The position numbers and the translations under genes are program-made. 64,000 nt of DNA from an uncultured Bacteroidales bacterium. GTDB lineage: Bacteria > Bacteroidota > Bacteroidia > Bacteroidales > CAIWKO01. Where the stretch lies: assembly GCA_903913285.1 (NCBI GenBank), contig CAIWKO010000010.1:62001-126000 (forward strand). The letters run 5' to 3'. The notes below the pieces were generated by a model. It saw only the letters and a list, made by a program, of their open reading frames with translations, searched no databases and was not told where the DNA came from. Positions 1 through 64,000 of this stretch are shown here, piece by piece (positions within the stretch are counted from its first letter, which is position 1; each line of letters begins with the position of its first letter).

Positions 1-1751
1 GCCATTGCATCAGAGTCTACACTGTGGAATGAACCATCTATCAAACGAACTTTCGCAGATTCAAATGGGAATCCCGCAATAACACCGTTTTGCAACGCAG
101 CTCTAAAACCTTTTTCTGCAGCTTTAATAAATTCTTTGGGTAATGTACCGCCTTTTATTTCATCAATAAATTGCAAACCTTTAAAGCCTGCATCTGCCGG
201 TGAAATTTCAAAATCAATATCTGCAAACCGGCCTTTGCCGCCTGTTTGTTTCTTATAGATCTCTCTGTGACGCACACTGGCTTTAATGGCTTCTTTGTAT
301 GCAACCTGCGGAGCACCGTGATTACATTCAACTTTATGCTCTCTTCTGAGGCGGTCTAATATAATTTCGAGATGAAGTTCGCCCATACCGCTGATAATGG
401 TTTGGCCGGTTTCTTCATTCATTCTGATTCTGAACGTAGGATCTTCTTCTGCTATTTTATTCAAACAGGTGATCAGTTTATCGATATCGGCAGTTGTTTT
501 TGGTTCAACGGCAATATTGATAACAGGTTCTGGGAAATTAATATTTTCCAGAACGATAGGATGTTTTTCGTCGCAAAGCGTATCGCCGGTTCTGATTTCT
601 TTAAAACCAACCAATGCTCCAATATCTCCGGCTTCAATTTCGTTGATCTGAATTTGTTTGTTGGCATGCATCCTCAATATTTTCGAGATGCGTTCTTTTT
701 TACCCGTGTTCGAGTTATAGATGAACGAACCTGTACTTAAAGTACCTGAATAAACTCTGAAAAATGCCAGTTTGCCAACATAGGTATCGGTGGCGATTTT
801 AAATGCCAGTCCGCTGAACGGTTCCGAAACATTTGAATGACGTAACTCTGCTTTTTCTGTAAACGGATTGATACCTTCAATAGCAGGAATATCCAATGGG
901 CTCGGCAGATACAGAACAATTGCATCCAGCAAGGTCTGTACGCCTTTATTCCGGAACGATGAGCCACACAATACCGGAGTAATACGCAATTCGATAGTTG
1001 CTTTGCGCAGTGCGGCAATAATATCTTCACTTGAAATAGAATCGGGGTCGCTCAAGAATTTTTCCAGCAGCGCTTCATTTTCTTCGGCACAACCTTCAAT
1101 AATTTTTGTGCGGTATTCGTGAACTATTTCTTTAATTTCTTCAGGAATTGGAATTTCAGTAAAGGTAAGTCCCAACGATTCTTCATCCCATTCATACGCT
1201 TTGTTATGAACCAAATCAACGATCCCTTTAAAATTATCTTCTTCGCCTATCGGTATCTGTAAAACCACCGGGTTGGCGTGTAATTTGTTTTTTATCTGAT
1301 TAATTACTTCATAAAAATCGGCGCCTGAGCGGTCCATTTTATTTACATAACTAATACGGGGTACATTATATTTATCGGCTTGATGCCAAACAGTTTCTGA
1401 TTGTGGTTCAACACCGCCAACAGCACAAAACAGTGCAACGGCGCCATCTAAAACTCTCAGGCTGCGTTCAACTTCAACGGTGAAATCAACATGACCGGGT
1501 GTATCGATGATGTTGATCTTAAAAGGTATGTCATTTGTTTTCCAGTAAACGGTGGTAGCAGCTGATGTGATGGTAATTCCTCTTTCCTGTTCCTGCTGCA
1601 TCCAATCCATGGTGGCGTTGCCTTCGTGCACTTCGCCCATGCGGTGGTTGATACCGGTATAATATAGGATACGCTCCGTCGTCGTGGTTTTACCCGCGTC
1701 GATGTGCGCCATAATGCCAATATTTCTAATATTTTCTAACTTCTCTGACAT
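1..1751 (-). CDS. fusA: Elongation factor G (partial, C-terminus beyond the window)
   Basis: Translational GTPase that moves tRNA and mRNA through the ribosome and helps recycle it. The ATG is at 1751-1749 and the frame stays open to the left edge, giving about 583 codons of a protein that is normally near 700. The N-terminus contains the G1 loop AHIDAGKTT at residues 15-23, and the downstream EF-G GTPase and domain II sequence is recognisable. It is the last visible gene of the str operon, 36 bases after rpsG. Function is certain; the missing part is an artefact of the window edge, not a truncation. Confidence 0.97.
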
Positions 1752-1787
1752 TAATTTTATATTATATCCCGTTCCGCATTAAGTTTA

Positions 1788-2255
1788 TTAAAACTTAAAA
1801 TGTGAAAATGCTTTATTAGCTTCGGCCATGCGGTGGGTATCTTCTTTTTTCTTAAAAGCAGCACCTTCTTCTTTATAACCGGCCATAATTTCTGAAGCTA
1901 ATTTTTGGCACATCGACTTTTCGTGGCGTGAACGGGCGTATTTTATCAGGTTTTTCATACCTATAGACATTTTCCTTCCCGGTCTGATCTCCGAAGGGAT
2001 CTGGAAGGTAGCACCACCAATTCTGCGACTGCGTACTTCCACTGCAGGAGTTACGTTCGCAAGTGCTTTCTTGAATACTTCAAGGCCGTTTTCGCCTGTT
2101 TTTTCTGATACTATATCCATAGCATCGTAAAAAACATTAAATGCAATATTCTTCTTACCGGTCAGCATAAGATTGTTGACGAATTTTGTCACCAACTGAT
2201 CGTTATACTTTGGGTCGGGAAGAATAATTCTTTTTTTTGGGGTCGACTTTCTCAT
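1788..2255 (-). CDS. rpsG: 30S ribosomal protein S7
   Basis: Primary 16S rRNA-binding protein that nucleates assembly of the 30S head and contacts the E-site tRNA. The 155-residue length is normal for bacterial S7. Family segments are plain to see, including the basic N-terminal MRKSTPKKR and the central block [13 protein letters not shown] followed by EIRPGRK. It sits between rpsL (33-base gap) and fusA (36-base gap) in the standard str operon order, so it is almost certainly cotranscribed with both. In other bacteria S7 can repress its own operon translationally; no such site could be identified here by eye. Confidence 0.98.
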
Positions 2256-2288
2256 TTTATATTAAAAAATTTCTTTGTCTGTTGTTAC

Positions 2289-2669
2289 TTATTTTTTTAC
2301 TTTCGGACGTTTGGTTCCGTATTTCGAGCGGCGTTGGTTTCTGCCATCAACACCCGATGTATCCAATGCTCCGCGAATGATATGATAACGAACACCGGGT
2401 AAATCTTTCACCCTACCGCCTCTGATCAATACAATAGAGTGTTCCTGCAAGTTATGACCTTCGCCCGGAATGTAAGCATTCACCTCTTTACCGTTCGTAA
2501 GCCTTACTCTGGCAACTTTACGCATCGCTGAGTTAGGTTTCTTGGGTGTTGTAGTGTATACTCTCGTACAAACACCGCGTCTTTGCGGGCATGAGTCAAG
2601 TGCACGTGATTTGCTTTTCTCTGTTAATTTCGTGCGTCCTTTACGAACCAATTGCTGTATTGTAGGCAT
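2289..2669 (-). CDS. rpsL: 30S ribosomal protein S12
   Basis: Decoding-centre protein of the 30S subunit and the classical site of streptomycin resistance mutations. The length (126 residues) and the segments [16 protein letters not shown] and [13 protein letters not shown] are diagnostic. The lysines in PKKPNS and in RVKDLPGV are the wild-type, streptomycin-sensitive residues. It is the first gene of the str operon, read leftward from a promoter at 2717-2724, and lies back to back with the helicase gene at 3003. Confidence 0.98.
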
Positions 2670-2695
2670 ATCAACCGTTTTTTATCATTAATTCT

Positions 2696-2724
2696 AGTCC
2701 AATTTTTTTCGGACTGCAAAGGTA
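2696..2724 (-). promoter_or_regulatory. str operon promoter and leader hairpin
   Basis: On the minus strand 2724-2717 reads TACCTTTG, the Bacteroidota -7 box. Immediately downstream AGTCC at 2696-2700 can pair with GGACT at 2711-2715 around a 10-base A/T-rich loop, so the mRNA probably starts with a small stem-loop before rpsL. The rest of the 333-base gap to the divergent helicase gene (2670-3002) is A/T-rich with no further gene. Confidence 0.6.
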
Positions 2725-2987
2725 AAACTTAATTTGATAATCACAAGAAATTTGTAAAAAAATTTTTATTTTATTTCTACACCCCACTTTTTAGTAACCG
2801 ATAATTGTTCGTAAATTGACTAAACATTTGAAAATGCTTCGGTTAATTTCTACAATAAAAAACATACCAAATTTTAAAAAAAATAAAATTGTTTGGCAAT
2901 CTATACATTAAATTTTCACAATTTATTTTGCCATTTTTATAATAGAACAAAAGCAATTTTTAGCACATAGCATACCAATCAAAATCG

Positions 2988-2995
2988 TACCTTTG
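2988..2995 (+). promoter_or_regulatory. -7 promoter box of the helicase gene
   Basis: TACCTTTG lies only seven bases before the ATG at 3003. With the usual Bacteroidota spacing the transcript would start at or within a few bases of the start codon, so this mRNA may be leaderless or nearly so. Confidence 0.55.
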
Positions 2996-3002
2996 CAAGC
3001 CG

Positions 3003-5294
3003 ATGAAAAAAGACATCCTCACAGAACTTAACGAAACACAGCGACTCGCAGCCGAATGCATCAACGGGCCTCTCATGGTATTGGCCGGTGCCGGCTCAGG
3101 CAAAACAAGGGTACTCACCTATCGTGTGGCACACCTGCTCAATCAGGGTGTCGATCCGTTCAACATACTCTCGCTCACTTTCACCAACAAGGCAGCCCGC
3201 GAAATGAAAGACCGTATCACGCGACTGGTAGGTTCAACCGATGCCATGAACGTTTGGATGGGAACATTCCACTCGGTGTTTGCGCGCGTGTTGCGTGTCG
3301 ACGGGCATCTGCTGGGCTATCCTGCCAATTTCACCATCTACGATACCGACGATACCAAAAGTATCATGAAAGCGATACTGAAAGAACAGAACCTTGATGT
3401 GAAACAATATCCTCCTGCCTACGTGCTGCACCGCATTTCAACAGCCAAGAACAACCTGATGTCGCACGAAGACTATAACCGCAACGTGGAACTGGTTGAT
3501 TACGACAAAGCATTGGGCAAACCGCAGGTCGGACAGTTGTTCACCATCTATCAGAGCAAACTGCGCAGAGCCTTTGCCATGGATTTCGACGATCTGCTCT
3601 ATAACATGAACCTCCTGCTGCGCGATTTTCCCGCTATATTATATAAGTATCAGCAAAAGTTTAAATACATATTGGTGGATGAGTATCAGGACACCAATTA
3701 TGCCCAATATATGATCATCAAAAAGCTGGCTGCCGACAATGAGAACCTCTGCGTGGTGGGCGACGATGCGCAAAGCATCTACGGTTTTCGCGGGGCCAAC
3801 ATCCAAAACATCCTGAACTTCAAGAGCGATTATCCCGACGCACGCACGGTGAAGCTGGAACAGAACTACCGCTCCACCCAGAACATCGTTAACGCTGCCA
3901 ACAGCGTCATCCAAAAAAACAAGAAACAATACTATAAAGAGATCTGGACCGAGAACGAAGAAGGCAACAAGATCATACTGCTGAAAGCTACCTCCGACAA
4001 CGAAGAAGGCTCTATGATAGCCAACTCGGTGTTCGAAACCAAAATGAACTTTCAGCTTCCCAACTCCGATTTCGCCGTGCTTTACCGCACCAACGCCCAG
4101 TCGCGTTCTATCGAGGAAGCCATGCGCAGGCTCAACATACCGTATAAGATATACGGAGGACTGTCGTTCTACAAACGCAAAGAAATTAAAGACCTGTTAG
4201 CCTATTACCGCCTTATCATCAACAACAACGACGAAGAAGCCTTATTCCGCTGCATCAACTATCCCGCACGCGGCATCGGCGACACCACCCTCCAAAAAGT
4301 GGTGATTGCATCCAATGCCTTCAAAAAAAGTTCGTGGGAGATCATCGATCAGGCTGTTATCTACAACCTGCAGTTGAATTCGGGCATTATGCAGCGCCTC
4401 AAAGAATTCACCACCATGATCAGCAGCTACTCGGTGCAGGTTCCCATCACAAACGCCTACGAGCTGGCAAAAAAAATAGCTCTCAGCAGCGGCATTTACA
4501 AAGAACTGAAACAGGACGAATCGCCCGAAGGCGTGGGAAGGCTCGAAAATATCGACGAGCTGCTCAACGCCATCAAAGAGTTTACCGAACGCGAACACAT
4601 TTTTGCCGCTGATGGAACCCTCATAGAAAACTCCATCAAATCGCTCGACATTTTTATGCAGGACATAGCCCTGCTCACCGATGCCGACACCGAAGACAAG
4701 AACAATACCGACCGCGTGTCGCTCATGACCATACATCAGGCCAAAGGCCTTGAGTTTCCGTATGTGTTTGTGAGCGGACTCGAAGAAAACCTTTTCCCCT
4801 CCATGCAATCGCTGCACAGCAGAGACGATCTGGAAGAAGAACGCCGTTTGTTCTACGTGGCCATCACCCGTGCCATGAAACGCCTAACGCTTTCGTATGC
4901 CGAAAACCGTTACAAATACGGCGAAATGATATTCAGCGAAGTAAGCCGTTTTATCGACGAGATCGACCCGAAATATATCGATGTGCCGCGCAAAACACCG
5001 CAACAAAAACTCGACAATCCCTGGCTGCAGAAACCCGTGGTTCAACCCCTGCAGAAAAAACCCATGAACCTGAAAAAGATAAGCAAAACCAGCGACCAGC
5101 CTTCGGTTCCATTCTCTCCTTCCGACACCGACGACATACGCGTAGGCATGACCGTAGAACATCAGCGCTTTGGCCGCGGAAAAGTGATGACCGTTGAAGG
5201 CAACGGACCCAACAAAAAAACAGGGGTGCTGTTCGACAGCGTGGGCCTAAAACAACTGTTGCTGCAGTATGCCAAGCTTAAGATAGTGAATTAA
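3003..5294 (+). CDS. pcrA: ATP-dependent DNA helicase, UvrD/PcrA family (SF1)
   Basis: 3'-5' superfamily 1 helicase acting in nucleotide-excision and mismatch repair and in removing RecA or stalled replication proteins. All SF1A motifs are visible: Walker A AGAGSGKT (residues 28-35), the DEYQDT Walker B box near residue 225, GDDAQSIYGFRGA near 252, the QAKGLEFP motif near 580 and VAITRA near 620. The last 50 residues form the Tudor-like tail typical of PcrA. At 763 residues it is full length. It is strongly GC-rich at third codon positions, unlike the AT-rich island that follows. The symbol could equally be uvrD; the two are not separable by eye. Confidence 0.93.
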   Translation: MKKDILTELNETQRLAAECINGPLMVLAGAGSGKTRVLTYRVAHLLNQGVDPFNILSLTFTNKAAREMKDRITRLVGSTDAMNVWMGTFHSVFARVLRVDGHLLGYPANFTIYDTDDTKSIMKAILKEQNLDVKQYPPAYVLHRISTAKNNLMSHEDYNRNVELVDYDKALGKPQVGQLFTIYQSKLRRAFAMDFDDLLYNMNLLLRDFPAILYKYQQKFKYILVDEYQDTNYAQYMIIKKLAADNENLCVVGDDAQSIYGFRGANIQNILNFKSDYPDARTVKLEQNYRSTQNIVNAANSVIQKNKKQYYKEIWTENEEGNKIILLKATSDNEEGSMIANSVFETKMNFQLPNSDFAVLYRTNAQSRSIEEAMRRLNIPYKIYGGLSFYKRKEIKDLLAYYRLIINNNDEEALFRCINYPARGIGDTTLQKVVIASNAFKKSSWEIIDQAVIYNLQLNSGIMQRLKEFTTMISSYSVQVPITNAYELAKKIALSSGIYKELKQDESPEGVGRLENIDELLNAIKEFTEREHIFAADGTLIENSIKSLDIFMQDIALLTDADTEDKNNTDRVSLMTIHQAKGLEFPYVFVSGLEENLFPSMQSLHSRDDLEEERRLFYVAITRAMKRLTLSYAENRYKYGEMIFSEVSRFIDEIDPKYIDVPRKTPQQKLDNPWLQKPVVQPLQKKPMNLKKISKTSDQPSVPFSPSDTDDIRVGMTVEHQRFGRGKVMTVEGNGPNKKTGVLFDSVGLKQLLLQYAKLKIVN

Positions 5295-5349
5295 TTGAGG
5301 AAGAACTCTGAATTCAGAATTCAGAAGTAAGAATTCAGAATTGGCTATA

Positions 5350-5814
5350 TTAGTCTACGCCTTTAATACCTTTCAACGATTCCTGCCACTCGAAATGCTT
5401 CGTCAGCTTTGCTTGCTGAACTTCAAATCGGGTTCCTTTCAGCGAGGTTTTTATACTATCCATTAATATATTCCAGGTGGCAACCCCTGCATGACGTATC
5501 TTTAGAAACTTCTTCCGGCTTATATCATCCAGATAATACGCTATACGATCGTCCCACAACTTTTTCAGCACCCACTTCAGTTTGCAGGGCAGTTCAACAG
5601 TATCAATAAAATCAATGATGGGTATTGCCCCTGTTTCCCTGTTTTTCAGAGCATCCCATGCCTGCTGTTTTTGTTTTTCTTTTAGTGCCAGAAATTGAAT
5701 GTGGTACCACTCCTGCTCATCAATATTATCAGCAACTTTTTTCACGTGTAAAAAATCTTCCAGTTCTTTCAGTTCCACCTTGGTGAGTGTTGCTATGAAC
5801 TTGGGGATATCCAT
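5350..5814 (-). CDS. Conserved hypothetical protein, tandem paralogue A
   Basis: A 154-residue soluble protein of unknown function, rich in Lys, Glu and Trp and mostly helical by composition. It has no signal peptide or membrane segment. It aligns along its whole length with the next upstream gene (5833-6267). Both begin M(D/N)IPKF, share a GxIPxIDFxDxxELP block near residues 85-100, then LWDDR(I/V)AYY(L/M)DDI, and near the end a (T/S)SLKGT motif. The two genes are 18 bases apart in the same direction, so they look like a tandem duplication expressed together. No known family was recognised. Confidence 0.75.
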   Translation of the reverse strand: MDIPKFIATLTKVELKELEDFLHVKKVADNIDEQEWYHIQFLALKEKQKQQAWDALKNRETGAIPIIDFIDTVELPCKLKWVLKKLWDDRIAYYLDDISRKKFLKIRHAGVATWNILMDSIKTSLKGTRFEVQQAKLTKHFEWQESLKGIKGVD

Positions 5815-5832
5815 TTTGGGATTGGGTTTTGG

Positions 5833-6267
5833 TTACTGATCTTCAAAATGCTTTAACAATGCTTCTTGATGAGCTTCATAAATGGTTCCTTTCAGCGAGG
5901 ACTTTATAAAATCTATCATTTTAACCCAACTCAATTTGCCTGCATTTCTTCTGGTAAAGAATTTCTTTTTCGTAATATCATCCATATAATAAGCAACACG
6001 ATCGTCCCATAAACCTTTAACTATGTATCTTATTCTTGACGGCAATTCCAAATTATCAAAAAAATCGATAACGGGTATCACTCCCGTAGTTCTGCTTTTC
6101 ATGGCTTCCCACGCCTCCTGTGTTTCTTTTTCCTTTTTCGCCTCACAATCTAATCGATATTGTTCATGTTCATCAATATGACTTACTATGTTTTCATTTT
6201 TTAAATATTTTCTCAATTGTTTTAACTCATTTTCGGTGAGCGAGGATACAAATTTGGGGATATTCAT
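5833..6267 (-). CDS. Conserved hypothetical protein, tandem paralogue B
   Basis: A 144-residue paralogue of the 5350-5814 product, with the same order of conserved blocks (MNIPKF; GVIPVIDFFDNLELP; LWDDRVAYYMDDI; SSLKGT). The copies differ at many positions, so the duplication is not recent. This copy is the first gene of the pair and is more AT-rich. It lies between the housekeeping helicase and the Detocs operon, at the start of the accessory island. Function unknown; the dense conserved charged and aromatic residues suggest a folded soluble protein. Confidence 0.75.
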   Translation of the reverse strand: MNIPKFVSSLTENELKQLRKYLKNENIVSHIDEHEQYRLDCEAKKEKETQEAWEAMKSRTTGVIPVIDFFDNLELPSRIRYIVKGLWDDRVAYYMDDITKKKFFTRRNAGKLSWVKMIDFIKSSLKGTIYEAHQEALLKHFEDQ

Positions 6268-6526
6268 AAGGCGTTATGCTTTAATAATAAATTCAAATAA
6301 ACGGAGAGACAAAATTAGGGATTGTTGTTATAAATAGCAAGAATAAAATTTAAGTTTTAAACTTGGCACAATTAGCCGGAATTTTCAATTGGGGATTGAG
6401 GCGAAGCCTCGATTGATGATACGATGGAGGCACAGCAGCAGCCGAACGGGATTGTACTTGTAATTTTTAAAATTATTATGTTAGAATTACAAATTTTGTA
6501 CAATGGGCAATCGACCTTAAATATAA

Positions 6527-7753
6527 TCATAACTCATTTAAGGCAAATTCATAAAAGAATTGAGCACTTGTATAAGCTGCATAGATTTGAAAATTATCAC
6601 CTTTTTCATTGTCCCCAAAATCACAAACAGATTTAATTACAATAGGCTTTGGTTTAGGATTAGGCGCATTATATGCGCTATAGAAAATACCATATGCTTC
6701 CATTTCTAAACCAATCAATTTTCTTTGATTTACTTTATAACTTAAAAATTCATCTTTATTCTGAATTACGAATGGAACTGAAACTAATGGTCCAATTTTA
6801 ATTTTAAGTTCTGTGTTAGGTTTATTACCGTTAAACCCTCGTTTTATCTTTGAAATAATTTTGTCGTTTTCATATCCTCTAAATTTTTCTTTTAAATCAG
6901 AGTCTAGCGGTATCGGTGTAGGATTTGGAGAAAAACTTTTTTCACCAGTGGCTAACGTCGAAATTTTACCACTTGTTCCATCATATGATTGATCTGCAAT
7001 TAATATATCCCCAAATCCCAAATCATTTCCATAATAACCAGCTGCCATTCCTGTCATAACAATATATTTTGGCTTGAATGAATTTATTATTTTCATTGCT
7101 AATGTAGCAGAAGCAACCATTCCCATTTGGGGGGGAGAAGCACAAACTACTTTTAATTTTTTTTGCTCTTTTTCAAAGTAACCTATATTATATTGCGTTG
7201 CGTCATTTTCAATTGCAAATCGTTCCCAATTTGCTGAAATTTTTAATACTTGATCTAATTCGGGATTATTTAATGCAGTAATTATCGCAATATCGAAATC
7301 ATATTTAAAGTTAATGGGATTCAAAAAATCTTTTCTGACTTTAATTAGATGAAATAAAATTTCTTTTAATTTTTCTTGCCAATCAGATTCATCCTCTTTA
7401 TATTCTACTAAATGCCATAAATATTTTGTAAATTCTTCTGCATATTGTTCTCGTAAATCAGCAAAACCGGTCAAACCAACTATATGTATGGGTGGATTAA
7501 TAGTTGGATTTGTTTGTATTGTTTTTAAAAAAGTTATTCCATTTTCGGGATTTTCTATATCATCCTCATCTAATGGGAGAACCAAATCTAATATCATTAA
7601 ATCAAATGTAGTATTTCTCATAATAATTTTGGCTGCCTTTACATTCTTAGCAATTGAAACATTATGCAATGGAACATCAATCTCATTTTTAATTAGCTCT
7701 TGAATCTTATTCAGCTTATTTACATTATCTTCAACAATTATTATATTAATCAT
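6527..7753 (-). CDS. dtcC: Detocs effector DtcC: receiver domain fused to nucleoside phosphorylase-like domain
   Basis: Residues 1-125 are a response-regulator receiver with acidic pair E8-D9 and phospho-acceptor D56 in MILDLVLP. From about residue 155 to the end is a PNP/MTA-SAH nucleosidase superfamily fold. It opens FDIAIITALNN, then has a glycine-rich MTGMAAGYYGNDLGFGD block, the substrate-binding LEMEAYG motif and the catalytic-type VCDFGD segment. In the Detocs anti-phage system this architecture is the effector: once phosphorylated it cleaves adenine nucleotides (ATP) and starves the infected cell. The gene overlaps dtcB by 8 bases and is visibly AT-rich, as expected of a transferred defence module. 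Function is inferred from architecture and operon order. Confidence 0.85.
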   Translation of the reverse strand: MINIIIVEDNVNKLNKIQELIKNEIDVPLHNVSIAKNVKAAKIIMRNTTFDLMILDLVLPLDEDDIENPENGITFLKTIQTNPTINPPIHIVGLTGFADLREQYAEEFTKYLWHLVEYKEDESDWQEKLKEILFHLIKVRKDFLNPINFKYDFDIAIITALNNPELDQVLKISANWERFAIENDATQYNIGYFEKEQKKLKVVCASPPQMGMVASATLAMKIINSFKPKYIVMTGMAAGYYGNDLGFGDILIADQSYDGTSGKISTLATGEKSFSPNPTPIPLDSDLKEKFRGYENDKIISKIKRGFNGNKPNTELKIKIGPLVSVPFVIQNKDEFLSYKVNQRKLIGLEMEAYGIFYSAYNAPNPKPKPIVIKSVCDFGDNEKGDNFQIYAAYTSAQFFYEFALNEL

Positions 7754-8183
7754 TATTTTTAGTTTTTATTATTGTTCTTAATTCATTTTTCCAACTATCA
7801 GGATCATTAAAATTAAAATAAACTACACCAAGATAATTTGAAAAACTATCTTTTAATCCAGAATTAAACTCTTCATCTGTATAGTTTTTATACATCGTAA
7901 CAATTGCAACATTAATATTAATATCCCGTCTATACATTTCTTGCAATAAAAAACTACCTGCCATACTTTCAAAATCTCCCCCAGTTTCACCAGGTTCAAT
8001 ATCATAATTTGGCAAACTCATATCAAGCAGTATTAATGAATAATCCTGGTTTTTAATTATTTCACGCAGCCCAGAATTATATGACTTTCTTAATTCTAAA
8101 TGAACAGATGGAAACTCTTCTATAATAAATGAAACTATTTGATCTTTTTTATGTTCAGTATCTTCAATCAATAAAATTTTCAT
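7746..8183 (-). CDS. dtcB: Detocs DtcB: stand-alone receiver domain
   Basis: A 145-residue protein that is almost only a receiver domain, with E7-D8 in the acidic pocket and D54 in LILLDMSLPN as phospho-acceptor; it has no output domain. In Detocs such a lone receiver is thought to act as a phosphate sink that keeps accidental signalling from reaching the effector. I chose the ATG at 8183 (MKILLIED) over the longer frame beginning at 8222. The receiver beta-strand starts there, and the ATG overlaps the dtcA stop as ATGA, the classic coupling arrangement. It in turn overlaps dtcC by 8 bases. Confidence 0.85.
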   Translation of the reverse strand: MKILLIEDTEHKKDQIVSFIIEEFPSVHLELRKSYNSGLREIIKNQDYSLILLDMSLPNYDIEPGETGGDFESMAGSFLLQEMYRRDININVAIVTMYKNYTDEEFNSGLKDSFSNYLGVVYFNFNDPDSWKNELRTIIKTKNND

Positions 8184-11100
8184 GCTAATATCAAATCTAA
8201 ATTTAATTTTACAACAATACAAAATTTATTATCAACAACATTCAAAAGCAATTCATTTTTATCATCTTCAAAACTTGTTTTTACAATGTTTAATGCCTTA
8301 TAAAGCCCAGACTTCTTATCTAATTGAGATTTTTTAACATCGTCCACAATTTTTATTTTCTCCTTTAGTAATGGAATATTTTCATCTAATCTCAGATTAT
8401 TTTCAATTGTTATTTCTAAATTATCACCAATATTAATCATTTTTATAAATGCATTGGCATCTTCTTCATTTGTATAATCAAGAATGTTTTGAAAAAATAT
8501 TCTCAATAAGTAGACCAAGTGAGTAAAATATTGACCTTTAATAAGCCCCTTGAAACATATATTTTTATCCAAAACTAGATTCTTTGATGTGTAATGGTTA
8601 TGAAGTGATTCGCAACACACTTCGACTATTTTGTCTAGTTCAAAATCCGAAATTTGAGAGTCCGTTATAGTGAACCAACCCGCAATTTTCGCTAGTTTAT
8701 TTTCTATCCTTGTCTTTATTTCAGTCAAATTTGTAGATAATTCATCGGGTATAATAATATTAGATTTCAATAAAACATCTTCAAATTCATAAATTGCATC
8801 AAAAAATTTATCTCTAAATTCATTCTTAATCTTAAGTTGAATTTCTAAAAGATTTTCTTCTGTTCTTATCCATAAATCTTTAAAAATTGATATTATAAAG
8901 TCATTATAATCTAAAATATCCTTATAATTTAGTGAATAAATCAGTTGTAATTCGACCTCATTAAATTCATAATCTAACCATCCGTCAGGATTTTCTTTCT
9001 CAGTTTTAATTAATAAATATCTGGCCAATATTTCATCATAGATTAAATTATCTATTTGACTTGAAAAGGTAGAAATTAATTTATCAAATAAAATAAACTT
9101 ACCCTCATTATTAAATGATTTGATTAATAATTCCCAGAACTTGTTAGGTTTATATATTTTTGATGCCTTTTCTTTCTCTGTGATTAAATGTAGTAAGACG
9201 AATTCAGAACGAATTTCGCCTTCTAATACACCATGACGAATTCTAGTACTTAAATTTAGCTTAAGTCCATATTTACTATTCAAGAATTTATCTCTAATCT
9301 CGTAAAAAATCTCTTTAAAAATATCATATTGTGGATCTTTAGAAAATTCAAAATCCATGGTTTTTTCCTCCTGTAAAGACATATTGTACATCCTTTCAGA
9401 TCCTAAATTAATAAAGGTAATTCCTTTCTCAGAGGATAATTGAGCAATTGAAACATATCTATTAAAAGTTGATTTTAAATCTTTAAGTTCATTTAATACA
9501 ATGCTATCTTGATTCACATATATTTTACTTTCATCTATCTCTTGCAAACCCTTCTGAATTATTAATTTTTGAGATAAAAGATTTTCCTCATCAATATAAT
9601 CGCTTTTATTATCTGGGTCAACTTCCCTTAAATACTGACAAATTTTAATTCTTTCATTAAATTTGTTTTTAGTATTTGTTATAAATGGAGAATGCTTAAA
9701 AACTTCAAGATTGCAAATGTTTTTAAGAAAAAAAATCAGATTCTTATCGCAATGTTTTATCGATGAAAATAATTCAGAAGCTTTTTCATAATTAGATGCC
9801 AAAAGGTAACATTCATATGCTGTATGTATGTTATAACCTTCAGAGTTTGTTAAATAAAAAAATATTGGCAGTTCTACAGTTGGAAAAACATTCTTATATT
9901 TTGCTTTTTTTATCTCTTCCTTCACAAAATTTACATTTAATCGAAGTGTCAAATACTTATTTATAAAGTAATACTTTACAAAAACATTTATGCAATAATC
10001 GTATTCACCTAATTTTGCTTTACATAAAAAAAGATTGATTAATATTTTTTCAATCCTAAAATTAATTACTTCATTTGCCAATAAATCTTCCCAAATTTCA
10101 CTAGCTTTTGTGTAATTATCAATATTTTGATAGTTTATAGCTTGATAGTATTTTAGTCTATTTTCTTCAATATCAAATCCTTCATATGATGCAATATCAT
10201 TATTCTCAATTAAAGAAAATAGTTTTATTGTGGGTGAATTAGAAAATTCCTTTTTAAGAGAATCTAAATAATCTATAGGATTTTTATGAATCCTTGATAG
10301 CTTTGGATTCAAAAAAGAAGTATTGATTATTGACATTTTTTCAAAAGAATCATCATTATCAATTTCCTCTTTTATGATATTAGCAATTGTATAGGATAAA
10401 TTCGTAATACTACTGAGATTATATGCGATTTTCTTTAATATAATCCCTGAATCGATAGGATTTTTTTCTTTACTAAATAATTCGAATAATGCGTTAAGTA
10501 TTTGAAATTGGAATGAATCCTTAATTTCTGGATTTAATAACTTCCCTTGTTGTATCAATGATTTTACATAAATGGGATAAAGATCAACAATTAATGGGTT
10601 TATTTTTAACGTTGCTTCAATTTCATTTTGACATTTTTCGTAATTTCCAGAAGTATAATCATCGAGTATTTTAATATAATCAAAATCATACGAATGAATA
10701 TCCATCTCTTCACTTTTACTATCAATAACTGTCCGCAGAATTTTTATCTGATTATCAATCACTTTCCGATCTAAATAATAAAGTCTATTTGATATAAACT
10801 CTTTTAAATCTTTATCCTTACTTTCTAATCCTAAAATTACAAATTGAATGACTTTGATTAAAGAAATATATCTGTCAATTATTGAGTTGTAATTCTCATA
10901 AGCTAGTATTTCTGACAAATGTGAATATTCATTTTTTACGAAAGGATTTAACTTAAAAAAATAATAATCCAAATCAGCTTGGAGGTCTTTTTCCATTAAA
11001 GGAAGTAGAAATTTTACCAAATTTACTTCATATCGATTTACTGATAATTCTTTTTCAGCTTTAGTACTATAAAAATGTGCAAGATACCTGATAAATGTTT

Positions 11101-11593
11101 TTTTATTCTGAGTATTAATTTCATTTAGAAAATCAGTATTTTCTTTTAATCCCTTCCTTAGCTCTATTAATAAAAACCTATTCTCAATGCTCCATAAAGA
11201 CATTGAAATTTCACTATCAATTAAATTTAAAATTTCATCAGCTTTATCATAATTACCAGTAAAAAGAGCTATTTCATATTCTTTTTTATACTCAAGAAAT
11301 TTATTAATCTCATCTTTATATCTTCTAATACTTAATAGTATCCAATTAATTTCGTTTTCAAGTTTATTTTCGATAAAAAGTAAATTTGCTTGACCAATTT
11401 CTCTTATGTTTTTTGGCAAAGCTTCTCCATAAATCCATTTCTGATAGACATTATTTGATGACAAATCATCAGCTATTATACACTCTAAAAAGTATTCATA
11501 AGTATATTTTAAATTCGAAAAAGATAATCTGGGATTTTTATCTTTTTCAGACATATTTATTCGAAATTGTCTTGCAATAATTTTTTCAAACAT
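8180..11593 (-). CDS. dtcA: Detocs DtcA: large TPR-type sensor with degenerate histidine-kinase C-terminus
   Basis: A 1137-residue soluble protein with no membrane segment. Roughly residues 20-700 are alpha-helical repeats of TPR type, the presumed phage-sensing part. The C-terminal 400 residues look like a diverged GHKL kinase. They include a conserved-looking RIRHG segment with His787, an N-box-like FFQNILDYT near 1034 and a SGLYKAL lid-like segment near 1096; a clean DxGxG box is not visible. Known Detocs sensors phosphorylate the receivers of DtcB and DtcC. It is the first gene of the operon; starts at 11593 or 11554 are both possible. Very AT-rich codon use sets it apart from flanking housekeeping genes. 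Confidence 0.8.
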   Translation of the reverse strand: MFEKIIARQFRINMSEKDKNPRLSFSNLKYTYEYFLECIIADDLSSNNVYQKWIYGEALPKNIREIGQANLLFIENKLENEINWILLSIRRYKDEINKFLEYKKEYEIALFTGNYDKADEILNLIDSEISMSLWSIENRFLLIELRKGLKENTDFLNEINTQNKKTFIRYLAHFYSTKAEKELSVNRYEVNLVKFLLPLMEKDLQADLDYYFFKLNPFVKNEYSHLSEILAYENYNSIIDRYISLIKVIQFVILGLESKDKDLKEFISNRLYYLDRKVIDNQIKILRTVIDSKSEEMDIHSYDFDYIKILDDYTSGNYEKCQNEIEATLKINPLIVDLYPIYVKSLIQQGKLLNPEIKDSFQFQILNALFELFSKEKNPIDSGIILKKIAYNLSSITNLSYTIANIIKEEIDNDDSFEKMSIINTSFLNPKLSRIHKNPIDYLDSLKKEFSNSPTIKLFSLIENNDIASYEGFDIEENRLKYYQAINYQNIDNYTKASEIWEDLLANEVINFRIEKILINLFLCKAKLGEYDYCINVFVKYYFINKYLTLRLNVNFVKEEIKKAKYKNVFPTVELPIFFYLTNSEGYNIHTAYECYLLASNYEKASELFSSIKHCDKNLIFFLKNICNLEVFKHSPFITNTKNKFNERIKICQYLREVDPDNKSDYIDEENLLSQKLIIQKGLQEIDESKIYVNQDSIVLNELKDLKSTFNRYVSIAQLSSEKGITFINLGSERMYNMSLQEEKTMDFEFSKDPQYDIFKEIFYEIRDKFLNSKYGLKLNLSTRIRHGVLEGEIRSEFVLLHLITEKEKASKIYKPNKFWELLIKSFNNEGKFILFDKLISTFSSQIDNLIYDEILARYLLIKTEKENPDGWLDYEFNEVELQLIYSLNYKDILDYNDFIISIFKDLWIRTEENLLEIQLKIKNEFRDKFFDAIYEFEDVLLKSNIIIPDELSTNLTEIKTRIENKLAKIAGWFTITDSQISDFELDKIVEVCCESLHNHYTSKNLVLDKNICFKGLIKGQYFTHLVYLLRIFFQNILDYTNEEDANAFIKMINIGDNLEITIENNLRLDENIPLLKEKIKIVDDVKKSQLDKKSGLYKALNIVKTSFEDDKNELLLNVVDNKFCIVVKLNLDLILA

Positions 11594-12100
11594 AAAAAAT
11601 AAAATTTCATAATAATATCAAATATAAGATACTCCGTTTAAAATTGAGATTTTCAAATCAGTATTTATTATTCTTATAGCCTACAGTCAGAGTTTGGCCT
11701 ATTTCCAAACTCACCCCAAATATATACAATTGTTTGTAAGATGATAAATTTTCTTAAAAAAAATCAAAAAAAATTTATACTTCCATAAAATATTGCAATC
11801 TGCCCTGCGTTATTATACTAAATAAAACACACATCACATTCACTAAACGAACCAAAAACATGAAATAAATTTTACCCCGAAAAATTTAAGTTTTTAAACG
11901 AAAAACTTTTTTTCGAAAAGGAGTAAAAAATATTTTGTGTATCATGCCGGTTCGGGTTTCACATACAAGGTTTTTCATCCACGCACTGCCGAAACAAAGC
12001 GAAAGACAGCCCAACAGAAGCAATTTTACTGCCATCTTCATCATAACCACCTGTAATACTACTATTTCAGAAGGTTCTGTATTTTTTTTACGTCTGACTT
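11594..12100. other. AT-rich spacer upstream of dtcA with no convincing gene
   Basis: Mostly A/T-rich DNA, presumably holding the dtcA promoter. A minus-strand frame at 11886-12044 begins with a hydrophobic MAVKLLLLGCLSL stretch that resembles a signal peptide, but it runs only about 52 residues with nothing recognisable after it. It may be a gene relic. Confidence 0.4.
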
Positions 12101-12415
12101 CACCGATTGTAACAAGCATTACACCAATGTCAACTGACATTCGTCCGATGCTTGTTAGCATTACACCAATGTCTGCTGACATTCAACCAATGCTTGTTAG
12201 CATTCCACCAATGTCTGCTGACATTCACCCAATGCTTGTTAGCATTCCACCAATGTCTGCTGACATTCAACCGATGCTTGTTAGCATTCTACCAATGTCT
12301 GCTGACATTCACCCGATGCTTGTTAGCATTCCACCAATGTCTGCTGACATTCAACCGATGCTTGTTAACATTCATCCAATGCTTGTTAGCACTCCTGCAA
12401 TGTCAGTTGACATTA
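12101..12415. repeat. Array 1: fifteen 21-nt tandem hairpin units
   Basis: Fifteen contiguous 21-base units. Apart from the first, they alternate between two versions for most of the array. One version folds as AATGTC-TGCT-GACATT and the other as AATGCT-TGTT-AGCATT. Each is a 6-bp stem with a 4-base loop, separated from the next by 5 bases. The two stem sequences differ by paired changes (TC/GA versus CT/AG) that preserve base pairing. The array ends about 140 bases before the small gene at 12557. Units 13-15 break the strict alternation. Confidence 0.9.
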
Positions 12416-12556
12416 TGCCAGTCATTGACTATTTTACCGCTTTTTCTACTTTTCATACTACTTTGTTATTGATAATGAACTTTTTGCTATCTGGCACTTT
12501 CAATGAACGTTCTTTGCAAAAAAAAATAATTATTAACCAATTAAAAAAATTGTACA

Positions 12557-13174
12557 ATGAAAACTAAAAGAGTTATCATCAATTTCATGCGCCTGGCGAT
12601 AGCCGCGCTGATTGTGTTCGGTCGTTCGGTAGTTGCCAAAATGACCGGAAATGCTAATTTTATTAATCCAAATCCCAAGTTGGTCGACGTTACAGCGGCC
12701 ATCGACGATATGGAAGCCAAAGCTGCTTTGGCTAAAGATGGCAGCAAAACAGACAAATCGAATGCGAAAGTGGCCAAGAAAAAAGCAGTTGACATTTTGC
12801 GTCAACTGGCCTGGTGGGTTGAAGGCGTTGCTAATGGAGACGAGAACATACTCACTAGCAGTGGTTTTATGTTATCCAAAGATCCTGAGCCTTCGCAAAG
12901 AGATGATTTTTTTATCTTCGGTGGCACCAACCCCGGCGATTTGCTGATAGGCTGCATGGCTTATCCGAAAGCAGGGGCTTATATCTGGTATCATAGCCTT
13001 GACGATAAACCACCTGTGCACGAGAGCGACTGGATATTTGCCGGTGCATCCACTCAACGCAGGACGTATCTGAAGGGTTATACCTCCGGAACAAAGATAT
13101 GGTTCCGGGTAAGACCGCTAACCAAAGACGGTCTGGAACCTGAAAAAGTTCCAATCTTGTTCACCATAAAATGA
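12557..13174 (+). CDS. Small repeat-associated protein, copy 1 (paralogue of 49577-50188)
   Basis: A 205-residue protein of unknown function. The first 50 residues have a hydrophobic helix and the conserved VAKMTGNxxFxxPxP segment. A helical block follows to about residue 100, then a compact beta-rich domain ending with an STQxxxxxxxxxSGxKxWxR pattern that resembles a fibronectin type III-like fold. The product at 49577-50188 is clearly homologous over the full length (MTGN, DGS, STQ, SG-K-W-R shared in order). Both genes lie directly 3' of a 21-nt repeat array. A shared A/T-rich stretch (ATAATTATTAA, then a run of A) precedes both start codons. A bidirectional terminator follows at 13206. 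Confidence 0.8.
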   Translation: MKTKRVIINFMRLAIAALIVFGRSVVAKMTGNANFINPNPKLVDVTAAIDDMEAKAALAKDGSKTDKSNAKVAKKKAVDILRQLAWWVEGVANGDENILTSSGFMLSKDPEPSQRDDFFIFGGTNPGDLLIGCMAYPKAGAYIWYHSLDDKPPVHESDWIFAGASTQRRTYLKGYTSGTKIWFRVRPLTKDGLEPEKVPILFTIK

Positions 13175-13205
13175 ACATGAAAAAAAGAAGCAAAGGATGT
13201 TGAAA

Positions 13206-13235
13206 AACAGGAACGCACGAAAATGGGTTCCTGTT
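13206..13235. terminator. Bidirectional terminator, duplicated at 18.68 kb
   Basis: AACAGGAAC at 13206-13214 pairs with GTTCCTGTT at 13227-13235 and is followed by a T run, with an A run on the other side. It separates two convergent genes. The surrounding 38 bases recur at 18669-18706 with two differences. Confidence 0.75.
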
Positions 13236-13257
13236 TTTTTTTATCCTAAAATGAGCC

Positions 13258-16200
13258 TTAGCTGACAATTAATAATTCAAAATCAAAAGCTATTCCACCA
13301 ACATTAAGCATACAAGTCACAAGTCTGCTTTTAGGAAATGTGTAATATCCATTTGCATCGGCAATACCATTCATCGTTTGCAATGGGGTACTAAAACTCG
13401 GATCTGTAGCCATACACCCAACAATCTGAGCAGGTGAAGTGTAGAATGAATTTGGCTTTAACTTAAATGATAAGGTAGTAACTTGTCCGGCATTTAATGC
13501 AGGTAGTGTGGAATTAAACTGGATCTGCAAATTTTCGCTACCAGCTTTTATATCATAGAAATGAAGATCGGGCGAAGTAAAAAGATAAGGGCCTTTTCCG
13601 TCATTATTTGGATTTTTAAAAATTTGCCCGTGAATAATTCCACCGCCGAAATTACAAATAAACAATTCGAGTAAACTACCGAATATTCGTGTAGGCCGTG
13701 CAAACGGATAATCTGTAAAAGGATAGAATTGTGGATAAGCATCATTGATATCGGGTGAGTACCACAATCCGTTTTTCTGTGTGCTGATAAATGCAAAAGT
13801 TGTCGGATACAGTCCTGCATTCAGCTCCAATTTTATAGAAAAAACACCATCGCGGTCGAATATTTTTTGCCATCCGATCATTGGATCAATGATAATATTA
13901 TCTCCATTTTTGGTATAAGCCCTGCGATATAAACCTCCCTTTCCCATGGCATCGGGATTGGCATCTTCATCGTCCGAATCGGGATTATAAACACAAGCAA
14001 ATAGTGCATTTATATTTGCATTTCCCCATTGATCATTGCCGTCTGCAACGTCCATGGTTCTGTATCTCATTCCATCATCGCTAATATCGTTCCAGTTTCC
14101 GTTGGATAAAAGAAATAAGCCCGAATCTTTGTTAAAAATATTGTTGCCGTCAGAATCAGTGGATGCTGTTCCTCCAAAAGAACACAGCATGGATGTTATG
14201 CCGTTAGTTGTCGACAACATAGGAACGATATTGAAAGGGAATCCTTTATTGCTGCTATTTACTGTAATTACCTCCCAACCAGTACCTGGATTACCTGCTT
14301 CATCTGCAATAATGAGTGGAGTAGATGATGGGGTTAGGTTTGCGATCAAGGGAGTTGTATCAGCACAATGATATATTACCCCCAGTTTATTTTGATTTAA
14401 AATACTGACATACAAACCAGTTTTGGTCAAAATATTACTGTCATCAATAGCGATCCAAATAATGGGATGAGGTGCGGTTGCCATAACTTTCCAAGTGCTA
14501 CCCAAATTGTCGGAAAACAAAATAGCGCCTGATAAGCTGTCGACTGCACCTGGTTCAACAGTATTTACAAAAATATCATGGTTCTGCGATGCAGCGGCAT
14601 ACAGATAATTTGCCCTGTTGTTTGGTGCAAACTTCGGTTCCTGAACGATATTATAGACCGTATTGTACGATATGTCGGGATCGAATAGTTCAACAACACC
14701 CTGCTTCCACAAATCTCCACCAATTGTACTTTTCGCTAACAGAATATCACTCAATCCCGCCGTATTTATCACTGTTACCCCTCCTGCATTATAGCGCGGG
14801 CAATGATACCACCATGCCGATACCGGATTAAGACCGTTAGTTTTGTATATTTTGTCGGGAGTAACCGGCAAACCAATAGCATTCAAATTATTATATGGAT
14901 CTTTTTTATCATCATTATCGTAATTCGGAATGTAGAGTGCTTTCCAACTCTCTCCGTTGTCTTTTGACAAATGCGCAAAGCCGTCGTCAGTGAAAAGTAT
15001 CCAGTCGCTTCCTTCATGATTTATCACCGTCAATCCGTGTGGTTGAGGCCATCCCCAGTTGAATTTACCACCTCCATCGCCAAACCAGCCCGTTTTGATG
15101 TTTTCATTTTCTGAATAGGTTCCTGAAGGATCTGTTCCTTTTGTATGCAGCATGGTCGACCAACTGGAACCTCCGTCAGCAGATTTCCATACCATTTCGC
15201 CCATATGGTCTCCGTAAACACCATGCAGATAAATAACAGGTTTCTGGGCAGGCATTGGTGAACAAGCCATAAAAACAGAACCGTTATTGATAGTACCAAA
15301 TATTGTGTTTGGATTTTCGGCCCACAACAAGTCACCGAAATTACTTCCTGATTGTAACTTTGCTGAATAAAAATGTGTAGTCTCAATTTGGGTATTGATG
15401 GCTGTTTTTCTGACCAGACAAAAGAAGTTTATGGCAAGGTTTGTATCTTTTACTGCAGAAAATGAAATCAAAGTGCCGGAATCTATTCCGTTCCTTTTTG
15501 GGGGTAAACCATCCCATAAACCGTTAGCAAAGTGAAGTATTCCCGATTCGGTGCAGATATAAATATCGTCGCCATCGAAAAAACTTCCGATTATAGTTCC
15601 ATAGTCATGAGCATCGAACAAAGGATGCCAATCCACTCCATTATTATTAGAGATATACAAATGCTTTTCGTAGCTGTTTCCCTCTACAAATCCAATTATT
15701 ATTTGATCTCCTGAAATAGAAGGTACAGGATTTACCATTAATGAATCAATATGATGAGTCGTTGGTAAGGTTCTCGGACTGTTCCATCCCCAACTAACAC
15801 CATCAACTGAATACATCAGCACACCCTCATTAACCGTCGTAGGATCAAAAGAACCAAGTGCATAGCGTCCAACAGGAGTGCTGCTCACGAAATGCACTTT
15901 CCCTAGCAGTCGGCTGGCTTTTAGTTGACGGAAGTTTATCATATGCCAGAAATTTCCACCGTCGTCCGAACGGAACAATCCCGACATATCGCTTGCCAGA
16001 AACATTTCAGAAGGATCGGAGCCTAAATTACAAAAAGGATTTATGGAAGGCGAGAACAAGGCTCCGCCCCCGCCGATCCCAATAGGAATAATATGCAAAC
16101 TATCCTCCATGGTTGGCAAATTGCAATGAAAATGAAACCCTAAGGCCACAGTGCATGTTCCACTGTAGGCTGCTGATCCGGTTACGGTTATTGGTACGAT

Positions 16201-18378
16201 TGCTTCACAAACAATTTTATCGCCTTCATAAAGATCATTTCTATCCAGATCCTGCCCCTCCCCAATCCGGATCTTTGTTTCATAATCATCATTTACCTTA
16301 TACCAGTTATAAATTGCCGAAAGATAATTAGTGACCAATGCCTCAAATTTATATTCAGTCCCGTAATTTTTAATATCTTGAACGGCAGGGTAATCTATAC
16401 CCTCACCAACATTTACCTGAGGTGTAATAGTAACATCAGTAATTGCGATTACAGGAAAATCTAAAATAAAAGAATCGTGAATATTAAAATCACAGATGGC
16501 GATGTCAGGAGAGGCACATGGACAAAGATTAATAATTTTGCATGTCACCGTATCATCTGCTCTTTCAGGCGTATAACTAAATGTAATGCCTGTATTATTA
16601 CGTAAGTTTGGGTGGTGGTCGACCGTCCAAATATATAAAAAGCTTCCCGTAAGATTTTTTGAAAGACTTAAATTTAAAGGCTGACCCGGGTAAATAGGAT
16701 TAGCTGCAATAATATTCAAACCATTATCCCAATTTGCTGCTTCAGTATTTAAGGGACCCAACGATTTTGAATAACTTATCTGTCCGATGCAACTCAGCAG
16801 AGACGGTATATTGAATAAAACACTGCAAACAATACTTACACTACCCAGATCACTTATTTTTGGAGATATCGGATTGCAATTCATGGGGATAGTTGTTGCT
16901 GGTGTAGGATAAATATTCCAGGTAAAAGAAGGATTTGTTCCTAAATAAAACTCACCCAGATCGGGTATTAATTTGGCAGTGATCGTTGCATTTAAACCCT
17001 TATCGGCATCTGCCTTACAATACGCATTAATAGACGGTTTATAATAATCATCAAAACCGAATTCAACCCGCATGGCCAGTTGATAGGCTCCCAGATCCGG
17101 AGTCAAAACACCACCTACAAGGCGCGAATTATCAACGATATCATTATTGATCAGGTTGAAAATATCTGGATCAATCCCTGCAAGAGGGGTATTAGTTCCT
17201 CGAGTGTGGGCTGCAGAACTGCATCGAAGCATCAATCCGTTACTATTAATGATATCATCATCGTTAATGGAAAGAAACAGATTGGCATAATTCATTATAC
17301 CAGTTACTGGATTAATATTTGAATTTACACCATGATAATTATCCACAATGCAGGAAGATAAATTTATGGTCCCACTATTTTTATCAATATCTTTTGGTGA
17401 ACTGCCAAATAAAATTGAATTCATAATATTAAGTTCTCCGCTTAAAAGGCATACTGAACCACCGAGACTTTCTGCAGTATTAGAGTAAAATGTGCAATTA
17501 ATAATATTTGAGGCAATCGAAATTCCGCAATTTATATAAATTGCCCCTCCTTTTCCTAATGAATCAGAACCGTTTCTGGTAGTAGCACTATTTTTATAAA
17601 ATATAGAATTCAAAATATATACCAATGAACCGCTAATGATTGCTCCTCCATTACATTCATGAGCACTATTTCCAAAAAACTTACAACAATTAATTATTGC
17701 AGTCCCAATTGTATTACTGATGGCTCCCCCTCCCCATTTACATTTATTATTAATAAATTCACAATTTTTTATCTTTATAATTGCATTTGCATTTTGTGAT
17801 TCTATGTGTATTGCTCCTCCTGTAGCATTCAGAGCTTGATTATTAACAAATTTGCAATTCTCGATTGTTACAGTATTAGCTATGTGTAATGGATTAATAG
17901 AAACAGCACTACCTGAGGTACTTATGTCGTTAATATTTGATTCAAATACACAATTAATTAACTGGAAATCAGGACCTGGATAAGGGACTACTAAAGGATG
18001 TATGTTGTTTTTAAAAGTAAAACCATTAATTACTGAATTATTTGGCGCCAACGGTATTGATTCGGAGTTATAACGATATATTTGAAAACAGCCGCTATTT
18101 CTGGTAATATAACTTTTAAACTCATCAGGATTGCTATCTTCATTATCTAAAATACCTTTATATCCACCAATTAAATTAATGCTTGCACCAAGAAATATAT
18201 TGCCGGTAAGCTCGTATGTTCCCTGAGCTACTCTTATAGTATCCCACAGACGTGAATCATCACTTTTTGAAAATGAACCATTAAGTAACAAATTATTCAA
18301 AGATTTTAAAGCTGTTGCCCATGATTGGCCATCATTCGAATCATTACCTGTTGCTGCATTTACGAAATAAATTGCCAT
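13258..18378 (-). CDS. Giant beta-helix / BNR-propeller protein without signal peptide
   Basis: A 1706-residue protein. Residues 1-430 start with the YFVNAATGNDSNDGQSW motif typical of pectate-lyase-like parallel beta-helix proteins and continue with many short VxxCxFxxN-type rungs. About 440-780 looks like Ig/PKD-type domains. About 790-1600 contains repeated SxDxGxxW Asp-box motifs (for example SADGGSSW and FSDNLGSTW) of BNR/sortilin-like propellers. The last 100 residues form another beta domain. Such proteins are normally exported, yet this one starts MAIYFVNAA with no signal peptide and has no C-terminal sorting domain. It converges on the small gene at 12557. Substrate and role are unknown. 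Confidence 0.8.
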   Translation of the reverse strand: MAIYFVNAATGNDSNDGQSWATALKSLNNLLLNGSFSKSDDSRLWDTIRVAQGTYELTGNIFLGASINLIGGYKGILDNEDSNPDEFKSYITRNSGCFQIYRYNSESIPLAPNNSVINGFTFKNNIHPLVVPYPGPDFQLINCVFESNINDISTSGSAVSINPLHIANTVTIENCKFVNNQALNATGGAIHIESQNANAIIKIKNCEFINNKCKWGGGAISNTIGTAIINCCKFFGNSAHECNGGAIISGSLVYILNSIFYKNSATTRNGSDSLGKGGAIYINCGISIASNIINCTFYSNTAESLGGSVCLLSGELNIMNSILFGSSPKDIDKNSGTINLSSCIVDNYHGVNSNINPVTGIMNYANLFLSINDDDIINSNGLMLRCSSAAHTRGTNTPLAGIDPDIFNLINNDIVDNSRLVGGVLTPDLGAYQLAMRVEFGFDDYYKPSINAYCKADADKGLNATITAKLIPDLGEFYLGTNPSFTWNIYPTPATTIPMNCNPISPKISDLGSVSIVCSVLFNIPSLLSCIGQISYSKSLGPLNTEAANWDNGLNIIAANPIYPGQPLNLSLSKNLTGSFLYIWTVDHHPNLRNNTGITFSYTPERADDTVTCKIINLCPCASPDIAICDFNIHDSFILDFPVIAITDVTITPQVNVGEGIDYPAVQDIKNYGTEYKFEALVTNYLSAIYNWYKVNDDYETKIRIGEGQDLDRNDLYEGDKIVCEAIVPITVTGSAAYSGTCTVALGFHFHCNLPTMEDSLHIIPIGIGGGGALFSPSINPFCNLGSDPSEMFLASDMSGLFRSDDGGNFWHMINFRQLKASRLLGKVHFVSSTPVGRYALGSFDPTTVNEGVLMYSVDGVSWGWNSPRTLPTTHHIDSLMVNPVPSISGDQIIIGFVEGNSYEKHLYISNNNGVDWHPLFDAHDYGTIIGSFFDGDDIYICTESGILHFANGLWDGLPPKRNGIDSGTLISFSAVKDTNLAINFFCLVRKTAINTQIETTHFYSAKLQSGSNFGDLLWAENPNTIFGTINNGSVFMACSPMPAQKPVIYLHGVYGDHMGEMVWKSADGGSSWSTMLHTKGTDPSGTYSENENIKTGWFGDGGGKFNWGWPQPHGLTVINHEGSDWILFTDDGFAHLSKDNGESWKALYIPNYDNDDKKDPYNNLNAIGLPVTPDKIYKTNGLNPVSAWWYHCPRYNAGGVTVINTAGLSDILLAKSTIGGDLWKQGVVELFDPDISYNTVYNIVQEPKFAPNNRANYLYAAASQNHDIFVNTVEPGAVDSLSGAILFSDNLGSTWKVMATAPHPIIWIAIDDSNILTKTGLYVSILNQNKLGVIYHCADTTPLIANLTPSSTPLIIADEAGNPGTGWEVITVNSSNKGFPFNIVPMLSTTNGITSMLCSFGGTASTDSDGNNIFNKDSGLFLLSNGNWNDISDDGMRYRTMDVADGNDQWGNANINALFACVYNPDSDDEDANPDAMGKGGLYRRAYTKNGDNIIIDPMIGWQKIFDRDGVFSIKLELNAGLYPTTFAFISTQKNGLWYSPDINDAYPQFYPFTDYPFARPTRIFGSLLELFICNFGGGIIHGQIFKNPNNDGKGPYLFTSPDLHFYDIKAGSENLQIQFNSTLPALNAGQVTTLSFKLKPNSFYTSPAQIVGCMATDPSFSTPLQTMNGIADANGYYTFPKSRLVTCMLNVGGIAFDFELLIVS

Positions 18379-18736
18379 AATTTTGAATTTTAGTTTCGAT
18401 TAAACATTTATTAAAATACTTTTTTATTCGTTTTAAACCTTGTTTAAAGCATTCTTATATATACCTGCCGACTTAAATCGATACCCACTAACTCATTAAC
18501 ACCAACAAATTTATTTTTTATTTCATTCACTCCGACAAAACCATATATTTTTTTTGTTCATAATAAGAATATTCCCACAGCACTCCCTTTTCCCGAGCTG
18601 GAATTCGAGTTCAATGCATCTTTGGATTCTGAACCAGAATCTTTCCTTTTCATTTTTTTGAACAAAGAATGTTGAAAAACAGGAACGCGTGAAAATGGGT
18701 TCCTGTATTTTTTGTTTTGTAGTGCGTATTGAATGC
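18379..18736. other. Non-coding gap with a second copy of the 13.2-kb terminator
   Basis: 358 bases with no gene. AACAGGAAC at 18678-18686 pairs with GTTCCTGT at 18699-18706 and lies just past the stop of the 18737-19735 gene, so it should terminate that gene. The 38-base neighbourhood is a near copy of 13199-13236, which points to a duplicated cassette end rather than chance. Confidence 0.65.
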
Positions 18737-19735
18737 TTATGTCGGGTCGTCAAGTTTCTTTCCGTCCTGAACGATCTGATCCAAACGCTTAACTTCGATA
18801 TCTACATTGATTTGAACCCAGATGGGGAAATGGTCGGAAAGCTGGAAACTGAATTTTTGTGTATTGTAATTAGAATCCTTGAACAGATCATTAATGTGGC
18901 TATCATCAATATAAAAATCGAGAGTGCCTCCGCTGTTCGTAAAACGGTCTTTCAGGGTTGGCAAATGCAGTATCTGATCGTAGCGATAGTTCTTTCCCAG
19001 ATTGGAACCTCCAACTACCTGATCGCCGTCTTTCAGCGCACGGAGCGAATCGGGTATTTGCAGACCTGTGCTGGTTAATGCATTAAAAAGTTCATCATCA
19101 ATGGCAGGTATGTTAAAATCTCCCATCACGATGAGGTCGTGATCTTCAACATTTTTATTGTTGAACCTATCGCCTATCCAGTCGGCCAGCATTTTCAGTT
19201 CGGCCTTGCGTCCGTCCGTCCCATCACCCCATCGGGCATGTGAAGCTATAACAATAAAATCGAAATTGCCCGAACGGAATGAACACATATAAGGAGCACG
19301 CCAAAACGACAAGGAGGAAAGATATTCGGTTTCCTTTTTCTCGCGGGGGGCATCCACTTCAGCTGCCAACCCGTTGAAAGTTACGGCACGGCGATCGAAA
19401 AGAAAAGCTGTTCGTTCGTGGTTTCCGCCTCCATCATCGATCCAGTCGGAATATACCACATCCCAGCTGGGACCCAAAATGGGCAATACGCGACCCAGAT
19501 CTGTGAGATCGTCTCGCAATTCAACCATAGAAACCAAATCGAACTGACCTAATATCTCGGTAATATAATGGATTGCAGCTTCAGTGCGATGCACCTTACC
19601 GAATTCGCGAATGTTCCATATTGCCACATTAATGGTTTCGTCGAGCTTTGAAGGCGGGATCTTCGCGGTTTCGATCCGTTTTTTAAGTTCTATAAGCCCC
19701 TGAGCTATTTCAGGAGAAACATTTCCATGATGCAT
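18737..19735 (-). CDS. Endonuclease/exonuclease/phosphatase (DNase I-like) family protein
   Basis: A 332-residue protein with the EEP fold signatures in order: WNIREFG near residue 39, the metal-binding Glu in VSMVELRDD near 72, GDFNIPAIDD near 205, and the C-terminal SDHFPIWV with its catalytic Asp-His pair near 303. It therefore probably cleaves phosphodiester or phosphomonoester bonds with Mg2+. The substrate (DNA, RNA, lipid or nucleotide) cannot be told by eye. There is no signal peptide, which is unusual for the secreted DNases of this family and suggests a cytoplasmic role. It stands alone, upstream of the giant protein gene, with its own terminator at 18678. Confidence 0.85.
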   Translation of the reverse strand: MHHGNVSPEIAQGLIELKKRIETAKIPPSKLDETINVAIWNIREFGKVHRTEAAIHYITEILGQFDLVSMVELRDDLTDLGRVLPILGPSWDVVYSDWIDDGGGNHERTAFLFDRRAVTFNGLAAEVDAPREKKETEYLSSLSFWRAPYMCSFRSGNFDFIVIASHARWGDGTDGRKAELKMLADWIGDRFNNKNVEDHDLIVMGDFNIPAIDDELFNALTSTGLQIPDSLRALKDGDQVVGGSNLGKNYRYDQILHLPTLKDRFTNSGGTLDFYIDDSHINDLFKDSNYNTQKFSFQLSDHFPIWVQINVDIEVKRLDQIVQDGKKLDDPT

Positions 19736-19898
19736 AATTTACTCCTATCTTTTTTAAATTGTATAGAAAATTATATGGTTTCCTAATGTCAAAAGTAATA
19801 AATTCGTAATCAATTACAAATGAATCGTACAATTTTTTTTTGTGCCACAAAAAATATCAGATCCAATTCAAATCTGCTACTACAAAATCATCAGAAAT

Positions 19899-19970
19899 TT
19901 ATTCTTTTACACTCACGACATATCCATTTCCGTGAATATTGGATATTTCGACATGAGGATCGTTTTTCAT
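19899..19970 (-). pseudogene. Relic of an OmpR-type winged-helix response regulator C-terminus
   Basis: A 23-codon minus-strand frame reads KNDPHVEISNIHGNGYVVSV and ends in TAA. The spacing NxHGxGY after a DPxVxI strand is the wing of an OmpR/PhoB effector domain. No upstream receiver or recognition helix remains, so this looks like the stub of a deleted regulator. It is the only coding-like stretch in the 352-base gap between the EEP gene and the gene at 20088. Confidence 0.45.
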
Positions 19971-20087
19971 ATTTCCTTATTTATTTTTAGATCATTCTTC
20001 CTACAAAAATAAGATATCAAATGTAACTGTCAGAATTTTGCAAAATACTTTTCCAATTTTTTACTACTTTTACCTAAAATTATACGC

Positions 20088-21221
20088 ATGAAAGTTATTG
20101 TTCTCGGTGCAGGCTTGGTAGGCGCACCCATGGCTATCGATCTGGCAAAAGATGCAGAGTTTAAAGTAAGCGCTGCCGACATCAGCACCAAAGCTTTTTC
20201 ACGTTTAAACGAAAATAATGTCACCTGTCTGCAACACGATCTGTCGAAACCCGAAACGGTGAAGCAACTCATAGTAGGATATGATATGGTGATCAATGCC
20301 GTGCCAGGTTTCATGGGATTCCAAACGCTGAAAGCCATTATAGAAGCAGGCAAAAATACCGTCGATATTTCGTTCTTCCCCGAAGACCCCTTCGAACTGA
20401 GCGAACTTGCACTGAAACAGAACGTGATCGCAATTATGGATTGCGGTGTAGCCCCCGGCATGATGCACATTTTAACTGGCTACGTAGATCATCTGCTCGA
20501 CGAAACCATAACATCGCTGACCTACGTGGGCGGTTTGCCCGAAATCAGAGAATATCCTTATGAATATAAAGCTGTTTTTTCGCCCATCGACGTGGTGGAA
20601 GAATATACCAGACCAGCACGATATATCGAGAACCATAAAGAGGTCATCCGCGAAGCGCTTTCAGATACCGAACTACTGAATTTTCCGGGCATTGGCACGC
20701 TTGAATCGTTCAACAGCGACGGCATACGTTCGTTAGGCAAAACCATTAAAGCTGCCAACATCAAAGAAAAAACACTGCGCTATCCCGGGCATGTTGCTTT
20801 GGTGAAAGTGCTGCGCGAAACAGGTTTCTTCAGTCAGAACGTAATTGATGTGAAAGGCGTGAAAGTAAAACCAATGGACATGACCGCCAAATTGCTGTTC
20901 CCGATTTGGGAACTGAAGCCCGGCGAGCGCGACCTTACCATTATGAAAGTGATCGTGGAAGGAAGTAAGGACGGAAAACAGCTTCGCTACACTTACGACC
21001 TGCTTGACCGTTATGACGAAGAAACGCAAACCCACTCGATGGCACGTACCACTGGCTATACTGCTACCTGTGCGCTGCGCATGATAGCCAACGGATTGTA
21101 TACACGAAAAGGTTTGTCGGTTCCTGAATATATAGGCAAACACCCCGATTGCGTTGAATATCTGCTTGCCGAACTGGCTGCACGGGGTGTTAATTATGTT
21201 GAAACTATTGAAGAAATTTAA
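20088..21221 (+). CDS. Saccharopine dehydrogenase family protein
   Basis: A 377-residue NAD(P)-binding oxidoreductase of the saccharopine dehydrogenase/carboxynorspermidine dehydrogenase superfamily. The N-terminus carries the Rossmann fingerprint VIVLGAGLVGAP (residues 3-14). A central segment MDCGVAPGMMH fits the catalytic domain of lysine-forming saccharopine dehydrogenases. It may serve lysine catabolism or polyamine metabolism; family membership is clear but the substrate is not. The gene is GC-richer than the island to its left and marks the return to core chromosome. A lipoprotein gene follows 13 bases later. Confidence 0.85.
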   Translation: MKVIVLGAGLVGAPMAIDLAKDAEFKVSAADISTKAFSRLNENNVTCLQHDLSKPETVKQLIVGYDMVINAVPGFMGFQTLKAIIEAGKNTVDISFFPEDPFELSELALKQNVIAIMDCGVAPGMMHILTGYVDHLLDETITSLTYVGGLPEIREYPYEYKAVFSPIDVVEEYTRPARYIENHKEVIREALSDTELLNFPGIGTLESFNSDGIRSLGKTIKAANIKEKTLRYPGHVALVKVLRETGFFSQNVIDVKGVKVKPMDMTAKLLFPIWELKPGERDLTIMKVIVEGSKDGKQLRYTYDLLDRYDEETQTHSMARTTGYTATCALRMIANGLYTRKGLSVPEYIGKHPDCVEYLLAELAARGVNYVETIEEI

Positions 21222-21234
21222 AAAACAGATTATC

Positions 21235-22116
21235 ATGAAAAAGCTTTTAGCCTTGATGTTGTTGACTCTACTTCTTGTTACATCGTGCAAGAAAGATGAC
21301 TCCATCACCGATAACTCCACCCCCGACGTTTCGTTCAAACTGAACGGAACTGTTTGGAAAGCCACCGATTTTTCGGCTGTTTTTGCAGCCAATGTTTTTA
21401 CCATCACAGCCACCAAAGGCAGCGACGAGCTCATTATATACATCAACGGGGCTATGCCGCAAACTTATACGTTGAACCCTTCGACCAGTTTGTATGAATT
21501 CAGCGCTGTTTACAAGACCGGTATCGGAACTGCAGGCGAACTGGATTACACGGCAAAGTCTGGAACCTTGCTGTTGTCGCAGATAAACTCAACCCTGAAT
21601 TATATTTACGGTACCTTTAGTTTTTCGGCAAGTTCGGTACAGGTTTTTTACAAGAATTTCACCAGCGGTATATTCACCGATCTGGATTATACGATAAACT
21701 CGAAACATTCATGGCTCTATTCGGGTGCCAAAGGCGGAACTATTACTGCACTGTTGGATACAACAGCCTGGATGTCGGTGAATCAGGTAAGCATCCGAAA
21801 TGGCAACGAATTTGATATTACAGGAGTTGCCAGCGGAAGTGATGTGTTGACTATTAATATACACGATACACTCACTGGAAATCATGCTTTGAACGATTCA
21901 CTGAGCATACATGCCTTTGATGCATCGTGGAAACCCACTTCAGCATCCACAACAGAAGAAACGTATTTCGGCATCACAGGCAATCTGAACCTCGTCACTA
22001 AAGATGCTGTCAACAGAAAGATCAGCGGAACGTTCTCCTTCAACTCAAAACGGACTGCAAATCCTGTTATCTCCATTACCGAGGGCAAGTTCTATATGGT
22101 GAAATTCACGGAATAA
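21235..22116 (+). CDS. Secreted lipoprotein of unknown function
   Basis: A 293-residue protein starting MKKLLALMLLTLLLVTSCKKDD, a textbook lipoprotein signal with the lipobox Cys followed by charged residues, as for Bacteroidota surface or periplasmic lipoproteins. The mature part is rich in Thr, Ser, Gly and beta-strand pattern, with two similar halves (around FKLNGTVWKAT and, later, TALLDTTAWMS). I chose the ATG at 21235, 81 bases inside the longest frame, because the signal peptide begins there and the longer form overlaps the preceding gene. No enzymatic motif was recognised. The next gene starts 2 bases after its stop. Confidence 0.8.
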   Translation: MKKLLALMLLTLLLVTSCKKDDSITDNSTPDVSFKLNGTVWKATDFSAVFAANVFTITATKGSDELIIYINGAMPQTYTLNPSTSLYEFSAVYKTGIGTAGELDYTAKSGTLLLSQINSTLNYIYGTFSFSASSVQVFYKNFTSGIFTDLDYTINSKHSWLYSGAKGGTITALLDTTAWMSVNQVSIRNGNEFDITGVASGSDVLTINIHDTLTGNHALNDSLSIHAFDASWKPTSASTTEETYFGITGNLNLVTKDAVNRKISGTFSFNSKRTANPVISITEGKFYMVKFTE

Positions 22117-22118
22117 AT

Positions 22119-23066
22119 ATGGACGAACCTTTGTGGGCCGATAAACGCAGATTCAATACGTTTGCAGCTTATTGCCAAAGAACCTACGGCACACGATTGC
22201 AAAAACTGAGCATCGATGCTGGTTTTACCTGCCCCAACCGCGACGGAACACTCGGTAACAACGGTTGCACCTATTGCAGCAATGATGCATTCAACCCATC
22301 CTATTGCCAGCCCGAAAAAAGCATCACACAACAGATCAACGAAGGCATAGAATTTCATCAGAACCGTTATCGCAGAGCTACGAAATATATAGCGTATTTT
22401 CAGCCTTATTCCAACACCTATAAAGAACTTGATGAACTGAAAACTCTATATGGCGAAGCACTTTCGCATACGATGATATCGGGCATAACAATAGGTACGC
22501 GCCCCGATTGCATTGATGATGCAAAGCTTGACTATTTGAGCGAAATAGCGAAAACACATTTCGTTTCGGTTGAATACGGCATTGAATCGTGCTATAACAA
22601 AACCCTGAAGGCCATAAACCGTGCGCATACGTTTGAAACCGCCGTTGATGCAATAAAAAGAACAGCCGAACGAAAACTCTTTGTTGGGGCACATATCATA
22701 TTCGGTCTTCCGGGAGAGAGCCGCGCCGACATGCTTGCCGAAGCAAAAGTATTGTCGGCACTACCCATTAACAGTTTGAAACTTCATCAACTTCAGATAT
22801 TGAAGAACACGGTTATGGAAACTGAATTTAAAAACAATCCCGAACGATTCGATCTTTTCAGTTTGGAAGAATACATCGAATTTGTCATTGATTTTCTGGA
22901 ACTTTTGAATCCCGATATCATCATCGAACGATTGTCGGGCGAAGTACCGCCGCGCTTTCTGGTCAACTCTCCCTGGGGATTGCTGCGTGCCGACCAGGTT
23001 ATGGTTCAAATAGAAAAACGCATGAAAATGCGCGACACCTGTCAAGGGAAATATTATTCAAAATAG
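22119..23066 (+). CDS. Radical SAM protein, YhcC family (TIGR01212 type)
   Basis: A 315-residue radical S-adenosylmethionine protein. The [4Fe-4S] ligands are C38, C50 and C53 in CPNRDG...GCTYC, the CxxxxxxxxxxxCxxC spacing particular to the YhcC family instead of the usual CxxxCxxC. Downstream are FQPYSNTY, the SVEYGIES strand and the GLPGE motif, all in family order. YhcC proteins have no firmly established substrate; links to tRNA or cofactor modification have been suggested. It follows the lipoprotein gene by 2 bases, so they are likely cotranscribed, although no functional link is evident. Confidence 0.9.
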   Translation: MDEPLWADKRRFNTFAAYCQRTYGTRLQKLSIDAGFTCPNRDGTLGNNGCTYCSNDAFNPSYCQPEKSITQQINEGIEFHQNRYRRATKYIAYFQPYSNTYKELDELKTLYGEALSHTMISGITIGTRPDCIDDAKLDYLSEIAKTHFVSVEYGIESCYNKTLKAINRAHTFETAVDAIKRTAERKLFVGAHIIFGLPGESRADMLAEAKVLSALPINSLKLHQLQILKNTVMETEFKNNPERFDLFSLEEYIEFVIDFLELLNPDIIIERLSGEVPPRFLVNSPWGLLRADQVMVQIEKRMKMRDTCQGKYYSK

Positions 23067-23195
23067 CGCATCTTCTAAATCGTTTAGTTTTAGATTTTTA
23101 AATTTTTACACTTAAATTTAATAAAAAAATAATTCGTATTCAATAGGCTGAATATATTGGTATTAAATAGTTCTAAACAAAATAAACATCTATCG

Positions 23196-23231
23196 TTTTA
23201 AACGTTTGTTTAAAATTATTGTTTACATTTG
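23196..23231 (+). promoter_or_regulatory. Perfect inverted-repeat operator and -7 box of the tetR operon
   Basis: TTTTAAAC (23196-23203) and GTTTAAAA (23208-23215) form a perfect 8-bp inverted repeat around GTTT. Directly after it, TACATTTG at 23224-23231 is the -7 box, 11 bases before the TetR ATG. The palindrome covers the -33 region, the expected position for autorepression. Confidence 0.65.
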
Positions 23232-23242
23232 CAGCCGATAAC

Positions 23243-23836
23243 ATGACCACCGAAGACAAAATAAAAAAGACGGCCTTAACCCTCTTCCTTGAAAAAGGAT
23301 TTGAGCGTACGAGTATCCGCGAAATTGCAAGAAGGGCCAAGATCAATATCGCACTGCTGAATTACTATTTTCGCAGTAAAGAAAACCTATTCAATTCTAT
23401 TTTTTCAAGTCTTTTAGGAAAATACACTCCTGAATTGAACAGTATTTTAAGTTCGCCTTTGCCTTTGGAAGAAAAGATAAAGTTATACGTTGAGGAATAT
23501 ATCGACATACTTCTTAAAAATCCAAGACTTACCTATTTTGTTCTCTCAGTTCTGCATCGCAACCCCGATAAGATCACGAAGATGAAGATATTTCAGAGTC
23601 TTTATAATACAGGGAACTTTTCAACTCAATTTTATGACGAAGTGCGTAAAGGAAACATCAAAGATGTTGATCCTACACAGTTCTTTATCAATATGCTCTC
23701 ACTGATAACATTTCCTTTCACCATCAAACAGGTGATCATGGAAAAAAACAAGATGAGCGAAGATACTTTTAAACAGTTTATGCATGAGCGTAAACAAGTG
23801 ATAACAGAAATGCTAATACTAACCATTAAAAAATAA
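23243..23836 (+). CDS. TetR/AcrR family transcriptional regulator
   Basis: A 197-residue one-domain repressor. Residues 5-50 form the TetR helix-turn-helix: ALTLFLEKGFERTSIREIA, then INIALLNYYFRSKENLF. The remaining helical part is the ligand-binding and dimerisation domain. I chose the ATG at 23243 because the -7 box and the palindrome lie immediately before it, whereas the longer frame starts upstream of the promoter box. It is cotranscribed with a KAS III-like gene that starts 3 bases after its stop. A role in sensing a fatty acid or acyl-CoA is therefore a reasonable guess, not shown by the sequence. Confidence 0.9.
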   Translation: MTTEDKIKKTALTLFLEKGFERTSIREIARRAKINIALLNYYFRSKENLFNSIFSSLLGKYTPELNSILSSPLPLEEKIKLYVEEYIDILLKNPRLTYFVLSVLHRNPDKITKMKIFQSLYNTGNFSTQFYDEVRKGNIKDVDPTQFFINMLSLITFPFTIKQVIMEKNKMSEDTFKQFMHERKQVITEMLILTIKK

Positions 23837-23839
23837 ACC

Positions 23840-24784
23840 ATGTTCATTAATTCTATTGCACATTATATACCCGAACAAATTCTGACCAATGAGCACTTTT
23901 CGAAGATACTTGGATTAACTGAGGAAGAAATATTTAAAAAATCGGGTATAAAACAACGTCGCGTGACGGGTGCAGGCGAAAACACGAACACGATGAGTGT
24001 GAAAGTTGCAGGACTTTTGCAACCTAAAATTCCATTCGATCTGCAAGAGGTTGATCTGATAGTGGGTGCAACCTACTCACCACACGATACGGTAGCTACT
24101 CTGGCTCATCAGGTTCAGCATTTATTCAAAATAGAAAATGCTCAGGTGGTTTCGGTATCCACAGCCTGTTCTTCGTATGTAAATGCAATGGAAATCGTGG
24201 AAGGTTATTTTGCTATGGGAAAAGCCAGCAAAGCTCTGGTGGTTGTTTCGGAGCACAACACTATTTATAACGATGAAAGCAATTCTTATTCAGGATTTCT
24301 TTGGGGTGATGGTGCAGCTGCTATGAGTGTGACAAAAGAACGTATCACTGAAAATGATGTTGAAGTTGTTGAAATAGAAACCAGAGGTTATGCTCATTTT
24401 GCCAAGGCCATGCACGCTGTAAATCTCCGTCCGCTTGAAGACCGTATTCAAATGAAAGACGGTAAAGATGTTTTTATGAATGCCAGCAAACTGATGACAT
24501 CCAACACACAGGGAATTCTGGAACGCAACGGATTCAATTTAAAAGACCTTACCTACCTTATACCTCATCAAGCCAATATGCGCATCATCAATAAAGTTGG
24601 AGAGATGCTCGGTTTGCACAACGGTTCGGTGGTAACAAATATTGAATATCTGGGTAATACAGGCAGTGCAAGTTCAGCAATAGCACTTTCGCAAACCTGG
24701 GATAAATTACAAAAAGATAATCTGGCAGTTGTAACTGTTTTTGGTGGCGGATATTCATCGGGCTGTATGCTTTTAAAGAAATAG
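23840..24784 (+). CDS. 3-oxoacyl-ACP synthase III (KAS III / FabH-like)
   Basis: A 314-residue thiolase-fold condensing enzyme with the full KAS III catalytic triad: C110 in STACSSY, H243 in LIPHQANMRI and N273 in GNTGS. FabH-type enzymes condense acyl-CoA with malonyl-ACP to start fatty acid synthesis, and relatives act in quorum signal or polyketide pathways. It is directly coupled to a TetR regulator, with a palindromic operator upstream, which suggests an inducible accessory copy and not the constitutive housekeeping FabH. A perfect bidirectional terminator follows at 24829. Confidence 0.88.
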   Translation: MFINSIAHYIPEQILTNEHFSKILGLTEEEIFKKSGIKQRRVTGAGENTNTMSVKVAGLLQPKIPFDLQEVDLIVGATYSPHDTVATLAHQVQHLFKIENAQVVSVSTACSSYVNAMEIVEGYFAMGKASKALVVVSEHNTIYNDESNSYSGFLWGDGAAAMSVTKERITENDVEVVEIETRGYAHFAKAMHAVNLRPLEDRIQMKDGKDVFMNASKLMTSNTQGILERNGFNLKDLTYLIPHQANMRIINKVGEMLGLHNGSVVTNIEYLGNTGSASSAIALSQTWDKLQKDNLAVVTVFGGGYSSGCMLLKK

Positions 24785-24828
24785 GACTTCGCAATAGCGA
24801 GATAAAAAATTAAACCCTTAAAAAAAAG

Positions 24829-24853
24829 AGGCTGTCATGACAGCCTTTTTTTT
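24829..24853. terminator. Bidirectional terminator between KAS III gene and ilvE
   Basis: AGGCTGTCATGACAGCCT (24829-24846) is a perfect 18-base palindrome with an A run before it and a T run after it, so it can stop transcription from both converging genes. Confidence 0.9.
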
Positions 24854-24854
24854 A

Positions 24855-25874
24855 TTATTCAATAACATGTGTCCACCCGAATTTATCAGGTTCTTCACCA
24901 CTTTGAATCGCACGAAGGCGATTATACAATTTTGTTGAAACAGGACCTGCATTTCCGTCTTTACAATATTCATAAACTTTCCCGGTATCGCGATCCTGAA
25001 TTTTTTTGATCGGTGAAATAACTGCAGCAGTTCCGCATGCTCCAACTTCATCAAAGCCGGCTAAATCTTCAACGGTTATTGATTTTAATTCAACCTTCAT
25101 GCCCATATCTTCAGCCAATGTACGCAAACTCATATTTGTGATTGACGGGAGAATGGATTTTGATTGTGGTGTGATGTACGAATTGCCTTTTATAGCAAAG
25201 AAATTGGCAGGACCTGCTTCATCGATGAATTTCTTTTCGTGAGCATCGAGAAAAATAGCGGTGGAATAACCTTCATGATGAGCTCTTTCGCCTGCTATTA
25301 AACTGGCAGCATAATTTCCACCCACCTTAATATGGCCTGTTCCTAATGGAGCAGCTCTATCATAATCGCGGATGATCTGAACATTTACAGGTTTAAATCC
25401 TTCTTTAAAATAAGGACCAACCGGCGTTACAAAGATCATGAACAAATATTCATCAGCAGGTTGAACACCTACTTTTGGACCTGATCCAATAAGCAAAGGA
25501 CGAATGTAAAGCGATGAGCCGGTGTCCTGAGGCGGAACATAATGCATGTTTAATTTCACTGCAAGTTCCATGGCTTCTTTGAACAGTTTATCAGGAACGG
25601 ATTTCATTAGAATTCCGTCAGCTGAGTTTCTAAGTCTTTTGGCATTTTCTTCCCAGCGAAAAACGCGAACTTTTCCATCTTTACAACGGAAGGCCTTTAA
25701 GCCTTCAAAAGCTTCTTGCCCATAGTGTAAACAAGTAGCTGCGATATGAATATTTACAGTTTCTGACGAGGATACTTCTAATTCGCCCCATTGTCCGTTA
25801 CGCCAATAACAGCGAACATTATAATCGGTTTTTACATAACCGAAAGGCAAATTTTTCCAATCGATGTTTAGCAT
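24855..25874 (-). CDS. ilvE: Branched-chain amino acid aminotransferase
   Basis: A 339-residue fold-type IV PLP enzyme that transfers amino groups between Leu, Ile or Val and 2-oxoglutarate. Characteristic segments are YGQEAFEGLKAFR (near 55), RPLLIGSGPKVGV (near 130), GHIKVGGNYAAS with the PLP lysine (near 200), and DEAGPANFFA (near 230), followed by a GACGTAAVISP block. The length fits the class II enzymes (about 340 to 360 residues). It is a single gene, convergent with the KAS III gene and ending 1 base beyond the shared terminator. Confidence 0.95.
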   Translation of the reverse strand: MLNIDWKNLPFGYVKTDYNVRCYWRNGQWGELEVSSSETVNIHIAATCLHYGQEAFEGLKAFRCKDGKVRVFRWEENAKRLRNSADGILMKSVPDKLFKEAMELAVKLNMHYVPPQDTGSSLYIRPLLIGSGPKVGVQPADEYLFMIFVTPVGPYFKEGFKPVNVQIIRDYDRAAPLGTGHIKVGGNYAASLIAGERAHHEGYSTAIFLDAHEKKFIDEAGPANFFAIKGNSYITPQSKSILPSITNMSLRTLAEDMGMKVELKSITVEDLAGFDEVGACGTAAVISPIKKIQDRDTGKVYEYCKDGNAGPVSTKLYNRLRAIQSGEEPDKFGWTHVIE

Positions 25875-26016
25875 AAATTTAGTTTTTTTTAGTGAATAAA
25901 AACGTGCTAATTTATAAATATATTTGATGCAAAAAAGGTTTTTAATAAAATTTAAGAAAGAGTGAACTTAAAATCTTTTCATATTACCACCTCGATAGAG
26001 CATTAATGTAAATAAA

Positions 26017-26045
26017 AAATGCGGGGCTCACCCCGCATTTCATTT
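26017..26045. terminator. Terminator downstream of hcp
   Basis: AAATGCGGGG (26017-26026) pairs with CCCCGCATTT (26031-26040) around a CTCA loop, flanked by A and T runs. It lies just past the hcp stop at 26080 in the minus direction. Confidence 0.85.
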
Positions 26046-26079
26046 TTAGTAGTTTAATTAGTTACATAACAGTATTTGC

Positions 26080-27732
26080 TTAGTTTAAAAAGGCTTTCAA
26101 ATCTTCATCAGGAGTTGTGATACCACTGATATTGAAATTATCGACCAGTACTTTAACGACATTCGGCGATAAGAAAGCAGGTAATGTCGGTCCCAAATGA
26201 ATATTTTTTACTCCCAGATATAGCAACGCGAGAAGCACAATAACAGCTTTCTGCTCGTACCATGCAATATTATAAACAATTGGAAGTTCGTTGATATCGT
26301 TCAACTGAAATACTTCCTTAAGTTTAAGAGCTATAACTGCCAATGAATATGAATCATTACATTGACCGGCATCCAGAACACGCGGGATACCATTGATATC
26401 TCCTAATTGTAGTTTGTTATAACGATATTTTGCACAACCTGCCGTAAGGATGACAGTGTCTGTTGGCAGTTTAACCGCAAACTGTGTATAATAATCACGG
26501 TCTCTCATTCTGCCATCGCAACCTGCCATAACAATAAATTTTCTAATAGCTCCGCTTTTAACCGCTTCAACAACTTTATCGGCCAGTGCAATAACCTGAG
26601 CATGTGCAAATCCGCCAACTATTTCACCCTTTTCAATTTCTTCGGGAGCTTTGCATGATTTTGCCAGTGTAATGATCTCAGAGAAATCTTTTTTACCGTC
26701 AACCGGTCTGTCAGCAATATGTTTAAACCCATCGAAACCTGCAGCACCTGTTGTGAACACTTTGTCATGATACGAAGCATTGGTGTGAGGAGGTACCAGA
26801 CAGTTTGTAGTAAATAAAATCGGGCCGTTGAAAGTTTCAAACTCTTCGCGTTGTTTCCACCAGGCATTTCCGTAATTACCGGCAAAACAAGTGTATTTTT
26901 TGAAAAATGGGTAATAATGTGCCGGTAGCATTTCGCTGTGCGTATACACATCAACGCCAGTACCCTCTGTTTGGTCAAGCAAATCTTCCAAATCGCGCAA
27001 ATCGTGTCCGCTGATCAATATTCCGGGATTATTTCTGACTCCGATATCCACTTTTGTAATTTCCGGATTTCCATAACGTGAAGTGTTCGCAGTATCCAGC
27101 AAAGACATTACATCTACACCATATTTCCCGCAATCCATTACTAAAGAAACAAGATAATCGGCCGTCAGATCTGTTCTGGTAATTTCAGCCAAACCATGCT
27201 GAATAAATGCCGAGATTTCATCTTTTTCATATCCTAAATTCGAAGCATGTTCAGCATAAGCAGCCATACCTTTTATTCCAAACAGAACCAAATGTACCAA
27301 TGAACGGATATCTTCATTTTCATAAGAAAGCACACCGATTTTGGTCGATTTTTCATCAATTTCGACGTTTTGTGAAGCCGACCAAACAGCAGAATCATGT
27401 TTAATATCTGAAACATCAATACCTTTTTCAATGCAAGTATTTTTTATAGATTCTCGCCATACCAATGCTTTTTTGATCCTTTCATAAAATACATTTTTAT
27501 CGAAATTGGCATTTGTTATGGTCATAAACAAGCTTTCCATAACAAACCTGTCAAGTTTCTTATCAGTATAACCAGCGCTGCGGGCTTTTGTACTAAACAA
27601 TGAAGCTCCTTTTAAAACATGGATCAACATGTCTTGCAGATTTGCAACATCTTCTTTTTTTCCGCATACACCACTTGTTGTGCAAGCTATTCCTTTTGCA
27701 GTTTCCTGACATTGAAAACAGAACATACTCAT
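26080..27732 (-). CDS. hcp: Hydroxylamine reductase / hybrid cluster protein, class I
   Basis: A 550-residue Fe-S enzyme that reduces nitric oxide to nitrous oxide or hydroxylamine to ammonia and protects against nitrosative stress. N-terminal C5, C8, C17 and C23 have the CxxC-x8-C-x5-C spacing of class I proteins from anaerobes, which bind a [4Fe-4S] cluster. The hybrid-cluster ligand segments are present, including [16 protein letters not shown] and [11 protein letters not shown] clear GGAGAA ribosome site precedes the ATG. It follows a ferredoxin-type gene by 49 bases and shares its promoter at 28680, so that protein is the probable electron donor. Confidence 0.95.
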
Positions 27733-27781
27733 AAATTATTCTCCTTATTTTTAATAGTTATTTAATATTATTTGTGTTTAA

Positions 27782-28642
27782 TTATATCCATTCTTCGTGT
27801 AAAATTTTTCCATTTATTCCTATAATAACAGATTTTACAGGAACTTTCCGTGTTGCTTTCATCATCGCTGATTTGGTTAGCTGCAACAATCCACCGCAAC
27901 ATGGAACTTCCATCATCAAAACAGTAAGTGTATTTACTTTTGCATCCTCGATCATAAGCTTTATTTTGTCAACATATACATCCATGTTTGAATCCAGTTT
28001 TGGACATGCAATCACCAAAGACTTACCTTTTAAGAACTCGTTATGAAAATTCCCGTATGAAAATGCAACGCAATCTGCAGCGATTACTACATCAGCATTT
28101 TTAAAATAAGGGGCTACCGGATTAATCAGATGAAGTTGAATCGGCCATTGTCGTAATTGTGAGTCAATAATAGTATTATTAGTTTCAGCAGTATTATCAT
28201 TCTGTCTGAGGTCCATCATTTTTGAACCCGGGCAACCCCCCGAATGATGTTCGTTTTGATTATTATGTGTTTCCATTTTAAATTCGTTTATTATTTCTGA
28301 ATATTTTTCTTGTGCAGTTAAATAGTGTATTGCTTGTTTTACATATTCTTTTTCATTGTGGTCGCGAAGATGACGCAAATGAGCCAGAACAGTATTTTTG
28401 CCTTCTTTCGAAATACGTTCCATTACTTTTATCTCATCATAAGCTTCAGCTTCTCTTTCTTCAAGTATTATAGCACCCTCAGGGCACTCACCGATACATG
28501 CTCCTAATCCATCGCAAAAAAGTTCACTGATCAAACGTGCTTTGTTATCAATTATCTGCAAAGCTCCTTCATGGCATCCGGTCACACAAATTCCGCAGCC
28601 GGTGCATTTTTCTTCATCAATTTTTATTATTGTACGTTTCAT
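27782..28642 (-). CDS. Dicluster ferredoxin-type Fe-S protein, putative Hcp electron donor
   Basis: A 286-residue protein. Residues 10-50 carry two 4Fe-4S motifs, CTGCGICVTGCHEGA and CDGLGACIGECPEGA. The rest is a globular domain with further conserved cysteines (GGCPGS near 130, ADCVAFS near 180, ACPKLD near 210, VPCCGG near 250), which may bind another cofactor. This family commonly sits next to hcp in anaerobes in place of the NADH oxidoreductase Hcr. Here it is the first gene of a two-gene operon with hcp, so passing electrons to Hcp is the likely role. That role is inferred from context. Confidence 0.85.
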   Translation of the reverse strand: MKRTIIKIDEEKCTGCGICVTGCHEGALQIIDNKARLISELFCDGLGACIGECPEGAIILEEREAEAYDEIKVMERISKEGKNTVLAHLRHLRDHNEKEYVKQAIHYLTAQEKYSEIINEFKMETHNNQNEHHSGGCPGSKMMDLRQNDNTAETNNTIIDSQLRQWPIQLHLINPVAPYFKNADVVIAADCVAFSYGNFHNEFLKGKSLVIACPKLDSNMDVYVDKIKLMIEDAKVNTLTVLMMEVPCCGGLLQLTKSAMMKATRKVPVKSVIIGINGKILHEEWI

Positions 28643-28679
28643 TTTTATTACAATTTTATTATAGGTGTATTTAGGTACT

Positions 28680-28687
28680 CAAAGGTA
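28680..28687 (-). promoter_or_regulatory. -7 box of the ferredoxin-hcp operon
   Basis: The minus strand reads TACCTTTG, 38 bases before the ATG at 28642. An A/T-rich region with GTACCTAAATACACC lies between it and the gene, but no certain operator was recognised. Confidence 0.55.
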
Positions 28688-28824
28688 TATATAAAAAACA
28701 AAATACAAAGAGAAATCTATTTCTAAATTATAAATAGCAGTGAATCTGGATTTATCACTAATAATTTATAATACAAAAAGGAAGGAAAAGGATAATTTTA
28801 GAGAATTAATCAAATAAAAAAAGT

Positions 28825-28865
28825 TCCTAAAGACCTATGATTTTTGCAAACCATGTTCTTTAGGA
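28825..28865 (-). terminator. Terminator of the cyd-rrf2 transcription unit
   Basis: TCCTAAAGA and TCTTTAGGA (28825-28833 and 28857-28865) form a 9-bp stem. On the minus strand it is followed by a run of seven T, just past the Rrf2 stop. Confidence 0.75.
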
Positions 28866-28900
28866 CCTGATAATATCTAAATAAATTACAATTTATTCAA

Positions 28901-29302
28901 CTAAAGCAATTCGCTTAGTTTTTGACTTTTAAAATACTCCCTGAACTCATCTGTCATACGATGAACTATTCCGTTCATTAAGCATTTATCGAAAGGACAA
29001 ATATTTTTATCAAAGGGACAATCTGCCAAAGCCATTTCACCTTCAATAGCTTCATAAATATTCAATAAGGAGATTTCGGAAGGAGCTTTACTCAGTATAA
29101 AACCTCCCGATGGACCCCGGGTTGATTTAACAAAGTTAAACTTAACCAAACGTTGCATTACTTTTGCGATGTGGTTTCTGGAAGCGCCGGTTAGTTCAGA
29201 GAGTTTATTAACATTCATATTGTTGTTCTCTGATCGTGCTATTAGAACCATAACATGAATTGCGATGGATGCGGCTTCAGAAATACCTACTATTCGTGAC
29301 AT
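28901..29302 (-). CDS. Rrf2 family transcriptional regulator (NsrR/IscR-like)
   Basis: A 133-residue winged-helix regulator. The helix-turn-helix occupies residues 20-60 (NVNKLSELTGASRNHIAKVMQ) and the RGPSGGF wing signature follows. Near residues 94-107 are three cysteines in CPFDKNICPFDKC, the usual site of an Fe-S cluster that senses NO or redox state. Its stop-to-start spacing from the CydX-like gene is 23 bases, so it is probably the last gene of the cyd operon. It also lies next to the ferredoxin-hcp operon. An NO-responsive role controlling hcp and cyd is a strong contextual inference. Confidence 0.88.
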   Translation of the reverse strand: MSRIVGISEAASIAIHVMVLIARSENNNMNVNKLSELTGASRNHIAKVMQRLVKFNFVKSTRGPSGGFILSKAPSEISLLNIYEAIEGEMALADCPFDKNICPFDKCLMNGIVHRMTDEFREYFKSQKLSELL

Positions 29303-29325
29303 AAATTATAATTTAAGGATAAATA

Positions 29326-29451
29326 TTAAATACTGGTATTGTGTTTTTTCTCAAAATAATTGAGGGCAATGCGAGCCACCTTATACATAATAAATATAAG
29401 TACCGGCCAACTTAAATACCATAAAATAGATGCTGTATATGATTCGTACAT
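29326..29451 (-). CDS. cydX: Small cytochrome bd subunit, CydX-like (41 aa)
   Basis: A 41-residue single-pass membrane protein encoded 18 bases after cydB on the same strand. It starts MYESYTAS, then has the hydrophobic ILWYLSWPVLIFIMYKVA segment and a basic tail NYFEKKH. The LWYLSW core matches the WYFAW signature of CydX/YbgT peptides, which bind CydA/CydB and stabilise the haem d site. The order DUF4492-cydA-cydB-small ORF-rrf2 with tight spacing supports it. It has a longer N-terminal extension than E. coli CydX (10 residues before the WY). It is too short for ordinary gene callers and easily missed. Confidence 0.8.
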   Translation of the reverse strand: MYESYTASILWYLSWPVLIFIMYKVARIALNYFEKKHNTSI

Positions 29452-29469
29452 AACTTCTCTTTTATCAGA

Positions 29470-30600
29470 TTAATAAATGTGTTCGTTATCTTTAAATTCC
29501 TGTTTTTCTATTTTAACTCTGTCAATAGCTTTCCAGGCAAAATAGATATACAGTAATACGAATGGAACTAACAGAGAAACGTAGCTCATTGCTGCTAAAG
29601 TATAATGACTTGATGAACTATTTGCAATAGTCAACGAACTCTGCAGATCGCTTGTAGAAGGATAAAAAGATGTGTTATTTAATCCGGCAATCAACAACAA
29701 AGCGAAAACAGTTAAAACAGTTCCGATGCCCGAATACCAAATTCCTTTTTTGCTTTTCTTGAATAGTGTTACAAAAATACCTGCCAAAACAGAAACAACT
29801 CCTATTAAGAAAATTACCAGCACCACCGGCATTTGCAATAAATTATGCAGATATTTATAACTTTCCATCGAGACTTTATTCGTGGCAGGATCGTATGCAA
29901 AACCGTCTTTTACCAACAATAATCCTGCAAAGGTCAGGAAAAATATCAGAAAAACTATAGAGTTATATAAAACTTGTTTTTTCGACTGCACATAAATGTT
30001 CTCATCATTAATATTGTTAATGAAATAAAGAGCACCTAATACCCGGGCAAGTGCAAATACGGTTAATCCCAGTGCAACATTCTGCACATTCAATACAGCT
30101 TCGAGACCACGTGTTGCGTTTTGCCATTCTACCTGATTGAAAAGATTCAGTTTAAAAGCCGAGCCTGTGAAAAATGTAGAAACCGCTGCCCCGATCAGGA
30201 AAACTCCGAGACTTCCGTTGATGTATAAAAATGTTTCGTAAGTCTTCGGACCTAAGAAGTTTGCAGGTTTACGACGAAATTCATACGATACAGCCTGAAT
30301 TACAAAACAGATCAATATGGCAAGCCACACCCAATATGCACCACCGAAACTGGTTGAATAAAATTTGGGAAAAGCAGCGAACATGGCACCTCCAAAAGTT
30401 ACCAAAGTCGTAAAGGTAAACTCCCATTTTCTGCCCATAGAGTTAACGAGCATGGTTTTTTCTTCTTCGGTCTTTGCAACGGTATTAAAAAGCGTTTGCC
30501 CACCCTGCACAAACATCAGAAAAACTAAAAGTGCACCCAGCAGTGATGCTATTACCCACCAATATTGCTGTAAAAACAGATAAGAATATGTTTCAAACAT
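29470..30600 (-). CDS. cydB: Cytochrome bd ubiquinol oxidase subunit II
   Basis: A 376-residue integral membrane protein with about eight or nine hydrophobic helices. It partners CydA in the high-affinity quinol oxidase that removes low levels of oxygen and also tolerates NO. The N-terminal LQQYWWVIASLLGALLVFL is typical of CydB, and helix-flanking motifs such as FRRKP are present. It overlaps the cydA end by 8 bases, so translation is coupled. In an otherwise anaerobic gene set, the oxidase probably serves oxygen scavenging or nanaerobic respiration. Confidence 0.93.
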   Translation of the reverse strand: MFETYSYLFLQQYWWVIASLLGALLVFLMFVQGGQTLFNTVAKTEEEKTMLVNSMGRKWEFTFTTLVTFGGAMFAAFPKFYSTSFGGAYWVWLAILICFVIQAVSYEFRRKPANFLGPKTYETFLYINGSLGVFLIGAAVSTFFTGSAFKLNLFNQVEWQNATRGLEAVLNVQNVALGLTVFALARVLGALYFINNINDENIYVQSKKQVLYNSIVFLIFFLTFAGLLLVKDGFAYDPATNKVSMESYKYLHNLLQMPVVLVIFLIGVVSVLAGIFVTLFKKSKKGIWYSGIGTVLTVFALLLIAGLNNTSFYPSTSDLQSSLTIANSSSSHYTLAAMSYVSLLVPFVLLYIYFAWKAIDRVKIEKQEFKDNEHIY

Positions 30601-32134
30601 TGTCGCCTCCTTTCGGTCCTGATTTTATTTGATTAATCATTATTTTAATTTCTGCTATCAATAGAACAGTGAACAACACTGCGAATAAGAAAAATGTTGT
30701 CATAACTGATGTCGAACTGATATGGGTTGTTGCCACCGAAGTGGGCATCAGATCCTGGATAACCCAGGGTTGCCTTCCGACCTCCGTTACGATCCACCCT
30801 GCCTGCGATGCTATGAAAGCAAGCGGAAATGAAAGTATGGAGAAGAACAATAATATCCTTTTTGATTCTAATTTGTTTCTGACTGCATAAAACAGTATCA
30901 CCATCAAAAGCAAAATAAAAAATACTCCCAGGATTATCATGATCCTGAAACTGTAGAATGTCAAAGGTACATTCGGAACAACATCGCTGGGCTTATCGAA
31001 ATAGCCATAACCCATGTATTGTGAATATTGATTGAAAACAACCAACGACGAATCGGCTTTGGCCTTGTCGTTCATTTTTCGAAATTCTTTGTACGAACGC
31101 AAAGCAGCAAGAGCTATCTTACCTCTATCCATTTTTTCAGCGGTCGACATGATGTTTTCCTGCTTGTTTCCGTCCACCAGATCTTTGATTCCGGGAACAT
31201 AAGCATCACCGCTTCTGTAACCAAGAATTGAGAGCATTTTTGGAGCGCCTATCTTAAAAAGAAAGTTATCGGTTTTATCCTGCTGCGCATCCGACCTCAA
31301 TACACCAAACAGAATAAGGTCGGCACCTTTTTGTCCCTGATACAAACCTTCCATTGCTGCAAGTTTCATCGGTTGTTTTTGAGCAACCGCATAGGCCGAA
31401 CCATCACCGGTTATTGCAACAAACAGGGCAGCTATCAGGCCGAATACCGCACTGATAACAATACTCCTTTTGGCAAACAGTAAATCACGTTTTTTATAAA
31501 TGTACCACGAGCTGACACAAATAACAAACAATGAAGCCAGCACATAAGCTGATGTGATGGTGTGCAAAAATTTGTTTTCGGCCACGGGCGACAATATAAC
31601 ATCCCAGATATTAAGCATTTCGCTGCGCGCTGTTTCGGGATTGAAATGCATGCCTACAGGCGATTGCATCCACGAATTGGCAACCAATATCCATAATGCC
31701 GACAGATTGGAGCCGAAGGCCACCAGCCAGGTTGAGGCAAGATGGTATTTCTTACTCACTTTGTTCCATCCGAAGAACATTATCGCGATAAAAGTTGATT
31801 CGATGAAAAATGCCAGTATACCTTCGATAGCCAGAGGGGCTCCGAAAATATCGCCAACCAGCCACGAATAGTTCGACCAGTTGGTACCAAACTCGAATTC
31901 GAGAATAATACCTGTGGCAATACCAATCGCAAAATTAATTCCGAAAAGTTTCATCCAGAACTTCGTGATCTTTTTCCATTCTTCGTTGCCGGTTCGCACG
32001 TAAATGGTTTCCATTATGGCTATCAAAAATGACAGCCCCAGGGTGAGGGGTACAAAAAACCAATGGTAAATAGCGGTCAGCGCAAATTGCGCCCTCGACC
32101 AATCTACCAGCGTTAAATCAACATTTCCAAGCAT
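30593..32134 (-). CDS. cydA: Cytochrome bd ubiquinol oxidase subunit I
   Basis: A 513-residue polytopic membrane protein carrying haems b558, b595 and d and the quinol site. The N-terminal ARAQFALTAIYHWFFVPLTLG contains the haem-binding His, and near residue 440 is the diagnostic GRQPW motif (VTEVGRQPWVI). An insert around residues 255-360 corresponds to the Q-loop. It is followed by overlapping cydB and preceded by DUF4492 with a 17-base gap. Confidence 0.95.
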   Translation of the reverse strand: MLGNVDLTLVDWSRAQFALTAIYHWFFVPLTLGLSFLIAIMETIYVRTGNEEWKKITKFWMKLFGINFAIGIATGIILEFEFGTNWSNYSWLVGDIFGAPLAIEGILAFFIESTFIAIMFFGWNKVSKKYHLASTWLVAFGSNLSALWILVANSWMQSPVGMHFNPETARSEMLNIWDVILSPVAENKFLHTITSAYVLASLFVICVSSWYIYKKRDLLFAKRSIVISAVFGLIAALFVAITGDGSAYAVAQKQPMKLAAMEGLYQGQKGADLILFGVLRSDAQQDKTDNFLFKIGAPKMLSILGYRSGDAYVPGIKDLVDGNKQENIMSTAEKMDRGKIALAALRSYKEFRKMNDKAKADSSLVVFNQYSQYMGYGYFDKPSDVVPNVPLTFYSFRIMIILGVFFILLLMVILFYAVRNKLESKRILLFFSILSFPLAFIASQAGWIVTEVGRQPWVIQDLMPTSVATTHISSTSVMTTFFLFAVLFTVLLIAEIKIMINQIKSGPKGGDNV

Positions 32135-32151
32135 AGCTGTTTGTTTAGTTA

Positions 32152-32379
32152 TTATTTTGTTTTTGTTAATTGATCCAATACATAATCGCTTCTTTGCGAA
32201 TCCGTCGAAAAGTTAGTCTTCAAAAAATCCGGAAAGAAAAATATCTTTAAAACGATGAACATGATGAACAACTTGATCAATATTATGGTCCAGAGTTTTT
32301 TCCCTATGGTCATGCTTCTGAATCCATCGTAGTAGAACAGGAAAATACTTTTGAATATATGACCTACCCTGAGCAGCAT
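32152..32379 (-). CDS. DUF4492 family small membrane protein
   Basis: A 75-residue protein with one membrane helix (LWTIILIKLFIMFIVLKIFFF) following a basic amphipathic N-terminus. This family is typically found directly before cydA in Bacteroidota, exactly as here, and is presumed to help assemble or regulate cytochrome bd. Its ATG overlaps the stop of the upstream TPR gene (TAATG), so it is translationally coupled to it, which draws the TPR protein into the same operon. Confidence 0.85.
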   Translation of the reverse strand: MLLRVGHIFKSIFLFYYDGFRSMTIGKKLWTIILIKLFIMFIVLKIFFFPDFLKTNFSTDSQRSDYVLDQLTKTK

Positions 32380-33296
32380 TATTTACAGTTTACTTTATAA
32401 TATTTTCTGGCCACCGCATCGCCCAGTTGGGCAGCTTTGCCTATGTCGGTGCAGCCCGCGCTTTTGCGTCCGATATTCATCTTTGCAATGCCCCGGTTGA
32501 AGAAAGCATCCGTGCCCTGTGGCTCCAGTTCTATCACTTTCGAATAATCGGCAATGGCTTTTTCAAATTCGTTCATATCGTTATAAATATATGCCCGGTT
32601 GAAGTATGCATCGGCATAGCGGGCATCAAAACGTATGGCTTTGCCGTAGTCGGCAAGCGCGGCTTCGGTCTTGCTCACTTGGTCGTAATCATACGCGCGG
32701 TTATAATAAGCTTTGGCATACGACGAGTCGGCCGAGATGAGCACGGTATATATTTTTATCGCCGCATCGTATTCTTCCATATCGTCGTAAAGGTTTGCCA
32801 GGGCGTAGTTTCCGTTGATGCTTTGCGGATAGAATTTCAGAAAATTATTAAAATCTTTCAAGGCCAGCGAATCCAGTCCGGCTTTTTGATACAACATTCC
32901 GCGCTGATAATAGGTGCTCGACAAAGCGGGGTTGTTCACCAATGCATTATTAAAATCCATCAACGCATTTTTGTCCTTTCCCATTTCAGTATACAGAATT
33001 CCTCGGTTCAGAAAAGCATTGGCATCTTTGGGATTTAGGTATAACACCATCGAATAATCGCTCAAAGCGTTCTCGTTATTCCCCGACTTTTCATATGCAA
33101 TGGCACGGTTGAAATAGGCATCGGCATAATCGGGTTTCTGTTGTATCACCTTGGTGTAATCGTCAATAGCCCCGGCGAAATCCTTGTTTTGATATTTTGT
33201 GAATGCACTCACGAAAAGCTCGTCGGACGACTGACCTCGTGCATGAATCAGGTTCAGGATTAAAATGACAAACAAAAAAAGGTATTTGTTTCTCAT
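32379..33296 (-). CDS. Secreted tetratricopeptide-repeat protein
   Basis: A 305-residue protein with a signal peptide (YLFLFVILILNLIHARGQS) followed by about eight TPR units of the form AYFNRAIAYEKSGNNENALSDYSMVL, running to the C-terminus. Such periplasmic TPR proteins act as scaffolds for protein complexes. It begins the operon leading into DUF4492-cydAB, with a -7 box at 33316 about 20 bases before the ATG, and is coupled by a one-base overlap to DUF4492. A link to oxidase assembly is possible but only from position. Confidence 0.85.
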   Translation of the reverse strand: MRNKYLFLFVILILNLIHARGQSSDELFVSAFTKYQNKDFAGAIDDYTKVIQQKPDYADAYFNRAIAYEKSGNNENALSDYSMVLYLNPKDANAFLNRGILYTEMGKDKNALMDFNNALVNNPALSSTYYQRGMLYQKAGLDSLALKDFNNFLKFYPQSINGNYALANLYDDMEEYDAAIKIYTVLISADSSYAKAYYNRAYDYDQVSKTEAALADYGKAIRFDARYADAYFNRAYIYNDMNEFEKAIADYSKVIELEPQGTDAFFNRGIAKMNIGRKSAGCTDIGKAAQLGDAVARKYYKVNCK

Positions 33297-33315
33297 GATG
33301 TAGATTTTTTTTTGA

Positions 33316-33323
33316 CAAAGTTA
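33316..33323 (-). promoter_or_regulatory. -7 box of the TPR-DUF4492-cydABX operon
   Basis: The minus strand reads TAACTTTG, 20 bases upstream of the TPR gene ATG at 33296. It is the only clear TAnnTTTG box ahead of the cyd genes. Confidence 0.55.
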
Positions 33324-33451
33324 AAAATGAATTTTAAATAAGCAAACAAATACTTAATTATTTTTATAAAATTTTGTATTTATTTTGTAAAAAACGTCTT
33401 AAAATCTGTAAATCTGTCATAAAACCAACAAATGGTATAAAAGTTGACGGC

Positions 33452-33467
33452 CTGGCATGACATAAAA
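33452..33467 (+). promoter_or_regulatory. YTGGCAT element upstream of cbpA
   Basis: CTGGCAT at 33452-33458 lies 21 bases before the ATG. The same YTGGCAY core precedes dnaK and htpG, where it is followed after 5 bases by TTGA; here A residues occupy that position. No TAnnTTTG box is present. Confidence 0.3.
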
Positions 33468-33478
33468 AAGCAAATTGA

Positions 33479-34414
33479 ATGGATTATAAAGATTACTATA
33501 AAGTTTTGGGCGTTGATAAAAATGCAACACAGGATGCTATCAAAAAAGCCTACCGCAAATTAGCCATAAAACATCATCCCGATAAAAACAAAGGCAACAA
33601 ACAGTCGGAAGAAAAATTTAAGGAAGTGGCCGAAGCCAACGATGTGTTGAGCGACCCCGAAAAACGGAAAAAATATGACGAAATGGGCAGCAACTGGAAC
33701 CAGTATCAAAACTACCAGCAGCAACCCAACCAGGGCAATACCTACCGGCAATACGCGCGGCAGGGCGGCGGACAAAGCCGGCAATATAGCGGCGACATCA
33801 ACGAGATGTTTGGCGGACGCGGCGGCGGTTTCTCCGATTTTTTCAATATGTTTTTCAGCGGAGGCGGCTTCGGTCAGGGCGACGAAGAGGAAGCATACAG
33901 CAGCGTGCCCCAAAAAGGCGCCAACCTGAAAACCCAAATTGCGCTCACGCTGGAAGAAGCCTACAGCGGCGTTCAGAAAATAATCGACCTGGGCCCCGAA
34001 AAGATACGCCTGTCGATAAAACCCGGCATACGCGACGGACAAATCCTGAAAATTGCCGGCAAAGGCAAACAGGCTTCGAGGCCCGGCGATTTGTTTGTTA
34101 CCATACAGATAGTGCCCCACAGTTTTTTCGTGCGCAAAGATAACGACCTGCATTGCCGCATGCCCATCGACATAAGCACCGCCGTGCTGGGCGGAAAAAT
34201 AAACGTGAAAACCCTTGGCGGACAAATTTCTATCAACGTTCCGCCCGAAACCGAAAACGGCAAAACCTTCCGCGCGCTGAAACTCGGCATGCCCGACTAC
34301 GACAACCCCCGCCTGAAAGGCAACCTCTACGTAAAAGTTTTTATTCAGGTTCCGAAAAACCTATCGGCCGAAGAAAAAGAGTTGTACAGGAAACTGGGGG
34401 AGTTGAGGAAATAG
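33479..34414 (+). CDS. cbpA: DnaJ-class co-chaperone of CbpA type
   Basis: A 311-residue class B J-protein. Residues 3-70 are the J domain with the catalytic HPD in IKHHPDKN, followed by a Gly/Gln-rich flexible region (NYQQQPNQG, then FGGRGGGF) and two C-terminal beta-sandwich substrate-binding domains from about residue 140. The zinc-finger cysteines of true DnaJ are absent, which favours CbpA/DjlB type. It would stimulate the DnaK encoded at 42336. Third codon positions are GC-rich. It has a shared YTGGCAT element upstream and no canonical -7 box. Confidence 0.92.
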
Positions 34415-34430
34415 CCTATTAGCCTTTTAG

Positions 34431-34634
34431 GGATTAAGGAGTACACGTATTGCACACATTCCTTGGCTCAACGCGCTTTCCGCCCGCGACATCATTTTCT
34501 ATGCACCCGTAACGGGCCTCGTCGATCGTGCCCTTGCAGTCAAAAAATACGTCCACTCGGTTCAATCCATCACCCCCGAAGATTACAAACAGATATCATC
34601 ATTAAAATTCACTCGTCTGCGAAGAATAAAATAA
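34431..34634 (+). pseudogene. Orphan C-terminal coding fragment
   Basis: An open frame without a start codon ends at TAA 34632-34634 and reads like real protein (HIPWLNALSARDIIFYAPVT, then GLVDRALAVKKYVHSV and ITPEDYKQISSL). It has the GC-rich third positions of neighbouring core genes. It is probably the C-terminal stub of a gene whose beginning was deleted. The family was not recognised. It ends 22 bases before repeat array 2. Confidence 0.45.
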
Positions 34635-34656
34635 TTAACAACTGTTTAGCAAAATC

Positions 34657-34992
34657 GTGTAATCTGTGCACACTGGCGTGCAACTTGTGCACACTGTCAT
34701 GCAACTTGTGCACACTGTCATGCAACTTGAGCACACTCGCATGCAACTTGTGCACACTCACATGCAACTTGCGCACACTCACGTGCAACTTGCGCACACT
34801 CGCATGCAGTTTATTCACAATTACATGCAGTCTCAACACAGTCGCATGCCGGTTGAACACAATTGCGTGCAACTTGTGCACAATAGCATTCAGGCTAAAC
34901 ACAATGCCTAGCAACCCATATACAATTTCTTGAAAGTTATATACAATTCCATGCAATCCGCATACAATTGCATGCAATCTTTCAACAATACC
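34657..34992. repeat. Array 2: sixteen 21-nt tandem units
   Basis: Sixteen contiguous 21-base units run from 34657 to 34992. The first eleven are similar, with a core of TGCAACTTGTGCACAC that can fold as TGCA-ACTTG-TGCA. The last five decay progressively, although the ATGCAATCCGCAT unit keeps a 4-bp stem. Because 21 is a multiple of three, several frames stay open as heptad repeats. Unlike the other two arrays there is no small MTGN-family gene beside it; it lies between an orphan gene fragment and a PLP lyase gene. Confidence 0.9.
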
Positions 34993-35120
34993 CTAAACTT
35001 CTCAAACTATTCCCCCTCCCCCAAAATCAAACCCTGTCTCCCTCTCCCCTTCAGAATTCTATATTCAATTTTTTGTATTCTATAATCATAAAATCCCCCC
35101 CTGTTTCCATATTAAAAATG

Positions 35121-35128
35121 TAATTTTG
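35121..35128 (+). promoter_or_regulatory. -7 box of the PLP lyase gene
   Basis: TAATTTTG lies 29 bases before the ATG at 35158. The 128 bases between array 2 and this box have no gene. Confidence 0.5.
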
Positions 35129-35157
35129 AACCCTCACTAAACTCATCCCTATCTGCC

Positions 35158-36315
35158 ATGAACCTGTCGGAAATTATCAATCAACTGGGCGAAAACCGAA
35201 GCGAATACTTTAATGCCGTTGCACCGCCCATCATCAAAACCAGCAACTTTTGTTTCGCCACTGTGGACCAAATGCGCGAAAACATCCATAAAGAGTTCGA
35301 AGTACCATTCTACACCCGCGGGGTGAACCCCACCGTGACAATATTGCGCACCAAGCTTGCCGCTTTGGAACAAACCGAAGATGCGCTCATTACCTCGAGC
35401 GGATGTGCCGCCATATCGGCCTCGGTGTTTTCGGCACTCTCGGCCGGCGACCACGCCATTTGCGTTAAAAACTGCTACAGCTGGACCAACACCCTGCTGA
35501 ACACTTTGCTGAAACGTTTCGATGTGGAGGTAACCATGGTTGACGGCACCGACGTGAACAACTTCAGGGACGCCCTCAGGCCCAACACCAAACTCATCTA
35601 TCTGGAAAGCCCCACCTCGTTCATGATGGAACTGCAAAACATAGAGGCCGTGGCCCAACTGGCCAAACAACACGGCATCACCACCATACTCGACAACAGC
35701 TACTCCACCCCGCTCTATCAAAAACCCGCAACGCTGGGCATCGACATCGTGGTGCATTCGGCCTCAAAATACCTGGGTGGCCACAGCGACCTGATAGCGG
35801 GAGTTATTTGCAGCAGCAAAGAGCGCATCCGCACGATATTCGAAACCGAGTTCCTCACCTTCGGTGGCATCATCACTCCCGACAATGCCTGGCTGATGCT
35901 GCGCGGACTGCGTACACTGCCCCTGCGCCTGAAACATATTTCGGAAAGCACGGCTCAAATAGTTCAATATCTGGAGCATCATCCCAAAGTGGATAAAGTT
36001 CTGTGGCCTTTTGCAAAGGATTTTCCGCAACTTACGCTGGCAAAAAAGCAGATGAAGAACGCGGGCGGTTTGTATTCGTTCACGCTGAAAACCGATCAGA
36101 TACCGAAAGTGGATGCTTTTTGCAACGCGCTGAAATATTTTTTGCTGGCCTGTTCGTGGGGCGGCTACGAGTCGCTGGTGTTTCCGGCTTCGGTGCTCTA
36201 CGATTCGTTTAACAACAATAAGGTATTGCCCTATAACCTCATCCGCATGTATGTGGGGTTGGAAGAACCCGAAGTGCTGATAGCCGATATAGAAAAGGCG
36301 CTTGAAGAGGTGTAA
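35158..36315 (+). CDS. Cys/Met metabolism PLP-dependent enzyme (cystathionine lyase/synthase family)
   Basis: A 385-residue fold-type I PLP enzyme of the MetB/MetC/MetZ family. Family landmarks are FYTRGVNPTV near residue 57, SSGCAAISA near 80 for phosphate binding, YLESPTSFMME near 142 and DNSYSTPLYQ near 180. The cofactor lysine is K204 in VHSASKYLGGHSD. It probably catalyses beta- or gamma-elimination of cystathionine, or a related sulfur amino acid reaction; the exact activity cannot be assigned by eye. It has its own promoter and no obvious operon partner. Confidence 0.88.
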   Translation: MNLSEIINQLGENRSEYFNAVAPPIIKTSNFCFATVDQMRENIHKEFEVPFYTRGVNPTVTILRTKLAALEQTEDALITSSGCAAISASVFSALSAGDHAICVKNCYSWTNTLLNTLLKRFDVEVTMVDGTDVNNFRDALRPNTKLIYLESPTSFMMELQNIEAVAQLAKQHGITTILDNSYSTPLYQKPATLGIDIVVHSASKYLGGHSDLIAGVICSSKERIRTIFETEFLTFGGIITPDNAWLMLRGLRTLPLRLKHISESTAQIVQYLEHHPKVDKVLWPFAKDFPQLTLAKKQMKNAGGLYSFTLKTDQIPKVDAFCNALKYFLLACSWGGYESLVFPASVLYDSFNNNKVLPYNLIRMYVGLEEPEVLIADIEKALEEV

Positions 36316-36427
36316 ACCCTTCAGGCGGCAGGCTGTGCTTCCGTCGAAATATTGAATAAAAATGCCTCCCTCTGCTGGCTTTTTAGTTACATTAATATAT
36401 ACGATAGAACATTAGAAGATTTTTTAC

Positions 36428-36435
36428 TATCTTTG
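36428..36435 (+). promoter_or_regulatory. -7 box of the DUF4160-DUF2442 pair
   Basis: TATCTTTG lies 12 bases before the ATG at 36448. It also argues against the longer upstream start for that gene. Confidence 0.55.
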
Positions 36436-36447
36436 TATAAAAAAATT

Positions 36448-36714
36448 ATGCCGACAATTTCAATGTTTTTTGGAATTATAATCAGGATGTATTTTGCTCC
36501 TAAAGAACATAATCCCGCTCATATTCATGCTTATTATCAAGACTCCAAGGTAATTGTCAGAATAGAAGATTGCGAAATAGTGGACGGAGAGATGCCGGCA
36601 AGACAATTAAGATTAATTCAAGCATGGATTGAATTACGTAGAGAAGAATTACTTGCTGATTGGAAACTATGTCAGAATGGAGAAAAGCCATTCCAAATTG
36701 AACCTTTAAAATAA
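36448..36714 (+). CDS. DUF4160 family protein
   Basis: An 88-residue protein beginning MPTISMFFGIIIRMYF, the standard start of DUF4160, with the conserved EHNPAHIHAYYQD block and a PARQLRLIQAWIELRREELL helix. I chose the ATG at 36448, not 36352, because the family begins there and the promoter box lies between the two. DUF4160 genes are usually paired with a DUF2442 gene, as here (8 bases downstream), and the pair has been proposed as a toxin-antitoxin or regulatory module; that role is unproven. Confidence 0.85.
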   Translation: MPTISMFFGIIIRMYFAPKEHNPAHIHAYYQDSKVIVRIEDCEIVDGEMPARQLRLIQAWIELRREELLADWKLCQNGEKPFQIEPLK

Positions 36715-36722
36715 AAACAACA

Positions 36723-36965
36723 ATGTATCCAGCTATAAAACAAGTTAAGCCTTTAGACGATTATAATCTCTTATTGACATTTGAGAATGGAGAAAAGAGA
36801 CAGTTTGATATGACTCCGTATTTAAATATTGGCCTATTTCAGGAGTTGAGAGATGAGAAAATGTTTAAAACTGTGAAAACAAGTTTTGACACCATTGAAT
36901 GGGACAACGAAGCAGACCTCGACCCTGAGATTCTATATAAAGAAAGCAAACAGATAACAAAATAA
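36723..36965 (+). CDS. DUF2442 family protein
   Basis: An 80-residue protein with the family features VKPLDDYNLLLTFENGEKRQFDM near the N-terminus, a central LFQELRDEKMFKTV and a terminal WDNEADLDPEILY motif. It starts 8 bases after the DUF4160 stop, so the two are one transcription unit. It is rather AT-rich, unlike the GC-rich PLP lyase gene just upstream, which suits a small mobile two-gene cassette. Confidence 0.85.
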   Translation: MYPAIKQVKPLDDYNLLLTFENGEKRQFDMTPYLNIGLFQELRDEKMFKTVKTSFDTIEWDNEADLDPEILYKESKQITK

Positions 36966-37024
36966 AAAAGAATTTGAGACAGTAGATTTAATGCGCAAGA
37001 TTCGCATATAACTCACCGTTCTGA

Positions 37025-37447
37025 TCATCTTTCACTTTTCACTCTTCGATAAAAATTGGTAAACTCTTCGATGATCTGGTCGCGCACTTTGCGGTAAACC
37101 ACCATCTTTTCGTCGTCGGTTCCGGTGGCATCGGCGGGATCTTCGAAACCGATATGCATACGCTTTTGCACAGCTCCAGTGAATACCGGGCACACTTCTT
37201 TAGCCCCGCCGCAAACCGTAATAACATAATCGAAAGAATCGTTTAAAAACAAGTCGACCGACTTGGGCTGCTGTTTGCTGATGTCAATACCGATCTCGTG
37301 CATGGCTTTAACGGCAAAAGGATTTACCACTTTTTCGGCACGAGTTCCAGCCGAATAAACAAGCAAATCCGCATCCAGGGATCTCAAAAAACCCTCAACC
37401 ATCTGGCTTCGGCAGGTGTTGCCTGTGCAAATTATTAATATTTTCAT
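37025..37447 (-). CDS. arsC: Arsenate reductase of low-molecular-weight phosphatase type
   Basis: A 140-residue protein with the LMW tyrosine phosphatase P-loop CTGNTCRS (C7 to S14) at the N-terminus and, in the second half, the redox-cysteine segment VITVCGGAKEVCPV that marks thioredoxin-linked ArsC instead of a true phosphatase. It also has FEDPADATG near residue 110. It would reduce arsenate to arsenite. I chose the ATG at 37447 because the P-loop strand starts there; the longer frame adds 24 residues of no family similarity. No arsR or arsenite pump gene is nearby. Confidence 0.88.
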   Translation of the reverse strand: MKILIICTGNTCRSQMVEGFLRSLDADLLVYSAGTRAEKVVNPFAVKAMHEIGIDISKQQPKSVDLFLNDSFDYVITVCGGAKEVCPVFTGAVQKRMHIGFEDPADATGTDDEKMVVYRKVRDQIIEEFTNFYRRVKSER

Positions 37448-37592
37448 CTTCCCGGGATTTAGAATTTTGGGATAAAAATACAAAAAGTTCGTGTGAATTG
37501 CCGGGGAAAAGATCGCCAAAAGCTATTACAAGAAAAACAAACTGCCCTAAAATTCGAATCGTATTAATAATTGATTTGAATAAAACATTTTG

Positions 37593-37600
37593 TATTTTTG
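37593..37600 (+). promoter_or_regulatory. -7 box of coaD
   Basis: TATTTTTG, with TTG at 37571-37573 exactly 19 bases upstream as the -33 element, ends 16 bases before the coaD ATG. It is the best-formed Bacteroidota promoter in the window. Confidence 0.65.
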
Positions 37601-37616
37601 TAGAAACTATCGCATT

Positions 37617-38075
37617 ATGAATCGCATCGCAGTATTCCCCGGTTCGTTTGACCCGATAACCAAAGGTCATGAATCCGTAATCATCCGCAGTTTAGGTTTG
37701 TTCGATACCATTATTGTTGCCGTGGGAGTGAATTCTGAAAAAAAATATCTTTTCCCGCTCGAACAGCGAATCAAATGGTTGAAAGAAGTTTTTGCCGGAT
37801 ATTCTCAAATCCGCATCGAATCATACAGCGGACTTACCACCGACTTTTGCAGGAATAATCATGCCGCATACATCCTTCGCGGGTTGCGGACGTCGGCCGA
37901 TTTCGAATTTGAACGCAGTATAGGCCAGATGAATAAAAAAATATACAGCCCGATAGAAACAGTTTTTTTGCTGGCTTTGCCCGAATATAATGCACTCAAC
38001 TCGTCGGTGGTTCGCGATATTTATAGAAACGGGGGCGATATTTCTCCATTCATTCCCGATAATATGAATTTCTAA
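37617..38075 (+). CDS. coaD: Phosphopantetheine adenylyltransferase
   Basis: A 152-residue nucleotidyltransferase that makes dephospho-CoA from 4'-phosphopantetheine and ATP. The FPGSFDPITKGH motif at the N-terminus carries the (T/H)xGH catalytic site. LRGLRTSADFEFE and the SSVVRDI motif near the C-terminus are family hallmarks. I chose the ATG at 37617 because the upstream alternative at 37590 lies before the -7 box. The length is typical (about 155 to 165 residues). Confidence 0.96.
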   Translation: MNRIAVFPGSFDPITKGHESVIIRSLGLFDTIIVAVGVNSEKKYLFPLEQRIKWLKEVFAGYSQIRIESYSGLTTDFCRNNHAAYILRGLRTSADFEFERSIGQMNKKIYSPIETVFLLALPEYNALNSSVVRDIYRNGGDISPFIPDNMNF

Positions 38076-38116
38076 TACTAAAAAATTTAGTTTCAGCGTT
38101 ATTTAATAAACTCTTT

Positions 38117-39553
38117 ATGAAGCTCCGATCATTTTTTGCAATTTCCTTTTTAATAATCGCCGGATTATTGAACAACCGAACCACCGCAGAAAATGTTATC
38201 ATAAAAGGAACCGCAAAAGGAGCCGAAGGTAAGATCATCATCCTGAAATCTTATACCGACAATTTAACATTCAACGAACAGTTTCTGGGAAAAGCCACAA
38301 TAGATTCGTCCGGAAATTTCGAGATCAGATGCAATGTTTATACCACCACGCTGGCCATAATCCACATCGAATATTATACCGGAGAATTGTATCTTGAACA
38401 AAACCACAACCTCAACATCGAAATAAAGAATCTGGTTTTTAACGATAAGTTCGACAAAATTAACTACAACCTCAACCCACTCACGTGCTATGTTAAAGTG
38501 ATCACCAACGATAAAAACGATTTGAACAAGCTGGTGCAGAAACTTAATATTAACTACAACCTCTTTATCAGGGATAATATTAAACTGATGAAAACCAAAA
38601 ATATACTGCCAAAGGTCGACACTTTCCTGATGGCCATTAACGATACTTTTGCGTTGGTTAATAACCCGTTTTTCAGCGATTACTTCAACTATCGCATCGC
38701 ATCATTGAAACTGCTTACCAGTTATTCAAACAACGACAGACTGATGCTCGATTACTTTTACCAAAAACCGATACTCTACGACAATATAGAGTACTTGTCG
38801 TTTTTGAGCGACTATTTCGAAAACTATTTCGAAGATCTGACCCGCCCTGTCAATCTGGTTGATCTGAGTGTTCCGGTTAACAAAGACAGAAGTTTTGCAG
38901 AGACTTTGGATATGATGGGAAAAGATACCCTGCTGAAAAATGAGAAACTTCGCGAGATCGTGCTGCTCAAAACTCTCGGGGTTCTGTATGCATCGCAGAG
39001 TTTTAATAAAAAAGCCGTGCTAGCTGTTCTCAAACAATTTTCAAATACCAGCAAATTTGAAGTGCACCAGCAGATCGCCCACAATATGATTTTGCAATAC
39101 ACCCGCTACGATAAAGGAGTTCAGGCACCTGATTTTGCACTTAAGAATTCTATCGACACCATTGTTAAATTAAGCAATTTCAAAGGGAAATACGTGTTCC
39201 TCAATTTTTATGCAAGCTGGTGTGTTGATTGTATTGATGAGTTGGAATTGATGAAAAAACTCAACGAAAAATATCACAATCAAATTGTTTTTATCAGCAT
39301 TTCTGTCGACCGTTCCCCGATGAAGATGTATTATTTTGTGCAAGACCATAAATACGACTGGACATTTCTGCACTTTAACAACGACTATGAATTGCTCGAA
39401 AACTTTGGTGTATTTGCATACCCCTCGTTTGCACTGATCGGTCCTGATGGTAAATTTGTTCAATGCCCGGCACCAAAACCCAGCGACAACATCGAAAGGG
39501 TTTTTGATGAGATCATATACCCGGGCATGAATCAAAAAGAAAATAAAAAGTAG
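38117..39553 (+). CDS. TlpA/ResA-like thiol-disulfide oxidoreductase with large N-terminal domain
   Basis: A 478-residue exported protein. A signal peptide (FFAISFLIIAGLLNN) precedes a DUF4369-like beta domain (GTAKGAEGKIIILKSY), a long helical middle part, and a C-terminal thioredoxin fold. The active site C369-V-D-C372 lies in FYASWCVDCIDEL, and the cis-Pro loop is YPSFALIGPDGK. It probably acts in the periplasm as a disulfide reductase or in cytochrome maturation, as such Bacteroidota proteins often do. It follows coaD by 41 bases, with no functional relation evident. Confidence 0.85.
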   Translation: MKLRSFFAISFLIIAGLLNNRTTAENVIIKGTAKGAEGKIIILKSYTDNLTFNEQFLGKATIDSSGNFEIRCNVYTTTLAIIHIEYYTGELYLEQNHNLNIEIKNLVFNDKFDKINYNLNPLTCYVKVITNDKNDLNKLVQKLNINYNLFIRDNIKLMKTKNILPKVDTFLMAINDTFALVNNPFFSDYFNYRIASLKLLTSYSNNDRLMLDYFYQKPILYDNIEYLSFLSDYFENYFEDLTRPVNLVDLSVPVNKDRSFAETLDMMGKDTLLKNEKLREIVLLKTLGVLYASQSFNKKAVLAVLKQFSNTSKFEVHQQIAHNMILQYTRYDKGVQAPDFALKNSIDTIVKLSNFKGKYVFLNFYASWCVDCIDELELMKKLNEKYHNQIVFISISVDRSPMKMYYFVQDHKYDWTFLHFNNDYELLENFGVFAYPSFALIGPDGKFVQCPAPKPSDNIERVFDEIIYPGMNQKENKK

Positions 39554-39555
39554 GC

Positions 39556-41187
39556 TTAATTAAACGAGATCTTATTAAAATAAAACACCGTCCGTTTCGA
39601 TTTGCTTTCGATACTCGTATTTTTTATCCTTTGGTATCCGTATGAAATAAAGTAATTATCATACCAGTATTCCATATCGCTGTTATTATCAGAAATAACC
39701 TTATCGTTATTGTAGCTTGTTTGTATGGGAGTGTAATCTTTGTTTTCAATAACTTCATTCCCGCGAATAACCTTCGAAGCTATTTCGCCGTCGTTGCTAT
39801 ACGTTAAAATAATATCGTCCCCATCGAACAGAACGTTAACCCTCTTGCCAAGTTTGCTTGCCAAAATATTCGACATTTCGAACGAATTATCCCACAACAA
39901 TTTTCCGTCGTTATCAAAACAAACAATAATGGCATTGGTGTAGCGATATCCGTCGAAAACCGTGTAAGTGGATGTAATGGGTCTTCCATACGAATCGTAG
40001 GTATTATATGATACTTCGTGATATTCGGGGTAATAGGCTTCGGCAATAAATATCAACTGATCGTTCCTGACGATGATATCGTGCAACAACAAAGAATATT
40101 CGAACGACATCTCCTCTCCTTTTGCCTTTTTCCGGATCTCTTTCTTCTTCATACGGAAGGCTTGCTTATTGTTCAGTGAGGAATAAAAATTTTTGAGTGC
40201 AGAAAAATTATAGAACGTAATATCTTTTTGCATCCCGTTCACAACTTTTGTGAAATAAATACCGGAAGAATTTTCCTGAAACGCGTTGTTTGCTGCATTG
40301 GCATTATAGCCCTTTACCTTATTGTTGTATGTCCCGATGATAACTTCACTGCTGTTGTTGAGGCTCAGCAGCTTTGCCGTGTTTAGCTTTCGTTTATTGT
40401 TGTTGGTTTTCAGTTCGAGAGAAGCCTTACTGTTGCCCTGCAGGTCGTAATGATTTAAATACATATAGTTTTGCTTCGAGGGGATATGGTTTTTAATGGT
40501 CAGCAACATCTGTTTCTTGATGGCATCGGCCTCCATGCTTTCAACCCAGGCTTGTCCTTTCAGCTTTTCTTTAATACTCTTAATGGCACCATTATCGAGA
40601 TTCACCGTAAAGAATGAAGGGTGATACTTCAGCAAAGTTCTGCCCGATATCAAAGGCACCAAAGTGAGTGTGTAGAAGATCTGTCCGATCTCTTCTCCTT
40701 TCGTCGGAACAGTGACACCTGCACAATAGGCCGTGTGATTAAATACTACAAATGAATTCACATCCGAATGGTCGGGGTTCACCCCGTTTTGACTTTTAAT
40801 GCTTCCGGAGTTAATATCTATCGTCAAAATAGCAAAATCATCTTTTTGGTTTTTGTTCACAGCCTTCTGCAAAAACAAATACAAATTACTTTCATCCTTA
40901 TCAAAAAGCCTCAAGTGCATGAATTTGTTTTCGTCGAACTTTTTCGTCCAAATCTCTTTAAAATTCACATCGTATAAAAAAAAATACCAGGTAGTGTTTT
41001 GTTCTGAAAACGCAGCCACTCTTTGATAGAACATCAAAACACCTTTTTTACCAAACGCTACAATATGGTAATTATCTGTGTTAGCCTCGGCCTGTATTTC
41101 AACACGCATGGGTTTGTTCACCTGCGCAAATCCAAACATCACATCCTGAAGAACCAGCAAGATAACTATGATACTTTTTCGAAACAT
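39556..41187 (-). CDS. Hypothetical secreted protein
   Basis: A 543-residue protein with a signal peptide (IIVILLVLQDVMFGFAQ). The body is rich in alternating beta-strand patterns with repeated aromatic-Asp turns such as WYFFLYDVN, FFTVNLDNG and IVCFDNDGKLLWDN, which suggests a beta-propeller. No catalytic motif or sorting domain was found, and no family was recognised. It converges on the TlpA-like gene, with only 2 bases between the two stops. Confidence 0.75.
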   Translation of the reverse strand: MFRKSIIVILLVLQDVMFGFAQVNKPMRVEIQAEANTDNYHIVAFGKKGVLMFYQRVAAFSEQNTTWYFFLYDVNFKEIWTKKFDENKFMHLRLFDKDESNLYLFLQKAVNKNQKDDFAILTIDINSGSIKSQNGVNPDHSDVNSFVVFNHTAYCAGVTVPTKGEEIGQIFYTLTLVPLISGRTLLKYHPSFFTVNLDNGAIKSIKEKLKGQAWVESMEADAIKKQMLLTIKNHIPSKQNYMYLNHYDLQGNSKASLELKTNNNKRKLNTAKLLSLNNSSEVIIGTYNNKVKGYNANAANNAFQENSSGIYFTKVVNGMQKDITFYNFSALKNFYSSLNNKQAFRMKKKEIRKKAKGEEMSFEYSLLLHDIIVRNDQLIFIAEAYYPEYHEVSYNTYDSYGRPITSTYTVFDGYRYTNAIIVCFDNDGKLLWDNSFEMSNILASKLGKRVNVLFDGDDIILTYSNDGEIASKVIRGNEVIENKDYTPIQTSYNNDKVISDNNSDMEYWYDNYFISYGYQRIKNTSIESKSKRTVFYFNKISFN

Positions 41188-41209
41188 GGTTTTATTATGA
41201 TTAAAAAAA

Positions 41210-41234
41210 AAGGATGTTTAAATAAAACATCCTT
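41210..41234 (-). terminator. Terminator of the T9SS cargo gene
   Basis: AAGGATGTTT (41210-41219) pairs with AAACATCCTT, with A/T runs on both sides. It lies between the T9SS gene stop at 41256 and the start of the hypothetical gene at 41187. Confidence 0.8.
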
Positions 41235-41255
41235 AAAAATCAGGTTGTAAAATTA

Positions 41256-42119
41256 TTATTTAATAACGAGTTTCCTTACAATTTTATTTCCTGCCTGATT
41301 GGTTATTTGAACAAAATAAATGCCTTTGTTTGCACTTTCCATATCAAGTCTGATGTTTTTCTCTTTCGACTGTGAGGTCATAACTATTTTACCAACCAAA
41401 TCCATCACTTCAATTGAAACCAGGCTTTCGGTTGAATTAATTACGGTAAAGTTACCACTCGAAGGGTTTGGGTAAATTGTTACAGCTTCGTTCAAGTCAG
41501 CTGAAGCGATCCCAACATAAATAGATGTTCCTAAAATAAAAATATTATCGATTCGTGATGTACCAGCCCAGGCAACAGTTCCCACATTAACAGAAGTATT
41601 CGAAGTCATCACCCACCGCAAATACACAAGAGGCTGATTATCACAAGTTGATGGCAAGGATACATTTGTTAATACTCCAGAAACAAAGTTATCATCAGCA
41701 CATGTAACAGTTCCTCCTGTAACATCCGTCCATGTTCCCGAAGCTCCGACTTTATATTGTAATTTAAAATCTTTAGGCCCTGTTGGAGAAGATTTTTGAC
41801 GGCTTGAAACAAGTATTGTTGTATAGGCTGTACTGGCAAACGAAGTATAATAACATTTTGAAGAATCCAATCCACTTGTCCAATGGTTCGAAGAAAGACT
41901 ATAATCTAAAGGAACATTACCATCTGCTCCCGAAGAATAAGAATATGAATGATTAAAAATTGCTTCTCGCAATACAATATCGTCCACATTATATGTATTA
42001 CCAAATGTCTGAGAACTATCATTGGCAACTTTGAACTTAAATGTAACAAGCGTGTCCTGTGCTGAAGCCGAAACGCCAAGCAGAATTACGATGCTTAATA
42101 AGAGTACTAATTTTTTCAT
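41256..42119 (-). CDS. Secreted protein with type IX secretion C-terminal sorting domain
   Basis: A 287-residue protein: a signal peptide (LLLSIVILLGVSASAQ), a beta-sandwich domain (residues 20-200) with paired cysteines and a VGTVAWAGTSRIDNI strand reminiscent of MAM-like domains, and a type A T9SS sorting domain over the last 75 residues. The latter begins YPNPSSGNFTV, continues VMDLVGKIV and GIYFVQI, and ends NKIVRKLVIK. It is thus delivered to the cell surface or secreted. The ligand is unknown. Its presence shows the host has a T9SS. Confidence 0.88.
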   Translation of the reverse strand: MKKLVLLLSIVILLGVSASAQDTLVTFKFKVANDSSQTFGNTYNVDDIVLREAIFNHSYSYSSGADGNVPLDYSLSSNHWTSGLDSSKCYYTSFASTAYTTILVSSRQKSSPTGPKDFKLQYKVGASGTWTDVTGGTVTCADDNFVSGVLTNVSLPSTCDNQPLVYLRWVMTSNTSVNVGTVAWAGTSRIDNIFILGTSIYVGIASADLNEAVTIYPNPSSGNFTVINSTESLVSIEVMDLVGKIVMTSQSKEKNIRLDMESANKGIYFVQITNQAGNKIVRKLVIK

Positions 42120-42141
42120 AAAATAGTTTTTTCGTTTGATG

Positions 42142-42149
42142 CAAAGATA
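42142..42149 (-). promoter_or_regulatory. -7 box of the T9SS cargo gene
   Basis: TATCTTTG on the minus strand, 22 bases before the ATG at 42119. Confidence 0.55.
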
Positions 42150-42289
42150 CCAAAAAAAATGTTCGATTAAAATATCAACATTAAATAATAATTAAGAAAT
42201 TTTTAATAAACTGTACATACATTTTCCCCCAACTTATTTCCATTGACCCATTATTTCGTTTAGTGTTTTTTATTAATTATTGTGCATAA

Positions 42290-42319
42290 AAAAACGGATA
42301 CTTTTCAGCATCCGTTTTT
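42290..42319 (-). terminator. Terminator of dnaK
   Basis: AAAAACGGAT pairs with ATCCGTTTTT (10-bp stem, 10-base loop) 17 bases past the dnaK stop codon in the minus direction, with T-rich flanks on both sides. Confidence 0.85.
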
Positions 42320-42335
42320 TCCTAAACAATTTAAA

Positions 42336-44246
42336 TTATTTATCCTTCACTTCTTCAAAATCAACATCAGTTACGTTATCATTTCCGCCACCCGGATTTT
42401 GCTGGCTGGGTTCTTCCTGAGGCGGTGCTTCATTCGGGCTTTGTTGAGCTGCATTATACATATCGGTACTTGCAGCCTGCCATGCCGTATTTATTTTTGC
42501 TAAGGCAGCATCGATAGCTTCAAGATTTTTGCTTTGATGAGCTTCTTTCAGTTCTTTCAATGCGCTTTCAATTGGTTCTTTTTTGTCGGCAGGAATTTTA
42601 TCGCCATATTCTTTCAACTGTTTCTCGGTCGTAAAGATCATCGAGTCTGCAGCATTCACCTTATCAACCTGTTCTTTGGCAATCCGGTCGGTTTCAGCAT
42701 TTGCTGCTGCTTCATCTTTCATGCGCTTAATTTCCTGGTCGTTCAGTCCTGACGATGCTTCAATCCTTATCTGCTGAGATTTCCCTGTTGCTTTATCCTT
42801 AGCCGAAACATTCAAAATACCGTTTGCATCAATATCAAATGTTACTTCAATTTGCGGAATGCCACGCGGTGCAGGTGGAATGCCATCGAGATGGAAACGT
42901 CCGATGCTTTTATTTCCGTTTGCCATAGGGCGTTCACCCTGCAGTATATGAATTTCAACAGAGGTCTGGCTGTCGGCAGCAGTGGAAAATGTTTCCGATT
43001 TCTTTATTGGAATAGTTGTGTTCGAATCAATAAGTCTGGTCATCACACCACCCAAAGTTTCGATTCCCAGTGAAAGCGGAGTAACGTCAAGTAATAATAC
43101 GTCTTTCACTTCACCGGTTAATACGCCGCCCTGAATTGCTGCACCAACAGCCACAACTTCATCGGGATTCACACCTTTTGAAGGAGTTTTTCCAAAGAAA
43201 TCTTCTACCATTTTTTGAATAGTTGGTATACGTGTTGAACCGCCAACCAGGATCACTTCATCGATATCGGATGCTTTAAGGTTAGCATCTGCTAATGCTT
43301 TACGGCAAGGTTCAATTGTTGATCTGAAAAGATCGTCATTAAGTTGTTCGAATTTTGCACGGGTAAGTTTCCTGACCAAATGCTTCGGAACACCATCTAC
43401 AGATGTTATGTATGGTAAGTTAATATCCGTTTCTGCTGAACTTGATAGTTCTATTTTGGCTTTTTCGGCAGCTTCTTTCAAACGTTGCAAAGCCATCGGG
43501 TCTTTCTTCAGGTCTATGTTTTCTTCGTTCTTGAATTCTTCGGCCAACCATTCAATAACTCTGTGGTCGAAATCATCACCACCCAGGTGAGTATCACCAT
43601 TGGTTGATTTTACTTCGAAAACACCTTCGCCCAATTCAAGAATTGAAATATCGAATGTACCACCGCCAAGGTCATACACAGCAATTTTCATATCCTTATG
43701 CTTTTTGTCGAGGCCATAAGCCAAGGCAGCCGCTGTTGGCTCGTTGATGATACGTTTTACGTTCAAACCCGCAATTTCGCCTGCTTCTTTGGTTGCCTGA
43801 CGTTGTGAATCGCTGAAATATGCAGGAACTGTAATAACTGCATCGGTAACTTCAGAGCCAAGATAATCTTCTGCTGTTTTTTTCATCTTTTGAAGAATCA
43901 TAGCAGAAATTTCCTGTGGCGTATACATACGGTCGTCAATCTTCACACGTGCAGTATTGTTTTCGCCTTTCACCACTTTATATGGCATACGCTGAATTTC
44001 TTTGGTAACGCGATCAAATGTTTCACCCATAAAACGTTTAATAGAAGAAACAGTGTGATTCGGGTTTGTAATAGCCTGACGTTTGGCTGGGTCGCCGACT
44101 TTACGTTCGCCGTTGGCTATAAAAGCAACAATAGATGGTGTAGTTCTTTTTCCTTCACTGTTTGGAATAACAACAGGTTCGTTGCCTTCCATAACTGCCA
44201 CACAAGAGTTGGTGGTTCCTAAATCGATTCCGATAATTTTTCCCAT
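42336..44246 (-). CDS. dnaK: Chaperone protein DnaK (Hsp70)
   Basis: A 636-residue Hsp70. The nucleotide-binding domain begins [16 protein letters not shown] and contains the [21 protein letters not shown] and [10 protein letters not shown] signatures. The linker [15 protein letters not shown] leads into the substrate-binding domain, and the tail ends with the conserved acidic [10 protein letters not shown]. It works with the J-protein at 33479. Good ribosome-binding sequence AAGGAAA precedes the ATG. No grpE or dnaJ is adjacent. Upstream lacks a TAnnTTTG box but has a TTGGCAC-N5-TTGA element. Confidence 0.97.
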
Positions 44247-44302
44247 ATTAATTTATTTCCTTTTTAATAATTATTTTTTGATTTTAATAGTACAGCCATC
44301 TG

Positions 44303-44318
44303 TCAACCTTTGTGCCAA
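44303..44318 (-). promoter_or_regulatory. TTGGCAC-N5-TTGA element upstream of dnaK
   Basis: The minus strand from 44318 reads TTGGCAC AAAGG TTGA, ending 56 bases before the ATG. The layout resembles a -24/-12 (sigma-54) promoter except that the -12 TTGC is TTGA. The htpG upstream region has the same element with the same spacing. Confidence 0.35.
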
Positions 44319-44449
44319 TTCAAATAATCGGTTTAGACTTTAGAAAATATGACATGAAAAAGCAAAATATCACATTACGGTGTCAGACTTTGTGACAAAA
44401 AGTCAGAAAAAGCAAAATTTCAACTTAAGACCGGAACTTTTATTAAATC

Positions 44450-45961
44450 CTATTTCGTTTTTGCAATCAACAGCATTAGCTTCTCAAGTTTTTGCTTCAG
44501 AACGGCATTATTGCAGGTGTAATTATTCACTATTATGGCAAATGCCACATCTTTGTTACCTGCATTTTTGACATAACCTGCGTACGACTTTATCTTCTCC
44601 ATATTGCCGGTCTTGGCTTTCATATTGTTTTCGGCAATGGTTCCGTTGAGAATCGATGCCATGCCTCCCGATTTCCCGGCAACGGGAAGCGATTTTTCGA
44701 AACTTGTAAATGACTTTTCGGTTTTCAAAGCTCTCAGTATTTCAGCCAACTGATGTGTGCTTATCTTGTTTTTGCGCGACAAACCGCATCCATCTTCCAT
44801 GGCAAAGCCATCCAAATTGACACCTTTATTTATCCAGAAATTTCTCACAGCTTCAATTCCGGAACTCAACGAACCATCATTCTTTTTTGCACAACCAATA
44901 GCTTTCAATAAGGCTTCGGCAAATAGGTTCACGCTTTTCAGGTTGGTAGGTACAATAATTTCGGAGAGAGGTGGCGAATAATGTACTGCCAGTGTTTGCC
45001 GCTGATTGGTATCTTGCTTGCCGTTCAGGATTATTTCACGCAAAGTGGAATACGAACTGTCAGCTTTGATTCCTTTTTGAGCAAGGAAATTGCTGAACAT
45101 TCCAGCCAAATATGAAGGTGGGTCTGGGATAGAGCCATCCACATCAAAGTTTTTTCTTCCCAATGGGACCGTTCCTTCCAAAAGACGATCATAATTATAG
45201 GGTGCGCCAAAAATAACCACATTATCGCCTGAGCCCGATTTTCCCGTTGTTACATGATTTATAAATTTTATTTCAGGCATGTCGGGTTCCATATTTGCCA
45301 ATTTGGCACTTTGTCCGACAATGTTGCCTGCATCGAAATATAAACGGTAGTAATTTTCATTTACATTTAGTCCCCATGCGCCTGATGCGTAATAGTTGCC
45401 AACATCTTCCCAACCCCAACTGTATGACATTGGATTATCTTCATAAATTGAAGCGTCCGCGACAATTTTTCCAATAATTCGACGGATCTTGTATTTCTTC
45501 AATTCAAGATAAAAGTTATTGAAAATACTGTCTATTGAAACTTCTTTTCCGAAACGCTTCGAGCCTATGGTGGGGTCGCCGCCTCCCGTTAGATAAAGGT
45601 TTCCGTGTAAAACTCCGCTTGAATCGATAGTTCCGGTGTATTGAAGTTTGGTCGTAAAGGTATAAGCAGGCCCGAGTAAAGAAATGGCAGCTCCTGTGGT
45701 GACAATTTTCAGAACAGAAGCAGGTTCCAAGCCGATATCCGAATTGTATTCCGCTATGGTATTTCCTGTGGCGGTTTCGATAGCTATCACACTCCAGGCG
45801 GCATGTTTCAGGTCGGCATCTTTTTTCAGAAGTTCTATTTCGTTCTTTAGCTGCTGAGTGGCATCGGGCGTTGCAGTTTGCGCAGATGCCCTATCGGCAT
45901 AGTAGCCAATCATTATTATCAAAAGAAAAAGAAACAGCTTAATCGATGAAGTTTTAGGCAT
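44450..45961 (-). CDS. dacB: D-alanyl-D-alanine carboxypeptidase/endopeptidase (PBP4 type)
   Basis: A 503-residue class C low-molecular-weight penicillin-binding protein, exported by a signal peptide (LFLFLLIIMIGYYADRASA). All three active-site motifs are seen: SxxK in EPASVLKIV near residue 80, SxN in GCGLSRKN near 395, and KTG in MKAKTGNMEK near 455. It trims or cleaves peptidoglycan peptide cross-links in the periplasm. A -7 box lies 13 bases before the ATG, and the gene stands alone. Confidence 0.93.
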   Translation of the reverse strand: MPKTSSIKLFLFLLIIMIGYYADRASAQTATPDATQQLKNEIELLKKDADLKHAAWSVIAIETATGNTIAEYNSDIGLEPASVLKIVTTGAAISLLGPAYTFTTKLQYTGTIDSSGVLHGNLYLTGGGDPTIGSKRFGKEVSIDSIFNNFYLELKKYKIRRIIGKIVADASIYEDNPMSYSWGWEDVGNYYASGAWGLNVNENYYRLYFDAGNIVGQSAKLANMEPDMPEIKFINHVTTGKSGSGDNVVIFGAPYNYDRLLEGTVPLGRKNFDVDGSIPDPPSYLAGMFSNFLAQKGIKADSSYSTLREIILNGKQDTNQRQTLAVHYSPPLSEIIVPTNLKSVNLFAEALLKAIGCAKKNDGSLSSGIEAVRNFWINKGVNLDGFAMEDGCGLSRKNKISTHQLAEILRALKTEKSFTSFEKSLPVAGKSGGMASILNGTIAENNMKAKTGNMEKIKSYAGYVKNAGNKDVAFAIIVNNYTCNNAVLKQKLEKLMLLIAKTK

Positions 45962-45974
45962 CCGGTTTTTTCTA

Positions 45975-45982
45975 CAAATTTA
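45975..45982 (-). promoter_or_regulatory. -7 box of dacB
   Basis: TAAATTTG on the minus strand, 13 bases before the dacB ATG at 45961. Confidence 0.5.
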
Positions 45983-46117
45983 TCTGATTTTCTGTAAAAT
46001 TGGCATAGTGTGGAATATTAAAATAAAAATTATCGGGAATGATGATTACAATTACGTTTTACTTTATAAATTCGTAAACTTTTCGCTCAATAGGTCATTT
46101 TGTCAGTCGTAACTTTA

Positions 46118-46133
46118 TTGGCATACGCTTTGA
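46118..46133 (+). promoter_or_regulatory. TTGGCAT-N5-TTGA element upstream of htpG
   Basis: TTGGCAT ACGCT TTGA ends 35 bases before the htpG ATG. It has the same spacing as the element before dnaK. No TAnnTTTG box is present in this intergenic region on the plus strand. Confidence 0.35.
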
Positions 46134-46168
46134 GTAGAGGCAGCATAATCAAAAAAATAACTTAAGCT

Positions 46169-48073
46169 ATGCAAAAAGGGAAGATCAACGTACAAACAGA
46201 AAACATTTTTCCAATTATTAAAAAGTTCCTGTATTCGGACCACGATATATTTTTGAGGGAACTTATTTCGAATGCCGTAGATGCTACACAGAAGCTGAAA
46301 GTGCTTTCGTCGATGGGCAAAACGGATGTTGAACTGGGCGACCTGACCATACAGGTGACTCTGGACGAAAAGAAAAAAACACTGAGCGTGAAAGACCGTG
46401 GCATCGGCATGAGCGCCGAAGAACTGGACAAATATATCAACCAGATCGCCCTTTCGAGCGCGGAAGAATTTGTAAAAACCTATATGGGGAAATCGGATTC
46501 TGACAAACAGGCATTGATCGGACATTTTGGCCTCGGGTTTTATTCTTCGTTCATGGTTTCGAAAAAGGTGGAAATTCGCACCAAAACCTATCGCAACGAC
46601 GAAAACTGCGGCGCTGTGAAATGGGTTTGCGACGGAAGTCCCGATTATACTATGACCGACATTAAAGATCTGGAACGCGGAACTGAAATCATACTGCACC
46701 TTTCGGACGATTCGAGTGAGTATGCGCAGGAATCGAAAATATTGGAAATTCTGAAAAAGTATTGTAAGTTTTTGCCTGTTCCGATACAATTCGGTAATGA
46801 AAAAAGATGGGAAACCGTAGAAGGCGAAAAAGATAAAGACGGAAACGACAAACGTGTGGAAGTTGAAAAAGCCCGTATCATCAATAATATCGTTCCCGCC
46901 TGGACCAAAAAACCTGCCGACCTGAAGGATGAAGATTATAAGGAATTTTATCACGAACTGTATCCGATGAATTTCGAAGACCCCATGTTCTACATACATC
47001 TGAACGTGGATTATCCTTTTAAACTCACGGGTATTTTATATTTCCCGAAAATTAAACGCAACTTTGAAGTGCAGCGCGACAAAATTCAGTTGTATTGCAA
47101 CCAGGTTTTTGTGACCGATTCGGTTGAAGGCATCGTGCCCGATTTTTTGACGCTGATGCACGGGGTTATTGATTCGCCGGATATTCCGCTGAATGTTTCG
47201 CGTTCGTATCTGCAAAGCGACCCCAATGTGAAGAAAATTTCGTCGCATATCTCGAAAAAAGTGGCCGACAAACTGGAAGAACTTTTTAAGAGCAACCGCG
47301 AAGATTTTGAAAAAAAATGGGACGATTTGAAGATATTTATCATTTATGGCATGGTTTCGGACGAAAAATTCTACGAACGTGCCGAAAAATTCTGCCTGTT
47401 TAAAAACACCGACGGCAAGTATTTCACTTTTGAAGAATACAAGGCTCATATCGAACCGCTGCAGACCGATAAGGACAAAAAACTGGTTCATCTCTACACT
47501 ACCGACAAGGAAGAACAGCATAGCTTTATTAAATCGGCCAACGAACGCGGCTACGATGTGCTGATGATGGACAGCCCTATCGACATGCATTTTATAAATC
47601 AGCTGGAGCAGAAGTTTGAAAAATCGGGCTTTGCACGGGTTGATTCCGACACCATCGACAAGATCATTAAAAAGGAAGAAGCGCCTTCGTCGAAGATCAA
47701 TGAAGAGGAAAAAACTAAGCTGAAAGGCATACTGGAACGCAATGTGCCGAAAGAAAAATACCATATCGAATTCGAATCGCTGAGTGTTGACGATATGCCG
47801 ATGATGATAGTGCAGCCCGAGTTTATGCGACGTATGAAAGATATGGCCGCTTTGGGCGGAGGGATGCCGTTTGCCGGAAATTTCCCCGACAGCTATAACC
47901 TGGTGGTGAACGCCAACAACGACAAAATGATCGCTCTTTTGAACGAAGCCGACGAAACTCGCCAAAACGAGCTGGTAACTCAGTATTTCGACCTGGCACG
48001 CCTGTCGCAAAATCTGCTGAAAGGCGAAGAACTTACCGGATTTATTAAAAGGAGCATTGCTTTGATAAAGTGA
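46169..48073 (+). CDS. htpG: Chaperone protein HtpG (Hsp90)
   Basis: A 634-residue Hsp90. The GHKL ATPase domain shows RELISNAVDA, the VKDRGIGMSAEEL box and GHFGLGFYSSFMV, followed by middle-domain motifs such as GILYFP and RSYLQSD. The C-terminal dimerisation domain reaches MKDMAALGGGMPF. The length is normal. It is a single gene with its own terminator at 48094 and a putative heat-shock-type promoter element shared with dnaK. Confidence 0.96.
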   Translation: MQKGKINVQTENIFPIIKKFLYSDHDIFLRELISNAVDATQKLKVLSSMGKTDVELGDLTIQVTLDEKKKTLSVKDRGIGMSAEELDKYINQIALSSAEEFVKTYMGKSDSDKQALIGHFGLGFYSSFMVSKKVEIRTKTYRNDENCGAVKWVCDGSPDYTMTDIKDLERGTEIILHLSDDSSEYAQESKILEILKKYCKFLPVPIQFGNEKRWETVEGEKDKDGNDKRVEVEKARIINNIVPAWTKKPADLKDEDYKEFYHELYPMNFEDPMFYIHLNVDYPFKLTGILYFPKIKRNFEVQRDKIQLYCNQVFVTDSVEGIVPDFLTLMHGVIDSPDIPLNVSRSYLQSDPNVKKISSHISKKVADKLEELFKSNREDFEKKWDDLKIFIIYGMVSDEKFYERAEKFCLFKNTDGKYFTFEEYKAHIEPLQTDKDKKLVHLYTTDKEEQHSFIKSANERGYDVLMMDSPIDMHFINQLEQKFEKSGFARVDSDTIDKIIKKEEAPSSKINEEEKTKLKGILERNVPKEKYHIEFESLSVDDMPMMIVQPEFMRRMKDMAALGGGMPFAGNFPDSYNLVVNANNDKMIALLNEADETRQNELVTQYFDLARLSQNLLKGEELTGFIKRSIALIK

Positions 48074-48093
48074 GTTTGTAAAGTTATAAAGTA

Positions 48094-48123
48094 AAAAGGC
48101 TCGCCGGGTTGGGCGGGCCTTTT
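48094..48123 (+). terminator. Terminator of htpG
   Basis: AAAAGGCTCGCC (48094-48105) pairs with GGCGGGCCTTTT (48112-48123) with one G-U pair around a 6-base loop; it ends in a short T run. Confidence 0.75.
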
Positions 48124-48165
48124 GGTTATTGGAGGCAGAGGCTGTCGTCAAATGGATGTATTAAA

Positions 48166-48417
48166 TCATATACCTTTCTTGGAGAGTCGACTATTGATAT
48201 TGTCAATACAATCTCCGTGGATTTTAATCTTAGGGCCCATCTCATCAAAGAGTTTTCCCGTTAAGACTTGATTATATATTACATTCCTTAAAACACCTAT
48301 AACACTATCATTCTCAGATTTAAGATAACGAATATCCTTACCATCTTTATAAGAAACGCGGATTAATCCTACTGTCAACAGTACACATACTACGAGTAAT
48401 GCATAAAATTTTTTCAT
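48166..48417 (-). CDS. Small membrane-anchored or secreted hypothetical protein
   Basis: An 83-residue protein with an N-terminal hydrophobic segment (FYALLVVCVLLTVGLIRVS) that could be a signal anchor, followed by a charged helical part with one Cys (HGDCIDNINSRLSK). No family recognised. It starts 11 bases after the stop of the 48429 gene and is AT-rich like it, so both belong to the small-gene patch between htpG and array 3. Confidence 0.6.
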   Translation of the reverse strand: MKKFYALLVVCVLLTVGLIRVSYKDGKDIRYLKSENDSVIGVLRNVIYNQVLTGKLFDEMGPKIKIHGDCIDNINSRLSKKGI

Positions 48418-48428
48418 AATTTTAATTA

Positions 48429-48719
48429 TTAATCAATCAATTTTGATAATGCTTTAATAATTAAATCGTTTTCAGAGCATTCCAGTTCTAAAAGACATTT
48501 AACAATTGGAGTTCTTAAATCATTATGTATTAAAAACCAGACAGGATTCTTAAATAGTTTTGGATACCCAACATCACCTCCATCATTGCCATTCCATCTC
48601 ATTGCAATACTAAATTCTTTACTATTTTCCCAATTACCAAAAGCAATTGAAAAATAATCATTATCAAAGAGTATACTTTCAACTTTGAAATTACTAGGAT
48701 TTACTTTTTTTGGATCCAT
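48429..48719 (-). CDS. Hypothetical protein, immunity-protein-like
   Basis: A 96-residue soluble acidic protein with the recognisable stretch SIAMRWNGNDGGDVGYPKLF followed by NPVWFLIHNDL and a C-terminal helix. Similar small proteins are scattered in Bacteroidota accessory regions and resemble single-domain immunity proteins, but no function is established and no toxin gene is present here. A dispersed repeat (48737-48790) begins 17 bases upstream of its ATG. Confidence 0.65.
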   Translation of the reverse strand: MDPKKVNPSNFKVESILFDNDYFSIAFGNWENSKEFSIAMRWNGNDGGDVGYPKLFKNPVWFLIHNDLRTPIVKCLLELECSENDLIIKALSKLID

Positions 48720-48736
48720 AAAATGTTTATTTTTTT

Positions 48737-48790
48737 CCTACTCATCTGGCTTTTCAGTTCCGCCCCGTTTTTAAGTGGTCTCTGGTCTCC
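48737..48790. repeat. Dispersed repeat, short copy
   Basis: A 54-base sequence beginning CCTACTCATCTGGCTTTTCA and ending GTGGTCTCTGGTCTCC recurs at 49431-49517 with an extra insert of about 30 bases. The two copies flank the pair of zinc-ribbon genes. Confidence 0.8.
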
Positions 48791-48809
48791 TCTTTTTTAT
48801 TTTATTAAC

Positions 48810-49094
48810 TTATTTTTCCTTTTCTTCTTCATTATCTTCAAAATCCAAAACGTTTAAACTAGTATTGCATTTTGGGCAAATTATTTGTCCTTCAGTTTGA
48901 ACGGTTTTAATAACTTTATTGCAATTTGGACATTCTAAATTTGAAACTAAGTCTTTATCTTCTGCAACTGCCATAAAAATTAATTTGATATCTTTCAGTT
49001 CAGAATGAACTTTGCCTACGTTCCATGCCATAACAAAAAAAACAATGAGTGAAACTAGCGAAATAATACCGCATATAATCGTTCCTATATCCAT
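48810..49094 (-). CDS. Membrane-anchored zinc-ribbon protein, copy A
   Basis: A 94-residue protein with one N-terminal membrane helix (IICGIISLVSLIVFFVMAW), a short linker, and a zinc ribbon of four cysteines in two CPxC knuckles (CPNC near residue 55, CPKC near 73), ending in an acidic tail. The next gene upstream (49138-49410) has the same plan. Function unknown; small anchored zinc ribbons often serve as adaptors. The gene is flanked by the dispersed repeat on its downstream side. Confidence 0.65.
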   Translation of the reverse strand: MDIGTIICGIISLVSLIVFFVMAWNVGKVHSELKDIKLIFMAVAEDKDLVSNLECPNCNKVIKTVQTEGQIICPKCNTSLNVLDFEDNEEEKEK

Positions 49095-49137
49095 AAATTA
49101 ATGTTTATTAGATCGTTCAAAATCGTTTTATACTGCT

Positions 49138-49410
49138 TTATTCTTTAACATGTTCTTTTACTTTATTGGAATAATTTATAGAATTACAACCCGGACAAAC
49201 TGAATTTCCAGGTGTAATTGCATAATATTTAGCTTTGCAATTACTACAAGAAACTGTTTCCTTATTTTCATTGTTCATAACTTCTGCAATCTTTGATCGT
49301 TTAAAATATTCTAAAGATTTTTTTAAAGCGTTAATATTAGAAGACATTATAAAGAACACTACTAAAGTGATTACTGATAAAATAATTAAAATGCTTGGTT
49401 CTGCGTCCAT
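49138..49410 (-). CDS. Membrane-anchored zinc-ribbon protein, copy B
   Basis: A 90-residue protein with an N-terminal membrane helix (ILIILSVITLVVFFIMSS), a basic linker and a zinc ribbon (CSNC near residue 55, CPGC near 73). It matches copy A in size, topology and knuckle spacing, though sequence identity is modest, so the two are old paralogues. It starts just inside the long copy of the dispersed repeat. Confidence 0.65.
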   Translation of the reverse strand: MDAEPSILIILSVITLVVFFIMSSNINALKKSLEYFKRSKIAEVMNNENKETVSCSNCKAKYYAITPGNSVCPGCNSINYSNKVKEHVKE

Positions 49411-49430
49411 ATTTTATGATTATTTTTTAC

Positions 49431-49520
49431 CCTACTCATCTGGCTTTTCAGTTCCGCCCCCACTAAAATAAAACTTGAGTGAGACAAGCCCGTTTTTTAT
49501 AGTGGTCTCTGGTCTCCACT
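49431..49520. repeat. Dispersed repeat, long copy with insert
   Basis: The same end sequences as 48737-48790, with about 30 extra bases after the CCGCCCC block (CACTAAAATAAAACTTGAGT, then GAGACAAGCC). GAGAC in the insert can pair with GTCTC further on, giving a weak hairpin. Confidence 0.8.
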
Positions 49521-49532
49521 TTTATTTAATAA

Positions 49533-49565
49533 AGTGATAGCTTCACTCAAAGTGAAACTATCACT
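49533..49565 (-). terminator. Terminator of the copy-2 repeat-associated gene
   Basis: AGTGATAG-C-TTCACT pairs with AGTGAA-A-CTATCACT around a CAA loop, 11 bases past the gene stop on the minus strand. Confidence 0.75.
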
Positions 49566-49576
49566 CGTTTGGTTTT

Positions 49577-50188
49577 TTATCCTACAATAATATCAAGAGC
49601 TTTGCTCCAGGGTGTCATGCCTTCGGGCAAAACACCGCAATAGCGTATCCATACTTTTTTGCCCGAATCGAGGTCGCTTATGGTCATTTTTGTTTGAGTT
49701 GAAACTCCTGCCAAAACCCAAACCGAAGCATCGGTTGGCGCTGTTTCACTAATAATAAACTGCCAAACATACGAATGAGAACGTTTTATGCGGGCACAAC
49801 CACATTCAATTTCGCCCGGAAAACCTCCGCGATCGACCCAAAAATCGGCTTTATTTCCGCGAATGAAATCCCTCGATACTTCAAACCCACTTCGGTCGAT
49901 TATAAGGATATTTCCCTGCGCAATTTTATCCACATATAAACCCAAACTGCGCAACATTAATTCAAGTTCTTTGCGTTTGGCTATCATAGCATCGTGAGCC
50001 GAATGCGAGCCATCGGCTGCCAAAATCACCAATTTTTCCAAAGCGTCGATCAGGGTTGTTATATCGGCCAGAGCCGGATCGGGTGTTGGAAAATCGGGGT
50101 TACCAGTCATTTTAGTAACAATATTGCGTGCTTTAATAATTAAGGCTGCAACATAATAAGCGGAAAAATCGATAAGTGGCTTTTTCAT
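49577..50188 (-). CDS. Small repeat-associated protein, copy 2 (paralogue of 12557-13174)
   Basis: A 203-residue protein homologous over its full length to the 12557-13174 product. It has the same N-terminal helix, the VTKMTGNPDFPTPDP segment (VAKMTGN in copy 1), a DGS in the middle, and a beta-rich C-terminal domain with AGVSTQ and SGKKVWIRY. Sequence divergence is considerable, so it is an old family, yet its position directly downstream of a 21-nt repeat array is conserved. The leader before the ATG resembles that of copy 1 (ATAATTATTAAT, then an A run). Function unknown. Confidence 0.8.
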   Translation of the reverse strand: MKKPLIDFSAYYVAALIIKARNIVTKMTGNPDFPTPDPALADITTLIDALEKLVILAADGSHSAHDAMIAKRKELELMLRSLGLYVDKIAQGNILIIDRSGFEVSRDFIRGNKADFWVDRGGFPGEIECGCARIKRSHSYVWQFIISETAPTDASVWVLAGVSTQTKMTISDLDSGKKVWIRYCGVLPEGMTPWSKALDIIVG

Positions 50189-50250
50189 AAGTTTAATTTT
50201 TTTGGGTTATTAATAATTATGCTTAATTGAAAATTGCTTGCACGTATATT

Positions 50251-50439
50251 GTGAATTAAAAAGGTTCCTTGGTGAATCATAAAGGTTCCTTGGTGAATCA
50301 AAAAGTTTCCTTGGTGAATCATAAAGGTTCCTTGATGAATCATAAAGGGTTCTTGGTGAATCAAAAAGGGTTCTTGGTGAATTAAAAAGGTTCCTTGGTG
50401 AATTAAAAAGGATTCTTTTTGATTTAAAAAGCTTTCTGA
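50251..50439. repeat. Array 3: nine 21-nt tandem units
   Basis: Nine contiguous 21-base units built on GTGAATCATAAAGGTTCC, with the ninth decayed. On the plus strand GGTTC can pair with GAATC (one G-U) across the unit, but the stem is weaker than in array 1. The array lies 62 bases upstream (5') of the minus-strand gene at 49577-50188, and a TC microsatellite lies just beyond it. Confidence 0.9.
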
Positions 50440-50501
50440 ATGGCGAAAAGCTATAAAAGGATGAAAAAATAGTAGTACGGAAATAATTTTGCTGTGAGAG
50501 T

Positions 50502-50555
<54 letters not shown>

Positions 50556-50853
50556 ATAAATAGGTGTTTCAGCGTTCAACCCAATATTATTTTGAATCCG
50601 TGATAACATATTTCAAAATTGAGGCTCCTAAATTACTACTTATTTTTTATCCACCAAATTTATTTTGTTATTTTTTTAAAAAATAGAATAAAAGGAGGAA
50701 AGGAAAGATGGAAAGTTAATTTGAAAATGATACAATTATACAATGATATAATGGAAAGATGGAAGAATTTTTCTGTGAACCTCCGTGTTTTTCCTCTGTA
50801 ATCACTGTGGTTAAAAAAAGTTGGAAGCCGGAAGTCCGATAGAAGTATGTTTT

Positions 50854-50886
50854 AGTCGGGGCACGACTTGAAGTCGTACTCCGACT
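50854..50886. terminator. Nested palindrome downstream of the Nramp-related gene
   Basis: AGTCGG pairs with CCGACT, and inside it ACGACTT pairs with AAGTCGT. It lies 33 bases past the transporter stop. There is no long T run, so it may be a REP-like element as well as, or instead of, a terminator. The rest of 50554-50853 has no gene. Confidence 0.6.
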
Positions 50887-50918
50887 GCGTTCAGCCTAAA
50901 AGTCTACAACCTAAACGC

Positions 50919-52175
50919 CTAAATAAACGAAGTTATCAGCAGTGTGAACGACAAAGCGATGAGAATAACAACGGTGGTCCACCCGATGATGTTGTTGAGG
51001 GGTTTGTTCACATATTTGCCCATCACCTCTTTGTTGTTCACGATAAGCATCATGCAAACCAACACCACGGGCAGCAACACGCCATTGGCCACCTGCGACC
51101 ACAAAGTGATGAGTATAAGCGGTGCATTCGGAAACATGATGATGCCTGCACCTACAATGATGATGATGGTGAACAGCCAATAAAACTGCGGGGCTTCTTC
51201 CCATTTTTTGTCGATGCCCGCTTCGAAACCGAAAGCTTCGCACACATAGAAAGCGGTTGCCACAGGCAGAATGGTAGCCGAAAAAATAGAAGCAATAAAC
51301 AATCCGAAAGCAAAAGTGGCCGATGCCAGGCTACCTGCCAATGGTTTCAGGGCCATAGCGGCATCTTTGGCTTCTTCGATGTGGATACCCTTCACAAAAA
51401 GCGTGGAAGCACAAGCAATGATGATAAAAAACGCCACCACCACCGTAATCACACTTCCGATACCGACATCCCACAGCGTGAATTTATACTCTTCGATCTT
51501 GATCCCTTTTTCGATGACGGCCGATTGCATATAGAACTGCATCCAGGGTGCAATGGTAGTGCCGATGATGCCGATCACCACCGTGAGGTAGGTGGTGTTG
51601 AATTCCATCTGCGGGTGGACGATGGCACTGCCGATTTCGCCCCACTGAGGATGTCCCATCAGCGCCGACACCACATAGACCAACAAAAAAGCGCTGAAAA
51701 TTAAAAATATCCTTTCGGAGAACTTATAGGTGCCCTTCACAACCAGCACCCACACCAATATGGCGGCAATGGGCACCGAAATATATTTGCTGATAGAAAA
51801 AATTTGCATACTGCCTGCTACACCTGCAAATTCGGTTGTAGTATTTCCGATATCTGCTATAAGCAAACCGATAAAAATAAAGAAAGTAACTTTCACACCG
51901 GCATTTTCGCGAATCAGGTCGGCGAGACCTTTGCCGGTTACAATACCCATGCGGGCATTCATTTCCTGCACCACGAAAAGAACAATAAAAGCCGGTATCA
52001 TGGTCCACAGGATTTTGTATCCGTATAAAGCTCCTGCTACCGAATACGTGGTGATTCCACCGGCATCGTTATCAACGCTGCCCGTAATAATACCCGGCCC
52101 CAAAATGGCCAGAAACAGTAATATATTCCTGAAGATATATTTCCTGCGTCGGTTAAAATTTTTATAACTCAACAT
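50919..52175 (-). CDS. Nramp-related divalent metal transporter, NRMT-like (probably Mg2+)
   Basis: A 418-residue membrane protein with about eleven helices and the Nramp fold. The canonical helix-1 motif DPGN reads DAGG (D37-A-G-G40) and the helix-6 motif MPHN reads APWM (A209 to M212). The binding-site Asp is thus kept, but Asn becomes Gly and the soft-metal Met becomes Ala. As far as I recall, those are the changes that distinguish Nramp-related magnesium transporters from Mn/Fe transporters. It follows a soluble MgtE-N/CBS gene by 18 bases in the same operon, which also points to Mg2+. Ion specificity is inferred. Confidence 0.85.
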   Translation of the reverse strand: MLSYKNFNRRRKYIFRNILLFLAILGPGIITGSVDNDAGGITTYSVAGALYGYKILWTMIPAFIVLFVVQEMNARMGIVTGKGLADLIRENAGVKVTFFIFIGLLIADIGNTTTEFAGVAGSMQIFSISKYISVPIAAILVWVLVVKGTYKFSERIFLIFSAFLLVYVVSALMGHPQWGEIGSAIVHPQMEFNTTYLTVVIGIIGTTIAPWMQFYMQSAVIEKGIKIEEYKFTLWDVGIGSVITVVVAFFIIIACASTLFVKGIHIEEAKDAAMALKPLAGSLASATFAFGLFIASIFSATILPVATAFYVCEAFGFEAGIDKKWEEAPQFYWLFTIIIIVGAGIIMFPNAPLILITLWSQVANGVLLPVVLVCMMLIVNNKEVMGKYVNKPLNNIIGWTTVVILIALSFTLLITSFI

Positions 52176-52193
52176 AACACTATCCTCCCCGAA

Positions 52194-53474
52194 TTATTTT
52201 GTTTTACGTTTGTTGAGCAAATCTTCAATAATATCATCGATAACCACCATGCCTTCCATTTTCATTTCCTTGTTGGTGACGGGTATTGCCAATAAATTGT
52301 ATTTCGAAATGATTTCGGCCAGCGAATCAATCTTATCGTCATCGAAAACGCTGATAGTGTCTTCGTTCATAATGTGGGCAAGAGTTTTATCGGAATCTGT
52401 AACCACCAGGTCGCGTAGCGAAACCGTTGCAATAAATTTGTCGTCCTTGTCGGTAATAAATAAAGAATATATGGTGTCAGGTTCGGGTTTTTGACGGCGA
52501 AGTTCGGCAAGTGTCTCGTCTATGGTCATATTTTCTTTAAACGACAAAAAATCGGTTGTCATCAAACTGCCCACTTCATTTCCTGAATATTCCAATAGTT
52601 CCCTTACTTCTTCCGAAGATGTTTTTTCCATTTCGTTCAGCAACAATTCAGCTTTGTCTTCTTCCAAAACATCCATAAGGTCGGCCACTTCGTCGGCAGG
52701 CATTTTTTCCAGCACATCGGCAGCTTTTTCGATTGAAAGACTTTCGATGATATGGGCCTGGGCATAAGGTTCAAGTTCTTCGAGCACATCGGCTGCTTTT
52801 TCATTATCGAGCGACGCAAACACCTGCGTCCGGGTCGATTTTCCCATTTCTTCTATGATATCGGCCAGATCGGAAGGATGCAGCGTGTGCAACTTGGTCA
52901 ACGGACGCGATATTTTGATGTTATAATTTGAACTGGAATCATCGATTGTTTCCACATCGTCCCATAAAATAAAATTCGACGGTATGCTCGAACCCGTTAG
53001 CTTAAGCAATAATTTAACCGGCCCCGAAATTCCAATCCGTCGCAACAAGCCTTCAGTACCGATGTCAACAGCAATGGCATAAGTACCCGACGGAACAATT
53101 GCCAGCCTGATATCGTTCACGCGAACCAGTTTTCGTCCGTTCATATCCACAAGTTGCTTATCGATAACTTTTTTGGCCAAGGGCATCAAATTCTCAATAT
53201 TCTTCTCATCGATAATGACGACTTTTTTACATGAAAAAATAATTTTTCGTTCGATGCGGCTTATCTCGATGTTCGAAAAATCGAGGTATTGGGTTTTGCC
53301 GCTAATTTTGGTTTTCAGAGCCACAACATGTGGCCGTCCCGGTTCTGCAGGCATTAATGAGTTATATGCCATATCAACCAACAGGTCTTTAATACGACCA
53401 ATACGTTCGCCATTGGCATTATAAATCTTATTGCCGATAACCTGGCTTAAATAAAAGGTAATTTGAGAAGTCAC
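52194..53474 (-). CDS. Soluble MgtE N-domain/CBS protein with PRC-barrel segments
   Basis: A 426-residue protein without membrane helices. Residues 8-90 and about 105-185 are PRC-barrel-like segments (VIGNKIYNANGERIGRIKDL and KQLVDMNGRKLVRVNDI). About 205-310 is an MgtE N-domain superhelix (HPSDLADIIEEM, then ADVLEELEP and ADLMDVLEED). About 312-425 is a CBS pair. In MgtE these parts sense Mg2+ and gate a membrane channel; here the channel is missing and an Nramp-related transporter follows 18 bases later, so the protein probably regulates that partner. The start is GTG at 53474 with a strong AGGAGG six bases upstream. Confidence 0.85.
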   Translation of the reverse strand: MTSQITFYLSQVIGNKIYNANGERIGRIKDLLVDMAYNSLMPAEPGRPHVVALKTKISGKTQYLDFSNIEISRIERKIIFSCKKVVIIDEKNIENLMPLAKKVIDKQLVDMNGRKLVRVNDIRLAIVPSGTYAIAVDIGTEGLLRRIGISGPVKLLLKLTGSSIPSNFILWDDVETIDDSSSNYNIKISRPLTKLHTLHPSDLADIIEEMGKSTRTQVFASLDNEKAADVLEELEPYAQAHIIESLSIEKAADVLEKMPADEVADLMDVLEEDKAELLLNEMEKTSSEEVRELLEYSGNEVGSLMTTDFLSFKENMTIDETLAELRRQKPEPDTIYSLFITDKDDKFIATVSLRDLVVTDSDKTLAHIMNEDTISVFDDDKIDSLAEIISKYNLLAIPVTNKEMKMEGMVVIDDIIEDLLNKRKTK

Positions 53475-53479
53475 AGAGA

Positions 53480-53616
53480 GCCTCCTTTCTTTACTGATTC
53501 ACAGTAGGAGGCTGTTAAAATTAACGAACCGTCCTAATGTATCGGGTTTTTACTAATGACAAAAAACTCGCAGGTCCATCGTCCATTTTCGATATTTTTA
53601 ATTTTATGCAAAAGTA
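53480..53616 (-). promoter_or_regulatory. Long structured leader with sequestered ribosome site
   Basis: TACTTTTG at 53616-53609 is a -7 box about 135 bases before the GTG, an unusually long leader here. At its 3' end GCCTCCT (53512-53506) pairs with AGGAGGC (53486-53480) and, inside, ACTG pairs with CAGT. The Shine-Dalgarno sequence is therefore buried in the stem. In a metal-transport operon this may be a switch; no known riboswitch consensus was recognised. Confidence 0.5.
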
Positions 53617-53733
53617 ACTTAAATGTTTTTATAAAAAAAGAAAAAATTAATACTGTTTATTTCGACTTTGCTACAAATAATAAATAGGTATCGTTAAGTT
53701 TCTTTAATTTTACACTTTCATATTCGGAAAATA

Positions 53734-54579
53734 ATGCTGAATCTTGTTGTTGAAATTGAACCTAACTCTGGTTTTTGTTTTGGTGTAAAAAATGCTATCA
53801 AAAAGGCCGAAGAGATATTGAATTTGGGCGAAGAATTGTACAGTCTTGGTGAAATTGTCCACAACGACCAGGAAATAAAACGACTGGAAGAAAAAGGAAT
53901 GAAGACTATAAGTTATGCCGAATTCGAGAAACTCCAGAACAAGACAATATTATTCAGAGCACACGGCGAACCACCTGAAAGCTATAAGATAGCCAAAAAC
54001 AATCATGTTACTGTTATTGATGCATCATGCCCGATTATATTAAAACTTCAGGAAAAGATTTCCCGTTCCTTCCTACAACATGAGAATATATACATTTTCG
54101 GTGTTCCAAATCATCCGGAGATTATCGGGCTGAACGGGAAAATAAATAATTCGGCAGTTGTTTTTGAAAAATATGAAGACCTTGATCTAAATAAACTGCC
54201 AAAAAAAATTACACTCTATAGTCAAACCACTAAAAGTTTGAAACAATTTTATGCAATCATAAAAGAACTTAGAGAACATGATATTACTGTAAAAATCGTG
54301 GATTCAATTTGTCGTCAGGTATCCAACAGGGAACAAGATCTTCGGGAGTTCTGCAGAAGGTTTGACACAATAGTGTTTGTTGCCGGAACAAATTCTTCTA
54401 ATGGGAAACAATTATATGAAATTTGTCGTCAGGAAAATCCTGACACAAATTTTGTCAGTACTGTTAATGAAATTAAACCGGTATGGTTTCGGCTCAATGA
54501 GAGGGTTGGAATTTGCGGAGCGACATCCACGCCACTTTGGTTAATTCAGGATGTGAAAAATTATTTACTTGCCTTATAG
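53734..54579 (+). CDS. ispH: 4-hydroxy-3-methylbut-2-enyl diphosphate reductase
   Basis: A 281-residue Fe-S enzyme for the last step of the non-mevalonate isoprenoid pathway, forming IPP and DMAPP. Cluster and active-site cysteines are C15 in SGFCFGVKNAI, C99 in DASCPII and C193 in VDSICRQ, with ICGATSTPLW near the C-terminus. The conserved HGEPP and NHPEI segments are also present. The length is typical. It converges on the O-antigen ligase gene with 1 base between the stops. Confidence 0.94.
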   Translation: MLNLVVEIEPNSGFCFGVKNAIKKAEEILNLGEELYSLGEIVHNDQEIKRLEEKGMKTISYAEFEKLQNKTILFRAHGEPPESYKIAKNNHVTVIDASCPIILKLQEKISRSFLQHENIYIFGVPNHPEIIGLNGKINNSAVVFEKYEDLDLNKLPKKITLYSQTTKSLKQFYAIIKELREHDITVKIVDSICRQVSNREQDLREFCRRFDTIVFVAGTNSSNGKQLYEICRQENPDTNFVSTVNEIKPVWFRLNERVGICGATSTPLWLIQDVKNYLLAL

Positions 54580-54580
54580 G

Positions 54581-56029
54581 TTATTTATCACCTTTTTCAT
54601 CGGGCGCCTCAATTACCGGTTTGTTGTGATAAATGTCAAGAGCAACAATAGAGGCAGCAAAAGCCCAGAAAGGGACCGAGGCTTTATCGGTATCCAAAAA
54701 ATTATTCATGGCACCGTGAACAAAGTAGGTAACCAAACCTAGAAAGTAAATTAAACTTAGAAGTTTAACTTCGGGATTTTTCGCTTTTCTGTATAATTTA
54801 ATAGCAGTATAGCTTATTGCAATAACAATAGCAAAAACACTAAACATACCAATAATACCGGATTCGGCTAAAGGGCCGATATATTCGCTATGAGCAGTAC
54901 CTTTATCTCCTGCATTTGTACTAATAATTGTTTTATCTTTCGATTGTTGAAAGGGTGCGTAAATAAACTGGTATGTACCGGGACCCCATCCCCAAAAAGG
55001 TCGCTGATGAAACATTCTGAGTGCCGATTGCCAACGGTTCAAACGCTCGAGATTTGACGCATCCGAAGAAATATTTGAAATAGATTCAACATGCTTAACA
55101 AAATCGGCAGACGAATCCTGTTTGTTTTTTTCAAGCTTCCATAATATTTCATTCTGAAAATAAAAAAATGCAATTACCATTGCAGTAATCAAAAGAAAAA
55201 TCCACCGAAACTTAACTCTAAAATACATAAGAAAACCGACTAGAACAGCTACTACAACACTTACCCATGCAGCCCTGCTATAGGAAAAATACAATCCTCC
55301 CAATAATATGACTAATAATATTCCGGCAAAAAGATTTTGAGTTCGATTGTAATGTTTATCAATAACAAATCCGAAGAAAACAGGAACAAAAAGCGCAATT
55401 GCCGCACCATAAGCTGTATGGTCATTATAAAACGGGTCCATAACCCAGTGAGCAGCCTGTTCGTCAAATGCCCATAAATAAAGACGATAGGTTGCATAAA
55501 AAATAACGATACAAAGTGGAATAACATAAAGCCAACTTACTATTCTTATTGAATTTATTTTTTTAAATAAGATTATAGCAACAAAATAAAAAGGAATAAT
55601 AAACCACAAACGAGCCATGAAGAATTTAAAAGAAACTAAAGGTATTTCACTTGTGATTGAAGTAATGACTATCCAAACCAAATAAAATAAAATAGAAATG
55701 GTTACGGGATGCTTAAGAACTTTCATATCATATTTCCTCTCAAAAATCAATTTGAGAATAAAAAGCAAAAGAACTGCAAATAATAAAGGTTCGGTAGGAA
55801 GCGATAATGAAATTCTGGCATCATAATCTCTTAGAGTGAAAGCCAGTGGAGTTGCAAAAGCAATAAAGTAAATTACCTTATCTAACGAAAAAAAGAAAAG
55901 AAGGACTATAATCAGAACAATAGGCAATAATGAAAGCCAATAAAATTCTTTTATAATGAGAAAAATATTTAATGCAATAAATATTACACTAATAACATAA
56001 ACCCATATTAGTTTCTTTTTATCGGTCAA
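54581..56029 (-). CDS. O-antigen ligase family membrane protein
   Basis: A 482-residue protein with about twelve membrane helices and a large periplasmic loop near residues 330-395. The loop contains RLNRWQSALRMF and HRPFWGWGPGTYQ followed by AHSEYIGPLAESG, the hallmark region of the Wzy_C/WaaL family. It joins or polymerises lipid-linked glycans in the periplasm. Whether it is ligase (WaaL) or polymerase (Wzy) cannot be decided by eye. It is the last gene of the leftward polysaccharide cluster, 8 bases after the second Wzz gene. Confidence 0.88.
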   Translation of the reverse strand: MTDKKKLIWVYVISVIFIALNIFLIIKEFYWLSLLPIVLIIVLLFFFSLDKVIYFIAFATPLAFTLRDYDARISLSLPTEPLLFAVLLLFILKLIFERKYDMKVLKHPVTISILFYLVWIVITSITSEIPLVSFKFFMARLWFIIPFYFVAIILFKKINSIRIVSWLYVIPLCIVIFYATYRLYLWAFDEQAAHWVMDPFYNDHTAYGAAIALFVPVFFGFVIDKHYNRTQNLFAGILLVILLGGLYFSYSRAAWVSVVVAVLVGFLMYFRVKFRWIFLLITAMVIAFFYFQNEILWKLEKNKQDSSADFVKHVESISNISSDASNLERLNRWQSALRMFHQRPFWGWGPGTYQFIYAPFQQSKDKTIISTNAGDKGTAHSEYIGPLAESGIIGMFSVFAIVIAISYTAIKLYRKAKNPEVKLLSLIYFLGLVTYFVHGAMNNFLDTDKASVPFWAFAASIVALDIYHNKPVIEAPDEKGDK

Positions 56030-56037
56030 TTTATTTA

Positions 56038-56994
56038 TTATTGAATTTTCTGTTCCGATTTATTTTTCCTCATTCCAATGAGCAAAAATAACATAATTGA
56101 AAGCAAAAAGGCTGATAAAGTAGTAACTGTAACAATCAGCCATCGAATAGGATAGGCTTTTTCATCAGCCGGTATAGGATTTGTAACAATACTTGCATAA
56201 GTAAGTTCTTTATTCATGTCACTGATAGATTTATCGTAATCAGCTTTTATGGTATTAAATGATTTAATCAAATCTTCGATAAACAGATTAAGCATACGAT
56301 ACTCCCCTCCGTATTGCTTTAAATTATCAAGAGTGAGTGATATCGGACTACTTGAACTTTCATGACCACCTAATTTTACGAATCCTTTACTATATTCTTT
56401 AACCTGAATATTGTAATCAAGAATATTATACTCTTTGCGAAGATATTGCATTCGATTTTCGATACTATCAATTTGCCTTTTCTTGGAAATCATTTGATTA
56501 AATTCGATTTTTACCACTTCGGCAGTTTTATCTCTTTGCAATTTACGGGCTTCTAAATTCATCTCATTGATAAATTCCTTAACCATATTACATGCCTGAA
56601 CAGGATTGTTATCATAAACCTCGATAAGAACAGATTCGTATTCTGTTTTTTTGATAGAAATATTATCTCCAAGTCGCTGGATTATTTCAGAATGATAATA
56701 TTTATCAGTGGAATCAATTTTGTACTCAACGTTCAGATTAAATTTACGAGCAATATTAAATAACAAGTCTTCTGATTTTAATAATTGCAACATTTGCTCA
56801 GTATTGTTTTCTGTAGAATAGGGAGCGATGTTTGAAGGATAAATTACTGCGTAGGATTTGTATTTTGGCTTAATAAAATAGGGTCCAGAGAATACAATAG
56901 ATAATACTATTGCAGAACTGATAATGATCAACAAATGCCATTTCCAATTTAAAAGCAATTTAATGATATTTGTACTTTTGAAGAAATTGTCCAT
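56038..56994 (-). CDS. Wzz-type chain length determinant protein, copy 2
   Basis: A 318-residue inner-membrane protein with helices near both ends (WHLLIIISSAIVLSIVFSG and WLIVTVTTLSAFLLSIMLFL) and a helical periplasmic domain in between, the polysaccharide copolymerase plan that sets O-antigen or capsule length. The PIRW motif before the second helix matches copy 1 (PVRW). Its frame is open upstream of the ATG without any stop, back to an A10 tract in copy 1 (57195-57186). Confidence 0.88.
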   Translation of the reverse strand: MDNFFKSTNIIKLLLNWKWHLLIIISSAIVLSIVFSGPYFIKPKYKSYAVIYPSNIAPYSTENNTEQMLQLLKSEDLLFNIARKFNLNVEYKIDSTDKYYHSEIIQRLGDNISIKKTEYESVLIEVYDNNPVQACNMVKEFINEMNLEARKLQRDKTAEVVKIEFNQMISKKRQIDSIENRMQYLRKEYNILDYNIQVKEYSKGFVKLGGHESSSSPISLTLDNLKQYGGEYRMLNLFIEDLIKSFNTIKADYDKSISDMNKELTYASIVTNPIPADEKAYPIRWLIVTVTTLSAFLLSIMLFLLIGMRKNKSEQKIQ

Positions 56995-57143
56995 AGTGTC
57001 TTCTAAATAATCTAACAGTGGATATTGCTTGTTATCAAATTCTAAATTTTGATTTAATTGGTTATGATTGGTGTTTTTTTGTTGACTAATTTCAAAATTA
57101 CTGGTTCTTTGCTTGTTACTTTTAATATTACTTAGATCAAGTG

Positions 57144-58193
57144 TTAGCTTGATTCTTTCATATTCTGTTTGTTGAGCGTCATGAATTTTTTTTTTGAAAA
57201 ATTCTCAATTATTATCAATGTCAGTATTGATAGTAAAAATGCCGATAATACAGAAACAACAACAATAATCCATCGAACAGGATATGATTTCCGCTCAGCT
57301 TTATATGCCTTATCGACTACAAATTTTGCAGGCAACTCTTCCTGAGCATCTACTTTTGCTTCATCGTATTTGGCTTTAATAACCGATAATTGTTTCTTTT
57401 CCAGCTCTAATTCATCACGAAGAGAAACATAAGCACTACCATATTCTCCTAATAATTTTAATTTTTCTTCTATCGCTTGAATGGCAGGTTTGTTATTTTT
57501 TGATAATTCCAATGCTAATTGAGTATTGTATGCTTCGGACTGTGTTTCATAATCATTGATTCCCAGTTTTCGTAAGACAGTAAGAGAATCTTCCATTGTT
57601 CTGATATCAGTTACAAGTTTTTTATACTCTGTTTCAACAATTTTAAATGCTTTGAAAGCACGTTCTTTTTGCATTTTATTTTTAACCGAATCAAGCTGGT
57701 CTGAAATGTAATTTGCAATATCTGCAGCCATTTGAGGTTCTTTGTCGAGAACTGTGATCTCAACAGCCATAAATTCAGTTCGTTTGTAGGTAATATTGTT
57801 ACTGTATTCATCATACATCTTTGTCATCTTGTACCTGGATTCAGGATCAATATCATAGTGATGCATCAGATCAAATTTCTTGATAACACGGGACCGAATT
57901 TCGTTCGAATTTAATATCTGAAGTAATTGTTCGGTTTGAGCTTCTTCCCCAAATTCCATAATATCAGCCTTACCTCCGAAATTATCAGCCAATAATGCCT
58001 TGGAAATAGCATTACTTGAGGTAGGAAATAGAACTACGGCTGATTTATATTTTGGTGTGATTAAAAATGACAAACCGCCTGAAACAACGGCTGCAATTAG
58101 TGCAATAATAATTAATGGTTTTCTCCATTTATATAGAAAAAACAAAAAATTCGTCGTATTAAAGTTCGCTTGTTTCTCGTCGATGTTCGCCAT
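57144..58193 (-). CDS. Wzz-type chain length determinant protein, copy 1
   Basis: A 349-residue polysaccharide copolymerase: helix 1 IIIALIAAVVSGGLSFLIT near residue 33, a coiled periplasmic domain with long charged helices, the SYPVRW motif and helix 2 WIIVVVSVLSAFLLSILTLII near 305-328. After ENFSKKK the annotated frame ends quickly (KQNMKESS). A run of ten A lies exactly there, and the -1 frame instead continues for about 63 codons into copy 2. Either slippage or an error in homopolymer length is possible. A -7 box lies at 58224-58231. Confidence 0.88.
   Translation of the reverse strand: MANIDEKQANFNTTNFLFFLYKWRKPLIIIALIAAVVSGGLSFLITPKYKSAVVLFPTSSNAISKALLADNFGGKADIMEFGEEAQTEQLLQILNSNEIRSRVIKKFDLMHHYDIDPESRYKMTKMYDEYSNNITYKRTEFMAVEITVLDKEPQMAADIANYISDQLDSVKNKMQKERAFKAFKIVETEYKKLVTDIRTMEDSLTVLRKLGINDYETQSEAYNTQLALELSKNNKPAIQAIEEKLKLLGEYGSAYVSLRDELELEKKQLSVIKAKYDEAKVDAQEELPAKFVVDKAYKAERKSYPVRWIIVVVSVLSAFLLSILTLIIIENFSKKKFMTLNKQNMKESS
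57186..57195 (-). other. A10 slippery tract between the two wzz genes
   Basis: On the minus strand the codons TCA AAA AAA AAA TTC are read in the copy-1 frame. One extra A, or a -1 slip, gives ATT CAT GAC and a frame with no stop all the way to the copy-2 ATG, which is in that same frame. The intervening residues look protein-like (QTEYERIKLTLDL, then NKQYPLLDYLED). Confidence 0.6.
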
Positions 58194-58223
58194 TACCTAT
58201 AAACGCCTTTATATATTTTGCAA

Positions 58224-58231
58224 CAAAAGTA
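58224..58231 (-). promoter_or_regulatory. -7 box before the wzz genes
   Basis: TACTTTTG on the minus strand, 30 bases before the ATG at 58193. It suggests that wzz-wzz-ligase can be transcribed separately from the flippase operon upstream. Confidence 0.55.
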
Positions 58232-58297
58232 AATTTTTTTGTTTAAAACAACTAATTTTTTTATTAAATGATGAACAAAAACTTGTTTGCCCGATGC

Positions 58298-59794
58298 TTA
58301 CTCTTTTCTTAATATCGCAATAAATGCCCTGATATTTAGAAGTTTTGTCAAAGCTGCGGTTAACACGGTAAAAATACCCATTAAAAGGAAATTAATTTTC
58401 CAGTCGAATCCGAGTTTTCGCGATAAGATATTGAAAATAATTACCGAAACTACAAAAATAGCTAAACGTATCAAGTACGGAATGTTGAGCTTAAATTTAA
58501 AAATTTTAATGACTAAGAACACTTGTATTAAAGCCGTTATCAATTGTGTGGTCAAACTTGCATAAGCCGAACCAATTGCCATATAATGGGGTATCAGAAT
58601 AAAATTTAAACTCAGATTCAAAACCATTCCGCTGGCGGCAACAATGTTCAGTTGTTTCAAATTACCATTGGCCGTAAGCAATGTTCCGAAAATATAGGTT
58701 GTTGCAATAGGAATAAAACCGCCCATCAATATTCCGAATATGGTCGACGTTTCCTGAATTCGGGAAGTATATAATTGAAAAGCTTCCTGTAAACGCTGCG
58801 GATAAAGCATTGTCATTATCTCGGTACGGTAAAAAAATGAGCCCAACGAAACTGTGACAGTAAGAATAAATAATAATGTGAACGAGAGCCGGGCAAGTTT
58901 TTCCACATCGGTCTTAAATTTTATCATACGGGCAAACATGGGCAATAATATTACCGAAAACAGATAGGCTATCATGTTCACAGCGTCGAGCAAACGATAG
59001 GCAGAGGCATATAATCCGGCTTGTTGGTTGCCCGTCTTGTCGGGTAGCAAACGTTCAATCATTACCGAATCGATACGATTGTAAAAAGCCATTAGCAATA
59101 CCAGTATCGCGAACGGAAAACTTTGTTTGATGATCATGAAGAAAAAAGGCCGGTTCCATTTCAGGCGGTTGAACTTTGCTTTTTTTATCACAATAAACAA
59201 AGCGAAAAGCGCCGTCAGAATATACGAAGCCGTTTGGGCGAATATAAACCATTCCATGCGGAAAGCTTGTTTGGTTACATTTCCCCAAAGCAGCACACCG
59301 CAAATGATGATCATCAGCACACGGTCGAGGACGGAAATCACACTATCGGTCTTGAAAAAATGCAGCCCCGATATGTTCGAACGCAAATAAAGAATAAACG
59401 AGATGAGAAACTGATTGAAACATAAAACTCCCAGCATCATCATTTGCTGAGTGCTGTATCCTATGATCAATCCGGCCGAAATGGTTATAACAAAATATAT
59501 AACCGCCAACAGAAATTTCAGGATGAGGATGCTCGAAAAATGTTTGTTCAGCAGGTGGTTGTTCTGCGCAATATTTTTATTGTTGAAATTGGTGATACCA
59601 AAATCGAGCAATATATTGAACAAGAATGTGAGGTTGAAAATGGCAAAATAAAAACCATAACTTTCGGTGCCTACCGTATTTTGAATTGTTCGGTCAATAC
59701 CTAGTATCCAGAAAGGCTTTATCAGCAGATTCAGGCATAAAAGTATCAGCAGATTGGTAATGAACTTACGGTTGGCGCCTGTTTGTGGATTCAT
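58298..59794 (-). CDS. Polysaccharide flippase (Wzx/MATE-like) membrane protein
   Basis: A 498-residue protein with about twelve to fourteen membrane helices, of the oligosaccharide flippase family in the MVF/MATE superfamily. The segments YNRIDSVMIERLLPD and GLYASAYRLLDAVNMIAYLFS near residues 240-285 are typical of Wzx-type translocases. It would move lipid-linked glycan repeat units across the inner membrane, supplying the Wzz and ligase proteins encoded downstream. It overlaps the FkbM gene by 4 bases, hence translational coupling. Confidence 0.88.
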   Translation of the reverse strand: MNPQTGANRKFITNLLILLCLNLLIKPFWILGIDRTIQNTVGTESYGFYFAIFNLTFLFNILLDFGITNFNNKNIAQNNHLLNKHFSSILILKFLLAVIYFVITISAGLIIGYSTQQMMMLGVLCFNQFLISFILYLRSNISGLHFFKTDSVISVLDRVLMIIICGVLLWGNVTKQAFRMEWFIFAQTASYILTALFALFIVIKKAKFNRLKWNRPFFFMIIKQSFPFAILVLLMAFYNRIDSVMIERLLPDKTGNQQAGLYASAYRLLDAVNMIAYLFSVILLPMFARMIKFKTDVEKLARLSFTLLFILTVTVSLGSFFYRTEIMTMLYPQRLQEAFQLYTSRIQETSTIFGILMGGFIPIATTYIFGTLLTANGNLKQLNIVAASGMVLNLSLNFILIPHYMAIGSAYASLTTQLITALIQVFLVIKIFKFKLNIPYLIRLAIFVVSVIIFNILSRKLGFDWKINFLLMGIFTVLTAALTKLLNIRAFIAILRKE

Positions 59795-60531
59795 GATGCA
59801 GGAACAAAGAAGAAATTTTGAGTTTTATGAATCTCCGGCTCAAATTTACACAGTTTTTCGGATTGAAGTACCTTAATTTCGTAACTGAACTCCTGCATCA
59901 ATTCAAAACATTTATCGCGGTTGTCGTTTTCCCATAATTCGCAATACACTATGGGGCGATTGGCAGCAATTGTTTCGCGGCCACCGTCGAGCACGTAGAA
60001 TTCGAAGTTTTCGACATCGAGTTTGATAGCCGATATCTTTGAGGTTATCTGGTGCTGTTTAATAAAAGTATCGAGCGTGGTAAGTTGTGTGGTAAATTTT
60101 TCGCCTTCGTTCAACTCGGTGATGCTGTCGTGTATTACATGGCTCAAGCCTTGCAGACGTGCCGACTTTTGAACAGGCATCACCATTTCAATTTCGCCGA
60201 TCGAATTTCCCAATGCCGTTTTAATTACTTCCACGTTGTTGAGTTTGTAATGCCTGATAACCCTTTCGAGGGTTTTGATGTTATGCGGTATGGGCTCGAA
60301 AGCATAAACGCGGGAGTTTTTATGGCTGCGTGCCAAATGCACCGTCATAACCCCGATGTTGGCACCGATATCCAGTATCACGCCGCCATCGGGTATTATA
60401 TCCCTGAAATAAATAAAATCGCCCTCGTTCTTGTTACGTTTCAGCGTTTTTATGATGTATAAGGAAAAAAGATAAAGATAGGTGTGGAAACCCAACAGTT
60501 TTTGAAGTAGTGCTTTTATAAAATTTTTCAT
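59791..60531 (-). CDS. FkbM family methyltransferase
   Basis: A 246-residue SAM-dependent methyltransferase. The SAM-binding loop is VILDIGANIGVMTVHLA near residue 53, followed by YAFEPIPHN with the acidic ribose-binding residue, and later AIKLDVENFEFYVL and YCELWEN, in FkbM order. Members of this family often O-methylate sugars in surface glycans, which fits the flippase coupled downstream by a 4-base overlap. It also overlaps thiS upstream by 4 bases. Confidence 0.9.
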   Translation of the reverse strand: MKNFIKALLQKLLGFHTYLYLFSLYIIKTLKRNKNEGDFIYFRDIIPDGGVILDIGANIGVMTVHLARSHKNSRVYAFEPIPHNIKTLERVIRHYKLNNVEVIKTALGNSIGEIEMVMPVQKSARLQGLSHVIHDSITELNEGEKFTTQLTTLDTFIKQHQITSKISAIKLDVENFEFYVLDGGRETIAANRPIVYCELWENDNRDKCFELMQEFSYEIKVLQSEKLCKFEPEIHKTQNFFFVPAS

Positions 60532-60731
60532 CCGCCGCTTATCAGGTGAAGTACCATCACATCATCGCCTTCGGTAATAATGGCCGAAGCATAGTCTTCG
60601 TGCTTCACCACGGTTCCGTTTATCTTTATGATGAGCATTTTGAAGGTGAACTTTTTGAGCTGCAGCAATTCGGCTACGGTCAATTGGCCGACATCAAATG
60701 TTTCGTGATTGTTGTTCAGTATGATGTTCAT
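60528..60731 (-). CDS. ThiS/MoaD-like sulfur carrier protein
   Basis: A 67-residue beta-grasp protein ending in the double glycine LISGG that becomes a C-terminal thiocarboxylate. The segments INGTVVKHEDYA and EGDDVMVLHLISGG match ThiS. The usual role is sulfur donation for the thiazole of thiamine, but MoaD-like proteins of the same size serve pterin cofactor synthesis. The partner ThiF-like gene lies 1 base upstream, and an aldehyde:ferredoxin oxidoreductase diverges from that gene. No other thiamine genes are in view. Confidence 0.88.
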   Translation of the reverse strand: MNIILNNNHETFDVGQLTVAELLQLKKFTFKMLIIKINGTVVKHEDYASAIITEGDDVMVLHLISGG

Positions 60732-60732
60732 A

Positions 60733-61320
60733 TTAGTTTAAAATTTTAAGTAAGAGTTCGATGACGGTGTTTGCCTGCATGCTGGCGGCTATCCCTACCC
60801 GTGGCGCCAAAGGAGGTTGGTCGTCCGAAACTTCCGTGACACCGTCGCCGCATACATAAAGCCGGTCGTGTTGTTTCACGTGCATGCTATTGCTGTGTCC
60901 CCATCCTGCCATGCCTATTCCGGCAACCAGAAATTTGTCGGGCATTTCGGCAAGCACGGTTTCGAGGATCATTTTTTTCATGTCGGCACGGTCGAAGGCT
61001 TCAACAATAACATCGCAATTGCCGAACACATCAACAATATTTGCTGCATCGAGTTTTATGTCGTGTGCAATCACCTCAATAGAAGGATTGATGCGCCTGA
61101 TATTTTCTTTGAGAGTGGCGGCTTTTTTCATTCCGATCTGGTCGAAGAAATAATACTGGCGGTTGAGGTTGCTTTCAACAATGGTATCGAAATCGCAGAT
61201 GATAAGCGTGCCCACTCCTACCCGCGCCAAAGCAACGGCACAGTTCGAGCCCAGACCTCCGCATCCGGCAATGCCGACGGTTTTATCTTTCAGTTTCGTT
61301 TTTATCTCGTTAAAGGTCAT
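60733..61320 (-). CDS. ThiF/MoeB/HesA-like adenylyltransferase (short family)
   Basis: A 195-residue E1-like enzyme that adenylates the C-terminal Gly-Gly of its carrier protein. The nucleotide site GIAGCGGLGSNCAV (residues 16-29) and ESNLNRQYYF with its Arg are canonical. It is shorter than E. coli ThiF (about 250) and lacks the zinc-binding CxxC pairs, as in the second ThiF family found in anaerobes. It opens the operon thiF-thiS-fkbM-flippase from a promoter 17 bases upstream. Confidence 0.88.
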   Translation of the reverse strand: MTFNEIKTKLKDKTVGIAGCGGLGSNCAVALARVGVGTLIICDFDTIVESNLNRQYYFFDQIGMKKAATLKENIRRINPSIEVIAHDIKLDAANIVDVFGNCDVIVEAFDRADMKKMILETVLAEMPDKFLVAGIGMAGWGHSNSMHVKQHDRLYVCGDGVTEVSDDQPPLAPRVGIAASMQANTVIELLLKILN

Positions 61321-61336
61321 AACCTAAATGTTGGAG

Positions 61337-61344
61337 CAAAAGTA
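61337..61344 (-). promoter_or_regulatory. -7 box of the thiF-thiS-fkbM-flippase operon
   Basis: TACTTTTG on the minus strand, 16 bases before the ATG at 61320. It lies back to back with the oxidoreductase promoter at 61485. Confidence 0.55.
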
Positions 61345-61484
61345 AAAAAAATCGTCCTAAGAAATCATAATTAAATAGAGAAAATCGATCTGCAAGGTTT
61401 CGCCTTTCTGGATGGAAACGTTATGCAGCGAGCTTCATATCATGTTTTTTTTCATTCGTTTAGTGAAAGGTTTTAGATTATTCT

Positions 61485-61492
61485 TACTTTTG
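61485..61492 (+). promoter_or_regulatory. -7 box of the aldehyde:ferredoxin oxidoreductase gene
   Basis: TACTTTTG, 27 bases before the ATG at 61520. Because it lies after the start of the longest frame (61412), it supports the later start. Confidence 0.55.
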
Positions 61493-61519
61493 CATTCAGA
61501 AAAAACTAAAACCATTTAT

Positions 61520-63673
61520 ATGAACCTCGAAGAATTTAAATCGAAACACAAACTGCTGAAAGAATGGTCGTACGAGTTGAAACCCATCGTGAAAGGGTAT
61601 AACATGCGTACGCTTTATGTGAACGTGGGCGATCTGACCATCAAAGAAAAACCCGTTTCGCAACTGATGAAAGATAAATTTGTGGGTGGAAAAGGTTTCG
61701 GGCTGAAACTGCTGTGGGATGCCACCAAACCCGACACCAAATGGAACGACCCCGACAACGAGATCGTGATAAACACCGGCCCCATTTGCGGCATCACGCA
61801 ATATTCCGGTACGGGAAAATCGCTGGTGGTGGCTATTTCGCCGCAAACCGATATTCCGATCGACAGCAATGTGGGCGGATATTTTGGTCCGTTCATGAAA
61901 TTTTCGGGTTTCGACTCGATGGAACTGCAAGGCAAAGCCACCGACGAAGTGATAGTTTATATAGACGGGGTGAACGGTAAAGTTGAAATTTTCGACGGGA
62001 AAAACCTGCCCATCGACAGCCACGTGCTTGGCGAAGAACTGCACACCATTTTTGCCAACGACGATAAAGATAAAATGAATGTTTCGGTGGTGGCCGCCGG
62101 AACCGCTGCCGACCACTCGCTGATAGGCATGCTGAACTTCACCTTCTACGATATGAAACGCAAGGTGGTGCGCCTGAAACAAGCCGGACGCGGCGGACTG
62201 GGAACCGTGTTGCGCGACAAAAAAATACTGGCCGTGGTGGCCAAAGTGCCCGGGGTGAAAGGAAACCTGAACAACGTGGTGGATCTGGAACCCATTATGG
62301 AACGCGGCAAACGTTTCAACAAAGAAATGCGCGAACTCGACGATTCGCAATGCCAGATGCGCAAGATAGGCACCGCCCACCTGACGCATATCATGAACGA
62401 CTACGACCTGTTTCCGACCAACAATTTCAAGTTCGGAAGCTCGCCCGATGCCATTAAAGTTCATGCCAACGTGTATAAAGAACGTTTCACGCAGAACGTG
62501 CCCGACGGATGCTGGATAGGCTGCAACATGTCGTGCGCCAAGGGTGTCGACAACTACGAGCTGCGAACCGGCCCCTATAAAGGTTCTAAGGTAATCGTCG
62601 ACGGACCGGAATACGAAACCGCGGCTTCGCTGGGTTCGTGTGCCGGAATTTTCGACCCCGATTTCACCATCGAAGCCAACTTTTATTGCGACACCTACGG
62701 CATTTGCACCATTTCGTGGGGCACCATACTGGGCTTCGTGATGGAATGTTACGAAAACGGCATCCTGAACGACGACCGCACCGGCGGCGTGAAACTCAAC
62801 TTCGGCAACTCCGACGGAGCCATGGAAATTCTCCACCAACTGGCACGCGGCGAAGGTTTCGGCATTATCGCCGGACTGGGTGTGCACCAAATGAAAAAAC
62901 TCTTTGCAGGCAAAGGCTGGGGCGATGCACAATTTTTGCAGGACATCGGCATGGAAAACAAAGGTCTGGAATATTCGCAATACGTGTCGAAAGAATCGCT
63001 GGCACAACAAGGCGGCTACGCCATGACCAATAAAGGCCCGCAACACGACGAAGCCTGGCTGATTTTTATGGATATGGTGAACAACCAGATACCCACCTTC
63101 GAGAAAAAAGCCGAAGCGCTGTATTATTTCCCGATGTTCCGCACCTGGTTTGGTTTGCAGGGTTTGTGCAAACTGCCGTGGAACGACGTGGAACCTGCCG
63201 ACAACCACCTGCAGGCCGAACCCGGCAAAGTGCCCGAACATGTTGATAATTATATAACCATCTATAAAGCCGTTACCGGCCTCGAACTCGATAAAGATTC
63301 GATGATAGTGCAATCTGAACGCGTGTATCAGTTTCAACGCACTTTCAACATACGCCGCGGCTACGGTTTGCGCGTAAACGACGCTCAACCCTACCGCGCT
63401 GCCGGCCCGGTTACGGTTGAAGAATACGAATCGCGCCACGAACGCTACGACAAACAGATGATGGAAAAAATAGGCATCGACCCCGCCGGTAAATCGTCGG
63501 CCGAAAAAGTGGCCATCACCCGCAAGTTTCGCGAAGAACAATACGAAAAACTATTGGATGCCGTTTATTTCCGCCGCGGATGGACACCCAACGGTGTGCC
63601 TACCATCGAACGCCTAAAAGCCATCGGCATGGATCTGCCCGAAGTGCTGGAAGTGGTTAGCGATAAACAATAA
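61520..63673 (+). CDS. Aldehyde:ferredoxin oxidoreductase family tungsten/molybdenum enzyme
   Basis: A 717-residue enzyme of the AOR family, which oxidises aldehydes or reduces acids with ferredoxin and a tungsten bis-pterin. After a 25-residue extension, the pterin domain begins MRTLYVNVGDLTIKE and has VGGKGFGLKLLW. The 4Fe-4S ligands are C331, C335 and C339 (CxxxCxxxC) and C550 in GLCKLPW. It is about 100 residues longer than the archaeal prototype (near 600). I chose the ATG at 61520 over 61412 because of the promoter box and because the longer start adds a hydrophobic piece foreign to the family. The true substrate is unknown. Confidence 0.9.
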   Translation: MNLEEFKSKHKLLKEWSYELKPIVKGYNMRTLYVNVGDLTIKEKPVSQLMKDKFVGGKGFGLKLLWDATKPDTKWNDPDNEIVINTGPICGITQYSGTGKSLVVAISPQTDIPIDSNVGGYFGPFMKFSGFDSMELQGKATDEVIVYIDGVNGKVEIFDGKNLPIDSHVLGEELHTIFANDDKDKMNVSVVAAGTAADHSLIGMLNFTFYDMKRKVVRLKQAGRGGLGTVLRDKKILAVVAKVPGVKGNLNNVVDLEPIMERGKRFNKEMRELDDSQCQMRKIGTAHLTHIMNDYDLFPTNNFKFGSSPDAIKVHANVYKERFTQNVPDGCWIGCNMSCAKGVDNYELRTGPYKGSKVIVDGPEYETAASLGSCAGIFDPDFTIEANFYCDTYGICTISWGTILGFVMECYENGILNDDRTGGVKLNFGNSDGAMEILHQLARGEGFGIIAGLGVHQMKKLFAGKGWGDAQFLQDIGMENKGLEYSQYVSKESLAQQGGYAMTNKGPQHDEAWLIFMDMVNNQIPTFEKKAEALYYFPMFRTWFGLQGLCKLPWNDVEPADNHLQAEPGKVPEHVDNYITIYKAVTGLELDKDSMIVQSERVYQFQRTFNIRRGYGLRVNDAQPYRAAGPVTVEEYESRHERYDKQMMEKIGIDPAGKSSAEKVAITRKFREEQYEKLLDAVYFRRGWTPNGVPTIERLKAIGMDLPEVLEVVSDKQ

Positions 63674-63696
63674 TAACAGGTAAAAATTAATTGTAG

Positions 63697-63725
63697 GGAC
63701 ACGAAATTTCGTGTCCTTTTTTTTT
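63697..63725. terminator. Terminator after the AOR gene; right-hand gap
   Basis: GGACACGAAATTTCGTGTCC (63697-63716) is a perfect 20-base palindrome followed by a T run. A partial relative (GACACAAAACATCGTGTCC) occurs near 63748-63766. Nothing gene-like was seen between there and the window end at 64000. Confidence 0.85.
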
Positions 63726-64000
63726 AATATAGAATCCCTGATTTACGACACAAAACATCGTGTCCTTCTTTATTCTCCGAATTCCCAACTCTATTCACTA
63801 TAGTCACTTCCCAATTCCATTTTTCCAAATTCCCGCCAAATCAAAACTTGACCGCCTTTTGGAGGATTAAATCCCTCCCCCTTTCTAACCTTTTCATTGT
63901 TTCGAAGAAATCCGGCTGGCGGAAGCGAAGGCATGTCCAAACGGCGGGCCAGCTTTGGCTGTGAATGAAAAAAACTTAGAATATCAAAAAAGGCGTTTAC

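Follow-up and report, generated by a model that had tools for sequence, protein, structure and literature searches.

Tandem direct repeats have been described in several bacterial settings. In the iterons at the plasmid origins of R6K, RK2, F and P1, the well-studied direct repeats measure 17 to 22 bp, helical position matters for cooperative binding, and two to seven units are named in the relevant passages of the source (PMC4980987). Type III toxin-antitoxin systems place tandem repeats before a small gene and a promoter ahead of the repeats, as laid out for ToxIN in passages of PMC8860590. Freshwater Planctomycetota carry abundant and variable intergenic tandem repeats, for which the passages describing them give no fixed period and no linked gene (PMC9426551). 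Finally, TAACTGA heptamers recur in Beggiatoaceae and some Bacteroidetes, in intergenic sequence upstream of start codons according to the portion of PMC4679880 that treats them.

The locus described here, an array of 21-bp units in front of a small gene, lies in a 64-kb stretch of DNA from an uncultured Bacteroidales bacterium, the whole of which is called the window below. Like the iterons of the cited passages, arrays of this type are tandem direct repeats, here of 20 to 22 bp. Unlike iterons, they adjoin an FN3-type gene, with no winged-helix Rep initiator found and no Rep-like match for the family protein in domain and structure searches; they lie in chromosomal contigs, with many copies per genome, their unit sequence differs between loci, and they usually count more units than the two to seven named in that text. 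Since many family copies stand in long contigs of one genome, location at a replication origin is unlikely. As in ToxIN and its relatives, tandem repeats precede a small gene, whereas the units are more numerous than the 3 to 5.6 given for those systems in the passages at hand, and terminator-like hairpins between array and gene are not clearly enriched (26 of 68 loci, against 20.7 expected by shuffling). These hairpins being required, membership in the type III class was rejected. The type III repeat unit is, moreover, longer than the 21-bp unit here, and no toxin-like fold was found, the protein being FN3-like plus helices without a ToxN-like endoribonuclease. The Planctomycetota repeats are likewise abundant; the TAACTGA repeats are one fixed 7-bp sequence, placed by the passages on them mostly a few nucleotides from start codons, compared with 21 bp and locus-specific letters here. 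No description of such arrays was found in the open text of PubMed Central, and they look like an undescribed kind of gene-control array.

The window locus and its gene family

The original prediction, made from the letters of the window, had placed 21-nt hairpins with two alternating stem versions directly before the small gene, and such an array is indeed there (A1, Table 1). Its dyads, AATGTC-N4-GACATT and AATGCT-N4-AGCATT, alternate and so give the higher-order unit; of the inverted repeats (6 bp, 4-nt loop, every 21 bp), nine pair perfectly, and 13 in register form five or all six of their pairs. Four units of the second type start with GATGCT, which makes a G.T pair, the unit at 12357 has four pairs only, the units at both edges are degenerate, and two additional 5-pair inverted repeats are out of register. 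When the 42 columns were permuted with the repetition kept (2,000 trials), the mean was 0.09 perfect hairpins and the maximum 6, so that none of the trials reached the 8 seen in the tested segment; the A1 dyad is significant by column permutation (p 0.01). The density is 28 per kb in A1, compared with 0.45 per kb in the window outside its three arrays. The last good unit is ~150 bp from the gene start. An Rfam search gave no match on A1, and a sequence search for A1 itself returned this copy only; that it is a one-off array was rejected, as family loci show the array type recurring. Adjoining the locus, three genes on the minus strand (6527-11593) match parts A, B and C of the PADLOC candidate defence system PDC-M60 at E 1e-74, 3e-28 and 1e-108.

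Table 1. Features of the arrays and family genes in the window (window coordinates).
Feature	Position	Strand	Description
Array A1	12094..12435	+	about 16 units of 21 bp, one register; 42-bp higher-order unit
ORF through A1	11935..12567	+	candidate translated leader; overlaps start codon of the 12557 gene
Spacer, A1 to start codon	12436..12556	+	scan reports no terminator-like hairpin
205-aa gene	12557..13174	+	helical N-terminal domain, FN3-like C-terminal domain
Array A2	34665..34905 (also delimited as 34665-34980)		21-bp units, GTGCAC and GCATGC palindromes, no family gene adjoining
203-aa paralog of the 12557 gene	49577..50188	-	directly behind A3
Array A3	50251..50437	-	21-bp units directly upstream of the paralog; sense unit TTCACCAAGGAACCTTTTTAA

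Two further 21-bp arrays, A2 and A3, had gone unmentioned in the original prediction. A2 is flanked by what we take to be a DnaJ-like gene and a gene resembling cystathionine synthase. The A3 dyad is non-significant (p 0.31). Upstream of A3 lies a TC microsatellite of about 24 copies (50505-50553), and the minus strand carries two matches to the Rfam DUF805 RNA (RF03081; 48731-48797 and 49425-49524), the second just downstream of the paralog gene.

The window gene had no match in Pfam, NCBIfam or PHROGs, its protein none in PADLOC, and its sequence matched FN3 structures only weakly (E 0.006). The model of another member (L034; mean pLDDT 91.7) is helical in its N-terminal part and has FN3 structures as matches to its C-terminal domain; on the Pfam FN3 profile (PF00041, cut-off 25), member L061 scores 32.6 and member L091 18.6, which is below the cut-off. 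The N-terminal domain of the window protein itself, modelled at pLDDT 87.6, had no structural match at E<=0.001. A search of the viral fold library gave FN3 matches only among the 50 listed, partly tail proteins. As no known DNA-binding fold was recognised by structure search, such a fold was rejected for the encoded protein. The N-terminal domain of the window protein carries the motif MTGNxxF, whose N is invariant in a family alignment of 22 rows. The family has 15 matches in the window's own genome, occurs in 7 of the 59 genomes searched (that genome included), and relatives of the window gene are found in Bacteroidota, Verrucomicrobia and others. Breznakibacter xylanolyticus DSM 6779 and Lacibacter cauensis CGMCC 1.7271 are among the type strains with such a locus.

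Family genes were collected from the own genome, its relatives, the phylum and 50 named loci. Out of 95, six were dropped as fragments or duplicates (L044, L045, L039, L062, L015, L118) and one for too short an upstream sequence (L037), leaving 88 loci, which include near relatives (e.g., L092/L134, L126/L127, L119/L123/L124 and three loci of one MAG). With the array criterion fixed as a period of 20 to 22 bp within 1 kb upstream, 69 of the 88 have an upstream array, two of these (L121, L123) being weak positives at 750 to 930 bp that may not be module arrays. Applied to other regions, the same criterion picked up arrays in 4 of 79 downstream, in 4 of 61 lying far upstream (three of these are part of the same module or of a neighbouring one) and in 2 of 61 lying far downstream. 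Because it was the window and its relatives that first revealed the link, the loci of named organisms are an independent test: 37 of 49 have an array, compared with 3 of 89 other genes from that DNA (Fisher 1e-19), and the remaining loci give 32 of 39. The prospect, raised with the original prediction, that array and gene would prove unlinked elsewhere is itself refuted by this recurrence.

By the same criterion the array is absent at 19 loci. In two of these (L040, L056) an ORF separates the gene from an array, one L041 gene comes second in a tandem pair, the arrays of L127 and of L052, the closest homolog found (64%), look degenerate by eye, and L043 and L135, whose arrays are of the 41-bp type, are scored as misses because the detector is restricted to 20 to 22 bp. 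At the other 12, none was seen, or two- to three-copy repeats or other periods.

Period and turnover of the array units

The original remark that the period amounts to about two helical turns holds beyond A1, the period being close to 21 wherever arrays were found: 21 bp in 57 of the 69 loci, 20 bp in 8 and 22 bp in 4. The mean upstream autocorrelation of the 88 loci, whose lag scan, unlike the array detector, is not confined to 20 to 22 bp, is 0.117 at lag 21, 0.118 at 42 and 0.099 at 63, followed by 0.095 (lag 84), 0.083 (105) and 0.081 (126). Neighbouring lags give 0.032 (20), 0.016 (41) and 0.013 (22), and values are near zero at lags 15 to 19 and 23 to 28; no 10- to 11-bp periodicity appears in the autocorrelation of these loci. 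The gene, downstream and far regions have a weak 3-base coding rhythm with lag 21 among the higher values (0.020 to 0.031), and the far-upstream regions a faint series at multiples of 21.

The letters of the units turn over. Six pairs with proteins 85 to 95% identical and an array detected in both could be compared. In four of them the units share at most 0.05 of their 10-mers, one of these (L100/L103) having its detected arrays at different distances, and the others share 0.19 (L092/L134) and 0.46 (L053/L054). In L132, a relative of the Sphingobacterium loci L126, L127 and L130, another core, TTGTACAA, stands at the same pitch. Between L052 and L053, the leader aligns at 84% and the gene with its 3' flank at 81%, but not the array, as might be expected if array and gene moved together as a mobile or recombining module with the array as recombination substrate. 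Such movement would also suit L053 and L054, which share about 1.8 kb at 90% between unalignable flanks, with the same module at 80 to 84% in L052, as well as two near-identical array copies in one genome (G453), the tandem gene copies of L041, and three contigs (C8, C37, C67) that terminate inside near-identical gene copies. However, neither terminal repeats nor target duplications could be established, no recombinase gene is common to the flanks, and searches returned no match for the window protein in plasmids, for the L091 protein in phages or for the A2 patterns in viral contigs, which leaves a mobile module quite unlikely.

Several observations concern the same neighbourhoods. Recombinase-like ORFs, as we take them to be, stand near the module in L131 (292-2152, apparently split), L093 and L097. 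No conserved partner gene was found across the flanks, where families recur mainly within one genus: the two largest flanking-gene clusters are from Sphingobacterium only, and a cluster of four loci is from Verrucomicrobia MAGs. In the Sphingobacterium locus L126 (1890-4534), a small gene with a relative in 5 loci lies upstream of the array and a DUF5675 gene (7 loci) downstream, and the neighbourhood includes one more small gene. Between L052 and L053/L054, the last 92 residues are 95 to 97% identical and the first 28 residues 61 to 64%, a pattern that, judged from these protein sequences, is domain-wise homogenisation.

A search for further arrays in the same genome had been proposed with the original prediction. 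The own genome (G000) has 11 noncoding arrays whose period is 21 bp or a multiple of it, the window's three included, in 391 kb of stretches not partly chosen for the box or AATG pattern described below. Elsewhere the counts are 19 for G001 (238 kb), 1 for G006 (149 kb), 2, both short, for G002 (213 kb), which has no family gene, and none for G026 (116 kb) or for a 399-kb sample of G005, yet at least three of four family loci of G005 carry one. Several arrays of G000 and G001 precede small genes outside the FN3-type family: a cluster of 319 to 405 aa with CarboxypepD_reg in three tested members, another family, of 319 aa, whose arrays in the two genomes are of 41 bp, a family of 243 to 253 aa (no significant Pfam match), and one gene of 300 aa whose product has a prealbumin-like domain. 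On our reading of their sequences, the N-terminal parts of these proteins would be helical. Among the 44 arrays listed from G000, G001 and G006, 7 lie between convergent genes and hence cannot be 5' operators. Moreover, a genus-specific box, TACCGTTAACT, stands in two or three copies 21 bp apart upstream of several modules and unrelated genes (e.g., L052 1997-2047), and also upstream of genes that seem ExbB/TonB-like. With up to 2 mismatches it has 26 matches in G000, 22 perfect ones being found there, 20 in G001 and 14 in G003, against 8, 14 and 3 for the reversed controls.

The many arrays of G000 and G001 away from the family and the turnover of unit sequences are what an old tandem repeat would leave if it were inherited with the gene, maintained by slippage and functionless, and slippage would preserve an existing period without selection. 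On the other hand, drift by single-base indels should spread the period of such a neutral satellite, and 21 +- 1 is held across phyla; the G005 sample is arrayless while its family loci mostly have arrays; and half-sites are better conserved than spacers, as detailed below. We consider a neutral origin of the arrays unlikely.

Dyad symmetry, probable transcription and reading frames

The self-complementarity seen at A1 is enriched in the arrays. Dyads beyond column permutation occur in 28 of the 69 at p<=0.05 (about 3.5 expected; combined p 6e-15), and the other 41 have no significant dyad. The fold z is -1.42 for real arrays and -0.08 for 138 synthetic control arrays, with better-than-permuted folding at P<=0.05 in 21 of 69 and 4 of 138, respectively. 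In the 28 dyad arrays, columns at mirrored positions about the dyad centre are similarly conserved (r 0.37; 24 arrays positive), compared with r 0.02 at other centres. In 41 of the 69, the spread of mismatches over columns is uneven at p<=0.01, which unit duplication can also cause. In the window's genome, 87 matches were found for AATG-N8-CATT recurring every 21 bp, and 12 for its reversed control; among the matches listed are A1 and several arrays that otherwise differ, those of family genes L049 and L043 and those of other genes, L265 and L266, and L267 fits with mismatches only and pairs poorly. The fifth pair of these dyads varies between T-A, C-G and A-T.

In the original prediction, the alternating stems were taken as direct evidence that the fold is maintained, a conclusion that does not carry over to the family. 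The symmetric half-sites of a dimer would also change in pairs, so the alternation is not proof of a fold, and fewer than half of the arrays pass the dyad test. If a sense RNA hairpin were important, one-sided changes should favour G.T over A.C on the gene-sense strand; the stem mismatches of the 28 arrays are strand-neutral (G.T 68, A.C 65), and sense and antisense fold equally, the sense strand being more stable in 32 of 69. The covariation check was possible in Sphingobacterium, where three orthologs (L126, L127, L130) have 53 units of TACTG-N4-CAGTA-N7, L126 and L127 being close relatives. Conservation is 70 to 96% in the ten half-site columns, figures raised because units were picked by register and a minimum of 5 matches in 10, and it reaches at most about 60% in any spacer column. 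Among 265 pair cells, 194 are canonical, 63 have one-sided changes (18 G.T, 11 A.C, 34 other) and 8 have double changes, where 5.7 are expected by independence; 2 of the 8 still pair, and compensatory changes between the three orthologs did not point to selection for pairing. Half-site letters are thus kept there, and paired stem changes as proof of an RNA fold were rejected. Altogether, strand neutrality and the persistence of half-sites favour a DNA operator array over an RNA fold.

Many arrays are probably transcribed within the leader nonetheless. The -7 element TAnnTTTG, as a consensus match only, occurs 23 times up to 300 nt upstream of the array, against 8.8 expected (69 loci, all phyla), and 10 times between array and gene, against 4.8. 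Since these elements lie mostly upstream of the array, many arrays are likely to be part of the leader transcript. Their hairpins might then act in the RNA, either as a regulator or as a type III-like repeat RNA that restrains the protein. The stronger folding of arrays relative to column-permuted ones, the order of promoter, repeats and gene as in the ToxIN passages (PMC8860590), and L047, which retains its 21-bp array with the gene cut to its last 27 codons (2947-3275), agree with such an RNA leader. The balance of G.T and A.C, the equal folding of both strands, the terminator-like hairpins close to expectation and the Rfam and PADLOC searches, negative for the array and the protein, respectively, speak against it, and Sphingobacterium conserves half-site sequence and not pairing, though G.T slightly exceeds A.C there. 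An RNA leader seems an improbable account.

The array could also form the end of a short upstream ORF that encodes heptapeptide repeats, and translation of this ORF would tune the downstream gene. The sense strand has a stop-free frame in 40 of the 57 21-bp arrays (null 22.8 +- 3.1, maximum 32 in 300 permutations) and the antisense strand in 25 of 57 (null 22.0 +- 3.0; paired comparison p 0.011), the window frame overlaps the gene start, and in L034/L035 the pN/pS of the non-array leader, 0.45, is near the gene's 0.39. In contrast, differences between units are evenly spread over codon positions (0.325, 0.308 and 0.289), and 187 of 897 single changes between units are synonymous, fewer than in the other two frames. 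The leader's pN/pS also exceeds the gene's in L053/L054 (0.8 against 0.26) and L057/L059 (0.55, from three changes, against 0.21), stops close all sense frames in 10 of the 12 arrays with a 20- or 22-bp period, and periods of 18 and 24, as good for coding, are without signal. We hold a translated leader to be very unlikely, and the 20-, 22- and 41-bp arrays together with the missing codon-position signal led us to reject heptad protein repeats as a general explanation. The sense-strand excess of stop-free frames is an unexplained secondary feature outside the operator model.

A proposed operator model and its implications

Of the three options offered with the original prediction, an RNA leader, a protein-binding DNA array and a recombination substrate, the protein-binding array is thus favoured, and the RNA fold is not. 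We tentatively propose, as quite possible though short of probable, that arrays of the A1 type are phased, cis-acting DNA operator arrays for a putative dimeric DNA-binding protein, with half-sites particular to each locus. Each 21-bp unit would be an inverted pair of half-sites for one dimer, and the spacing of about two helical turns would turn all sites to the same side of the helix, allowing dimers to bind side by side, perhaps cooperatively, and thereby to control the gene behind the array. The half-site would drift locus by locus while the spacing is held, and the candidate binder may be the encoded protein itself or a separate regulator. Conserved dyad half-sites in helical phase, the mark of an operator, are found as an enrichment and not in every array. 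Our confidence is held back by the 41 of 69 arrays without significant dyad, by the many arrays that seem to be transcribed, which is unusual for an operator, and by the putative nature of the binder; moreover, so many different half-sites would need many specificities. Also against the model stand the 19 of 88 loci at which the criterion detects no array, the arrays between convergent genes and the negative outcome of the structure searches for a DNA-binding fold in the protein.

Beyond the single locus, it is conceivable, although we regard it as doubtful, that these loci form a widespread new class, in which small genes carry private, fast-changing dyad arrays that co-evolve with their binder at a 21-bp pitch held across phyla. 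If so, several such genes would combine a helical part with a beta-sandwich (FN3, CarboxypepD_reg or prealbumin-like), and the locus-by-locus co-evolution of array and binder would amount to self-recognition or to a mutually insulated control code, with the variable N-terminal part of the gene product possibly acting as the reader. A DNA element with free sequence and a fixed two-turn pitch, tied to one gene family in several phyla, would let phased binding be studied as a natural experiment, and it would also bear on how protein-DNA specificities diverge. A control region that can be recognised by its period alone gives a first handle on a large, uncharacterised group of paralogous proteins.
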